Source of the DNA: Hyphomonadaceae bacterium
Lineage (GTDB): Bacteria; Pseudomonadota; Alphaproteobacteria; Caulobacterales; Hyphomonadaceae
NCBI GenBank assembly: GCA_030697555.1
Contig: JAUYPV010000009.1
Span: forward strand, 1 to 64,000
Direction of reading: 5' to 3'
DNA length: 64,000 nucleotides
In this document: positions 1-64,000 of the stretch, in pieces
Numbering within the stretch: the first letter of the stretch is position 1
Layout: each line of letters opens with the position of its first letter
Notes under the pieces: model-generated
What the model was told of the DNA's origin: nothing
Seen by the model: only the letters and a program-made list of their open reading frames with translations
Database searches by the model: none
Translations under genes and position numbers: made by a program

Positions 1-1
1 T

Positions 2-673
2 GCGCGGCGGGCCTGGGCCGAGGGCATGCCGGTGATCGACGATCCGGTGTCGATGATGAGGTGCACCAACAAGGTCTACCTGTGGGAGAGATTGCTGGGC
101 GCCGGCTTGCCTGCACCCGAGACCATCATCATCCAGGACAAGACCGATCTTGAGGAAGTTGCCGACCGTTTGAAGTTCCCTCTGGTGCTGAAGATCCCAG
201 ACGGGTCGTTCTCGCGCGGCGTGAAGAAGGCCAAGGACATGGCCGAGCTGAAGAGCGTGGTGCAGGAGCTTCTGCAGGATTCCGATCTCTGCATCGCGCA
301 GAAATTCGTGCCTACGGAATTCGACTGGCGCGTTGGCGTGCTCGACAAGCGGCCGCTGTTTGTCTGCCAGTACAAGATGGCGCGTGGGCACTGGCAGATC
401 ATGAACCACAAGCCGGATGGCCGCTCGATCGAGGGCGGCCACGAGACGATCGCGGTGGCGGAAGCGCCGCAGGACGTGGTTGACATCGGCGTGCGCGCGG
501 CGAACCTGATCGGCGACGGGTTCTATGGCGTCGACATCAAGTCGGGGCCGGACGGGCCGATCGTGATCGAGATCAACGACAACCCGAACCTGGAGCATGG
601 CGTCGAGGACACGGCCGACAAGGCCGTGTGGCATCGCCTCACCGAGTGGTTCGTGAAGCGGCTGAACGCCTGA
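2..673 (+). CDS. RimK-like ATP-grasp ligase (C-terminal part, truncated by window start)
   Basis: Frame is open to the window edge (ARRAWAEGMPVIDDP...); ATP-grasp motifs LVLKIPDGSFSRGV and VIEINDNPNLEHGVED. Confidence 0.8.
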   Translation, partial: ARRAWAEGMPVIDDPVSMMRCTNKVYLWERLLGAGLPAPETIIIQDKTDLEEVADRLKFPLVLKIPDGSFSRGVKKAKDMAELKSVVQELLQDSDLCIAQKFVPTEFDWRVGVLDKRPLFVCQYKMARGHWQIMNHKPDGRSIEGGHETIAVAEAPQDVVDIGVRAANLIGDGFYGVDIKSGPDGPIVIEINDNPNLEHGVEDTADKAVWHRLTEWFVKRLNA

Positions 674-1660
674 TCACTCCTTGAAGATTGACTTGTCGGC
701 GAGGTGGCGTAGCGGCCGGCCGCCAAGGAAGCGATCCAGATTGTCGAGGAAGAGATCGTCAGCGCGCGTGAGCGTGCCGTACGTGAAGCCGGAATCGTGC
801 GGGGTGATCATCACCTTCGGATGCGACCAGAGCGGGTTGTCGGCTGGCAGAGGCTCCTTCTTGGTCACGTCGAGCGCCGCGTAGGCGGGACGGCCGGCGT
901 CGAGCGCGGCCATCAGGTCGTTTTCCTTGACCAGCGAGCCGCGGCCGAGATTGAGAAAGGCGGCATCCGGCTTCATGGCGGCGAAGAAGGCTGCATCGGC
1001 CATGCCCTCGGTTTCGCGGGTGTGCGGGACGCTGAGGAGCACGATGTCGGCGGTAGCCAGGAGTTGCGGGGTCAACGACGCCACGATCGTGTCCGCCTCG
1101 GGAGCGCTGCCGCCGGACCGGCGCACGCCCGTGACGTGGCCGCCTACCGCTTTCACGCGCCGGCCGATGGCAGCGCCGATCGAGCCGAAACCGATGATGA
1201 GCCAGCGCGATCCGGCGATCTCCCGGCTCTGGACGCGCGCCCATGTCTTGCTGGCCTGCTGGCTGCGGAGCGCCGGACCCGCGCGCAGGAAGTCGAGTGC
1301 GGACCATAACGCCCATTCGGCCATGGCTTCGGACTGGACGTGGCAGGTCGTGTAGGCGTCGGCCTTGCGCCCCAACGCGGCGAGTGCGGGGAAATCGGCG
1401 CCCGCGGCCGAGGACTGGAACCACTCGAGGCGCGGCGTTTCCTGAAGCGCCGCGAGGAATTTGCGAGCCTTGGGATTGGACCAGACATCGTTGCTGCCGA
1501 AGCCGATGTCCGGCTGGGGCTGTTCGATAGCTACACCGGTCTTCGTATCGTGGAAGACGCCGGCGAGGTCCATTGCGATGGGGGTGACCCGATCCGCGTA
1601 TGCGGACAGGCGCGAGCGTGTGCGGTCGAACGTGAACTTGTGGAGCAGGAGAGATTTCAT
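674..1660 (-). CDS. D-2-hydroxyacid dehydrogenase, NAD-binding
   Basis: Rossmann motif GFGSIGAAIGRRVKAVGG, LLSVPHTRET, NLGRGSLVKENDL, ITPHDSG. Confidence 0.85.
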   Translation of the reverse strand: MKSLLLHKFTFDRTRSRLSAYADRVTPIAMDLAGVFHDTKTGVAIEQPQPDIGFGSNDVWSNPKARKFLAALQETPRLEWFQSSAAGADFPALAALGRKADAYTTCHVQSEAMAEWALWSALDFLRAGPALRSQQASKTWARVQSREIAGSRWLIIGFGSIGAAIGRRVKAVGGHVTGVRRSGGSAPEADTIVASLTPQLLATADIVLLSVPHTRETEGMADAAFFAAMKPDAAFLNLGRGSLVKENDLMAALDAGRPAYAALDVTKKEPLPADNPLWSHPKVMITPHDSGFTYGTLTRADDLFLDNLDRFLGGRPLRHLADKSIFKE

Positions 1661-1704
1661 GCGCTCGTTCTGGCGTGAGGTTGCGCGAGCTGCAAGCAGG
1701 CGGA

Positions 1705-1848
1705 CGCTCGATGATCATCTTCCCCCGTTTACGGGGGAAGTACGGCGAAGCCGGGATGGGGGGCGACACGATGGGATTTGCTCGGAGCCTCCCCCATCCG
1801 GCGCTTCGCGCCACCTTCCCCGTAAACGGGGAAGGATGATCGACAGCG
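1705..1848. repeat. Large imperfect palindromic intergenic element (REP/BIME-like) downstream of xseA
   Basis: cgctcgatgatcatcttcccccgtttacgggggaag...ccgggatgggggg is mirrored by cctcccccatccggcg...ccttccccgtaaacggggaaggatgatcgacagcg. Confidence 0.75.
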
Positions 1849-3330
1849 TCAGAACAGGTCCCCGGTATCGCTGTCGCTGCCGCGCTTGGCGCGGCGGATT
1901 CGTGGGCGTGGGGCGTCGGGTGCAGAAGAAGCGGGTGGTCTCGGCGGAACCGGACCGCCCTGACCCGCTTGCGCCGCGACCTCGCCGTCGACGAAACGCA
2001 GCTTCAGCGCGTCGCCTTCGCTGATCGATACAGCCGAGCGGACAAGGTGGCCGTCCTTGCCGGTGACCAGCGCAAAGCCACGACCAAGGATGCGTTCGTA
2101 GGACAGTGTTTCGAGCACCCTGGCCTGCGACTGGAAGGCGTCGCGCATGGCTTTCATGCGGCGGCCCATCGCGGGGCCGAGGCGGGCGGCGAGACGCTCG
2201 GCTTCGACGCGCTTGCGGCTGGTGTCGCGGCGCAGGGCCGCCGGTTGCAGGCGGCCTGCTCGCGCTTCGAACAAGGTTCGCTTGCGGGCGATCATCTTGC
2301 CGAGAGCGCCGCCGAAGCGATTGGATGCAAGATCGAGGCGCTGGCGCGGGCGCTGGAGCAGCGCATCGAGCTTCGGGAAGCGGCCCGCTGTCGAACGCAG
2401 CTCAAGCCGCCTCTTCTCGAGCTGGCCGGTGAGACGCCTGGCTGCGCGGCCGCCGAGATTGAGAACCGTCGCGATCAGGTCGGTTCGCACCGGCACAGCC
2501 ATCTCGGCGGCGCCCGTTGGCGTGGGCGCGCGGCGATCGGAGGCATAGTCGATCAAGGTCGTGTCGGTCTCGTGACCCACGGCGGAGATGAGCGGGATCA
2601 CGCTGTCAGCGGCGGCGCGGACGACGATCTCCTCGTTGAACGGCCAGAGGTCCTCGATCGAGCCGCCGCCGCGCGCGACGATTATGACGTCCGGGCGCGG
2701 GATAGGGCCGCCGGGCGCGAGGGCGTTGAAGCCGCGGATGCCGGCGGCGACTTCGGCGGCGGCTTTCTCGCCCTGCACCAGCGCGGGCCATATGATGACG
2801 TGGACCGGGAAACGCTCACGGACGCGATGCAGGATGTCACGGATCACGGCGCCGGTCGGGCTGGTGACGACGCCGATGACAGACGGCAGGTAGGGGATCG
2901 GCTTCTTGCGTTCCGGCGCGAAGAGGCCTTCGGCGGTCAGCTTCTTGCGGCGCTCTTCCAGCAACGCCATCAGCGCGCCGGCGCCAGCGGGGCGCATGCG
3001 TTCGGCGATGAGCTGGTAGTTGGAGCGGCCGGGGTAGGTCGACAGCCGCCCCTCGGCGACGACTTCGAGGCCTTCCTCGGGCTTGAACGGCAGCTTGCCG
3101 GCCTGGCCCTTCCACATCACGGAGTTGAGCGTTGCGCCCTCGTCCTTGATGTCGAAATAGACGTGGCCGGACTTGGCGACGATGACGCGGCCGAGTTCGC
3201 CACGCACACGCACGAAGGGGTAGGTGTCCTCGACCGTGCGCTTTAGCGCATTCGCCAGTTCGGAGACCGTCATCTCCGGCGCATTGCTGCCGGGCGGCGT
3301 CTGGTTCTGCGATTCGATGAACTCGTCCAT
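1849..3330 (-). CDS. xseA: Exodeoxyribonuclease VII large subunit
   Basis: OB-fold N-terminus (VRGELGRVIVAKSGHVYFDIKDEGATLNSVMWKGQ), VIGVVTSPTGAVIRDILHRVRERFP, RGGGSIEDLWPFNEE. Confidence 0.95.
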   Translation of the reverse strand: MDEFIESQNQTPPGSNAPEMTVSELANALKRTVEDTYPFVRVRGELGRVIVAKSGHVYFDIKDEGATLNSVMWKGQAGKLPFKPEEGLEVVAEGRLSTYPGRSNYQLIAERMRPAGAGALMALLEERRKKLTAEGLFAPERKKPIPYLPSVIGVVTSPTGAVIRDILHRVRERFPVHVIIWPALVQGEKAAAEVAAGIRGFNALAPGGPIPRPDVIIVARGGGSIEDLWPFNEEIVVRAAADSVIPLISAVGHETDTTLIDYASDRRAPTPTGAAEMAVPVRTDLIATVLNLGGRAARRLTGQLEKRRLELRSTAGRFPKLDALLQRPRQRLDLASNRFGGALGKMIARKRTLFEARAGRLQPAALRRDTSRKRVEAERLAARLGPAMGRRMKAMRDAFQSQARVLETLSYERILGRGFALVTGKDGHLVRSAVSISEGDALKLRFVDGEVAAQAGQGGPVPPRPPASSAPDAPRPRIRRAKRGSDSDTGDLF

Positions 3331-3350
3331 TTGACGAGTATAGGCGATGC

Positions 3351-3836
3351 CTAGCGCTTCAGCTCAAGGGCTGCTTCGCGGGTGGCGGCGACGGCGGTGG
3401 CGCCGCGTGAGACACGCACCAGCACGAAACGGCCTGAATGGCCGTTGTGGGAGAAGGTCCACTGGCCGTCGATCACGGTGAAGTTCCGGTCGGCCGTGCC
3501 GGCATAGAAGATCGGCTCGCGATGAACGCCGGGGGCGGCCTGGTAGATCTTGGTGAAACGCACACTGAGTTCGCCGCGCGCGCCGGCGATTTCCGCCGAC
3601 AGCTCGATCAGGCCCGGGTGCGCGAAAGTGTTCGGCTCCAGCGTCGTGCCAGTGATGCTGCCGGCATTGTCGACCAGATGCGCCGAGAACGGTACGGGCG
3701 CGTCCGGCCCATGGGACCAATATTCGCCCGACCACAGTCCGGTCAGGTCGCTGTCACGCGAAAACAGGGAGGATCTGGCGTTCAAGGTATTGCCTTGTTT
3801 TTCCGGCCCAGCCCGTACTAATCCGGCGTACAGCAT
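3351..3836 (-). CDS. Hypothetical protein
   Basis: 161-aa ORF (DLTGLWSGEYWSHGPDAPVPFSAHLVDNAGSITGTTLEPNTF); the start may lie further in, because only 31 bp separate it from purD. Confidence 0.6.
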   Translation of the reverse strand: MLYAGLVRAGPEKQGNTLNARSSLFSRDSDLTGLWSGEYWSHGPDAPVPFSAHLVDNAGSITGTTLEPNTFAHPGLIELSAEIAGARGELSVRFTKIYQAAPGVHREPIFYAGTADRNFTVIDGQWTFSHNGHSGRFVLVRVSRGATAVAATREAALELKR

Positions 3837-3867
3837 AACCCGCCGATAAGCCGACCGGACGATTTAT

Positions 3868-5144
<1,277 letters not shown>

Positions 5145-5148
<4 letters not shown>

Positions 5149-5179
5149 GATGCATTTCGCTTCGCTCCATGCACGCTAC
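5145..5179 (+). repeat. REP-like hairpin overlapping the purD stop codon
   Basis: GTAG-GA-TGCAT-ttcgcttcgctcc-ATGCA-CG-CTAC; the TAG stop is part of the 5' arm. Confidence 0.55.
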
Positions 5180-5290
5180 GATCCCGGGAAGAAAATCCTC
5201 GACCTCCGCGGGAACCCTGCTTAAGCGTGGCCGAAGAAGCGGTATGCTGGCGGACTGAAGACCGGCAAGCCGGCGGCGACAGGGCAGGAC

Positions 5291-6367
5291 ATGACCGAGC
5301 ACGACCAGTTCAGCGGCACCAAGGACGTTGCGGAGTCGCATAAGTTCGACGAAGCGAAACTCGCGGCCTGGATGCAGGCCAATGTCGAGGGCTATCAGGG
5401 CCCGCTCACGGTGCGCCAGTTCAAGGGCGGCCAGTCCAATCCGACCTACCAGCTCATCACGCCGAAGAAGAAATACGTCATGCGGCGCAAGCCGCCGGGC
5501 AAGCTTTTGCCGTCGGCGCATGCGGTGGACCGCGAGTTCCGTGTGATCTCCGCGCTCTATCCGCTCGGCTTCCCCGTCGCGAAGCCGTACGGCCTCTGCG
5601 AGGACGACAGCGTCGCCGGCACGATGTTCTACATCATGGATATGGTCGAAGGCCGCATTCTCTGGGACGCAACACTGCCCGACTATGAGCCGGCCGAACG
5701 CCGCGCGATCTTCGATGCGAAGCTCTCCACCTTCGCCACCTTGCACAACGTCGATTGGAAAAAGGCCGGCCTCGAAGGCTTCGGCAAGGAGGGCGATTAT
5801 GTCGCCCGCCAGATCCATCGCTGGACCAAACAATACCAGATGTCCGAGACGACCAAGATCCCGGAAATGGACAAGCTGATCGAGTGGCTGCCGAAGAACG
5901 TGCCGCCGGGCGAGCGCACCAGCATCGTCCACGGCGACTATCGCATCGACAATATGGTGCTGCATCCGACCGAGCCGCGCGTGCTGGCCGTGCTGGACTG
6001 GGAACTCTCGACGCTCGGCGATCCGCTGGCGGATTTCACCTATCACCTGATGTCGTGGGAGATGCCCTCGTCGGATCCGGTGCGGCCGTCGCTGGCAATG
6101 GTGCAAGACAAGGAAGCCAGGGGCATTCCGACGCGCGACCAGTACATCGCGCGCTATTGCGAACTCACCGGCCGGGACGGCCTGCCCGATCTTCAGTATT
6201 ATTTCGCGTACAATGCGTTTCGGCTCGCCGGCATTCTCCAGGGCATCGTCGGCCGTGTACGCGACGGCACAGCTTCCAACGCTGCGGCAGCGCAAAATGA
6301 AGGCAGGGTCGAACCACTGGCGAAGTTTGCTTACGCCTGTGCGCAAAAGGCGGGCATGCAAGGTTAG
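5291..6367 (+). CDS. Phosphotransferase family protein (APH/ACAD10-like)
   Basis: KGGQSNPTYQL, IVHGDYRIDNMVLHP, VLAVLDWELSTLGDPLADF. Confidence 0.9.
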   Translation: MTEHDQFSGTKDVAESHKFDEAKLAAWMQANVEGYQGPLTVRQFKGGQSNPTYQLITPKKKYVMRRKPPGKLLPSAHAVDREFRVISALYPLGFPVAKPYGLCEDDSVAGTMFYIMDMVEGRILWDATLPDYEPAERRAIFDAKLSTFATLHNVDWKKAGLEGFGKEGDYVARQIHRWTKQYQMSETTKIPEMDKLIEWLPKNVPPGERTSIVHGDYRIDNMVLHPTEPRVLAVLDWELSTLGDPLADFTYHLMSWEMPSSDPVRPSLAMVQDKEARGIPTRDQYIARYCELTGRDGLPDLQYYFAYNAFRLAGILQGIVGRVRDGTASNAAAAQNEGRVEPLAKFAYACAQKAGMQG

Positions 6368-6438
6368 GCCGGGTCTGGCGGCCTTGCTCCTCCACGCGGG
6401 AAATGCCTAGCTGACCTCTCCAAGTCGAGGGGCCTTCC

Positions 6439-8712
6439 ATGCGCCGATCCATTTCACTTACCGCGATCATTCTCGCCGCGAGCCTTGCAGCTTCGCCGGC
6501 TATTCCACAGGCGGCGCCGGCCGACATCGAGAAGACGTTCGATGCTTCCATCAGCTCGCCCGAAATGGATGGCTGGATGAAGCGGATGGCGGCCGAGCCC
6601 AACCATGTCGGCTCGAAGCATGACAAGGCCAACGCGGAGTACACGCTCCAGAGATTCAAAGACTGGGGCTGGGACGCAAAGATCGAAACCTTCAAGGTTC
6701 TCTATCCGACGCCGACGAAAGTCTCGCTCGACCTCCTCGGCAAGCAGCGCTTCAAGGCGACGCTGACCGAGAAACCGGTGCCTGGCGATGCAACTTCGTC
6801 GCGCACCAAGGATCAGCTTCCCGCCTATGTCGCCTTCCAGGGCGATGGCGATGTGACGGCGCCGATCGTCTACGTGAACTACGGCATGCCGGACGACTAC
6901 AAGGCGCTGCAGCGCATGGGTGTCGACGTCAAAGGCAAGATCGTGATCGCGCGCTATGGCCAAGGCTGGCGCGGACTGAAGCCGCAACTGGCGCAGGAAG
7001 CAGGTGCGGTCGGCTGCATCATCTATTCCGATCCGCGTGACGACGGCTATTCCGCCGACGACGCCTATCCGAAGGGTGCCGCACGGCCGGCGCAGGGATT
7101 CCAGCGCGGCTCGGTCGCCGCCATGCCGCTCTATCCCGGCGATCCGCTGACGCCGGGCTATGGTGCGACGGATGATGCAAAGCGTCTCACGCGCGAAGAA
7201 GCGCCGACCATCCTGAAGATTCCGGTGTTGCCGGTCTCGTATGGCGACGCGCAGAAATTCCTCGGCGCCCTCGAAGGCCGCGTCGTGCCCGCCAACTGGC
7301 GCGGCGGCTTGCCGATCACCTACCATGTCGGCGGCACGGACGCGGCGAAGGCGCACATCGTCGTGAAGTCGGAGTGGTCGCTGAAGCCGGCTTACAATGT
7401 CGTCGCGACGATGAAGGGCTCGGAATTTCCCGACCAGTGGATCCTGCGCGGCAACCACCATGACGGTTGGGTGTTCGGCGCTTCCGATCCGATCAGCGGC
7501 CATATCGCGATGATGGCTGAGGCGAAGGCGATCGGCGAACTGGCGAAGTCCGGCTGGAAGCCGAAGCGCACGCTCGTCTATCTGAGCTGGGATGCGGAGG
7601 AGCCCATGCTGCTCGGTTCGACCGAATGGGCCGAGACGCATGAGAAGGAGCTGAAGGAGAAGGCGCTTATCTACATCAACTCGGATGGCAATGGCCGCGG
7701 CTTCTTCGGCGCCGAGGGCAGCCACTCACTGCAAAACTGGGTCGCCAAGGTCGCGGCCGATGTCACGGATCCGCAGACAGGCGTCTCGGTGGACAAGCGA
7801 GCGCGTGCGGCCGCGATGGCGAACACAGGAACGACAGATCGCGCCAAGGCAGTCGCAAAAGCAGCGGCGGAGGGGAAAGACCTGCCGCTCGATCCGCTCG
7901 GCTCGGGCTCCGACTATTCCGCCTTCCTGCAGCACCTCGGCCTCGCTGCGCTTAATGTTGGCTACGGCGGCGAGGGCGACAGCGGTGGCGTCTATCATTC
8001 GGCCTACGACACCTACGAGCATCACTCGAAATTCGTCGACCCGGGTTTCAAGTATGCAGCGGCGCTGGCGAAGACCTCTGGCCGCATGGTGCTTCGCCTC
8101 TCCGAGACGGCCCTTCCGGTGCAGCGCTACGGTGACTTCGCCGACACGGTCTCGACCTATCTCGACGAGGTAATGAAGCTGGCCGACGGCAAGCGCGAGA
8201 CGCAGACGGCTCAGGCCAAGGCGATTACCGCCGACGCCTTCAAGCTCTCCGACGACCCGACGCTGACCAGCGGCCTGCCGACGGCGCTGATGCCCGTGCC
8301 TTATTTCAACTTCTCGCCGCTTCAGAACGCGGTCGTTCGCCTCAAAGCTAGCGCCAAGGCTTATGACGAGACGCTGAAGTCAAAAGGCGCCGCGCTTCCC
8401 GCCGCCACTAAGGGCCAGCTCGTTGCGCTAGCTGGCAAGACGGAGCAGGCGCTGCTGATGGAGCCGGGCCTGCCCGGCGGCCGAGGCTGGTACCGGAACA
8501 TGATCTACGCTCCGGGCCGTCTCACCGGCTATGGCGCGAAGACATTGCCCGGCGTGCGCGAGGCGATCGAGGATGAGCGCTGGGACGATGTCGACACCTA
8601 TTCGGTGCTGACCGCCAAGGCGCTCAATAACTACTCGGACAAGCTCGACGAAGGCGTGAAGCTGATGGGCGGACCAGCTGCAACCGCAACGCCAGGCGCG
8701 GCGGCGAAGTAG
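6439..8712 (+). CDS. Secreted M28-family metallopeptidase (glutamate carboxypeptidase II / transferrin receptor-like)
   Basis: Signal peptide; PA-like domain; ILRGNHHDGWVFGASDP, LVYLSWDAEEPMLLGSTEW, GSGSDYSAFLQHLG, C-terminal dimerization-like region. Confidence 0.9.
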   Translation: MRRSISLTAIILAASLAASPAIPQAAPADIEKTFDASISSPEMDGWMKRMAAEPNHVGSKHDKANAEYTLQRFKDWGWDAKIETFKVLYPTPTKVSLDLLGKQRFKATLTEKPVPGDATSSRTKDQLPAYVAFQGDGDVTAPIVYVNYGMPDDYKALQRMGVDVKGKIVIARYGQGWRGLKPQLAQEAGAVGCIIYSDPRDDGYSADDAYPKGAARPAQGFQRGSVAAMPLYPGDPLTPGYGATDDAKRLTREEAPTILKIPVLPVSYGDAQKFLGALEGRVVPANWRGGLPITYHVGGTDAAKAHIVVKSEWSLKPAYNVVATMKGSEFPDQWILRGNHHDGWVFGASDPISGHIAMMAEAKAIGELAKSGWKPKRTLVYLSWDAEEPMLLGSTEWAETHEKELKEKALIYINSDGNGRGFFGAEGSHSLQNWVAKVAADVTDPQTGVSVDKRARAAAMANTGTTDRAKAVAKAAAEGKDLPLDPLGSGSDYSAFLQHLGLAALNVGYGGEGDSGGVYHSAYDTYEHHSKFVDPGFKYAAALAKTSGRMVLRLSETALPVQRYGDFADTVSTYLDEVMKLADGKRETQTAQAKAITADAFKLSDDPTLTSGLPTALMPVPYFNFSPLQNAVVRLKASAKAYDETLKSKGAALPAATKGQLVALAGKTEQALLMEPGLPGGRGWYRNMIYAPGRLTGYGAKTLPGVREAIEDERWDDVDTYSVLTAKALNNYSDKLDEGVKLMGGPAATATPGAAAK

Positions 8713-9077
8713 TGCGGGCGGCGCTTATATTCGCTTGCATGGCGTTGGGCGGTTGCCTGACGCCCAAGCCAGCGTTCGACATTCCAACGCTGAAACCGAC
8801 GGAGGAGGCCGATCAGGTCGTTCTGACCGGCTGGCTGCAGCTCGGCGACCAGATCAGGCTTTATCCCGAGAAGAAGCATCTCGGGGACATGGGCAAAGCC
8901 ACTTGCATTTCTGGCGTCCTGTTGTCCCTCGCCGGTCGCCCCGGTCCTGAGTTCAACGACAGGCGTGTGGCTGTCAGCGGTTATCTTCGCCGCTTCGGTG
9001 GCGAGGGGTCCGGTTCGCTCAAGGATGAGTGCGGCAGCGGTCTCATTCTTCTGGCCGACGGCGTTTCCGTTCCCTGA
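8712..9077 (+). CDS. Hypothetical lipoprotein
   Basis: GTG start overlapping the M28 stop by 1 nt (TAGTG); lipobox LGGC. Confidence 0.6.
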   Translation: MRAALIFACMALGGCLTPKPAFDIPTLKPTEEADQVVLTGWLQLGDQIRLYPEKKHLGDMGKATCISGVLLSLAGRPGPEFNDRRVAVSGYLRRFGGEGSGSLKDECGSGLILLADGVSVP

Positions 9078-9129
9078 CATGAGAAGGACCGCCGGTTTTG
9101 CGGTGGCCCTTCCTGGTGTTGCCGTTCCT

Positions 9130-9567
9130 CTAGCGGAGGAACTCGATGTCGACGCCGCTGCGGCCGCCACGGACGTCGCAGACGGTGTTCACATAGCTGT
9201 AGCCCCTGCGGTTATGGAGTCGCATCTTGCCGCGCATCTCCCAGCCTTGGCGGCCGTACTCGAGGCGGGGGCCATCGTTGTACTGGGCGCTGTAGTAGCC
9301 GAGGCGCCAGGCTTCCTGGATGCCGGCGCGGCTGCAATCTTCCTGGACACGTTGGAAGTCGGGTTTGCGGCGGCGGTCGTTGTCCCGATCTCCGTAGCGG
9401 TCGTTCTGACCTTCGAAGAACGGCGGGTATTCCTGCGCACGAGGGGCGCCGGCGAGTTCGCGGTCGCGGTCGCCGTATTGCTGGGCCAGGGCGGGCGCCG
9501 CGGCGATGAGGGCCATGGACGCAGCCAGCGCTGCGGCGGAGGCCTTGAGGGCGATGTGTTTCATCAT
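9130..9567 (-). CDS. Hypothetical secreted protein
   Basis: Signal peptide MMKHIALKASAAALAASMALIAAAPALAQ; Arg/Asp/Tyr-rich mature region. Confidence 0.6.
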   Translation of the reverse strand: MMKHIALKASAAALAASMALIAAAPALAQQYGDRDRELAGAPRAQEYPPFFEGQNDRYGDRDNDRRRKPDFQRVQEDCSRAGIQEAWRLGYYSAQYNDGPRLEYGRQGWEMRGKMRLHNRRGYSYVNTVCDVRGGRSGVDIEFLR

Positions 9568-9662
9568 GACGGGGAAACTACGCGCCAGACCCGGAACCGG
9601 ACCTGAATGCGAAACTCAGATTACAGATTCCGCACATGAACGGGGGTTAAGAATCGGCGCGC

Positions 9663-10364
9663 TCAGCTCGTGAGTTCGTCCAGCCGCCGGTAGAAGAACG
9701 TCTCGACGTGCTCGCTGCGGAGATGTTTCGCGTTGCATTCGACTTCGAAGCGGTCGTCGCGAATGAACGAGCAGGTCAAGGTCCACTGGCCGACGATCGT
9801 CGTCTTGAAGTCGTCTTCCATCGTCTTGGGGTTCTGTCCGGCCCGCCTGTCGGCGTCGCGGTAGAACTGGTGGAGATCGCCGCCGCCCTTGTCGGCCGGC
9901 GAGATCTTCAGGGCCTGGTCGTTGGACTCCCAGACCCGCGCCTTGTCGACGCCGAACTCGGCCGCCGTGTAATCGTAGCGATAGAGGCCCTGCCGCGCGT
10001 CCCACACCATGAGTTCGGTGTGCTGGGTCTGGATCTTGTAGAAAGGATAGGCGCTGGTGAAATCGTAGTTGGGCGAAACGTCGAACGATTTGGTCGACTG
10101 CTCGAGCAGGTATTGCCCCGCCGCGCCCGTCACCTTGTTGCCGACGACGTCCATGACGCCATCGCTTTGATAAAACGGGGAATAAGTCGCGAAGCGGCCC
10201 GGCTTGAAATACGTCTCGTAATCGGCGCGGCTGAAGACGCGCGGTTTCTGGCGTTGCGCCTCGGCAACACCAGCAAACACAGTGAGCAAACATACTGCAA
10301 TCGACAGCCCGAGGGCCTGTCCGATCTCCACGCGCAGCGTCATCCTGTGTATGAAACGAGTCAT
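9663..10364 (-). CDS. Hypothetical secreted protein
   Basis: Hydrophobic signal ending FAGVAEAQ; 233 aa, no family recognised. Confidence 0.6.
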   Translation of the reverse strand: MTRFIHRMTLRVEIGQALGLSIAVCLLTVFAGVAEAQRQKPRVFSRADYETYFKPGRFATYSPFYQSDGVMDVVGNKVTGAAGQYLLEQSTKSFDVSPNYDFTSAYPFYKIQTQHTELMVWDARQGLYRYDYTAAEFGVDKARVWESNDQALKISPADKGGGDLHQFYRDADRRAGQNPKTMEDDFKTTIVGQWTLTCSFIRDDRFEVECNAKHLRSEHVETFFYRRLDELTS

Positions 10365-10428
10365 CCCGTTATCTGGGTATCATACGCGTTCAGGTTGGCG
10401 AAACGGGCGCACATCCTGGGCAGTGATG

Positions 10429-10454
10429 GGAACCGGCCCGCGCCCTTACGCGTA
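10429..10454 (+). promoter_or_regulatory. Possible EcfG-type (general stress) promoter: GGAAC-N17-CGTA
   Basis: ggaac at 10429-10433, 17-nt spacer, cgta at 10451-10454; alphaproteobacterial EcfG consensus is roughly GGAAC-N16/17-CGTT. Confidence 0.35.
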
Positions 10455-10485
10455 GGTCAGTTTGGTGAAGACCGGGGAAGACCCT

Positions 10486-10674
10486 ATGCGGAAACATGCC
10501 AGGCAAACCGCCTTATCGCTAGGCGATGTGGTCGTGCTGATTTTCGGCGCAGCGATGCTGATCGCGCCATTCGTCGTCTCGCTCATTACCAATTTCGGAC
10601 GCCCGGGCGTGCGCGGCCAGGCCTGGCGCCAGAAGCGCGCCCGCGCGCCGATGCGCCGTTCGGCGGCCGCGTAG
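10486..10674 (+). CDS. Small (62 aa) single-pass membrane protein, hypothetical
   Basis: ATG preceded by the SD-like sequence ggggaag; hydrophobic stretch VVVLIFGAAMLIAPFVVSLI followed by a basic tail. Confidence 0.5.
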   Translation: MRKHARQTALSLGDVVVLIFGAAMLIAPFVVSLITNFGRPGVRGQAWRQKRARAPMRRSAAA

Positions 10675-10883
10675 AGCGAATTGCGATCAGACTGGGTCGC
10701 GACCCGTTTCGGGTCTGATGGGTGTGTCCTGCACCACGCCCGCCACATTCCCTGCGAACGATCCGATGAGATCACCGAGTTCGCCCCGAGCTTACGGTCG
10801 GCTATCGCCGAGGATCGGCTCGCGTTCAATGCCGAGGGAGCCGGGCGCCAAGTTCTGTTCGGCGCGCAAGAGGCCGCCATTCA

Positions 10884-11909
10884 TCAGACGTCCGGTTGGC
10901 GCGCGGAAGCGTCTCCGGAAACTTGAACCACCACCTTGCCGCGCGAACGTCCGGACTCCACCCGATCCATCGCCGCGGGCGTCTCGTCGAAACTGAACAC
11001 ACGGTCGATTACCGGACGGATCGCGCCGGCATCGACCAGCTTCGCGATCTCAGCAAGTTGCGCACCGTCCGCGCGCATCAACAGAAAGGAATAGTCAACG
11101 CCTCGCTTCCTGGCTTTGCCGCGGATGCCGGAACTCAGGAGCCGGAATAGTTGACGGACGACCCAGCTCGCGCCGATCTCGCGAGCGAAAGCAGGATCAG
11201 GTGGGCCGGAGATCGAGATGAGCTTGCCCCCGGGCTTGAGCACCGACAGGGATTGCTTGAGCGCGTCTGAGCCGAGCGAATGCAGGACGACGTCGTAACC
11301 GCTCAGCCTCTTGGCGAAATCGTCCTTGCGATAATCGATGACAACGTCCGCACCGAGGCTCCTGACCAAATCGATGTTAGCCGCGCCCGCGGTCGTCGCG
11401 ACTGTCGCACCCAGATGCTTGGCCAGCTGGATGGCGATCGTGCCGACGCCGCCCGAACCGGCATGGATCAGCACTTTCTGCCCCGGTTTCACCTGTGCGC
11501 GCTCCACCAGCACCTGCCACGCGGTAAGCGCGACGAGCGGCAGTGCGGCGGCATCGGTCATGCTGAGGCTGACAGGCTTGAGCGCCAGGTCGGCTTCGGC
11601 GATGGCGATGCGCTCAGCGAACGTTCCAATCCGGTCCTTGTCGGGGTGGGCATAGACCTCATCGCCGATCTTGAAGCGCCGCACACTGGCGCCAACCGCC
11701 ACCACCGCGCCAGCCAGATCGCTGCCGAGAATCAACGGCATCTTATAGGGCAGGATCGCCTTGAATTCCCCGTCGCGCAGCTTCAGATCGATCGGATTGA
11801 CGCTCGCCGCCGCGATCGCGACCACCACGTCGCTCGAACCTGGCGCCGGATCGGGAACCTCACGCGCCGTGAACTCGCCTTTGTACCTGTCGATGACGAA
11901 CGCCTTCAC
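10884..11909 (-). CDS. Zinc-independent alcohol dehydrogenase / NADP-dependent quinone oxidoreductase-like protein
   Basis: VKAFVIDRYKGEFTAREVPDP, LGSDLAGAVVAVG, VLIHAGSGGVGTIAIQLAKHLGA; GTG start chosen to avoid overlap with the upstream gene. Confidence 0.85.
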   Translation of the reverse strand: MKAFVIDRYKGEFTAREVPDPAPGSSDVVVAIAAASVNPIDLKLRDGEFKAILPYKMPLILGSDLAGAVVAVGASVRRFKIGDEVYAHPDKDRIGTFAERIAIAEADLALKPVSLSMTDAAALPLVALTAWQVLVERAQVKPGQKVLIHAGSGGVGTIAIQLAKHLGATVATTAGAANIDLVRSLGADVVIDYRKDDFAKRLSGYDVVLHSLGSDALKQSLSVLKPGGKLISISGPPDPAFAREIGASWVVRQLFRLLSSGIRGKARKRGVDYSFLLMRADGAQLAEIAKLVDAGAIRPVIDRVFSFDETPAAMDRVESGRSRGKVVVQVSGDASARQPDV

Positions 11910-11929
11910 AACTACCTCCGAATGCCCCT

Positions 11930-12403
11930 TCAGGCTTGTAAGAAGCCGCCGGAACGAGGCTCGACATCGAACACGAGCGGCGTTGACGTCGCTGTTGCAC
12001 ACAAGCGTCCTTCGCCGTCGTGGAGCGTCGCTTCTGCGAATGCCACACGGCGTCCGACCGAAATCGCACGACCTACGGCGCGGACAGTCCCGCTGTGCTC
12101 GCTAAGGGCACGCAGGTACGACACCTTCAATTCGAGTGACGTATGTCCGCGGTTGACGCCCAGTTCGGAGTGGACCGCGATACCGCAGACGGTGTCGAGC
12201 AGCGTAGCGGCATAGCCACCGTGCACCGATCCGTGGGGATTGTAGACGCTGCGATCGGGGGCGCCCTCAAGTACTACATGTCCGCGCTCGACCTGGACCA
12301 GAGTGAAACCAAGCTTCTCGCCCATGGGGGCCCTGCGACCGCCCGCAACCATCGCCTGTACCTGCTGGAGTCCATCTGGCGCGTCTTCGGGATCGTAAGC
12401 CAT
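11930..12403 (-). CDS. PaaI-family thioesterase (hotdog fold)
   Basis: NPHGSVHGGYAATLLDTVCGIAVHS, TSLELKVSYLRAL. Confidence 0.85.
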   Translation of the reverse strand: MAYDPEDAPDGLQQVQAMVAGGRRAPMGEKLGFTLVQVERGHVVLEGAPDRSVYNPHGSVHGGYAATLLDTVCGIAVHSELGVNRGHTSLELKVSYLRALSEHSGTVRAVGRAISVGRRVAFAEATLHDGEGRLCATATSTPLVFDVEPRSGGFLQA

Positions 12404-12408
12404 AGCGA

Positions 12409-13110
12409 CTACCAGGTTTCATGAAAGGGTCGAACCTCGGCGAGGAACGACCAGGCATCCCGCGGCTGGTGCGCGAGATGATGGACTTCGTCCGCGATCG
12501 ATGCGGGCGAGATGAAGAAGTCGTCCGGGGCGTTCGGCAGGCGCTGGCGCTGCCACGGCACGTCGATCACCGCGTCAATGACCAGATAGGCGACATGCAC
12601 GCCCTTCGGTCCCAGGTCGCGCGCTAGAGATTCTGCAAGGATGCGCTGGGCGGCCTTCGTCGGCGCAAACCCTGCGAATGCGGCGCGCCCACGCTGCGCC
12701 GAGGTGTTTCCGGTGACGATCAGGGCGCCCCCTCCCGCCGCGATCATCTGGGGCGCCGTCAGCCGCGCCAGGTGGAACAGCGCCATCGTGTTGATCTCGA
12801 AGTTGCGCTGGAGCACTTCTGCCTCAACCTGCATGAATGTTCCGAACGCGCCGCCCACAGCATTGTGGACGACGACTTTGGGAGCGCCGACTTTTGCAAT
12901 CGCGCGCTCCAGCGCAGCGGCATCGGCTACGTCGCACGGCACAGCGATCGAATCCGGTATCTCCTTCTCCAGCGCAGCGAGCCGGCCCGCATCGCGGGCC
13001 AGCATCGCCACGCGATAGCCGCTTTCGGCGAAGCGGCGCGCGACCGCGGCGCCAGTGCCCGGGCCGACACCGGTGACGAGGGCGAGCGGCTTGGACGTGG
13101 GACTTGTCAT
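12409..13110 (-). CDS. SDR-family oxidoreductase
   Basis: ALVTGVGPGTGAAVARRFAESGYRVAMLARD, HNAVGGAFG. Confidence 0.85.
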   Translation of the reverse strand: MTSPTSKPLALVTGVGPGTGAAVARRFAESGYRVAMLARDAGRLAALEKEIPDSIAVPCDVADAAALERAIAKVGAPKVVVHNAVGGAFGTFMQVEAEVLQRNFEINTMALFHLARLTAPQMIAAGGGALIVTGNTSAQRGRAAFAGFAPTKAAQRILAESLARDLGPKGVHVAYLVIDAVIDVPWQRQRLPNAPDDFFISPASIADEVHHLAHQPRDAWSFLAEVRPFHETW

Positions 13111-13700
13111 GCTGCTTCCTCCAGGCGCGCAAGTTCCTCGCGCACGAAATCGAGACGGTCGTTGCCGAAGAACATTGCGGCGCCGACGAAGACAGTCGGC
13201 GAGCCGAACACGCCGCGTTCGGCCGCTTCGTCGGTGTTGATGTCGAGCTGGGCCACCACGTCGGACGCATCGATCCGCGCGGCGACGACGGCAGGGTCGA
13301 GGCCCGCTGCCGCGATTGCGGCAAGGATGTCGCCCGTCGTCGCGAGCGTCTTCCCCTCACTCCAGCAGGCGCGGTACAGTGCCAGCGTGATGGCGGCCGC
13401 CTCCGCGGGCGAACCCGCAGCCAGCACTGCGCGCGAGCAGGCATCGCCATCGTTGTCGCGCATGTTCGACGGGTTGAGCGTGAAGCCGTATCGTCTGGCC
13501 CAGCGCGCCAGGTCCACGCGCGCGTATCGACCCTTCGCGGCGCAGGTGATTGTGGTCGGCACGTTGCCGACCTTCTCCATGACCTTGAGGATACTCATCG
13601 GCCGAAGGGCGATATCGACATCCATCTCACGCAACTGGGTGAAGGCCAGATAGCTGTAGGGACTGCGGAAGTCGTAGAAGAGTTCAATTCGCTGGGTCAT
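13107..13700 (-). CDS. 2-hydroxychromene-2-carboxylate isomerase / DsbA-like (GST kappa) protein
   Basis: MTQRIELFYDFRSPYSYLAFTQL, ERGVFGSPTVFVGAAMFFGNDRLDFV; ATGA overlaps on both sides. Confidence 0.85.
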   Translation of the reverse strand: MTQRIELFYDFRSPYSYLAFTQLREMDVDIALRPMSILKVMEKVGNVPTTITCAAKGRYARVDLARWARRYGFTLNPSNMRDNDGDACSRAVLAAGSPAEAAAITLALYRACWSEGKTLATTGDILAAIAAAGLDPAVVAARIDASDVVAQLDINTDEAAERGVFGSPTVFVGAAMFFGNDRLDFVREELARLEEAA

Positions 13701-14200
13701 TTGGGTGCTCCTGTGCTGTCGTCGGCGAGAAGGCGGCGTATGGCGTCGTCGGCGCCGGGACCCGGGCGCAACTGGATGCGGTCGAGAGACACCGCCTTGC
13801 TCGTTTCGGCATCGACCAGCGCGAGGACCACCGGCCGGCCGGTTTTGCGATCGACTAACTCCACCGTGGGTTGGCCGAAGCCGCTCGCGTCCCAACGGTC
13901 GCCCCATTCGCGCAGCGCGGTGCTGACCTTCCACAAGTCGCGGCCCTTCACAGTCAGACGATACTCGTCTCGTGGCGGGCGCTTCTGGTAGCGGACGCGC
14001 TCGGCAATGCCTTTCGCCTCCAGGTGCTTCAGGCGCGCGGCGAGCGTTGCGGCGGGAATGCCAGTGCTGACGCGCAGCTCGTCATAACGACGCAGACCCA
14101 GCGACAGGTCGCGGATCACCAGAATCGACCAGCGATCCCCGATCAGTTCCAGCGCCCCCGCGATCGAGCAGCGCATTCCGGAGAAGGATTTTGGTTTCAT
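13697..14200 (-). CDS. HxlR-family winged-helix transcriptional regulator
   Basis: CSIAGALELIGDRWSILVIRDLSLGLRRYDEL, LAARLKHLEAKGIAERVRYQKRPPRDEYRLT. Confidence 0.9.
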   Translation of the reverse strand: MKPKSFSGMRCSIAGALELIGDRWSILVIRDLSLGLRRYDELRVSTGIPAATLAARLKHLEAKGIAERVRYQKRPPRDEYRLTVKGRDLWKVSTALREWGDRWDASGFGQPTVELVDRKTGRPVVLALVDAETSKAVSLDRIQLRPGPGADDAIRRLLADDSTGAPK

Positions 14201-14281
14201 GGCCTGATGGTCTCCTTCGCTTTGCCCGACTGCGCGCTCAAGTTTCTCAGCCGCGCCTTCGCGTAGCGTGACCTTGAAGCG

Positions 14282-15649
14282 CTATTTCACCAACGCCTTG
14301 TAAACGAGCCGGGGTGCGTCGCCGTCGCCGCCCATAGCGACACCACTTGGACCGGCAGGTCCGCGGCGTTGGATCAGACCGACAAACGAGATCTTGTTCG
14401 CGGGATCGATCCAGTACCATGCACCTTCGATGCTGAAGTGGCTGAACGAACCTTCAGGTTGAGCGGTGGTCTCTGTAGGCCCGTCGAGGGAAACCCTGCC
14501 GCCGTAGCCGAAGCCGTATCCGTCACCACCAAACACACCTTTGAGGTTGCCGATGTGATTCTGCGTCATGAAGGCGACGGTCTCAGGCTTCAGAATGCGC
14601 TGGCCGCCAAGCTCGCCCTTGTTGAGCAGCATCTGGGTGAAGCGCACGAAGTCATGCAGCGTCGAATAGAGGCCGCTGGCGCCACCGCCACCCGACTCGA
14701 AATTGCTGTACCTCTTGAAAGGATCATCTGCAGCCGAATTTCCCTGATCCGGCAGAACCATCAGCGAGCCGGTTGCCGGGTTGCGGGTATAGACGGTAGC
14801 CACACGCGGACGATCAGCTTCGTCCAGCCAGAAGCCGGTGTCCTTCATAGCCAGCGGCGCAAAAATGTTCTGTTCGAAGTACTCGCCGAGCCTTTTGCCC
14901 GAGATTCTTTCGATGATGACGCCCTGCAGATCGACTGCAATTGAATAATTCCAGCGCTTGCCTGGCTCAACAACCAACGGGATGCCAGCCACCAGATCGA
15001 CAAGCGCCTGCATATCCTTGGCGTGTCCCGCGTCCCTCTCCATGAAGGCGCGCTCTACGGCGTTGGTGAGCGTAAGTCCGTATCCGAAGCCAGCCGTGTG
15101 CGTCATCAACTCGTTCATAGTCGGCGTGCGCGAGACCGGAACAGGGTTGTCGAGAGTGTCGTTCGAGCTTGCGATCTTGAGGTTGGCGAGCTCGGGCAGG
15201 AATTTTGTGATGGGGTCTTCGGGCTTCCACTTGCCCTGTTCCCACAGCTGCATCATCGCAACAGCGGTAATCGTCTTGCCGGTCGAGCGGATGCGAAAGA
15301 GCGTATCTTCCTGCATCGGTCGGCCGCCCAGGGACTGGTTGCCGTGGAACTTCAGAGCCGCGACTTCACCGTCCTTCACCAGTGCGTAGCTGATCCCGGC
15401 GAGTTCGCCCTTGTCGACGGCCTGCTTCAAGCGGGCGTCAAGCGCCTGCAGGCCTTCCGCCCTAAATCCAAGCCTCGTTGGGTCCACGACAGCGGCGACG
15501 GGCCATGCCGGACTATCGGCGGGTTTGGCAGCAGCTACCGGTGACCCGTCCGCTGCAGGCGGCGCAGCGTGGCCGCAGGCCGCCAGGATCGCGAAGGATG
15601 CCGCTGCAAGGAGCCACCGCGATCTCACCTGAAAGGACTGCTTGGACAT
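14282..15649 (-). CDS. Serine hydrolase, class C beta-lactamase-like, lipoprotein
   Basis: Lipobox LAAC; FRIRSTGKTITAVAMMQLWEQG (SxxK-like), YSIAVD, GFGYGG. Confidence 0.85.
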   Translation of the reverse strand: MSKQSFQVRSRWLLAAASFAILAACGHAAPPAADGSPVAAAKPADSPAWPVAAVVDPTRLGFRAEGLQALDARLKQAVDKGELAGISYALVKDGEVAALKFHGNQSLGGRPMQEDTLFRIRSTGKTITAVAMMQLWEQGKWKPEDPITKFLPELANLKIASSNDTLDNPVPVSRTPTMNELMTHTAGFGYGLTLTNAVERAFMERDAGHAKDMQALVDLVAGIPLVVEPGKRWNYSIAVDLQGVIIERISGKRLGEYFEQNIFAPLAMKDTGFWLDEADRPRVATVYTRNPATGSLMVLPDQGNSAADDPFKRYSNFESGGGGASGLYSTLHDFVRFTQMLLNKGELGGQRILKPETVAFMTQNHIGNLKGVFGGDGYGFGYGGRVSLDGPTETTAQPEGSFSHFSIEGAWYWIDPANKISFVGLIQRRGPAGPSGVAMGGDGDAPRLVYKALVK

Positions 15650-15836
15650 TGAGGTGTCTCCATTTGTTGTCGCTGGTGACCAAGCAGGCGGGGCCACGCC
15701 GCGCGCGCAGGATTCTTGGCTTCGTCGCTTCTCAACTTTAGTCACTTCAGTGATTGAAGTATCTCAGCGAAGCCCAATATGCAAGAGGCCGCGCTGCGGC
15801 AGAGCGCCTTCGCATCCACACTTCGGAGTGATCGAG

Positions 15837-16682
15837 ATGACAGACGTCCACGCCACCGCCTTCAAGGACGCGCCGACCCGCCACATCGAGGTGGAAGGCT
15901 GCCGGTTCGCCTATCGCGACCTAGGTCCGCGGACCGGGGCGCCCGTGATCCTGCTCAACCACCTGGGCGCGACTCTCGACAATTATGATCCGCGTGTGGT
16001 GGACGGACTGGCGGCGAAACACCGCGTGATCGCATTCGACAATCGAGGTGTCGGCGCCTCTGGCGGCAAGACGCCAGCCACTGTCGCGGCGATGGCACTC
16101 GACGCGGTCGCCTTCATCCGCGCGATGGGCTTCGACACTGTCGACCTGCTGGGCTTCTCGCTCGGCGGCTTCATCGCACAGGAGATCGTGCTGGCCGAGC
16201 CGCAGCTCGTGCGACGACTGATCCTGACGGGGACCGGACCGGCCGGCGGCGCGGGAATCGACAGGGTGACCGGCCTGACGATACGCGCGGTGCTGAAGGG
16301 CGCGCTGATGCTTAAGGACCCCAAGTACTATCTGTTCTTCACGAAGACCGCGAACGGGCGCCGGGCCGCCGAGGCGTTTCTTGAGCGGCTGAAGGAGCGC
16401 ACGAGCGATCGCGACAGCCCGATGGCGATCCGCTCGTTCCGCGCACAGCTGAAAGCGATCCACGCGTGGGGAACACAGGCGCCGCAGGATTTGGGAGCCA
16501 TCAAACAGCCGACGTTTGTCGCGAACGGCGACGACGACCTCATGGTGCCTACCGCCAATACGGTCGATCTGGCGCGGCGCATCCCGGGAGCGAGGCTCAC
16601 GATCTACGAAGATGCGGGCCATGGCGGCATATTCCAGCACCACCGAGCCTTCGTCGACGAAGTGGCCGCCTTCCTCGCCTGA
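15837..16682 (+). CDS. Alpha/beta hydrolase
   Basis: LNHLGATLDNYDP, VDLLGFSLGGFIAQEIVL, YEDAGHGGIFQH. Confidence 0.9.
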   Translation: MTDVHATAFKDAPTRHIEVEGCRFAYRDLGPRTGAPVILLNHLGATLDNYDPRVVDGLAAKHRVIAFDNRGVGASGGKTPATVAAMALDAVAFIRAMGFDTVDLLGFSLGGFIAQEIVLAEPQLVRRLILTGTGPAGGAGIDRVTGLTIRAVLKGALMLKDPKYYLFFTKTANGRRAAEAFLERLKERTSDRDSPMAIRSFRAQLKAIHAWGTQAPQDLGAIKQPTFVANGDDDLMVPTANTVDLARRIPGARLTIYEDAGHGGIFQHHRAFVDEVAAFLA

Positions 16683-16830
16683 CGAGTGCATCACGCGCCG
16701 AAGCCGGTCACTCACCTTTCTGGGATCACGCCCGTCTCCGAAAACTCCGTTTGAGAAGCCTGCGACTCGCGTGCCCGCTAGGCGGAGGCGAGGCCAAGGC
16801 CGTTGCGGTCTGGGTCGTTGAAAAGGCGAC

Positions 16831-17559
16831 CTAGGCCTTCAGCGCATCGAACCAGTCGTCCAGCGCACGGGCTTCCGCTCGGACGCGGTTGGCGAAGCGG
16901 GCGGCTTCGGCGTCTTCGCCCCATTTTTCGGCCTGGAAAGTTTCGTCGATGCGCGAGGTCTCGAACGCTTCGGCGGCGGTGATGCGGCGGCGTTCGACGG
17001 CGAGGCCGAGGATCGCCGACCCGAGCAGCGCGATGGCATGGACGAGCGCGGTAAGGCGCCAGTCATCCAGCGCGGCGGCGTGGGCGCGGGCGGCTTCGGC
17101 GGATTGCCGGGGCTGGGCGACGGGCATGATGCCTTCGACCGCGACAAGCCGGACGCCCAGCTCCTTCTCGGCCCAGGCGCGCAGCGGCGCCCAGGCGGCT
17201 TCCTGTCGGGCGCGCAGCGCGGCGGGATTGTCCGCGAGGTGACAAACGAGATCGGTCTGCGTGTAGCGCGCGACTTCGGCGGCGAGTTCGGTGCGGGTCT
17301 GCGGGGCGCGATCGATCGCGACGTTGGCGAGGCGGGTGTTGAACATCGAGAGCAAGTCGATACGCTCAGCCTGCCTGCGCCATTCATCGGCGATGATGCC
17401 GGCGAGCTTTCCGGTGGGCAGGAGCAGCGGATGTTTTTCCGGCGTGCGCAAGAGGCGGCTGTCGAGCTTCACGGTCCAGCCGCCGGGTTCCTGCATAATG
17501 GCGACGTCGGTGTAGAAGCGCCTCGGCCGCGTGTCGATTTCGCCTTTTGGGCTGACCAT
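16831..17559 (-). CDS. ATP12-family F1-ATPase assembly chaperone
   Basis: RRFYTDVAIMQEPGGWTVKLDSRLLRTPEK, ADEWRRQAERID, ALDDWRLTALVHAIALLGSAILGLAV. Confidence 0.9.
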   Translation of the reverse strand: MVSPKGEIDTRPRRFYTDVAIMQEPGGWTVKLDSRLLRTPEKHPLLLPTGKLAGIIADEWRRQAERIDLLSMFNTRLANVAIDRAPQTRTELAAEVARYTQTDLVCHLADNPAALRARQEAAWAPLRAWAEKELGVRLVAVEGIMPVAQPRQSAEAARAHAAALDDWRLTALVHAIALLGSAILGLAVERRRITAAEAFETSRIDETFQAEKWGEDAEAARFANRVRAEARALDDWFDALKA

Positions 17560-18227
17560 CAGCGAATCTCCCTGCCGAGCGCGGCAAGCGACTGGGTGAG
17601 CGAAGCATAGTCGTGGTGAAGTTCGTGGGCACCGGCTTCTTGCAGTTCGACTGGCTCCGCAAAGCCCCAGCAGACGCCGAGCGCGCGGACGTTGGCGGCG
17701 CGGGCCATGATCATGTCGTGCGTGGCGTCGCCGATGACGACGGTGCGCGTGGGGCAGACGCCGGTGAGGCGCAGGTTTTCCAGGACCATGAATGGGTCGG
17801 GTTTGCCGGGGCCGTCCTCGGCGCAGACGCTGGCATGGAACAGGCGCTCAAGTTCGTGCATGCGCAGGATATTACCGACGCCGCGCCGCGACTTGCCGGT
17901 GGCGACGCCGAGCTTCCAGCCTTCGCCATGGAGCTGTTCGAGGAGATCGAGCGCGCCGGCGTAGAGCGGTTCGCGGCCATGTTCGGTTTCGCGGAGGATG
18001 ATGAAGGCCTCGACATAGGCCTTCTCGAGTTCGGCAAGGATGTCGTCCGGCGCGTCGGGCTCAAGCGTGGCGAAGGCCTGGCGGAGGCCGAGGCCGATCA
18101 CCCTGCGGATGCGGTCGTAGCCGGGATCGGGCAAGCCAGAGCGGTCGTAGGCGTGCAGCATGGCGTCGTGAATGATGCGGCGGCTGTCGACCAGCGTTCC
18201 ATCGATGTCGAAGATGGCGAGCTTCAT
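17559..18227 (-). CDS. HAD-IA family hydrolase (phosphoglycolate phosphatase-like)
   Basis: FDIDGTLVDS, LGVATGKSRRGV, VVIGDATHDMIMARAANVRALGVCWG; 1-nt overlap (TGATG) with the ATP12 gene. Confidence 0.9.
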   Translation of the reverse strand: MKLAIFDIDGTLVDSRRIIHDAMLHAYDRSGLPDPGYDRIRRVIGLGLRQAFATLEPDAPDDILAELEKAYVEAFIILRETEHGREPLYAGALDLLEQLHGEGWKLGVATGKSRRGVGNILRMHELERLFHASVCAEDGPGKPDPFMVLENLRLTGVCPTRTVVIGDATHDMIMARAANVRALGVCWGFAEPVELQEAGAHELHHDYASLTQSLAALGREIR

Positions 18228-18267
18228 TGAGGGATGATGTCGAAAGGTGGGGTGGGGCGTGGGGCGC

Positions 18268-19299
18268 TCATCTGCGGCGCGGTGGCTTGCGGAGGTCGAA
18301 GAAGTTGGGGGTCGAGCGTTCGTCGAAGCCGAGCGCTTCGAAGGTCTCCAGCATGTGGGAGGGCAGCGGCGCGATGATCTCGATGGGTTTGCCGCCCTTC
18401 ACCGGCGGGAGGCGGAGGGCGCGGGCGTGCAGGTGGAGACCGTCGGCAAGACCCTGCGGCGTGTCGCGGTCGCCGGTATACTTGTGGTCGCCGAGAATGG
18501 CCGTGCCCATTTCGGCCATGTGGAAGCGAAGCTGGTGGGTGCGGCCGGTTTCGGGCTTCAGCGCCACCCAGGCGGCCTTGCTGCCGGCCTTCTGGACGAC
18601 CGAGTAAAGCGTGAGTGCGTAGAGCGCGCCTTTTTCGTTCTGCAGCGCCGAGCGCATCTTTTCCTTCTCGCCGCCCGGGCCGGAAGACTTCAGCATCCAG
18701 CCGCGGATGTCGCCGTCGGTCGGGTGCGGGACGCCGAGCGTGACGGCCCAGTAGATCTTGTCGAGCTCGCGGGAGCGGAAGTGCTTGCCGAGCTGGTTGG
18801 CCGCGCCGGCGGTCTTGGCGAGGACGAGGACGCCGGTGGTGTCGCGGTCGAGGCGGTGGACGAGGCGCGGCTTTTCGGCGGTGTCGTCGACCAGCGCGCG
18901 GGAGAGCGCATCGATGTGGCGCGTGGTGCCGGTGCCGCCCTGAACGGCGAGGCCGGCAGGCTTGTTGAGCGCGATGATGCGGTCGTCTTCGTAGATGACG
19001 AGCGAGCGCATCATGTCGGCGTCGGAGGATTTGACGCGGGTGCGGGGCTTGTCGTCGTCGTCTTCCTTGGCGCCTTTCGGGGCGGCCATCGGGGGCACGC
19101 GGACTTTCTGGCCGGCCTTGACGCGCGTGTTGGCCTTGGCGCGGGCGCCGTCGACGCGGATTTCTCCGGTGCGGGCGGCCTTCTCGATCTGGCCTTGCGT
19201 GATGCCGTGGAATTTGCGCTTGAGCCAGCGATCGAGGCGCGTGTCGTCCTCGTCGTCCTCGACCAGCAGGTTAACGACCTGCCCCTTGTTCCAGCTCAT
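18268..19299 (-). CDS. RluA-family pseudouridine synthase (RluC-like, with S4 domain)
   Basis: Start MSWNKGQVVNLLVEDDEDDTRLDRWLKRKF; S4-like region; PRLVHRLDRDTTGVLVLAKT; LKPETGRTHQLRFHMAEMG. Confidence 0.9.
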   Translation of the reverse strand: MSWNKGQVVNLLVEDDEDDTRLDRWLKRKFHGITQGQIEKAARTGEIRVDGARAKANTRVKAGQKVRVPPMAAPKGAKEDDDDKPRTRVKSSDADMMRSLVIYEDDRIIALNKPAGLAVQGGTGTTRHIDALSRALVDDTAEKPRLVHRLDRDTTGVLVLAKTAGAANQLGKHFRSRELDKIYWAVTLGVPHPTDGDIRGWMLKSSGPGGEKEKMRSALQNEKGALYALTLYSVVQKAGSKAAWVALKPETGRTHQLRFHMAEMGTAILGDHKYTGDRDTPQGLADGLHLHARALRLPPVKGGKPIEIIAPLPSHMLETFEALGFDERSTPNFFDLRKPPRRR

Positions 19300-19673
19300 G
19301 GCGTGACCTTCGGCGCTATGGTGAAGCCGATGGCTACGGCGATGAGTCCGGCGATGACGGAGCCTAACGAATAGAGGGCGGCGCCGGTATAATCCTGACG
19401 CTCGATGAGGCGAAGCGTTTCGAGCGAGTAGGCGGAGAAAGTGGTGAAGCCGCCGAGAATGCCGACGCCGATGAAGAGGCGCCAGGGCTCGCCCACGGCG
19501 CCGCGTGAGCTGAGCCAGCCGGCGAGCAGGCCGATCAGAAAACTGCCCGAGACGTTGATGGCGAACGTCGCCCACGGCCAGGCGTCGGCGCGCGACCCGA
19601 AGGCCAGCGACACGCCGTAGCGGGCCGCCGCACCTATGGCGCCGCCGAGGGCTACGAGGGAGACGTTGAGCAT
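19296..19673 (-). CDS. crcB: Fluoride efflux channel CrcB/FluC
   Basis: GGAIGAAARYGVSL, WPWATFAINVSGSFLIGLL, GILGGFTTFSAYSLET. Confidence 0.93.
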   Translation of the reverse strand: MLNVSLVALGGAIGAAARYGVSLAFGSRADAWPWATFAINVSGSFLIGLLAGWLSSRGAVGEPWRLFIGVGILGGFTTFSAYSLETLRLIERQDYTGAALYSLGSVIAGLIAVAIGFTIAPKVTP

Positions 19674-19703
19674 TGCGCCCTGTCCATAGGGCCAGTTGGC
19701 GGT

Positions 19704-20474
19704 TTAGGCCAGATCGATGCTTGCGGCAGAAAGGATCGCCAGAAAATCCTTTGGCGGCGGGGCCTTGAGCGTCAGCCAGCCTCCGTCGGGATGCGGCAGA
19801 TAAAGACTCGCCGCGTGCAGCATGAGGCGCGGGACGGGCTCGCCTTTCAGGGTGCTGGCGCCGCCGTAATAGGGGTCGCCGAGGATGGGGCGGCCGGCGA
19901 TGGAGAGATGGGCGCGGAGCTGGTGCATCCGGCCGGTCTCGGGGGTGAGTTCGAGGAGGTGCACCGAGCCTTGCGAGCCGAGCACTTTCCAGCGGGTGCG
20001 GGCTTCCTGCGGCTTGTCATCGCCCGGACGGGCGGCGCGCATGAGTTCGAGTTCGGGCTTGGGGCGATAGCGGGACAGCGCGACATCGATGGCGCCTTCC
20101 GGGTCGGGCGCCGAGCCGGTGACGAGGGCGAGGTAGGTCTTCTCGACATCGCGGCCGGCGAAGGCGGCGCTGAGGAAAGCGGCGGCCGGTTGTGTCTTGC
20201 CGGCGATGATGACGCCGGAGGTCTGGGCGTCGAGGCGGTGGACCAGCCGGGGGCGCTTGCCGTTCGATTTGGCGAAGGCGGTGAGGAGCATGTCCAGCGT
20301 GCGGTCGTCGGGGTTGCGGGTCTGGACTGGCAGGCCGCTCGGTTTGTCGAAGGCGAGGATGGCGGCATCGTCGTGAATGACGAGGCCGCGGACGAAGTCG
20401 CGGTCGGCGTCGGTGAGCGGGGCGACGCGCTCGACCATTGAACGCTTTGGCATGGGACTGCGGGGCGGCTTCAT
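19704..20474 (-). CDS. RluA-family pseudouridine synthase
   Basis: AFDKPSGLPVQTR, RLVHRLDAQTSGVIIAGKT, LTPETGRMHQLRAHL. Confidence 0.9.
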   Translation of the reverse strand: MKPPRSPMPKRSMVERVAPLTDADRDFVRGLVIHDDAAILAFDKPSGLPVQTRNPDDRTLDMLLTAFAKSNGKRPRLVHRLDAQTSGVIIAGKTQPAAAFLSAAFAGRDVEKTYLALVTGSAPDPEGAIDVALSRYRPKPELELMRAARPGDDKPQEARTRWKVLGSQGSVHLLELTPETGRMHQLRAHLSIAGRPILGDPYYGGASTLKGEPVPRLMLHAASLYLPHPDGGWLTLKAPPPKDFLAILSAASIDLA

Positions 20475-21790
20475 TCCGGCTTCGACTTCGCGGCGCGTTC
20501 GCGCCGTAGCTTAGCCAACTGGTCGAGTTTTTCTTTGATCGGGCCTTCGCGGCCGGCGCCCTTGGGCTCGTAGAAGGTCTGGCGTTCCATGCCGTCCGGG
20601 AAATAGTTCTGGCCGGAGAACTGGCCCTCGGCCTCGTGGTCGTACTCGTAGCCCGAGCCGTAGCCGAGGGACTTCATCATCTTGGTGGGCGCGTTGAGGA
20701 TGTGCTGCGGCGGCATCAAGGAGCCGGTCTCGCGCGCGGCGGCTTTCGCGGCGCCGAAGGCCTTGTAGGCGGCGTTGGACTTGGGCGCGGTGGCGAGGTG
20801 GATGACGGCCTGGGCGAGCGCGAGTTCACCTTCGGGCGAGCCGAGACGTTCGTACGCTGCGGCGGCTTCGTTGCAGATCATGAGCGCGGTGGGATCGGCG
20901 AGGCCGACGTCTTCGCTGGCGGCTCGGATCATGCGGCGGGCGAGGAAGAGCGGGTCTTCTCCGCCTTCGAGCATGCGGGCGAACCAGTAGAGGGCGGCGT
21001 CTGGATCGGAGCCTCGCGTCGCCTTGTGCCAGGCGGAAATGAGATTGTAATGTTCTTCTCTATCTTTGTCATAAGCCGGCGCTCGCTTCTGCAGAGCGGC
21101 CATGAGGGCTGCGCCATCGAGCGGTGTGGAGCGGTTCCAGGCGAAGACTTCTTCAAGCAGGTTGAGGAAGTAGCGGCCATCGCCGTCGGCCATCGCCATC
21201 AGCGCGGCGCGGGCATCTTCAGTGAGCGGCGCAGGTTTGCCCATGTGCTCTTCGGCGCGGGCGAGCAGCTTGGCGAGCGCTGCCTCGTCGAGGCGCTTCA
21301 GCACCATGACCTGCGTTCGGGACAGGAGCGCGCCGTTGAGTTCGAAGCTGGGATTCTCGGTCGTGGCGCCGACCAGCGTGACGACGCCGCGCTCCACGAA
21401 TGGCAGGAAACCGTCCTGCTGGGCGCGGTTGAAGCGGTGGATCTCGTCGACGAACAGCAGCGTGCCTTTGCCCGTCGAGCGCAGGCCTTCGGCTTTCTCG
21501 AAGGCGGCGCGGAGGTCCTTCACGCCGGAGAAGATGGCGGAGAGCTGTTCGAATTCGAGGCCGGCGCGCTTGGCCAGCAGGCGGGCGATGGTGGTCTTGC
21601 CCGTGCCGGGTGGGCCCCAGAGGATCAGGCTGGCGAGGCGGCCCTGCGCGAGCATGCGGCCTATGGGGCCTTCGGGACCCAGCAGGTGATCCTGGCCGAC
21701 GACTTCCTCGAGCTTTTCCGGACGCAAGCGATCAGCCAGCGGCCGGGGCGCTTCGTCGGTCAGTCCTGCAGCCTGAAAAAGATCGCTCAC
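20471..21790 (-). CDS. rarA: Replication-associated recombination protein A (AAA+ ATPase)
   Basis: LADRLRPEKLEEVVGQDHLLGPEGPIGRML, WGPPGTGKTTIARLLA, LLFVDEIHRFNRAQQDGFLP. Confidence 0.95.
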   Translation of the reverse strand: MSDLFQAAGLTDEAPRPLADRLRPEKLEEVVGQDHLLGPEGPIGRMLAQGRLASLILWGPPGTGKTTIARLLAKRAGLEFEQLSAIFSGVKDLRAAFEKAEGLRSTGKGTLLFVDEIHRFNRAQQDGFLPFVERGVVTLVGATTENPSFELNGALLSRTQVMVLKRLDEAALAKLLARAEEHMGKPAPLTEDARAALMAMADGDGRYFLNLLEEVFAWNRSTPLDGAALMAALQKRAPAYDKDREEHYNLISAWHKATRGSDPDAALYWFARMLEGGEDPLFLARRMIRAASEDVGLADPTALMICNEAAAAYERLGSPEGELALAQAVIHLATAPKSNAAYKAFGAAKAAARETGSLMPPQHILNAPTKMMKSLGYGSGYEYDHEAEGQFSGQNYFPDGMERQTFYEPKGAGREGPIKEKLDQLAKLRRERAAKSKPE

Positions 21791-21836
21791 GCTAGGGATG
21801 TAGCGCGGACGGGCAAAGCATTCCAGCCAACCCGGA

Positions 21837-23327
21837 TCAGCCTTGTAGGGTGATTTCCTTGCGTTCGCCGTTGCGATCGATCGCGAGGCGCCAAACGCGG
21901 TCGGGGCTGCTTTCAGAGCGTTTGATGGCGGCTTCGAGATCCTGCGGTGTGCGGATCACGGACCCGTTCACTTCGCGGATGATGTCGCCGGGCTGGAAGC
22001 GCAGCGACGCGGCGATCGTGCGGGCCGGCACCGAGAAGATCATCACGCCGCTCTGGAATTTAAACGGATCGAGGCCGATGTTTTCGGCCAGCGCCGGCGA
22101 TGTCTGGACGACGACGGCGCCGGTGAATGGATTGCGGCCCTTTACCTGGAGCTGCTCTTCCTTCGCGCTGCCTGGAGGAGCTGCGAGCTTGGCGCGTAGC
22201 AGCTTCGGCTGGCCCTTGGTGATGATGCTGAGGTCGACGGTTTCGCCTTCGGCCTTCGTGGCGGCGATGAACTTCATGCCCTTGTCGTCGAACACTTCGC
22301 GGCCATCGATCGACAGGACGAGATCGCCTTTCTTCAGGCCGGCTTTTTCCGCGGGGCTGCCAGGATAGACATCCGAAATCAGGACGCCCTTCGGACGGTC
22401 GAGGTTGAGCGATTGGGCGATGGCGTTGGTGACGACGTCACCCTTTGCGCCGAGCCAGGGGCGGACGAGCGTGCCGCCGTGGACGGCGGCGTCGACAACG
22501 CGCTTCACCATTTCGGACGGAATCGCAAAACCGATGCCGTTGGAGCCGCCGCCGCGCGAGAAGATCATCGAGTTCACGCCGACCAGCCGGCCGCGCATGT
22601 CGACCAGCGCGCCGCCGGAGTTGCCCGGGTTGATCGAGGCGTCAGTCTGGATGAAGGACGAGTAGTCGGAGACACCCACGTCGGTGCGGGCGAGCGCGGA
22701 GACGATGCCGCTGGTGACCGTCTGGCCGACGCCGAACGGGTTGCCGATAGCGATGACGAGATCGCCGACCTGCACGCCGCGTGTATCCGCATAGTCGAGG
22801 GTCGGCAGGGCCTGGCCCTTGGTATCGATCTTGAGGACGGCGAGATCGGTGCGATCATCCTTCATCACCAGAACCGCCGGGAATTCACGGCGGTCGTTGA
22901 GGACGACGCGGAACTGTTCGCCTGCCTCGACGACGTGGTTGTTGGTGACGATGACGCCGTCTGCGCCGACAATGACGCCCGAGCCGAGCGAGTTGTCGAC
23001 CTTCTCGTTGCGCGTCTGCGCGCCGCCGCACAGGCGAGAGAAGACCGGGTCATTGGCGTAGGGACAATTGGAGCGCGTGACGGTGACGCTGGAATAGACA
23101 TTCACCACCGCGGGCGCCGTGCGCTGCACGATCGGCGCGAAAGACTCCTGCATGCTCACCTGGGAGGTGGGCGCGTAGCGTTCGACCTGCGGCGAGGGTT
23201 CGGGCTGGGCCGATGTGACGACTGGCTTCTCGTTCTGGACAAGCTGGCCGAGCGCTGGGACGCCCAACATCACCAGCGCCGTTACAAGCGAAGCCGACAC
23301 AACGAGGAGGATATTCTGCCTGTTCAT
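21837..23327 (-). CDS. Do-family periplasmic serine endoprotease (DegP/HtrA-like) with PDZ domains
   Basis: GSGVIVGADGVIVTNNHVVEAG, DLAVLKIDT, INPGNSGGALVDMRGRLVGVN; two PDZ-like segments. Confidence 0.93.
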   Translation of the reverse strand: MNRQNILLVVSASLVTALVMLGVPALGQLVQNEKPVVTSAQPEPSPQVERYAPTSQVSMQESFAPIVQRTAPAVVNVYSSVTVTRSNCPYANDPVFSRLCGGAQTRNEKVDNSLGSGVIVGADGVIVTNNHVVEAGEQFRVVLNDRREFPAVLVMKDDRTDLAVLKIDTKGQALPTLDYADTRGVQVGDLVIAIGNPFGVGQTVTSGIVSALARTDVGVSDYSSFIQTDASINPGNSGGALVDMRGRLVGVNSMIFSRGGGSNGIGFAIPSEMVKRVVDAAVHGGTLVRPWLGAKGDVVTNAIAQSLNLDRPKGVLISDVYPGSPAEKAGLKKGDLVLSIDGREVFDDKGMKFIAATKAEGETVDLSIITKGQPKLLRAKLAAPPGSAKEEQLQVKGRNPFTGAVVVQTSPALAENIGLDPFKFQSGVMIFSVPARTIAASLRFQPGDIIREVNGSVIRTPQDLEAAIKRSESSPDRVWRLAIDRNGERKEITLQG

Positions 23328-23510
23328 GCGAGCGCCCTTATGCACCGTAACGGCCGCCAGGCGCAGGCCCGGCAGACCGCAATCTACCACCGGTCGGAGC
23401 TAGGCACGAATTTCGGCACAAACAAGGCTGTAGCGCGCAGCCTTCAACATGGATGTAAAACCATTGTTCCGGCTGAAGGTGCAGCTCCAGCCGTTCAGCC
23501 GGAGGGCTGA

Positions 23511-24212
23511 CTATTGCGCGCCGTGGAACGAGAAAACAGCGCTGGTTTTCTCCAGGACGCCGTTCCCGTCCCCGAAATCGGACACCGCAAAATCCCGAAC
23601 ACGGCGCAGTCGCGACCGAGGCAGGAAAGCCCGCCCGGGATCGCCAACTAGCGCGCCAATGCCGGACTCCAGACAGCGATCGAGAAAGCGCGTGACCCGT
23701 GCGGCGAGCTCGGGCTCATAGAAAAGATCGCCGATCAGGACAAGGTCCACGGGAATCGGAGGGCCGGAGATCAAATCGCCGGGGATGGACGAAATGGTGA
23801 CGTCGTTCGCTGTGGCGTTGAGGCCGAGCGCTACGAGGGCGTTGACGTCGATATCGGATGCGAGCACTTCGCGCGCGCCGGCCTTCGCGGCGGCGATGCC
23901 GACGATGCCTGAACCCGCCCCAAGATCGAGCACGCGACGTCCTGCCACGACATCCGGCTGATCGAGGAGGTAACGCGCGAGGGCGATCCCGCCCGCCCAG
24001 TGATAGGCCCAGTACGGAGAAGTGGACTCACGCTGACCCAGATTGGCAAGATGCGATAATCCGCTCGAGCGATCGGCCTGGTGGAGACGAATTTCGGGAA
24101 CTGTACGCACCGGAACGATCGGCAGTCTGGTCCTGATGAACAATTCCAAAGATTCGCGAGGTTGTGGATCAGCGACGAACCCTTGCCCTCTCTCGCCGCA
24201 ACGCCCGCTCAT
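23511..24212 (-). CDS. Class I SAM methyltransferase (ETFB lysine methyltransferase-like)
   Basis: RRVLDLGAGSGIVGIAAAKAGAREVLASDID, LVLIGDLFYEPELAARVTRFLDR. Confidence 0.8.
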   Translation of the reverse strand: MSGRCGERGQGFVADPQPRESLELFIRTRLPIVPVRTVPEIRLHQADRSSGLSHLANLGQRESTSPYWAYHWAGGIALARYLLDQPDVVAGRRVLDLGAGSGIVGIAAAKAGAREVLASDIDVNALVALGLNATANDVTISSIPGDLISGPPIPVDLVLIGDLFYEPELAARVTRFLDRCLESGIGALVGDPGRAFLPRSRLRRVRDFAVSDFGDGNGVLEKTSAVFSFHGAQ

Positions 24213-25828
24213 AACGCCTCGAATTTGGACGACGCGGTGAACCGCATCTCACAGACGAGGCCTTCCGGCTCGAACTTCAAATTCACCTTGCCGCCAAACT
24301 CGCGCGCGAGCCCGGTCTGCAACAAATTGGAGCCGAAACCGCGCCGGGTCGGGAGCGTGACCGGCGGTCCGCCCTTTTCGGTCCACACCATTTCGATCCT
24401 GGACGGATCGGAGGCCCGATCCACCGTCCATGCGACGGCGACCGAGCCGGCCGGCGCCGAAAGCGCCCCGTACTTGGCTGCGTTGGTCGCCAGCTCGTGA
24501 AAGGCCATGTGCAGGGTGACCGCGGCCTCGGAAGCGAGCCGGATCGGGGGACCCGCGACCTCCACATGGTGGCCCACGCCGTTTCTCGCGGCGTAGGGAG
24601 CGAGCGTGCGGCTGACGACATCCTCAAGGCTTGCTCCTTGCCATGAGTTGGCCGTCAACAGGTCGTGCGCCATCACGAGCGCCTGAATTCGCCCGTCGAA
24701 CGCAGCGACAAACTCCTTGGGATTTTGCGCTGTCATGCTCGTCTGCAAGGCGATCGACTGCACGCTTGCCAGCGTATTTTTGACCCTGTGATTGAGTTCG
24801 GCGATCATCACCCTCTGCCGCTGCTCGGTCTGCTTGCGCTGAGTGATGTCGAGCGACACGCCCATGGCTCGAATGGGAGAGCCGTCGGCGCCGTACTCGG
24901 CGCGACCGCGAACGAGCATCCAGACGATCTCGGCGTCCGGGCGGATGACGCGGTACTCCACCTCGAGATCCTGGCGCATCGCGAAAGCCTCCGCGATCTT
25001 CTGATTCCGGCGCTCGCGGTCGTCGGGATGGACCAGCTCAAGCATGTCGTCATAGGTGAAGGGGGCCGAGGATAGCCAGCCATAGTCCCGCCGGCAGATG
25101 TCGGACGTGATGAGTTCGTTGCTCTGAAGATCCAGAGCCCACGTACCAAGGCGCGCGGCGTTGAGGGCAACGTCAAGCTGCTCTGTCTTGAGGCGATCGA
25201 CGTCTTTCAGTTTCTCGTTGGCTTCGGCGAGGCGCTCCAGAGCGTGCTTCAGCTCTCTATTGGCCTCCTTGATCTGCGCGCCGCCACGCAGCACCTCGGC
25301 CTCCATGCGTTCGGCCCTGGCGATTGCGGTTTCGATCTTCCTGGCGAATTCCGCGTCCGTCCGCTCGCGCATGAGTATGAACTCGGTGACGTCCTCGACG
25401 CGGTGAATGATGTAGTCGATCTTGCCGTCTGGTCGGTGGACTGGGGTGTTGACCGGACTCCAGTACTTCACCTCGAACCGGTCTGACCCATCGCGCACCG
25501 GAATGTCGTACTTCTGGACTCCCATCCCATCCGGGGCGCGGTCGCGCAGCACCCGATCCAGCGAGGAGCGAAGGTCGCTCACCCCGGTTGCCGAGCTGTC
25601 GTCGGGATTGTCGGGAAACACGTCGAATAGTCCCCGGCCCAAAATGGCCGCGCGCTCGGTTCTCGTGGCCGCAAGGTAGGCGTCGTTCACGGCGGCGATG
25701 GTGAAGCGAGGCGCATCCGCGCGCAGCAGCAGATAGGGATTTGGCGCCGCATCAAATATCCGGCCAAGATCCTCGCCGTCCGGGAGGGCTACGCGGGGCG
25801 GTATGGCGGCGTCTTTGCTCATGCGCAT
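24209..25828 (-). CDS. PAS-domain sensor histidine kinase, HWE family
   Basis: Two PAS-like regions; IAELNHRVKNTLASVQSIALQTS; HELATNAAKYGALS; VEVAGPPIRL. Confidence 0.9.
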   Translation of the reverse strand: MRMSKDAAIPPRVALPDGEDLGRIFDAAPNPYLLLRADAPRFTIAAVNDAYLAATRTERAAILGRGLFDVFPDNPDDSSATGVSDLRSSLDRVLRDRAPDGMGVQKYDIPVRDGSDRFEVKYWSPVNTPVHRPDGKIDYIIHRVEDVTEFILMRERTDAEFARKIETAIARAERMEAEVLRGGAQIKEANRELKHALERLAEANEKLKDVDRLKTEQLDVALNAARLGTWALDLQSNELITSDICRRDYGWLSSAPFTYDDMLELVHPDDRERRNQKIAEAFAMRQDLEVEYRVIRPDAEIVWMLVRGRAEYGADGSPIRAMGVSLDITQRKQTEQRQRVMIAELNHRVKNTLASVQSIALQTSMTAQNPKEFVAAFDGRIQALVMAHDLLTANSWQGASLEDVVSRTLAPYAARNGVGHHVEVAGPPIRLASEAAVTLHMAFHELATNAAKYGALSAPAGSVAVAWTVDRASDPSRIEMVWTEKGGPPVTLPTRRGFGSNLLQTGLAREFGGKVNLKFEPEGLVCEMRFTASSKFEAL

Positions 25829-25991
25829 CCCCCGTTCGCTCCAGAATTGGCATTCTGATCGCCCGACCGGCGCTATATACTTACGCTAAATCGCGCGCGC
25901 GGCCTGAGGATAGATTGGTGTTTTCTCGGGCCGCGAATAGCCTTAGAATTCGCCACCCTGTTTGCAAAGGACAGTTGTCGCAGGCGGGCTG

Positions 25992-26034
25992 AACGCTGAT
26001 CGTTACCGACCAATGCAACGCTAATCGTTACCGA
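25992..26034 (+). repeat. Two 18-bp direct repeats upstream of the receiver gene
   Basis: aacgctgatcgttaccga (25992-26009) and aacgctaatcgttaccga (26017-26034), one mismatch, 25-bp period. Confidence 0.8.
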
Positions 26035-26055
26035 TGCGGCGGAAGGCGACGAGGA

Positions 26056-26436
26056 ATGGGGGATGTGACCGTATCCGAACCGAAAGGGAGGGTGCTCATT
26101 GTCGAGGACCAGTTCCTTGCATCTGAATTTCTGAGGATCTGGACCGAGGCCTATGGGTTCGAGGTTTGCGGCATAGCAACCTCAGCCGACTCGGCCATCG
26201 AACTCGCGAAGCAGCACAAGCCCACCCATGTACTGATGGATGTCCGCCTCGAGGGTGAGAAGGACGGCGTTGACGCCGCGCTGGCGATTGAGGGGCTCAT
26301 GAATGCGCGCATCATCTACTGCACTGGCTCCAGCGAACCCTCGACGGTGAAGCGGATCAACAGCGACCATCCCTTCGAGATTCTCTTCAAGCCGATCGAC
26401 GCCAAGCTGCTGGGTGAAGCACTGCTGAGACCCTGA
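26056..26436 (+). CDS. Stand-alone response regulator receiver protein (CheY-like)
   Basis: RVLIVEDQFLASEFL, HVLMDVRLEGEKDGVDAA, IIYCTGSSEPSTVK, FEILFKPID. Confidence 0.9.
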   Translation: MGDVTVSEPKGRVLIVEDQFLASEFLRIWTEAYGFEVCGIATSADSAIELAKQHKPTHVLMDVRLEGEKDGVDAALAIEGLMNARIIYCTGSSEPSTVKRINSDHPFEILFKPIDAKLLGEALLRP

Positions 26437-26458
26437 CGATGTGCCGTTCGAAAACGAA

Positions 26459-26484
26459 AAAGGCCGCCCGGTGGGGCGGCCTTT
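26459..26484. terminator. Rho-independent terminator between receiver gene and rplQ, probably bidirectional
   Basis: 11-bp stem aaaggccgccc / gggcggccttt with a 4-nt loop; T-run on the minus strand (cctttttcg). Confidence 0.85.
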
Positions 26485-26505
26485 GAGTTGGGAATTCAAA
26501 TTGGC

Positions 26506-26928
26506 TCAGGCGTCTTCCATCTCGGCCTGGGCCGCGACGCGGGCGCGGTCGTCGGCGCCTTTGGCCTCTTCGTCGCGATCGACCAGTTCGATGACGGCCA
26601 GCGGGGCGTTGTCGCCATGGCGGAAGCCGGCTTTGAGGACGCGGGTGTAGCCGCCTTTGCGGTCCTTGTAGCGGTCAGCGAGCGTGTCGAAGAGCTTCAC
26701 CACCACATCGGCTTCCTTGAGCTGCGAGGCAGCCAGGCGGCGATTGGCGAGGCCGCCCTTTTTACCGAGCGTGACCAGCTTGTCGACGACGGCGCGGAGT
26801 TCCTTCGCCTTCGGGAGCGTGGTGGTGATCTGCTCGTGGCGGATCAGCGCGCCGGCCATGTTCGCGAACATCGCCTTGCGGTGCGAGGCGGTGCGGTTGA
26901 GTTTTCTGAGCGCGAAACCGTGGCGCAT
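26506..26928 (-). CDS. rplQ: 50S ribosomal protein L17
   Basis: [45 protein letters not shown]. Confidence 0.98.
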
Positions 26929-26961
26929 GTCACTACCCGGCCCTTATCGGGCCGCTCCTAA

Positions 26962-27999
26962 TCAGGTGTGGTCTTCGTACTTCTTGGCGAGCTCTTCGAT
27001 GTTCTCCGGCGGCCAGGACGGAACGTCCATGCCGAGGTGGAGGCCCATCGAGGCAAGCACTTCCTTGATCTCGTTGAGCGACTTGCGGCCGAAGTTCGGG
27101 GTGCGGAGCATTTCCGCCTCGGACTTCTGGATGAGGTCGCCGATGTAGACGATGTTGTCGTTGCGCAGGCAGTTGGCCGAACGCACCGAAAGCTCGAGCT
27201 CGTCGACCTTCTTGAGCAGCACCGGGTTGAAGCCCAGGTCCGGCTCGTCGTCGGCAGCGGAAGCTGCGACCGGCTCGTCGAAGGTAATGAGGAGTTGCAG
27301 CTGGTCCTGCAGGATGCGCGCGGCGTAGGCCACGGCGTTCTCCGGCGTCACCGAACCATCAGTCTGCACTTCGAGGGTGAGCTTGTCGTAGTCGAGGACC
27401 TGGCCGGCGCGGGTGTCTTCCACCAGAACGCTGACGCGCTCGACGGGCGAGAAGATCGCGTCGATCGGGATGAAGCCGAGCGGCGAGTCATCCGGACGGT
27501 TGCGGTCGGCGGGGACATAGCCCTTGCCGGTGGCGACCGTGAACTCGATGCGGAGATCCGCGCCCTCGTCGAGGTGGCAGATGATGTGGTCGGGGTTGAG
27601 GATCTCGATGTCCGAGGACGTCTCGATCTGGCCGGCTTTCACCGGGCCGGCGCCGGAGGCCTTCAGCGTCATGCGCTTGGGCGTGTCCGAGATCATGCGG
27701 ATCGCGACGCGCTTGAGGTTGAGGACGATGTCGGTGACGTCTTCGCGGACGCCGGGGACCGACGAGAATTCGTGGACCACGCCATCGATCTGGATGCCGG
27801 TGATTGCGGCACCCTGGAGCGAGGACAGCAGAACGCGGCGCAGAGCGTTGCCCAGCGTCGTGCCGAAGCCGCGCTCGAGCGGCTCGATGACCAGTTTCGC
27901 CTTACGCAGGGCGTCGCGGTCGTGTTCCACCACCGGACGGTTGGGGCGGATCAGGTCTTTCCAGTTTTTGTCGTTCACCGAAGCGGCGGGTTGCGCCAT
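26962..27999 (-). CDS. rpoA: RNA polymerase subunit alpha
   Basis: [28 protein letters not shown]; alpha[48 protein letters not shown]. Confidence 0.98.
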
Positions 28000-28051
28000 T
28001 TCTGAATGCCTCTCAGTTAGTGCCGGGTTCCGAACTTACAGCAGCCGTCAA

Positions 28052-28501
28052 CTAGACGCGGCGGCGTTTGGGCGGACGGCAGCCATTGTGCGGTACGGAC
28101 GTGGTGTCGTGGATCGTGGTGACGGTGAAGCCGACCGCCTGGAGCGCGCGCAGCGCCGACTCGCGGCCCGAGCCCGGGCCGTGGACGAGAACTTCCAGCG
28201 TCTTCATGCCGTGTTCCATCGCCTTCTTGCCGGCGTCTTCGGCGGCGACCTGGGCGGCATACGGCGTCGACTTGCGCGAGCCCTTGAAGCCCATCGTGCC
28301 GGCCGACGACCAGGAGATCGTGTTGCCCTGCGCGTCGGTGATGGTGATGATCGTGTTGTTGAAGGACGCATTCACGTGGGCGACGCCCGACGCGATGTTC
28401 TTGCGTTCGCGCTTCTTGACGCGGCCGCCCTTGTCCTTGTCGCCCGACGAGGACGATGCGGGGGCCGATGTTGCCGGAGCAGCAGTTGCTTCGCGAGCCA
28501 T
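28052..28501 (-). CDS. rpsK: 30S ribosomal protein S11
   Basis: [42 protein letters not shown]; extended N-terminus. Confidence 0.98.
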
Positions 28502-28517
28502 GATCTATCTTTCTCGC

Positions 28518-28886
28518 TTACTTCTTCTTGCCGGCGATGGCCTTTGCGGGGCCCTTGCGCGTGCGTGCGTTGGTGTGAGTGCGCTGGCCGCGGACCGGGA
28601 GGCCCTTGCGGTGACGCAGGCCGCGGTAGCAGCCGAGGTCCATGAGGCGCTTGATGTTCATCGCCACTTCGCGGCGGAGGTCGCCCTCGACGATGTAGTC
28701 GGCATCGATCGTTTCGCGGATTTTGAGGACTTCCGAGTCAGTGAGCTGGTTCACGCGGCGAGCCGGCTCGATGCTCAGCTTGGAGGTGATTTCCCGCGCC
28801 TTGGCGGGGCCGATGCCATGGATATAGGTCAACGCGATTTCGACGCGCTTTGCGGTCGGAAGGTTCACGCCTGCGATACGGGCCAA
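28518..28886 (-). CDS. rpsM: 30S ribosomal protein S13 (probable TTG start)
   Basis: [36 protein letters not shown] at 28886-28884 preceded by GGAGAGG. Confidence 0.95.
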
Positions 28887-29020
28887 AGTGCCTCTCCTGA
28901 ACGTCCGCCAATTCCCTCGGGAAACGGCTCTGAAACTCTCTCGAAATGCGAGCGCGACGCACATAGCAGCGCAGCGCCTTGGCGGCGCGGCGAAGCGATG
29001 GGCCCGTCGCGGAAGCCGCC

Positions 29021-29048
29021 GTTATAGAGGGCTAACCTGCCCCGTCAA
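29021..29048 (-). promoter_or_regulatory. Sigma70-type promoter for rpsM-rpsK-rpoA-rplQ
   Basis: Minus strand TTGACG-N16-TATAAC. Confidence 0.65.
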
Positions 29049-29093
29049 CCGGTTATTTGCTCTTCGTTTTCACCCTTTCCAGGCCCCAACCCG

Positions 29094-29109
29094 GCCCGGT
29101 TTTCCGGGC
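29094..29109. terminator. Possible terminator hairpin downstream of adk
   Basis: gcccgg-tttt-ccgggc; no strong T-run on the minus strand. Confidence 0.35.
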
Positions 29110-29125
29110 TGTTTTCAGCGGTTTT

Positions 29126-29713
29126 CTAGTCCGGTTTTGCCGGCTTCCCGGCGCCGTCCAGGCAGCCAGAGATGGCAGCGGCGACCTTGTCCGGGCTGGC
29201 CATGCCGTCGATCTCGGTCAGTTTCCCCTCTTTGGCGTATTTCGGCAGGAGGGGGGCTGTCTGGGCGTTATAGGCGACCAGGCGCTTCTTGAAGGCGTCC
29301 GGATTGTCGTCGGCCCGGCCCTCGTCCTCGAACCGCTTGGTGACCCGGGCCAGGAGGGCGGCCTCGTCGACCTTCAGCCGGATGACCGAATCGACCTTTT
29401 TGCCGCGTTTGGCCAGGGAGGCGTCCAGCGCCTCGGCCTGCGGGATAGTCCGGGGGAAGCCGTCGAAAATGAAGCCGGGGGCCTTGGGGTTCCGGTCGAG
29501 CTGTTCCTCGATCAGGGCAATGACGATCTCGTCCGAGACCAGGCTGCCGGAATCCATGATCCCGGCGACCTTCTTGCCAAGCTCGGTTCCGGACGTGCGG
29601 GCGGCGCGCAGCATGTCGCCAGTGGACAGCTGGATGAAGGCCCGTTCGGCGACGAGCTTCTTGGCCTGGGTTCCCTTGCCCGCAGCGGGCGGGCCAAACA
29701 GGATCAGGTTCAC
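29126..29713 (-). CDS. adk: Adenylate kinase
   Basis: MNLILFGPPAAGKGTQAKKLV, IQLSTGDMLRAA, FIFDGFPRTIPQAEAL. Confidence 0.96.
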   Translation of the reverse strand: MNLILFGPPAAGKGTQAKKLVAERAFIQLSTGDMLRAARTSGTELGKKVAGIMDSGSLVSDEIVIALIEEQLDRNPKAPGFIFDGFPRTIPQAEALDASLAKRGKKVDSVIRLKVDEAALLARVTKRFEDEGRADDNPDAFKKRLVAYNAQTAPLLPKYAKEGKLTEIDGMASPDKVAAAISGCLDGAGKPAKPD

Positions 29714-31074
29714 TTCTTCTTGCCCCCCAGCCGAGCCTTCTTAATCATGCCCTCATACTGGTGGCCGATCAGATGCGACTGGATCTGCGCCACGGTATCC
29801 ATCGTTACCGACACGACGATCAGGATCGACGTACCGCCGATGTAGAACATGCCGTTGAACTGGTTACGCAGCAGCTCGGGCGTGACGCAGACGATGGCGA
29901 TGTAGATCGAACCGATGACCGTCAACCGGGTAAGGACATAGTCGAGGTGCTCGGCTGTCCGCTTGCCCGGCCGGTATCCTGGAATGAAGCCGCCATACTT
30001 GCGCAGGTTCTCCGCCGTCTCCTCCGGGTTGAAGATGATCGAGGTGTAGAAGAAGCAGAAGAAGATGATCAGCGCCCCGTAGAGCAAGATGAACAGCGGC
30101 TGGCCATTGCCCAAATTGGCCTGGATGAACAGCAGCGTTTCGGCCCACCAACCCGAGTTCTGTCCCTGGGCGCTGGTGAAGCCGGCCAGTGTGTTGGGCA
30201 GCAGCAGCAGCGAGGACGCGAAGATCGGCGGAATGACGCCGGCCGAATTCACCTTGAGCGGCAGGAAGGACGACTCTCCGCCAACCATGCGATTGCCCTG
30301 CTGTCGCTTGGGATACTGGATCAGCAGGCGGCGCTGCGACCGCTCGATGAAGACGATGAACAGGACCATGATCACCGCGAGAGCGATGATCGCGAGGATA
30401 GCCGTGAACGGCAGCGTGTTCTCGCGCACCTGGTTGAACGATCGGACGACGTAGGTCGGCAGCTCGGCGACGATGCCGGCGAAGATGATCAGCGAGATGC
30501 CGTTGCCGACGCCGCGGGCGGTGATCTGCTCGCCCAGCCACATCAGGAATACGGTGCCGCCGACCAGCGTGATGATGGTCGAGGCCATGAAGTACGGGCC
30601 TGGATCGGACGCCATGGAGAGGTTGGTGTTGGGGTCGACCGCGTTAAGGGCGACGGCGACGCCGAACGCCTGGGCGATGGCCAGGATGACGGTAAGATAA
30701 CGGGTGTACTGGTTGAGCTGTTTCCGGCCAGCCTCGCCTTCCTTCTTCAGCCGCTCCAGCGCGGGGACGGCGGTCGACAGGATCTGAACGATGATCGAGG
30801 CCGAGATGTACGGCATGACGTTGAGGGCGAAAATCGCCATCCGCTCGACGGCGCCGCCGGAGAAGGTGTTCCACATCCCGAGGATGCCATTGGCGGCGCT
30901 ACCGAAGGCGACGGCGTACTGTTCGCTATCGATGCCGGGAATGACGATGTGGGTGCCGAGGCGATAGACGACGAGCGCGCCAAGCGTGAACCAGAGTCGC
31001 GCCTGCAGCTCCTTCGCCTTGCCGAAGGTCGAAAAGGAAATATTGCGCGCGAGTTGCTCGGCCGCCGAAACCAT
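29710..31074 (-). CDS. secY: Preprotein translocase subunit SecY
   Basis: YRLGTHIVIPGID, RNQFNGMFYIGGTSILIVVSVTMDTVAQIQSHL; multiple TM segments. Confidence 0.97.
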   Translation of the reverse strand: MVSAAEQLARNISFSTFGKAKELQARLWFTLGALVVYRLGTHIVIPGIDSEQYAVAFGSAANGILGMWNTFSGGAVERMAIFALNVMPYISASIIVQILSTAVPALERLKKEGEAGRKQLNQYTRYLTVILAIAQAFGVAVALNAVDPNTNLSMASDPGPYFMASTIITLVGGTVFLMWLGEQITARGVGNGISLIIFAGIVAELPTYVVRSFNQVRENTLPFTAILAIIALAVIMVLFIVFIERSQRRLLIQYPKRQQGNRMVGGESSFLPLKVNSAGVIPPIFASSLLLLPNTLAGFTSAQGQNSGWWAETLLFIQANLGNGQPLFILLYGALIIFFCFFYTSIIFNPEETAENLRKYGGFIPGYRPGKRTAEHLDYVLTRLTVIGSIYIAIVCVTPELLRNQFNGMFYIGGTSILIVVSVTMDTVAQIQSHLIGHQYEGMIKKARLGGKKK

Positions 31075-31157
31075 ACGCCCGCCTCCCAGATCGCGACGCC
31101 TTCAACCGCCGGAATGACGGACTGCAAACGCGCGGGCGCCCGCCCTAAAGGGCAGGC

Positions 31158-31643
31158 TTACTCGGCCGCTGCTTCCGCGGCGACCGGTTTCGTTACCGTG
31201 ACCTTGCCGCCCGCCTTTTCGACCGCCTTGATGGCGGCTGCGGACGCGCCGTACACGACAAGCTCAACTTTGGTCTTGATCTCGCCCTTTGCAAGGAGGC
31301 GAACGCCGTCCTTGGCGCGGCGGACCACGCCGGCCGCTTTCATGGCGTCGGCATCTATCGGCTTCTTGGCGTCGAGTTTGCCCGATTTCACGAACTCCTC
31401 GATCTTGCCGACATTGACTTCAGCAAAGGATTTCGCGCCGTGGGGCGTGAAGCCGCGCTTAGGCAGGCGCATGTAGATCGGCATCTGGCCGCCTTCGAAG
31501 CCGTTGACGGCGACGCCGCGGCGCGCCTTCTGGCCCTTGACGCCCCGGCCGGCCGTCTTGCCCTTGCCCGAGCCGACGCCGAGGCCCACGCGCATCCGCT
31601 TCTTGCGGGCGCCGGGATTATCGGAGATCTCGTTCAGTTTCAT
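31158..31643 (-). CDS. rplO: 50S ribosomal protein L15
   Basis: [41 protein letters not shown]. Confidence 0.98.
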
Positions 31644-31701
31644 GTCACGCTCCAGACCGGTTCGCCCCCCAAATTGGATTTTGGGGAGCGGCCGGAGAAT
31701 A

Positions 31702-31887
31702 TTAGCTCACGATCTCGATGAGGTGGGCGACCTTCGCGATCATGCCACGCACGGCCGGAGTATCCTCCAGCTCGCGCTCCTTCGAAATCTTGTTCAGGCC
31801 GAGACCGACCAGCGTTGCGCGCTGCGAGGCTTCGCGGCGGTGTGCGCTGCGAACCTGCTTCACGCGAACAGTTTTCTTGGCTGCCAT
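31702..31887 (-). CDS. rpmD: 50S ribosomal protein L30
   Basis: [46 protein letters not shown]. Confidence 0.97.
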
Positions 31888-31905
31888 AGCGACAGTCTCC
31901 TGCTC

Positions 31906-32493
31906 TTACTGGCCAGCGTCGGCGCCGGCGGCGCCAACACCGTCGGTGCGACGGCCTACAATATCCTGCACTTTCAGGCCGCGCTTGGACGCGATCTGGC
32001 GAGGCGAGGCTTGGTGTTTAAGCGCATCTACCGTTGCGCGAACCATGTTGTACGGGTTCGACGAACCGGTCGACTTGGCGACGACGTCACGGATGCCGAG
32101 CACGTCGAATACCGCGCGCATCGGACCACCGGCAATGACGCCCGTGCCGGCCGGAGCCGACCGCATGATCACCTTGCCAGCGCCCCAGCGGCCTTGCGTG
32201 TCGTGATGCAGCGTGCGGCCTTCGCGCAGCGGCACGCGGATCATGGATTTCCTGGCTTCCTCGGTCGCCTTGCGGATTGCCTCGGGGACCTCGCGGGCCT
32301 TGCCGTGACCGTAGCCGATGCGGCCCTTCTGGTCGCCGACGACGACGAGCGCGGCAAACGCGAAGTTCTTGCCGCCCTTCACCACCTTGGCGACGCGGTT
32401 GATCGCGACCAGCTTGTCGACGATCTCCGAGCCTTCGCGGTCGTCATCGCCGCGGCCTTTACGGCCGCCACGATCGCCTCTTTCACGCGCCAT
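31906..32493 (-). CDS. rpsE: 30S ribosomal protein S5
   Basis: [46 protein letters not shown]. Confidence 0.98.
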
Positions 32494-32503
32494 CAGCGAC
32501 TCC

Positions 32504-32857
32504 TTAGAATTTCAGACCGCCCTCACGGGCGGCATCGGCCAACGCTTTCACGCGGCCATGGAACAGGTAGCCGCCGCGGTCGAACACCACGTCGGTAACG
32601 CCAGCCTTCTTGGCGCGCTCAGCGATGAGCTTGCCAACGACGGAGGCATCTTCGGATTTCTTGCCGCCCTTGAAGTCCTTCTCCATGGACGAGGCAGCGG
32701 CGACAGTGACGCCCTTGCCGTCGTCGATGACCTGCACCGAGATGTGCTTGGTCGACCGGGTGACCGACAGGCGCGGCTTGCCGTCGCCGACAACGCGGAG
32801 CTTGGTGCGGACGCGCTGGGCGCGGCGAACGAAGGATCTGTGAGAATGCGCGGCCAT
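32504..32857 (-). CDS. rplR: 50S ribosomal protein L18
   Basis: [61 protein letters not shown]. Confidence 0.98.
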
Positions 32858-32859
32858 GG

Positions 32860-33396
32860 CTACTTCTTCTTGCCTTCTTTGCGGCGGACGTATTCACCCA
32901 CCTTGCGGACGCCCTTGCCCTTGTAAGGCTCGGGCGGACGGAAACCGCGGATCTCGGCGGCGACCTGGCCGACCTTCTGCTTGTCCGCGCCGGAGATCTT
33001 GATCTCGGTCGGCTTGGCGGACGTGAAGGTGATGCCTTGCGGCGCCTTGTAGACGACCGGGTGCGAATAGCCGAGCGAGAGTTCGAGGTCCTTACCCTTC
33101 ATGGCGGCGCGATAACCGACGCCCTGAAGCTCGAGGTCCTTGGTGAAGCCCGTGGTGACGCCAACAACCATGTTGTTGATGTTGGCGCGGGCGGTGCCCC
33201 ACATGGCTTTCGACTTGCGCTCGGACGGGTTGCGGGCCTCGATGTTCACTTCGCCGTTGTCGACTTTCACGGACACTTCGTCCGAGAGAATCATCGTCAG
33301 CTCGCCCTTCGGGCCTTTCACGGTGACTTGGCCGCCGGCGACCTTGATGTCGACGCCCTTGACCGCTTCGATCGTCTTCTTTCCAACGCGTGACAT
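32860..33396 (-). CDS. rplF: 50S ribosomal protein L6
   Basis: [63 protein letters not shown]. Confidence 0.98.
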
Positions 33397-33398
33397 GA

Positions 33399-33794
33399 CT
33401 AGCTCACCCGGCAGAGGATTTCGCCGCCGACGTTCTGGGTGCGGGCTTCGTTGTCCGACATCACGCCCTTCGGCGTGGAGAGGACGGAGATGCCCAGCCC
33501 ATTGCGGACCAGCGGAATATCGCGGACGGCCGAATAGACGCGGCGGCCCGGCTTGGAGATGCGGCGGATTTCGGAAATGACCGGCGAGCCGTCATAGTAT
33601 TTCAGCTCGACATCGAGTTCCTTGCGGCCGTCCTTTTCCACTTCCGTGAAGCCACGGATGTAGCCCTCGCGCTGAAGCACTTCCAGCACGTGAACGCGCA
33701 GCTTCGACGACGGCGTCTGCACCGTCGTCTTGCCGCGGCGCTGCGCATTCCGAATGCGCGTCAGTAGATCGCCCAGGGGATCGTTCATGATCAT
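33399..33794 (-). CDS. rpsH: 30S ribosomal protein S8
   Basis: [62 protein letters not shown]. Confidence 0.98.
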
Positions 33795-33809
33795 CTTGTT
33801 TGCCCTCCC

Positions 33810-34115
33810 CTACCAGCTCGACTTGACGAGACCGGGGATCGCCCCGGCAGCGCCGTAGTCACGCATCGCGATGCGCGACATCTTGAGCTTGCGGTAGTAG
33901 CCGCGCGGGCGGCCAGAAATTTCGCAGCGGTTGCGCACGCGCGACGGCGCCGAGTTGCGCGGCAGCTTGGCCAGCTTGATGCGTGCCGCGAACCGTTCTT
34001 CCAGCGACAAGCTCTCGTTGAGAGCGGTCGCCTTCAGTTCAGCGCGCTTCTTCGCATACTGGTCCGCCATGCGCTTGCGGCGGTTGTTCTTCTCGATCGA
34101 GCTTTTCTTGGCCAT
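33810..34115 (-). CDS. rpsN: 30S ribosomal protein S14
   Basis: MAKKSSIEKNNRRKRMADQYAKKRAELK; LPRNSAPSRVRNRCEISGRPRGYYRKLKMSRIAMRDYGAAGAIPGLVKSSW. Confidence 0.98.
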   Translation of the reverse strand: MAKKSSIEKNNRRKRMADQYAKKRAELKATALNESLSLEERFAARIKLAKLPRNSAPSRVRNRCEISGRPRGYYRKLKMSRIAMRDYGAAGAIPGLVKSSW

Positions 34116-34132
34116 GTCTCTCTCCAGCGCGC

Positions 34133-34690
34133 CTAGTTACGGAAGGGAAAGCCGAACTCCGTGAGGAGCGCTTTCGCTTCTTCGTTCGTGCGCGCCGTCG
34201 TGCACACAATGATATCCATGCCCCAGACCGTCTCGATGTTGTCGTAGTTGATCTCCGGGAACACGATGTGCTCCTTGAGACCCATCGCGAAGTTGCCGCG
34301 GCCGTCGAACGATTTGGCGTTCAGGCCACGGAAGTCCTTCACGCGCGGGAGCGCGATGGTCGTCAGGCGATCGACGAATTCGTACATGCGCTCGCGGCGC
34401 AGGGTGACCTTCGCGCCGATCGTCATGCCGTCGCGCAGCTTGAACGAAGCGATCGACTTGCGCGACTTGGTCTCGATCGGCTTCTGGCCGGTGATCGCCG
34501 CGAGGTCGGCCACGGCCGAGCGGATCTTCTTGGAGTCGGCGACAGCTTCGCCAACGCCCATGTTGATGACGACCTTGTCGAGGGCCGGCACCTGCAGCGG
34601 GTTGCCATAGCTGAACTGCGTCGTCAGCTTTTCGCGGATCGACTTGTCGTACAGCGTCCTGAGCCGCGGAGTATATTTCGCCTCAGACAT
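34133..34690 (-). CDS. rplE: 50S ribosomal protein L5
   Basis: [47 protein letters not shown]. Confidence 0.98.
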
Positions 34691-35012
34691 CGATGTTCTC
34701 CCCGGAACGCTTGGCGAAGCGCACCTTGCGGGCCTTGTCGCCCGTGCCTTCCATCTTGAAACCGATACGGGTCGCTTTGCCCGACGTCGGATCGACGTGG
34801 GCGACGTTGGACACGTGGATCGGCGCTTCCTTGCGCTTGATCCCGCCTTGCGGATCACCCTGGCTCGGCTTGGTGTGGCGAGCGGCGATGTTGATGCCCG
34901 AGACCAGCACGCGGTTGGCTTCCGGGAACGATTTGATCACTTCGCCCTTCCGGCCCTTATCCTTGCCGGTGAGAACGATGACCTTGTCGCCCTTCTTGAT
35001 TCTGGCGGCCAT
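34683..35012 (-). CDS. rplX: 50S ribosomal protein L24
   Basis: [49 protein letters not shown]. Confidence 0.97.
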
Positions 35013-35380
35013 TACAGGACCTCCGGCGCAAGCGAGATGATCTTCATGTGGTTCTTGGCGCGGAGTTCGCGCGGAACCGGTCCGAAGATGCGGGTGCCGA
35101 TCGGCTCGTTCTGGTTGTTCACCAGGACGGCCGCGTTGGTGTCGAAACGGATGACCGAGCCGTCGCGGCGCTGAAGGTCTTTCGAAATGCGCACGACGAC
35201 CGCGCGCTTCACTTCGCCCTTCTTCACGCGGCCCTTCGGGGTCGCTTCCTTGACCGAGACGACGATGACGTCGCCGATCGAGGCGTAGCGGCGCTTGGAG
35301 CCGCCCAGCACCTTGATGCACTGGACGCGCTTGGCGCCCGAGTTGTCGGCCACATCGAGATTTGTCTGCATCTGAATCAT
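35012..35380 (-). CDS. rplN: 50S ribosomal protein L14
   Basis: [46 protein letters not shown]. Confidence 0.98.
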
Positions 35381-35622
35381 GCTGACTGACCTTTGAACGA
35401 GACGATTTCCCAGCGCTTCAGCTTGGAGCGCGGCGGGCATTCCTGAATTTCAACCTGCTGGCCGACCTGGGCCGCATTGTTGGCATCGTGCGCGTGATAA
35501 CGCTTCGACTTCCGCACCGTCTTCTTGAAGAGCGGGTGGATGAAGGTCCGTTCGACGCGGACGACGGCGGTCTTGTCCATCTTGTTGGAGACGACCGTGC
35601 CTTCCATGATTCGCTTTGGCAT
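35377..35622 (-). CDS. rpsQ: 30S ribosomal protein S17
   Basis: [46 protein letters not shown]. Confidence 0.98.
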
Positions 35623-35633
35623 CGTGCTCTCTC

Positions 35634-35855
35634 CTAGGCCGCTGTCGCTTTGGACTTCTCGCTCAGGACCGTTTCGATCCGGGCGATGTCGCGGCGCACC
35701 AGGCGCACGCGCGAAGTCTTCTCCAGCTGGCCGGTGGCCTTCTGGAAGCGCAGGTTGAATTGTTCCTTCTTGAGGTCGGCCAGCTTGTCGCGCAGCTGGT
35801 CCGGCGTCTTGTGGCGAAGGTCTTCGCTGTTCTTTTTGGTTTTCTGGGTCGCCAT
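35634..35855 (-). CDS. rpmC: 50S ribosomal protein L29
   Basis: [53 protein letters not shown]. Confidence 0.97.
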
Positions 35856-35858
35856 CGG

Positions 35859-36272
35859 TTACTCTCCGATCCGGGTGACGATCTTGGTCTTCACCGAGAG
35901 CTTGGCGGCGCCAAGCGACAGGGCGAGACGCGCTACCGCATCCGGCACGCCGTCGATCTCGAACAGGATGCGACCCGGCTTCACGCGGGCGACCCAGAAT
36001 TCGGGCGCGCCCTTGCCGGAGCCCATGCGGACCTCGATCGGCTTCTTCGAAACCGGCACATCCGGGAACACGCGAATCCAGACCTTGCCGATACGCTTCA
36101 TCTCGCGGGTGAGAGCGCGGCGGGCAGCCTCGATCTCGCGCGCCGTGACGCGGTTGGGCTCCAGCGCCTTCAGCCCGTGCGAGCCGAAGTTGAGCGCGAA
36201 GCCGCCTTTGGCCTGGCCGTGGATGCGGCCTTTGAAGGCCTTGCGGTATTTGGTGCGCTTAGGTTGCAGCAT
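35859..36272 (-). CDS. rplP: 50S ribosomal protein L16
   Basis: [53 protein letters not shown]. Confidence 0.98.
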
Positions 36273-36283
36273 GGCCTGATTTC

Positions 36284-37014
<731 letters not shown>

Positions 37015-37015
<1 letters not shown>

Positions 37016-37413
37016 TATGCGGCCTCGGAGGTTTGAGCGGCGACCGACGTGTCGCGCAGCAAAATGGTGATCTGGGAGAACGGCTTTTCAACGCGGACGC
37101 CCCTGCCCCGTGCACGAGCGTGCATGCGCTTCATCACGAGGTTCTTGCCGACATGGGCTTCGGCGACGACCAGGCTGTTGATGTCCAGGCCGTGATTGTT
37201 CTCGGCGTTGGCGATCGCCGAATAGAGCACCTTGCGGACTTCGGCCGCGGCGCGCTTCCGGCTGAACTGCAGTTCGTCCATGGCTTTCTGGGCCGGCAGG
37301 CCGCGAATGAGGCCGGCGATCAGATTCAGTTTCTGCGGGCTGATACGGGCCATGCGCAGAACCGCGCGGCTCTCGTTGGACGCCTGCTTCGGAGGAGCTT
37401 TTGCCTTGCCCAT
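37015..37413 (-). CDS. rplV: 50S ribosomal protein L22
   Basis: [58 protein letters not shown]. Confidence 0.98.
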
Positions 37414-37414
37414 C

Positions 37415-37717
37415 TTACGACTTCCTCGCTGCCGCAGCCGGAGCCGCCGTCACTTTCTTGTCGCCGCTATGGCCGCGGAAAGTGCGGGTCGGCGCGAACT
37501 CGCCGAACTTGTGGCCGACCATCTCTTCCGAGACGTTGACCGGCACGAACGTCTTGCCGTTGTGGACCTGGAAGGTCAGGCCAATGAACTCCGGCAGGAT
37601 CGTCGAACGGCGCGACCACGTCTTGATCGGCGTGGAACGTGCGGCGTTCTTCGAGACTTCTGCTTTCTTGAGCAGATAGCCGTCGACGAAGGGGCCTTTC
37701 CATACGGAACGGGACAT
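37415..37717 (-). CDS. rpsS: 30S ribosomal protein S19
   Basis: [42 protein letters not shown]. Confidence 0.98.
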
Positions 37718-37731
37718 CTTGCTTCTCTCCG

Positions 37732-38559
<828 letters not shown>

Positions 38560-38572
38560 GGCGTGTTGATCC

Positions 38573-38875
38573 TCAGAGCCCGGTCGTGACGTCGATGGAC
38601 TGGCCGTCCTTCAACGTAACGATCGCTTTCTTCACGTCCGAACGCTTGCCCGGGACGCCGCGGAATTGCTTGGTCTTGCCCTTCGTCACCATCGTGTTGA
38701 CCGACAAGACGTTGACGTTGAACAGCGCCTCGACCGCTTCCTTGATCTGCGGCTTGGTGGCGTCGAGGGGCACGCGGAACACGACCTTGTTCTGCTCGGA
38801 GATCATCGTGGTCTTTTCGGTGATGATCGGAGCGGTGAGGCGTCCGTAGTGAATGGATTTCGGAGCGGCGGCCAT
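38573..38875 (-). CDS. rplW: 50S ribosomal protein L23
   Basis: [58 protein letters not shown]. Confidence 0.98.
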
Positions 38876-38880
38876 GATCG

Positions 38881-39513
38881 TTACGCCTTCTCGGTAACAG
38901 CGAAGCGGGCGTTGACGCCCTCGACGGCTTCGCGCGTCAGCACCAGCGTCTTGCGGCGCATCACGTCGTAGACGTTGAGGCCGGCGAGCGGGAGGACGTC
39001 GATGTTGGGGATGTTGCGGGCGGCCTTGGCGAATTTCTCGTCGAGCTTTTCGCCGCCGATGACCAGGGCGTTCGAGATGCCAAGCTTCTTGAGCTGGATC
39101 GACACGTCCTTGGTTTTGTCGCCTTCGAGCACGTCCAGGATGATGAGAGCTTCGTCTTTCACCTTCGACGAGAGAGCATGTTTCATCGCCAGCGCGCGCA
39201 CTTTTTTCGGGAGCGCGTGAGCGTGGGAGTGCGGGTGCGGGCCATGGGCCGTGCCGCCGCCGACGAAAATCGGAGCGTTGCGCGAACCGTGACGGGCGCC
39301 GCCGGTGCCCTTCTGGTTGTAGAGCTTCTTGGTGGTGACGGAGACGTTCGAGCGCGACAGCGTCGAGTGCGTGCCCGCCTGGCGCTTGGACAGCTGGTAG
39401 CGGACCATGCGCTGGAGGATGTCCGAGCGGATTTCCGTGATGCCGAATACGGCGTCGTCGAGATCGATCTCGCCGGCCTTCTTCGCATCAAGCTTTACGA
39501 CGGGGAGTTTCAT
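38881..39513 (-). CDS. rplD: 50S ribosomal protein L4
   Basis: [58 protein letters not shown]. Confidence 0.98.
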
Positions 39514-40277
39514 CAGCCCTGTCCCTCTTTGGAAGATTGGGCCGCTTCCTTGGCGCGAAGTTTCGCGGGCGTCGGCAGGTCTTTCGGCGCCTTGGTCTTC
39601 ACCGAGTCGCGGATCTCGACCCATCCATTCTCCGGGCCGGGAACGGCGCCGCGAATGAGGATCAGGCCGCGCTCTTCATCGGTGCGGACAACTTCGAGGT
39701 TCTGGGTGGTGACGCGCTCGACACCGAGGTGGCCGGCCATCTTCTTGCCCTTGAACACGCGGCCGGGATCCTGACGCTGGCCGGTCGAACCGTGCGAGCG
39801 GTGCGAGACCGAGACGCCGTGGGAAGCTTCCAGACCACCGAAATTCCAGCGCTTCATCGCGCCGGCGAAGCCCTTGCCCTTGGTGAGGCCGCAGATATCG
39901 ACCTTCTGGCCGGAAACAAAATGGTCGGCGCTGAGTTGGGCGCCGACCTCGAGAAGCATGTCGTCCGACACGCGGAATTCACGGATGATGGCCTTGGGCT
40001 CTACCGAGGCCTTGGCGAACTGGCCGCGGAGCGACTGGTTCACATTCTTGGCCTTGCGGGCGCCGGCGCCGAGAACAACGGCGGTATAACCGTCGTTGGC
40101 TTTGCGGGCGCCGACCTTCTCGCCGCGCTTCTTGACATCGACTTCGCGTTCCGTGGTGGTGCGCACGCCGATGACCTGGCAGCCTTCGAGCGACAGCACG
40201 GTGACGGGTATGTGAGCGCCATCAGCGCCGAACACACGCGTCATTCCGAGTTTCTTGGCGACGAGACCGGTACGCAT
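39513..40277 (-). CDS. rplC: 50S ribosomal protein L3
   Basis: [90 protein letters not shown]. Confidence 0.98.
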
Positions 40278-40594
40278 CAGCTGTTCCCCAGCTTGATCTC
40301 CACGGCGACGCCGGCGGAGAGGTCCAGTTTCATGAGGGCGTCGACGGTCTGCGGCGTCGGATCGACGATATCGAGCACGCGCTTGTGCGTACGGATCTCG
40401 AACTGCTCGCGGGACTTCTTGTCGATGTGGGGGGAGCGGTTGACGGTGAATTTCTCGATGCGGGTGGGCAGCGGAACCGGTCCGCGTACCTGAGCGCCCG
40501 TGCGCTTGGCGGTCGACACGATCTCGCGCGCCGACATATCGAGCGCCCGATGGTCGAAGGCCTTGAGCCTAATTCGAATATTCTGTCGTTCCAT
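40277..40594 (-). CDS. rpsJ: 30S ribosomal protein S10
   Basis: [72 protein letters not shown]. Confidence 0.98.
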
Positions 40595-40743
40595 CGGTCC
40601 ACCGAAACAGCGTGAATGCAGCCAAGCCGGGATCAAGTCCCCCGGCGGGCCGCCGCACTCGTTGAGTTTTTCCTTTTGTTTCCGGGCCTTGCGTTTGCTT
40701 CAGAAGCGCTGAAACACAGCCAAGGCCGTGGAAACGAGGCCGG

Positions 40744-40772
40744 GTGATAGTCCGGGGCCCTAACCACGTCAA
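40744..40772 (-). promoter_or_regulatory. Sigma70-type promoter for the S10-spc operon
   Basis: Minus strand TTGACG-N17-TATCAC, about 140 nt before the rpsJ ATG. Confidence 0.6.
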
Positions 40773-40963
40773 GCGCCCGTTTCTTGTAAGGCTGCAAAGT
40801 ACTCCAGAGGTCTTGAGCGCGCGGAAATGAGGCGACAATTACGAGTCTTCCGTCTCGAATCCGAACAAATCGGTCGCTGCAAAGCGAACATTTCGAGCGG
40901 AACGAGCTGTGCTTGCTGGCCGACACCCGGCGCGCCACAGTCTGCCGAAAATTGGGGGGAACG

Positions 40964-41878
40964 ATGCAAAATCACATCATTGCGTTGAGTGTAAGCGCCT
41001 TGGTCGTCGCGTTGATGGGCGGTTGCTCGACGGTCGCAAAGAACGGAGATCCGTCTTCCTACCCAGAAGCAGCTTACTGGGTGATGTCTCCTGTCTCGGC
41101 TTCGCTTGCAGGTGAAACGCAGCGGGCAAGAATAGGAGAACTTCTCTTCCGACAGGACTTTGTTGCTGCAAGCGAAGCGAAGCTTTCGGAGCGCGTCTCG
41201 ATTCCTATTCCACCGGCTTCGCTCTGGAACAAGTCACCCGGAAATGCCGAATATGCGCCTGAGACCTCGTTTAGTCAGATAGACGGGGTCATGCGCGGAC
41301 ATTTGGCCTTCTGCGACCGACGCGTGACCTATCGATCAAGGGAACCCATAATGGACGGTCGGATAGTGCGCTTGTGTCTCGTTGATCGAGATCGCAATGG
41401 CACCTTCGATACCTTCTATTGGGGTGGCGTTATCGGTTATTGGGGTGGAGCCATCGGTACCGACATTTTCGCGCCCTCGACCCTCGAAGGCAATCCGGAT
41501 CAAGGCGTTGCAATCCCCTACGAGTTGCAGAAGGAACAAACTGGACGCCTCCTTTCCGCCGGGGCCGTGGTTACCGAGAGTATACTGGGTGCCTATCGGC
41601 TGGAGTTTGCCGTATCCGACGCGAAACGTCCCCAAACGCTACACGAGGCAAATGGCGACCGCGGCGCATCAACCCGCCCAATGGGCGGCGGTGTGCTCGA
41701 CGCGCAGATTATCCACTTTCGGGACACCGACATTCCGCTCACTCTCAACTTGTTAGGCGCTCAGGTGGAGATAAGCGCAATCACCGATGGCGTCGTAAGC
41801 TATCGCGTCAAATCTGGTTTCGATTCAACGCGCCCGATGCTTATCGGGTACTCGGGGGAGCTACCGCGAAACGAGTAG
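40964..41878 (+). CDS. Hypothetical lipoprotein inserted between rpsJ and tuf
   Basis: Lipobox ALMGGC; preceded by a GGGGGGA SD-like run; visibly lower GC and more A/T-ending codons than its neighbours. Confidence 0.7.
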   Translation: MQNHIIALSVSALVVALMGGCSTVAKNGDPSSYPEAAYWVMSPVSASLAGETQRARIGELLFRQDFVAASEAKLSERVSIPIPPASLWNKSPGNAEYAPETSFSQIDGVMRGHLAFCDRRVTYRSREPIMDGRIVRLCLVDRDRNGTFDTFYWGGVIGYWGGAIGTDIFAPSTLEGNPDQGVAIPYELQKEQTGRLLSAGAVVTESILGAYRLEFAVSDAKRPQTLHEANGDRGASTRPMGGGVLDAQIIHFRDTDIPLTLNLLGAQVEISAITDGVVSYRVKSGFDSTRPMLIGYSGELPRNE

Positions 41879-41921
41879 AGCCACTTTTTTTCTGTGCGCC
41901 GCGCATGTGGGCTCGAACGCC

Positions 41922-42272
41922 CTAAGAGCCGGCGTAAGGCCCTGCTTCCCTGCCCGTCATTACCAGGGTCAGCGAGATGATCGTGGCGCGTTTTTCCTGC
42001 AGGACCAGGGTGGCGGGATCGCTGGCGTACGCATCCATGGCAGCCTTGTCCGGGAAGCTGACGACATGGATTTCGTAGGGTGTGGCGTCTTCCGGCCCGG
42101 TGGCGAGCCCCGTGGGGCTGGTGCGGACGGCAGCGTCGATCCGGCCGCCGTGCGCGGCCATCCTGACGACAGCCTCCCGCTCGAACGCCTCGAAGGCCGC
42201 TTCCTGGCCTTTGTGGATCCAGATGCTGACTAGCCGCACGTAGCGCCCCGCCATTTGCCCCTCCCTGCCCAA
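41922..42272 (-). CDS. Small dimeric alpha/beta-barrel-like (ABM/DUF1330-type) protein
   Basis: RYVRLVSIWIHKGQEAAFEAFEREAVVRMAAHGGRI...PYEIHVVSFPDKAAMDAYASDP resembles the ABM-like fold; family assignment is tentative. Confidence 0.55.
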   Translation of the reverse strand: MGREGQMAGRYVRLVSIWIHKGQEAAFEAFEREAVVRMAAHGGRIDAAVRTSPTGLATGPEDATPYEIHVVSFPDKAAMDAYASDPATLVLQEKRATIISLTLVMTGREAGPYAGS

Positions 42273-42296
42273 CTAGACTAGCACCTCAAAAGCGAA

Positions 42297-42320
42297 AGGG
42301 CGCTGGTTTCCCAGCGCCCT
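42297..42320 (-). terminator. Rho-independent terminator downstream of tuf
   Basis: Perfect 10-bp stem agggcgctgg-tttc-ccagcgccct; minus-strand tail CCCTTTCGCTTTT. Confidence 0.85.
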
Positions 42321-42347
42321 CTCTAGGGTCTCAGATTTCCGTCGAGC

Positions 42348-43538
42348 TTAAACGAGAATTTTCGCCACAACGCCCGAGCCGACCGTGCGGCCGCCTTCGC
42401 GGATGGCGAAGCGCTGCTTTTCTTCGAGCGCGATCGGCGCGATCAACTCGACCACCAGCTTCACGTTGTCGCCAGGCATAACCATCTCGGTGCCCGCGGG
42501 CAGCTCGACGATGCCGGTGACGTCCGTGGTGCGGAAGTAGAATTGCGGACGGTAGTTGGCGAAGAATGGGGTGTGGCGGCCGCCTTCGTCCTTGTTAAGG
42601 ACGTAAACCTCGGCTTCGAACTTCTTGTGCGGCTTCACGCTGCCGGGCTTGCAAAGAACCTGGCCACGCTCGACCTGCTCGCGGTCAATGCCGCGGAGGA
42701 GAACGCCGACGTTGTCGCCAGCCTGGCCCTGATCGAGCAGCTTGCGGAACATTTCCACGCCCGTGCAGATCGTTTTCTGCGTGTCCTTGATGCCGACGAT
42801 TTCGAGTTCGTCGCCAACGCGAACGATGCCGCGGTCGACCTTGCCGGTCACAACGGTACCGCGGCCGGAGATCGAGAACACGTCCTCGATCGCCATCAGG
42901 AAGGGCTGGTCGAGGGGCCGTTCCGGCGTCGGGATGAAGGCGTCAACGGCGTCCATCAGAGCGAGAATGGACTTCTCGCCGATTTCCGGATCACGGCCTT
43001 CGACGGCGGCCAACGCCGAGCCCGGGATGATCGGGAGCGTGTCGCCGGGGAAGTTGTACGAGGACAGCAGTTCGCGGACTTCGAGTTCCACGAGGTCGAG
43101 CAGTTCCTTGTCGTCGACCATGTCGACCTTGTTCAGGTACACGACCAGCGCGGGCACGCCGACCTGGCGGGCGAGCAGGATGTGCTCGCGGGTCTGCGGC
43201 ATCGGGCCGTCGGCTGCCGACACCACGAGAATGCCGCCGTCCATCTGGGCCGCGCCCGTGATCATGTTCTTCACGTAGTCGGCGTGGCCGGGGCAATCGA
43301 CGTGCGCGTAGTGACGGTTTTTCGTCTCGTACTCGACGTGCGCCGTGTTGATCGTGATGCCGCGCGCTTTCTCTTCGGGCGCAGCGTCGATCTCGTCGTA
43401 TTTCTTGGCGGTCGCGCCGCCGGACTTGGCGAGAATAATCGTGATCGCCGCTGTCAGCGTCGTCTTGCCATGGTCAACGTGGCCGATCGTGCCGACGTTT
43501 ACGTGGGGCTTCGTACGCGCAAACTTTTCCTTGGACAT
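42348..43538 (-). CDS. tuf: Elongation factor Tu
   Basis: [73 protein letters not shown]. Confidence 0.99.
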
Positions 43539-43597
43539 CGCTTTTTACTCCGTAGCTCCTGCTTCAGGGCGGTCGGGGCCGTTAGGCGCCGGCCTCA

Positions 43598-45676
<2,079 letters not shown>

Positions 45677-45716
45677 GGGGAGCGCCCTTGAATCTATGCG
45701 GCGAACCGCCGGCTGA

Positions 45717-46187
45717 TTACCAGCGGTAGTGCGAGAAGGCCCGGTTGGCTTCCGCCATACGGTGAGTGTCTTCCCGCTTCTTCACCGCCGACCCCCGGCC
45801 GTGCGCAGCGTCCAGCATTTCTGCAGCCAGACGCTCTTCCATTGTGTTTTCCGAACGTGCGCGCGCGGCGATGATCAGCCAGCGGATGGCGAGAGCCTGA
45901 CGGCGCTCGGGACGCACTTCGACCGGAACCTGGTAGGTTGCGCCGCCTACGCGGCGCGAACGGACTTCAACCGATGGCGCAACATTGCCGAGGGCTTCGT
46001 GGAACAGCTCAGGCGCCGGACGCTTGGACTTCGAAGCGACGGTCTCGAGTGCGCCGTACACGATCTGCTCGGCGGCGGACTTTTTGCCCTGGTACATCAC
46101 CTGGTTCATGAAGCGGGTGATGACCTGATCGCCGTACTGGGCGTCGGGAAGGACCTGGCGTTTTTCTGCGCGGTGACGACGGGACAT
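45717..46187 (-). CDS. rpsG: 30S ribosomal protein S7
   Basis: [47 protein letters not shown]. Confidence 0.98.
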
Positions 46188-46205
46188 TTTTCTTGCTTAC
46201 CTGAA

Positions 46206-46577
46206 TTACTTCGGACGCTTCACGCCGTAGAGCGAGCGGCGCTGCTTGCGGTCTTTGACGCCTTGAGTGTCGAGAACGCCGCGGAGGATGTGGTAGCGAA
46301 CGCCGGGCAAGTCTTTCACGCGGCCGCCGCGGATCAGCACGACCGAGTGCTCCTGCAGATTGTGACCTTCGCCGGGGATGTAGCAGACCGCTTCGTGCTG
46401 CGTGGTGAGACGCACCTTGGCGACTTTGCGAAGCGCCGAGTTCGGCTTCTTCGGCGTCGTCGTATAGACGCGGGTGCAGACGCCGCGGCGCTGCGGGCAC
46501 GATTTGAGGGCGGGAACCTTGTTCCGCTTCGGCTTGTCTTGCCGCGGTTTGCGGATGAGCTGCTGAATCGTCGGCAT
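46206..46577 (-). CDS. rpsL: 30S ribosomal protein S12
   Basis: [57 protein letters not shown]. Confidence 0.99.
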
Positions 46578-46737
46578 TAGTCCTCGCGTCTCTGGCGACC
46601 GGTCAAAAAACACATGCCGCGACAAGGCTCACGCCTGCCCCGGCCGAACTCTATAGGAGGCTTTCGCTCTCTTAAGGTCACACCACCCAACCGCGTCTGG
46701 AACGTATTCCACGGCCGGTCCGGCGATGTGAAGCGGG

Positions 46738-46766
46738 GCTATACTGGCCTCCCCCAACGGGGTCAA
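46738..46766 (-). promoter_or_regulatory. Sigma70-type promoter for rpsL-rpsG-fusA-tuf
   Basis: Minus strand TTGACC-N17-TATAGC, about 160 nt before the rpsL ATG. Confidence 0.65.
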
Positions 46767-46817
46767 GTGCGGGGAAGGCCACAAAATGCGGCTCCCCGCA
46801 CCTCTCGCCGGAGCGGC

Positions 46818-47686
46818 TTATCGGGCGGCGATGAACCGTGAAACCACAGCCGCGAACGCCTCCGGCTCGTCCACCGTCACGAGGTGGCTGGCCTCGGGGA
46901 AGACGATGAGTTCCGCCTTGCCTGCCGGCAGGGCCTCCGCCACCTCCCTGCCCCATACCGCCGGTGTCACCGGGTCGTGCTCGCCGAGGATAACCAGGAC
47001 GGGGCATTCGACCCGGGACAGGCGGTTCCGATGGTCAAAACGCCAGGCTTCGCCTGAAGGCGCGAAGAATCGCTGGGTCGCGACCGGATTCATGGCCGCG
47101 CGCGCCCCGGATGCCGCCAACGAGGACAGGTCGCCTTTCCGGGAATAGAGCGGCAGGCAATGGCGGAAGAATGCAGCGTAGTCGTCCGACGTCGGGTTCC
47201 CGTACAGGGCTCGGGCGGCCTGGCCGGCCTCGGGCCCGCCCAGGCGTTCGTAACCCGCGACCAGCTCGTCCTGGTTCATGCGCAAACAGGCGTTCAGGAG
47301 GACGGCGCCGCCGGCATGGCCGGGATGCCGGGATGCCGGGCCAGATAGGCCTGGACCATCATCGACCCGCCCGACGAGCCGAGGACGATGGGTTTCTGGA
47401 TGCCCAGGACATCGCAGAAGGCCGCGATGTCATCGCCCCACTGGTTGAGCGTCCAGCCTGCCGGGTCACCATGATCACTGCGGCCGCCGCCGCGCGGGTC
47501 GAGATAGACAAGCTGCGCCGCGTCGGCGAAGCGGTCGAAGAAAGGACGCAGGGTCTGGTGGTCGCCGCCTGGCCCGCCGGGAATGCAGACCAGGGTCGGC
47601 TTTTCCTTGAGGCCATCGCCCGCGATTTCGAGCTTCGGATTGAACACGTCGAAGAACAAACGCACGCCGTTGACGTTCGCGTACAT
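46818..47686 (-). pseudogene. Alpha/beta hydrolase (proline iminopeptidase-like), frameshifted by an 8-bp tandem duplication
   Basis: N-terminal ORF 47294-47686 (IPGGPGGDHQTLRPFFDRF, VLGSSGGSMMVQAYLARHPG) and C-terminal ORF 46818-47285 (VLGEHDPVTP, ASHLVTVDEP) join in frame if one CCCGGCAT unit is removed. Confidence 0.85.
47320..47340. repeat. 8-bp tandem duplication (ccgggatg)x2 + ccggg
   Basis: Read directly: ccgggatg ccgggatg ccggg. Confidence 0.95.
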
Positions 47687-47749
47687 GAGACGCCTCCAGA
47701 TCTGATGATGAGTGAATACGCCCTTGGACGCTGGCGCCAGCGCTAGCCC

Positions 47750-47788
47750 AAACGCAGCGACGGCGGACTTTCGCCCGCCGTCGCGTTT
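47750..47788 (-). terminator. Strong hairpin downstream of rpoC
   Basis: aaacg cag cgacggcgg-actttcgc-ccgccgtcg cgttt. Confidence 0.6.
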
Positions 47789-47810
47789 AGGTCTGGTTGT
47801 CTGGCCTGCC

Positions 47811-51965
<4,155 letters not shown>

Positions 51966-52041
51966 GTCGTTTTCCCTCTAGGGGTGATCCGCCGGCCGTA
52001 GCCGGCGGAAAGGTATTGCGAATGGTAGACGGCGGGGCGGA

Positions 52042-55000
52042 TTACGTGGCCGTCTCTTCCTCGGTCTCTTTAGGTTCGCCTTCGAGCAGCTCGACGTTGA
52101 GGCCTAGAGAACGCATCTCCTTGACCAGCACGTTGAAGCTTTCCGGGATGCCGGCCTCGAACGTGTCATCACCGCGGACGATCGCCTCGTAGACCTTCGC
52201 CCTGCCCGCCGTGTCGTCGGACTTGACCGTAAGCATCTCCTGCAGCGTGTAGGCGGCGCCGTAGGCTTCAAGCGCCCACACCTCCATCTCGCCGAAGCGT
52301 TGTCCGCCGAACTTCGCCTTGCCGCCCAGCGGCTGCTGGGTGACGAGCGAGTACGGGCCGGTCGAACGCGCGGGGATCTTCTCGGCGACCAGGTGGTGCA
52401 GGTTGAGCAGGTACTTGTACCCGCCCGTGACCTTGCGGGTGAAACGGTCACCCGTACGGCCGTCGTGCAGGTAGACTTGGCCCGACGAGTCGAGCCCTGC
52501 CTTCTTCAGCATATCGACGATGTCGTTTTCGTTGGCGCCGTCGAACACCGGCGTGGCGATCGGCACGCCCTTTGTGAGGTTGGAGGCAAGTTCCTCCATC
52601 TCGTCATTGGTCTTCGGCAGCTCTTCGTCTTCGCCATAGGCGTCGCGAAGGGCGCGGCCGAGGGCCTTGCCGTCATGGTCGTGGCGGTATTCCTTGAGCG
52701 CCGCATCGATCATCTTGCCGATACCCGCGCAGGCCCAGCCCATGTGGGTCTCGAGGATCTGCCCGACGTTCATCCGCGAAGGCACGCCCAGCGGGTTCAG
52801 CACGATGTCGACCGGCGTGCCGTCTTCGAGATACGGCATGTCTTCGAGCGGGTTGATCTTGGAGATCACGCCCTTGTTGCCGTGACGGCCGGCCATCTTG
52901 TCGCCCGGCTGAAGCTTGCGCTTCACCGCGACGAACACTTTGACCACCTTCATGACGCCCGGCGGCAGGTCGTCGCCGCGCTGGACTTTCTCGATCTTGT
53001 CGGCAATGCGCGCTTCGATCAGGGCCACCGACTCGTCATACGAGCCCTTGAGGTCCTTCACCTGCTTTTCGACCGCGTCGTCGTCGACGCCGATCTTCCA
53101 GAGCTCCAGCGGCGCCATGCCTTCGAGGTACTCTTCGGTGATGTCGGTCTTCTTGCCGCCGCGGGCGACGGCTTTCTGGCCGACGAGCAGTTGCTTCAGA
53201 CGGCTGATGGCGTCGCGCTGGATGATGGTCAGCTCGTCGTCCTTGTCGGTCATCAGCTGGTCGATCTGCTCGCGCTCGATCTGCAGCGCGCGCTGGTCCT
53301 TCTCGACGCCGTGACGGTTGAACACGCGCACTTCGACGACCGTTCCGGTGGCGCCGGGCGGCATGCGAAGCGAGGTGTCACGAACGTCAGAGGCTTTTTC
53401 GCCGAAGATGGCGCGGAGGAGTTTCTCCTCCGGCGTCATGGGCGACTCGCCCTTCGGCGTGACCTTGCCGACGAGAATATCGCCGGCCTGGACTTCGGCG
53501 CCGACGGCCACAATGCCCGCTTCGTCGAGGTTGCGCAGGGCTTCCTCGCCGACGTTCGGGATATCGCGCGTGATCTCTTCCGGCCCGAGCTTGGTATCGC
53601 GAGCGGCGATCTCGAACTCCTCGATGTGGATCGAGGTGAACACGTCGTCACGCACGATGCGCTCGGAGATGAGGATCGAGTCCTCGAAGTTGTAGCCGTT
53701 CCACGGCATGAACGCGACGAGCACGTTGCGGCCAAGCGCCAGCTCGCCGAGGTCGGTCGACGGGCCGTCGGCGATGATGTCCGCCTTTGTAACCTTGTCG
53801 CCCACCTTCACGATCGGACGCTGGTTGATGCACGAGTTCTGGTTCGAGCGCTGGTACTTCGACAGGCGGTAGATATCGACGCCCGACTTGGAGCCTTCGA
53901 GATCTTCCGTCGCGCGCACGACGATACGCGTGGCGTCGACCTGTTCGACGATGCCGCCACGGCGGGCGGCCACGGCCGCTCGGCTGTCGCGCGCCACGAC
54001 CTGCTCGAGACCGGTGCCGACCAGCGGCGCTTCGGTCTGGATCAGCGGCACGGCCTGGCGTTGCATGTTCGAGCCCATCAGCGCGCGGTTGGCGTCATCG
54101 TTCTCGAGGAACGGGATGAGCGCCGCGGCGACGGACACGACCTGCTTCGGAGACACGTCGATGTAGTCGATGTTTTCGCGGGCCACGAGCATGGCGTCGC
54201 GCGCGGGTCCGACCCGGGCGTTGACGAATTCGTTCTGCAGGTTGCCCTTGGCGTCCATCTTGGCGTTGGCCTGGGCGATCGAGTAGCGCTGCTCTTCCAT
54301 CGCCGAGAGGTATTTCACCTCTTGCGTCAGCTTGCCGTCCTTCACCTTGCGGTACGGGCTCTCGATGAAGCCGTACTTGTTGATGCGGGCGTGCGTCGCC
54401 AGCGAGTTGATGAGGCCGATGTTCGGGCCTTCCGGCGTTTCGATCGGGCAGATGCGGCCGTAGTGGGTCGGGTGAACGTCGCGGACTTCGAAGCCCGCGC
54501 GCTCGCGCGTAAGACCGCCCGGCCCGAGCGCCGAGAGACGACGCTTGTGCGTGATCTCGGACAAGGGGTTGGTCTGGTCCATGAACTGCGAGAGCTGGGA
54601 CGAGCCGAAGAACTCGCGCACGGCGGCGACGACCGGCTTCGCGTTGATCAGGTCGTGCGGCATGACGGTGTCGATATCGACCGAGCTCATGCGCTCCTTG
54701 ATTGCGCGCTCCATACGGACGAGGCCGACGCGGAACGAGTTCTCGAGCAGTTCGCCCACCGAACGGACGCGGCGGTTGCCGAGGTTGTCGATGTCGTCGA
54801 CTTCGCCCTTGCCGTCCTTCAGGTCGAGCACGGTGCGCATAACGGCGACGATGTCTTCCTCGCGCAGCGTGCGCTGCGTGTCGGGAGCTTCCATGCCGAG
54901 GCGCATGTTCATCTTGACGCGGCCGACGGCCGAGAGGTCATAACGCTCGCGGTCGAAGAAGAGCTGGTTGAACAGCGCTTCGCCGGCTTCGAGCGTCGGT

Positions 55001-56151
55001 GGTTCGCCGGGACGCATGACGCGGTAGATGTCCGACAGGGCGTCGACGCGCGACGTGGCCTTGTCGACCTTCAGCGTGTTGCGGATCCATGGGCCGCGCG
55101 CATTGTCGCCGTCCGTGTCGAGCAGGTGGATCGTCTTGATCTTGGCGTCGCGCAGAGCGGCGACCGTTTCCTCGGTCAGCTCGTCGCCGGCCTCGGCATA
55201 GATCTCGCCCGTGGCGGCGTTGATGATGTCTTCGCCGATGAACTTGCCTTCCAGGAAGGTCGACGGAACGAGGATGTCCTCGAGGCCGTCAGCCTCGGCC
55301 TTCTTGGCCTTGACCGGCGTAATCTTCTTGCCGGCCGGGAAGGCGACCTTGCCGGTCTTCTTGTCGACGAGTTCGAACTCCGGGCGCGCACCTTTCCAGC
55401 GGTCGGCCGAGAAGCCGGTGACCCAGCCGTTCTTGTCGAGCTTGTAGGTGACCTTGTTGTAGAACGTGTCGAGGATCTTGGCGCCGGTATAGTTGAGCGC
55501 CTGCAGCAGCACGGTGGCCGGCAGCTTGCGCTTGCGGTCGATGCGGACGTGCAGCACGTCTTTCGCATCGAACTCGAAGTCGAGCCACGAGCCGCGGTAC
55601 GGGATCACGCGCGCCGCAAACAGCAGCTTGCCCGAGGCGTGGGTCTTGCCCTTGTCGTGGTCGAAGAAGACGCCCGGCGAGCGGTGCATCTGGGAGACGA
55701 TAACACGCTCGGTGCCATTGATGATGAAGGTGCCCTTGTCCGTCATCAGCGGGATGTCGCCGAGATAGACGTCCTGCTCCTTGATGTCCTTGATCGACTT
55801 GGCGCCGGTCTCTTCGTCCGTCTCGAACACGATGAGGCGCAGTTTCACTTTCAGGGGCGCAGCGAAGTTGAGGTCGCGCTGCATGCATTCCTGAACGTCG
55901 AACTTCGGCGCCTCGAACTCGAACGAGATGTATTCGAGGACGGCGCGGTCCGAGAAATCCTTGATCGGGAACACGGACTTGAAGACAGATTCCAGACCGT
56001 CCGGATCACGCTTGTCCGGCGAGGTGTGCATCTGCAGGAATTGTTCGTAGGAGGAGCGCTGAACCTCGATCAGGTTCGGCATCAACACCGTTTCAGTGAT
56101 TACTCCGTAGGATTTCCGAATACGCTTCTTTGCCGTGAACGACAGAGCCAT
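52042..56151 (-). CDS. rpoB: RNA polymerase subunit beta
   Basis: [65 protein letters not shown]; start [16 protein letters not shown]. Confidence 0.99.
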
Positions 56152-56283
56152 GTCTTGGTCAGCTCGCTTTTTCTGGGCCGCAGCGTCCACCCTTAGGGCT
56201 AGGGCAGCGCCGTTGGACCGTTAGTATCCGGTGCGCAGCGACGAGAGAGATCCCGCCACCTGGTACTCTAACACCGCCGTCAA

Positions 56284-56308
56284 CCCCTCCCCTGCGCGCG
56301 GGGGAAGG
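56284..56308 (-). promoter_or_regulatory. GC-rich hairpin in the rplL-rpoB intergenic region (possible attenuator or processing site)
   Basis: cccctcccc-tgcgcgc-gggggaagg. Confidence 0.4.
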
Positions 56309-56366
56309 CGGCGATCGCGCCGGCGGCCGGACCGGGGGCCCAGACCGCGCGGCGCGTAGCCATTGC

Positions 56367-56747
56367 CTACTTGATTTCGACTTTGGCGCCGGCCTCTTCC
56401 AGCTTCTTCTTGATGGTCTCGGCTTCTTCCTTCGTGACGCCTTCCTTGACGGCTTTCGGCGCGGCTTCGACCAGGTCCTTGGCTTCTTTCAGGCCGAGGC
56501 TCGGGACGATTTCGCGGACGACTTTGATCACGTTGATTTTCTTGTCGCCGGCTTCCTTCAGGATGACGTTGAATTCGGTCTGGACTTCGGCAGCCGGAGC
56601 AGCAGCTCCGCCACCGCCAGCAGCCGCAACGGCCACCGGCGCCGCAGCCGATACGCCCCACTTGGTTTCAAGCAGTTTCGCGAGTTCGGCGGCTTCGAGG
56701 ACAGTCAGACCCGACAGGTCCTCTACGATCTTTTCGAGTTTCGACAT
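56367..56747 (-). CDS. rplL: 50S ribosomal protein L7/L12
   Basis: [36 protein letters not shown]-terminal [40 protein letters not shown]. Confidence 0.98.
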
Positions 56748-56804
56748 TTCAGGGGTTCCTTGAGTTCGTTTGTGTGACTGAGGACTTTATGTACGGAGCA
56801 GGTC

Positions 56805-57320
56805 TCAGGCGGCGTCCTTGTTGGCGTAAGCGCCAATGACGCGAGCGAGCTGGGCCGCCGGCGCAGCCACGATGCCGGCGATCTTGGTCGCAGGCGCCTG
56901 GATGAGGCCGATGATCTTGCCGCGGAGCTGATCCAGGGACGGCAGCGTGGCCAGAGCCTTCACTGCGTTCTTGTCCAGCACCTCGTCGCCCATGAGCGCG
57001 CCGATGAGAATGAGTTTCTCATTCCCCTTGGCGAACTCCGCCACGGCTTTCGGCGCCGCAACCGGATCGGCCGAGTAGGCAACCGCCACGGGGCCCGTAA
57101 ACATGGCCCCCGCTGCTTCGCCGCCTTTGCCGCCCAGCGCGATTCTCGCGAGCCGGTTCTTCATGACCTTCAGATTTGCGCCCTGGCCTTTCAGCTTCAC
57201 GCGCAGATCCGTGAGCTCCGCGACGGTCAGTCCGGAATATTGCGCGACGACAATCACGCCTGCTTTGGCGAAGACGTTTTTATACGCCTCCAGTGCCTCG
57301 GCTTTTCCAGCTTTATCCAT
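56805..57320 (-). CDS. rplJ: 50S ribosomal protein L10
   Basis: MDKAGKAEALEAYKNVFAKAGVIVVAQYSGLTVAELTDLRVKLKGQGANLKVMKNRLARIAL. Confidence 0.97.
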   Translation of the reverse strand: MDKAGKAEALEAYKNVFAKAGVIVVAQYSGLTVAELTDLRVKLKGQGANLKVMKNRLARIALGGKGGEAAGAMFTGPVAVAYSADPVAAPKAVAEFAKGNEKLILIGALMGDEVLDKNAVKALATLPSLDQLRGKIIGLIQAPATKIAGIVAAPAAQLARVIGAYANKDAA

Positions 57321-57670
57321 TGCGGTCTCCATTTCGGACGAACGGACAACCCGCTCGCCCCAGGATGCGCACGCAGGACCAGGCCTCGTTTCACCCTATC
57401 CAGACCGCCCGGCGCCCGTGTAGGCTCCGGCCAGTTCCGGGGAGGGCTCGCGGTCGCCTCGACCAGCGTGCCCCCGTCCCAGGGCGGAAACGAACTCAAG
57501 GGCGTCGTCGTTAGCGGTTACGCCAACTACGCACCCTGTCCCGTCACACCCCGTCTCATGCGGGAAATTAAAGAGCAAAACCAGATAGTTAGCTGGTTTG
57601 TATGCCTTGCTCCACCTGCAATCTCGGACGAGAAACGGGAGACTCGTTTGTTAACGATCCTCCCGTTCAG
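57321..57670 (-). ncRNA. Putative structured rplJ (L10) 5' leader
   Basis: Long intergenic with nested hairpins: 57634-57641/57660-57667 with inner 57644-57648/57653-57657, and aaaccag...ctggttt at 57578-57599. Confidence 0.45.
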
Positions 57671-57676
57671 CCGGAC

Positions 57677-57705
57677 CCTATAGCCCCCTGCCCGCTTCGT
57701 TGCAA
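57677..57705 (-). promoter_or_regulatory. Sigma70-type promoter for rplJ-rplL-rpoB-rpoC
   Basis: Minus strand TTGCAA-N17-TATAGG. Confidence 0.5.
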
Positions 57706-57756
57706 GCGGGCCCTTGCTTTTTTCGAAAACGCTGATCCGGGCCAACCGAAATGAGA

Positions 57757-57790
57757 AGGGGCCGGCCCGGTTTCAACCCGGCCGGCCCCT
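57757..57790 (-). terminator. Strong hairpin just downstream of rplA
   Basis: 11-bp perfect stem aggggccggcc/ggccggcccct. Confidence 0.5.
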
Positions 57791-57813
57791 GCATTTCCAG
57801 TCTTTTGGCCGTC

Positions 57814-58521
57814 CTAGCTGGCTTCGGCCTGCGAGATGGTCGTGACGTCGATGGCGACGCCAGGGCCCATCGTGGAGCAAATGGCGATCTTCTTGAGATA
57901 CGTGCCTTTTGCGCCCGACGGACGGGCTTTCACGATCGCGCCGAGGAAAGCGCGAATGTTCTTCTCGATGTCGTTTTCCGAGAACGAGGCCTTGCCCACG
58001 CCGGCGTGGATGATGCCTTCCTTCTGGACGCGGAACTCGACCGAGCCGGCCTTCGCATCCTTCACCGCCTGCGCGATGTTGGGCGTGACGGTGCCGACTT
58101 TCGGGTTCGGCATCAGGCCGCGCGGGCCCAGCACCTTACCGAGACGGCCGACGAGGGCCATCATGTCCGGGCTGGCGATGACGCGGTCGAAGTCGACCTT
58201 GCCGCCGTTCACAACCTCGAACAGGTCTTCCGCGCCGACGATGTCTGCGCCGGCGGCGCGGGCTTCGTCAGCCTTCTTGTCGCGAGCGAACACGGCGACG
58301 CGGATGGTGCGGCCGGTACCGGCCGGCAAGTTCACCACGCCGCGGACGTTCTGGTCCGCCTGCTTCGGGTCGACGCCGAGGTTGATGGCGATCTCGATGG
58401 TTTCATCGAACTTCGCCTTGGCGTTGCCCTTCACGATCTTCACGGCTTCAGCGACGCCGTAGACCTTGGCGGGATCGACCTTGGCGCGAGCGGCGGTCGT
58501 ACGTTTTCCAAGTTTTGTCAT
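57814..58521 (-). CDS. rplA: 50S ribosomal protein L1
   Basis: [48 protein letters not shown]-like [19 protein letters not shown]. Confidence 0.98.
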
Positions 58522-58527
58522 GTGCCC

Positions 58528-58956
58528 CTACTCCGTGACCGTCAGGCCCATCGCGCGGGCGGACCCTGCGATGATCTTGGCGCCTGCGTCGAGATCGTTG
58601 GTGTTGAGGTCCTTGAGCTTCTTCTGCGCGATTTCGCGGCACTGCTTCATGGAGACGGTGCCGGAGCTTTCGCGGCCGGGGAGCTTCGAGCCGCTCTGGA
58701 TCTTCGCTGCCTGCTTGAGCAGATAAGACGCCGGCGGCGTCTTGATCTCGAAGGTGAACGACTTGTCCTGGTAGTAGGTGATCACCACGGGAAGGGGCAT
58801 GCCCTTCTGTTCCTGCTGGGTCCTTGCGTTGAAGGCCTTGCAGAATTCCATGATGTTGATGCCGCGCTGACCGAGAGCGGGGCCGATTGGCGGAGACGGG
58901 TTAGCGGCTCCGGCGGGAACCTGAAGCTTCAGGCTCCCCAGCAGTTTCTTCGCCAT
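58528..58956 (-). CDS. rplK: 50S ribosomal protein L11
   Basis: [39 protein letters not shown]. Confidence 0.99.
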
Positions 58957-59073
58957 GTTTCCCTCACGTGCGAATATGACCTTCCAGTCCTTGCGGACCT
59001 TCCAGCCTGGGAATGCGTGGTACGGGGGCTAGCCTCCCACGCGCTTGTGCGGAGCAAGCTCCGCGTCGTCCGG

Positions 59074-59613
59074 TCAGATCTTTTCGACCTGCCCGTATTC
59101 CAGATCGACCGGGGTGGCCCGGCCGAAAATCGAAACGGTCACCTTCAGGCGGCCGGTGTCCTCGTCGATGTCCTCGACAGCGCCTTCGAACGAGGCGAAC
59201 GGACCGTCGGTCACCTTCACCTTCTCGCCGATCTCCAGCGACATCTTCGGACGCACGCGCTCGGTGGTGGCGTCGGCCGTGCCGAGCATGCGCTTAACTT
59301 CAGCTTCCGGAACCGGCAGGGGCTTCTTGCCGCCTTCGGCGCCGAGGAATCCAGTGACCTTCGGAGTGTTCTTCACGAGGTGGTACGCCTCGTCGGTCAT
59401 GCGCATCTTCACCAGCACGTAGCCGGGCATGTGGCGCTTTTCGACCGTGCGCTTGCGGCCGCGAACGACCTCGACGACTTCCTCGGTCGGAACCTCGATC
59501 TGCTCGATCAGCTCCGAGAGACCCTGCATCTCGGCCTGCTCGCGAATGGTCGAGGCGACCTTCTTCTCGAAGTTCGAATAGGCGTGGACGATATACCACT
59601 TGCCATCAGCCAT
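59074..59613 (-). CDS. nusG: Transcription termination/antitermination protein NusG
   Basis: MADGKWYIVHAYSNFEKKVASTIREQAEMQGL; MPGYVLVKMRMTDEAYHLVKNTPKVTGFLG; KOW-like region. Confidence 0.97.
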   Translation of the reverse strand: MADGKWYIVHAYSNFEKKVASTIREQAEMQGLSELIEQIEVPTEEVVEVVRGRKRTVEKRHMPGYVLVKMRMTDEAYHLVKNTPKVTGFLGAEGGKKPLPVPEAEVKRMLGTADATTERVRPKMSLEIGEKVKVTDGPFASFEGAVEDIDEDTGRLKVTVSIFGRATPVDLEYGQVEKI

Positions 59614-59869
59614 TGGGGACAACTCCCGCGCCGGCGCCAGTGAGGAAGTTCACAACCAGGTTCACGATCGAATCCGCGAGATAAAAGAACAGCGCAGCCA
59701 CAACCACCATGATCACCACCATGATGGTCGCCGCGATGGTTTCGTTCCGCGTCGTCCAGGTCACCTTGCGTGCCTCGGCGCGTACCTGGCCGATGAACGT
59801 AAAGGGGCCCGTCCGCTTTTTAGGCGGCGAAGGAGCGGTCGTTTCGGAGGTTCCGGTGGGCGTTTTCAT
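59606..59869 (-). CDS. secE: Preprotein translocase subunit SecE
   Basis: FIGQVRAEARKVTWTTRNETIAATIMVVIMVVVAALFFYLADSIVNLVV. Confidence 0.93.
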   Translation of the reverse strand: MKTPTGTSETTAPSPPKKRTGPFTFIGQVRAEARKVTWTTRNETIAATIMVVIMVVVAALFFYLADSIVNLVVNFLTGAGAGVVPNG

Positions 59870-59946
59870 GATGATTTGGGGTTTGGACGGGACCGTCTAA
59901 GGCATCAGGGGCCGGGCGTCCATGGGTTTTATGACGCTGGAGTTAT

Positions 59947-60020
59947 GGGAATAGGGAATGGGGAGCTGGGAGTAGTTTTCAAGGTTTAGCGCCCTTCCCT
60001 ACTCCCTATTCCCTATTCCC
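59947..60020. repeat. Imperfect inverted repeat with opposed G-quadruplex-type arms at the secE/secD junction
   Basis: Left arm gggaatagggaatggggagctgggagtag; right arm ctactccctattccctattccc. Confidence 0.85.
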
Positions 60021-60032
60021 GACTGCCTATTC

Positions 60033-61634
60033 TCAGATTGGGATGTATTTCGGCCGCGTCCATTTCAGCCACAGGGCAAAGATGAACCGGGCCACCATGA
60101 CCGAGGTGAACAGGGACGTGGCGATACCCACCGCCAGCGTCAGGGCGAACCCGCGGATGGGTCCGGACCCGAGCTGGAACATGACAAGGCCGGCGATGAA
60201 GTGCGTGGCGTTGGCGTCGATGATGGTCGCCATGGCCTGGTCGAAGCCGACATCGACCGAGGAAACGACCGATCTTCCGGCCTTTTTCTCGTCGCGTATG
60301 CGCTCGTTGATCAGCACGTTGGCGTCGACCGCCATGCCCATGGTGAGCAGGATGCCGGCGATGCCCGGCAACGTCATTGTCGCCCCGAAGCCGGACAGGA
60401 TCCCCATCATGAGAATGAGGTTGAAATAGAGCGCGATGATCGCGAACACGCCGAGCAGGCCGTAGGCGACGATCATGAAGATCGTGATGAGGACGATACC
60501 GACGACCGTTGCTGTCACACCCGCCCGGATCGAGTCGGCGCCGAGGCTGGCATCGACGACGCGGCGTTCGGCCACCTTCAGTTTCGCAGGCAGCGCGCCC
60601 GAGCGCAGGATGACGGCGGTTTGTTCGGCTTCCTGGATAGTGAAGCTGCCGGTGATCTGCCCGCTTCCGCTCATGATCGGACTGTTGATGTTCGGCGCCG
60701 AGACGATGCGGTTGTCGAGCACGATGGCGAAGGGGCGGCCGACGTTCGCGCTGGTGGCGCGGCCGAACTTTGCGGCGCCGCCGGGGTGAAGCTGGAACTG
60801 GATATTCGGGCGGTTGGAGTCGTCAAACCCCTGCTGCGCGCCGGAAAGATCAGACCCGCGGATGATCGCGTCCAGGAAGATCACCTGCGGCGCGCCGCCG
60901 ATGCTGTCGTCCGGCAGCGCGATGCGGCCGTTCCGTTCGACCCCGACTTCGTAGTCGGCAGCGTTCGCTTCGACATCGACGAGGTTGAAGGTCAGGACGC
61001 CCGCCTGGGTCAGCGTGTCGATAAGCGTCACCATCTCGGCCGCGTTGAGGCCTGGAACCTCGACAATGATGCGGCTGTCGCCCTGTTTCTGGATGTTCGG
61101 CTCGACAAGGCCGGTGTTGTCGGCGCGGCGGCGCACCGCCTCGATCGAGCTTGAAAGCGCATCCGTCTGCAGCTTCTGGAAGGCCTGATCGGTGTACTTC
61201 GCTTCAATCGCGCCATCTGCGCGCTGCGTGACTACAAGCGAATTCGGCTGGCCGATGGCGCCCACTGGCGGCGCGCCCAGCTTCTCGATGCGATCGATGG
61301 CGGCTGCGGCGTCGGCGGGATTGCTCACGCGCACAACAAGCGCGCCGCCCTCGACCTTGCGGTCTTCGGCGCGCACGGCGATTCGCGGCTGCTTGCGCAG
61401 CTCCTCGCGAACGCTGGTCGACAGTTCCGACAGCTTGTTGGCGCGCAGTTCCTCGGGGTCCACCTCAAGCAGGATGGACGCCCCGCCCTTGAGGTCGAGA
61501 CCGAGCGTCATCGGCCCCGTCGGAAGCCAGCCGAGATACTTCTCGGACACGATGTTGGGCAGGCATAGGATAGTGCCGATCGTGAGGGTCACTATGACCA
61601 GCACGACCTTCCAGGCTGGGAACTTCAGCAGCAT
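60033..61634 (-). CDS. secD: Protein translocase subunit SecD
   Basis: MTLGLDLKGGASILLEVD; RRVVDASLGADSIRAGV; GMAVDANVLINERIRDE. Confidence 0.97.
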   Translation of the reverse strand: MLLKFPAWKVVLVIVTLTIGTILCLPNIVSEKYLGWLPTGPMTLGLDLKGGASILLEVDPEELRANKLSELSTSVREELRKQPRIAVRAEDRKVEGGALVVRVSNPADAAAAIDRIEKLGAPPVGAIGQPNSLVVTQRADGAIEAKYTDQAFQKLQTDALSSSIEAVRRRADNTGLVEPNIQKQGDSRIIVEVPGLNAAEMVTLIDTLTQAGVLTFNLVDVEANAADYEVGVERNGRIALPDDSIGGAPQVIFLDAIIRGSDLSGAQQGFDDSNRPNIQFQLHPGGAAKFGRATSANVGRPFAIVLDNRIVSAPNINSPIMSGSGQITGSFTIQEAEQTAVILRSGALPAKLKVAERRVVDASLGADSIRAGVTATVVGIVLITIFMIVAYGLLGVFAIIALYFNLILMMGILSGFGATMTLPGIAGILLTMGMAVDANVLINERIRDEKKAGRSVVSSVDVGFDQAMATIIDANATHFIAGLVMFQLGSGPIRGFALTLAVGIATSLFTSVMVARFIFALWLKWTRPKYIPI

Positions 61635-61641
61635 GGAGGCG

Positions 61642-62019
61642 TCAGCTTTCCTTGGTGTCGTTGGCCGCGGCGGCGACCGGCTCGGCGCGGTCGCGCACAT
61701 CGACGATCATCGAACGCACGATACGGAGCTTGCCGCCCTCGCCCGTGTCGATGGTCACTTCGGTGTCTGCGATCTTGAAAACCTTGCCGATGATTCCGCC
61801 CTGGGTGACGACCGTATCGCCCTTCTTTAGGGCCTCCAGCATGGTCTTGTGCTTCTTCATCCGCTGGTTCTGCGGGCGGATCAGCAGGAAATAGAAGATC
61901 ACGATCATGCCGATCGGGAGCAGCAGCCCGCCGAGCAGTCCGCCGAACGGATCGGCAGCCGCTGCAGGGTCGCCGCCGGCAGCAGGCGCGGCTTGGAACA
62001 TCATCACGATCGGCAGCAT
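61642..62019 (-). CDS. yajC: Preprotein translocase subunit YajC
   Basis: LLPIGMIVIFYFLLIRPQNQRMKKHKTMLEALKKGDTVVTQGGIIGKV. Confidence 0.96.
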   Translation of the reverse strand: MLPIVMMFQAAPAAGGDPAAAADPFGGLLGGLLLPIGMIVIFYFLLIRPQNQRMKKHKTMLEALKKGDTVVTQGGIIGKVFKIADTEVTIDTGEGGKLRIVRSMIVDVRDRAEPVAAAANDTKES

Positions 62020-62079
62020 TAGGTCTCCCACGGAATCTCTTCGCTCTCCCGCAGTATCTGGGGAGCGCTAGGCGGCGGG

Positions 62080-62107
62080 ACTATAGCCACGACCGCCCTC
62101 ATTGCAA
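62080..62107 (-). promoter_or_regulatory. Sigma70-type promoter for yajC-secD
   Basis: Minus strand TTGCAA-N16-TATAGT. Confidence 0.55.
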
Positions 62108-62128
62108 TCAAAAGGGGCGTAAGCGCCT

Positions 62129-63382
62129 TTACCCCTTCAGGGCGGGCAAATGCTCGGCCGGATCGACCGGCTGCTTGCCCTTGCGGAGTTCGAAATGCAC
62201 CTGCGGGCTTGAGGCGTTGCCGGTGGCCCCGGCCGTGGCGATCGGCTGGCCCTGCTGCACCGTGTCGCCCTCCTTCACCAACAGCGATTCGGAGTGGGCA
62301 TAGGCCGAAACCCATCCGCCGATATGCCGGATCAGGACGAGGTTGCCGAATCCGACCAGCTCGTCGCCGGCATAGACCACCTCGCCGTCGGCCGCTGCCT
62401 TCACCTTGGTCCCCTCGGGCACGCCGATGTTGACGCCGTCATTGCGCTGGCCATCGCCGCCCGAACCGAACCCTCTCAGCACCGTGCCGCTGACAGGCCA
62501 GATGAAGTTGCTTCCTCCAGACGAATTCTCAACAACCTGGTTCGGCGCCGGCTTTGGCGACTTGGGCTCGGACTTGATGACGGGCGGCTCATCGCCTGTC
62601 AGGGAGATCGCCTTGTCGCCGGACACGGCGGCTGCTGCAACGGCGACAGACGGGGCGGCAACGGCAAGTTTCGGCTGTGCCGGTTTCAGCGAAGGCGGCT
62701 CCGTCGTCTTGACCGGAGGCATCGCCTTTGGCGACTTCGCTGCGACAGTGACAGGCGTGACGGCAACGCGGCGGCTGTCGTCGCGAGCAAGCGGGGGCAG
62801 CAGCAACTCGTCGCCGGGCCACACCGTCCATGGACGCGCGAGCCCGTTCAGCAGCGCCAGCGAGCGTGTATCCACATTGTAGCGGCGCGAGACCGAGTAG
62901 AGCGTCTCACCGCGCTCGACTACATGCACGTTCGGCGGCGGCAAGTGAACCACCTCGCCGGGATCGAGCGCGTAGGGCGGCTGGAGCTTGTTGGTCTCGA
63001 TCAGCGCCCGCATGTTCACCGAATAGCGGCGCGAGATATCGTAGAGAGTGTCGCCGCGCATTACCTGGATCGCGCGCGCCTTTGGATTGTCCCTGGCCTG
63101 CCGCAAGACGCCGCCGGGGCGCGATCCGTTTTCCGGCGCCAGCGACTTCGCCTCCACGATCGCGGGCGTTCCCGTCGGCGATGTCCCCATGTTGACGACG
63201 CGCGGCGGAGGCGCCTCGACCGGCGCTGGCTTTGGCTTGACCCTCGCCTGTGCCGGCCGCTTCACGGCCGGAGCTGCGCCTCGATAGTCGATCGGCGCCG
63301 TGTCGGGCGCGATCGGATTGGACGCGCACGCCGACAAACCGGCGGCGGACGCAATCAGCAGTGTGCGGAGGGCAAAAGGCAT
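62129..63382 (-). CDS. LysM/M23 peptidoglycan-targeting lipoprotein (NlpD-like)
   Basis: Lipobox LSAC; two LysM repeats (VMRGDTLYDISRRYSVN, VERGETLYSVSRRYNVD); M23 domain GVNIGVPEGTKVKAAADGEVVYAG...VHFELRKGKQPVDP. Confidence 0.93.
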   Translation of the reverse strand: MPFALRTLLIASAAGLSACASNPIAPDTAPIDYRGAAPAVKRPAQARVKPKPAPVEAPPPRVVNMGTSPTGTPAIVEAKSLAPENGSRPGGVLRQARDNPKARAIQVMRGDTLYDISRRYSVNMRALIETNKLQPPYALDPGEVVHLPPPNVHVVERGETLYSVSRRYNVDTRSLALLNGLARPWTVWPGDELLLPPLARDDSRRVAVTPVTVAAKSPKAMPPVKTTEPPSLKPAQPKLAVAAPSVAVAAAAVSGDKAISLTGDEPPVIKSEPKSPKPAPNQVVENSSGGSNFIWPVSGTVLRGFGSGGDGQRNDGVNIGVPEGTKVKAAADGEVVYAGDELVGFGNLVLIRHIGGWVSAYAHSESLLVKEGDTVQQGQPIATAGATGNASSPQVHFELRKGKQPVDPAEHLPALKG

Positions 63383-63451
63383 GGCGGTCCCGTTGCGGGC
63401 CGGCGGCCGGCCCATCCCGGGCTGACAATGGTTAAAGGTCGTTACCGGAAG

Positions 63452-64000
63452 CTAAAGGTGGCGCGCGACACCCGGCTGCAGAGGCGCGAACGGGGCCTTT
63501 GTCACCAGCGTTTCCAGGAATGTCCCGTCCGCCTGGTGATCGAACCGCAGAACCAGCCTTTCAGAGCCACGCTCCACCGGCGCAACGACGATGCCGCCCA
63601 CCGCCACCTGCGCCTTGATCGCGACGGGCAGCTCCGGCACCGATCCCATCAACAGTATGCGATCGAACGGCGCCGCCTCCGGCCAGCCCAGCAGTCCGTC
63701 GGCCAGCCGCAGCTCGGCCCGCGAGATGCCAAGCTGGTCCAGCGCCAACCGCGCCCGGTCCACCAGCGTGCGGTAGCGATCGATCGAATAGATCCGCCGC
63801 GCCAGCCGGCTCAGCACCGCCGCGACATAGCCGGACCCCGTCCCGATCTCGAGCACGGTATTCTCGCGCCTCAGGTCGAGCGCTTCCAACATCGCGCCGA
63901 CAGTCACCGGCCGCGTCAGCGTCTGGCCGCAGTCGATGGGCAGCTCGACATTTTCCCACGCGCTGTCGAGGAATGGCCGCGGCACGAAGGGTTCCCGCGC
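63452..64000 (-). CDS. pcm: Protein-L-isoaspartate O-methyltransferase, 5' end beyond the window
   Basis: REPFVPRPFLDSAWENVELPIDCGQTLTRP; VLEIGTGSGYVAAVLSRLARRIYSIDR; frame stays open to the window end. Confidence 0.92.
   Translation of the reverse strand, partial: AREPFVPRPFLDSAWENVELPIDCGQTLTRPVTVGAMLEALDLRRENTVLEIGTGSGYVAAVLSRLARRIYSIDRYRTLVDRARLALDQLGISRAELRLADGLLGWPEAAPFDRILLMGSVPELPVAIKAQVAVGGIVVAPVERGSERLVLRFDHQADGTFLETLVTKAPFAPLQPGVARHL

Follow-up and report, generated by a model that had tools for sequence, protein, structure and literature searches.

The window analysed here, 64 kb of the Hyphomonadaceae bacterium contig JAUYPV010000009.1 (coordinates on the forward strand), holds on its minus strand an alpha/beta hydrolase gene that is probably a recently formed pseudogene, broken by an 8-bp tandem duplication. 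The case is that of an ordinary frameshift pseudogene, with an assembly fault the less likely explanation. An earlier note on this DNA had left three readings side by side: very recent inactivation, ON/OFF switching by slippage and an assembly error. Our results best support inactivation, by slippage, given the intact syntenic orthologue of a congener, the conservation of the rejoined motif RHPGHA in relatives and the lack of further decay, and they lend no support to switching.

Two halves of one hydrolase

The split of the gene into two open reading frames (ORFs) in different frames, claimed in the earlier note, is borne out (47294-47686 versus 46818-47285), as is its position between rpoC and rpsL, both of which lie on the minus strand (Table 1). 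The downstream ORF has 155 amino acids when counted from its TTG, and its frame is open upstream to about 47348. Each half retains its share of the catalytic motifs: the GGPGG loop and the nucleophile elbow GSSGG in the N-terminal half, and the GEHDP acid and SHLVT histidine motifs in the C-terminal half. Specifically, the N-terminal half matches model positions 1-91 of PF00561 (44.6 bits, above the gathering cut-off of 25.8) and the C-terminal half matches the remainder of the fold (PF12697 positions 76-217 and PF00561 positions 89-245); because these ranges are complementary, the halves represent pieces of one domain.

Table 1 Features of the split hydrolase gene and its flanks.
Feature	Coordinates	Strand	Evidence
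rpoC, upstream neighbour, intact	47811..51965	-	ORF list, genus comparison
N-terminal part of alpha/beta hydrolase; ORF of 130 aa with ATG start, last ~10 aa out of frame	47294..47686	-	ORF list, Pfam, motifs
Perfect 22-bp period-8 array, frame-breaking duplication (CCCGGCAT CCCGGCAT CCCGGC)	47319..47340	-	Sequence, repeat scan
C-terminal part, other frame; first usable start TTG 47285	46818..47348	-	ORF list, Pfam, motifs
rpsL, downstream neighbour, intact	46206..46580	-	ORF list, genus comparison

The intact gene would have encoded an alpha/beta hydrolase of about 286 amino acids, similar to proline iminopeptidases or 3-oxoadipate enol-lactonases. With the proline iminopeptidase family (TIGR01250, PF00561; PDB 3nwo, 1xrm/1mt3) it shares coverage of the full-length fold by the two-orthologue profile, together with the GGPGG, GxSGG, D and H motifs, and it differs from that family in being split. 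Scored alone against TIGR01250, the halves reach 41.8 and 39.9 bits, far under the curated cut-off of 167.65, so that these matches do not assign a substrate.

An 8-bp duplication at the break

Read directly, the minus strand at 47341-47313 is GCCCGGCATCCCGGCATCCCGGCCATGCC, in letter-for-letter agreement with the earlier description of two units plus a partial third. The array spans 22 bp, or 2.75 units of CCCGGCAT, and a repeat scan of the 64 kb detected no other stretch in which an 8-bp unit occurs twice or more in tandem. Chance alone is expected to yield about 1.7 period-8 runs of 16 bp per window, and none of 60 Markov-simulated windows contained one of 22 bp.

The codons for RHPG, together with the preceding codon, hold two CCCGGC hexamers 8 bp apart, in the region of the conserved R-H-P-G-H-A motif. 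Slipped-strand mispairing at short direct repeats is a classical process (Levinson and Gutman 1987, as cited in PMC6954433), and replication slippage between the two CCCGGC copies appears to be the likeliest mechanism here. During replication the nascent strand probably fell back by one hexamer copy, from the second to the first; such a slip would copy 8 bp twice and leave exactly CCCGGCAT duplicated in tandem. The frame changes just after the nucleophile helix, and translation ends about ten residues later, at 47294. The N-terminal product has thus lost an essential part of the domain and, since it stops short of the triad's acid and histidine, is predicted to be inactive.

Perfect arrays of non-triplet units are few in this genome: with a unit of 7-40 bp and a length of at least two units plus 4 bp as the counting criteria, three were found in 363 kb of its sequence, including the one in the hydrolase gene. 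A topA-type mutator, a background that produces de novo tandem duplications without repeats (PMC6954433), was considered and seems unlikely, as these three arrays give no sign of a duplication-rich genome. Elsewhere in the window, a perfect array of a 7-bp unit (TCCCTAT, 2.6 copies) lies at 60003-60020, in the gap beside an ORF that ends at 60036.

An open frame in relatives

A congeneric uncultured Hyphomonadaceae MAG (G012, CALMWO010000090.1) carries the orthologue in the same rpoC-hydrolase-rpsL synteny, in one open frame and with 71% amino acid identity over 285 residues. The gene was detected in 2 of the 15 genomes of the genus, namely G012 and the genome studied here. When contigs were searched by profile, the alignment of these two sequences gave matches and a single sequence gave none. 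Among 30 distant homologues (about 37-45% identity), 29 run uninterrupted through the split site, and the 8-bp duplication is absent from all 30 as well as from G012. Several of them (L031, L033, L041, L011, L012 and L013) encode R-H-P-G-H-A at the join site, which bears out the earlier claim that removal of one unit restores normal hydrolase sequence. The remaining homologue, from the alpha proteobacterium BAL199 (L027, 3001-3849), is interrupted by an in-frame TAA that immediately precedes the nucleophile elbow and is unrelated to the duplication; it represents either an independently broken copy or a sequencing error.

The earlier note had called for an alignment with orthologues, and had also raised the case of relatives all sharing the split as two genuine genes. 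The relatives are single-frame instead, and an intact one-frame orthologue is what a frameshift pseudogene calls for. Together, the intact syntenic orthologue and the uninterrupted homologues indicate that the split is derived and, as far as sampled, private to this genome.

The dN/dS of the two halves, also proposed earlier, was computed against G012 by the NG86 method. It amounts to 0.158/1.10 for the N-terminal half and 0.267/1.47 for the C-terminal half, a ratio of about 0.14-0.18 that mostly reflects the time before the break and, with dS near saturation, sets only a loose limit on its age. Third positions changed most in both halves. At columns conserved in at least 90% of homologues, the N-terminal half keeps 39 of 49 residues (35 of 49 in G012) and the C-terminal half 18 of 21 (likewise 18 of 21 in G012), and there is no excess loss of conserved residues relative to G012. 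Neither half shows a second stop or frameshift in that comparison. The halves otherwise look intact, as had been claimed. The retained motifs, the low dN/dS and the lack of a second lesion imply either a recent break or a fault of the assembly; a real break would be recent relative to the divergence of the species, as a loose limit.

A variable interval between rpoC and rpsL

The interval between rpoC and rpsL is a variable accessory slot within the genus, occupied by an M28-like peptidase, a hydrolase, other sequence or nothing. This survey covers nine other genomes in which rpsL was found, with five genomes lacking a detected rpsL left out. The intact hydrolase lies in the interval in G012 (L022), a peptidase judged M28-like by eye from its sequence in L017, L018, L021 and L024, and other sequence in L023; the interval is just 370-500 bp long in L019, L020 and L025. 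A perfect GC-rich hairpin follows rpoC in the window at 47758-47783 (cgacggcgg-gcgaaagt-ccgccgtcg, by eye, with no T run) and is possibly an rpoC terminator or attenuator.

The genome studied here contains 34 stretches matching PF00561, and its assembly holds no intact second copy of this particular hydrolase. Given its accessory status in the genus and the abundance of other alpha/beta hydrolases in this genome, the gene was likely lost without harm; its patchy occurrence speaks for dispensability at the level of the genus and not of this strain.

Alternative explanations

Against the pseudogene reading, a local assembly fault would give an identical sequence picture. Under this explanation, the duplication would stem from faulty assembly or consensus calling, or from a minority strain whose variant entered the assembly, and the gene of the organism would be intact. 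We regard this as unlikely, although the assembly is a draft of 176 contigs and the halves seem intact except at the duplication site. Exact tandem duplication of 8 bp over microhomology arises naturally as a mutation and is not typical of short-read or homopolymer errors. Moreover, comparison of roughly 44 kb of the window with genes of the congener revealed no further split gene. That screen used a composition-filtered gene set, because a version with all ORFs gave many false antisense flags, and its leftover flags read as paralogues or as antisense frames spanning two genes. Most lesions of frameshift pseudogenes are indels of 1-2 bp, and the 8-bp duplication differs from them in this respect. 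In other respects, the hydrolase resembles the singleton frameshifted genes of the large GeneTack survey (PMC3711429), with a frame transition in a single genome, one-frame homologues and no conserved site; the homologue-validated singletons of that survey often traced back to sequencing errors or to indels of recent origin, an outcome that leaves room for an error here.

A perfect tandem array inside a reading frame, built of units whose length is no multiple of three, is also what simple-sequence-repeat contingency loci display, and phase variation, in which a rapidly changing copy number toggles the enzyme on and off, has to be weighed for that reason; it is very unlikely here. The array differs from such loci in its few units (2.75), in its absence from the congener and all homologues, which shows that no contingency repeat is being maintained here, be it constant or variable between relatives, and in its atypical function, the product being a hydrolase of cytosolic type and neither a surface nor a modification gene. 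The hydrolase also lacks the marks of the phase-variation class in the GeneTack survey, defined by a cluster of at least five frameshifted genes, characteristic repeats and a prior functional link (PMC3711429). MutS is present and intact in the genome, and a mutS-less mutator background was therefore rejected. That the array is a reversible switch of an accessory hydrolase between rpoC and rpsL, gaining and losing units at appreciable frequency, strikes us as highly improbable. Scarcely credible is a functional two-part or full-length protein made by programmed frameshifting or translational re-initiation. TTG and ATG codons of the second frame do follow the first stop by 8 and 14 nt, but direct reading of the overlap found no slippery heptamer of the X XXY YYZ type, and no Shine-Dalgarno sequence precedes the second start. 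The site folded as DNA shows no unusual structure (z of 0.06 versus shuffles), the break sits within the alpha/beta core and the single-frame homologues run counter to a conserved programmed transition. The window has no Rfam matches.

Implications

For annotation, the two ORFs should become one frameshifted gene. Taken alone, the case is of low importance, a clear example of a dispensable gene broken by a slip-type tandem duplication, for which a relative still displays the ancestral state. It also draws attention to the interval between rpoC and rpsL as a site where accessory genes vary among the species of the genus.
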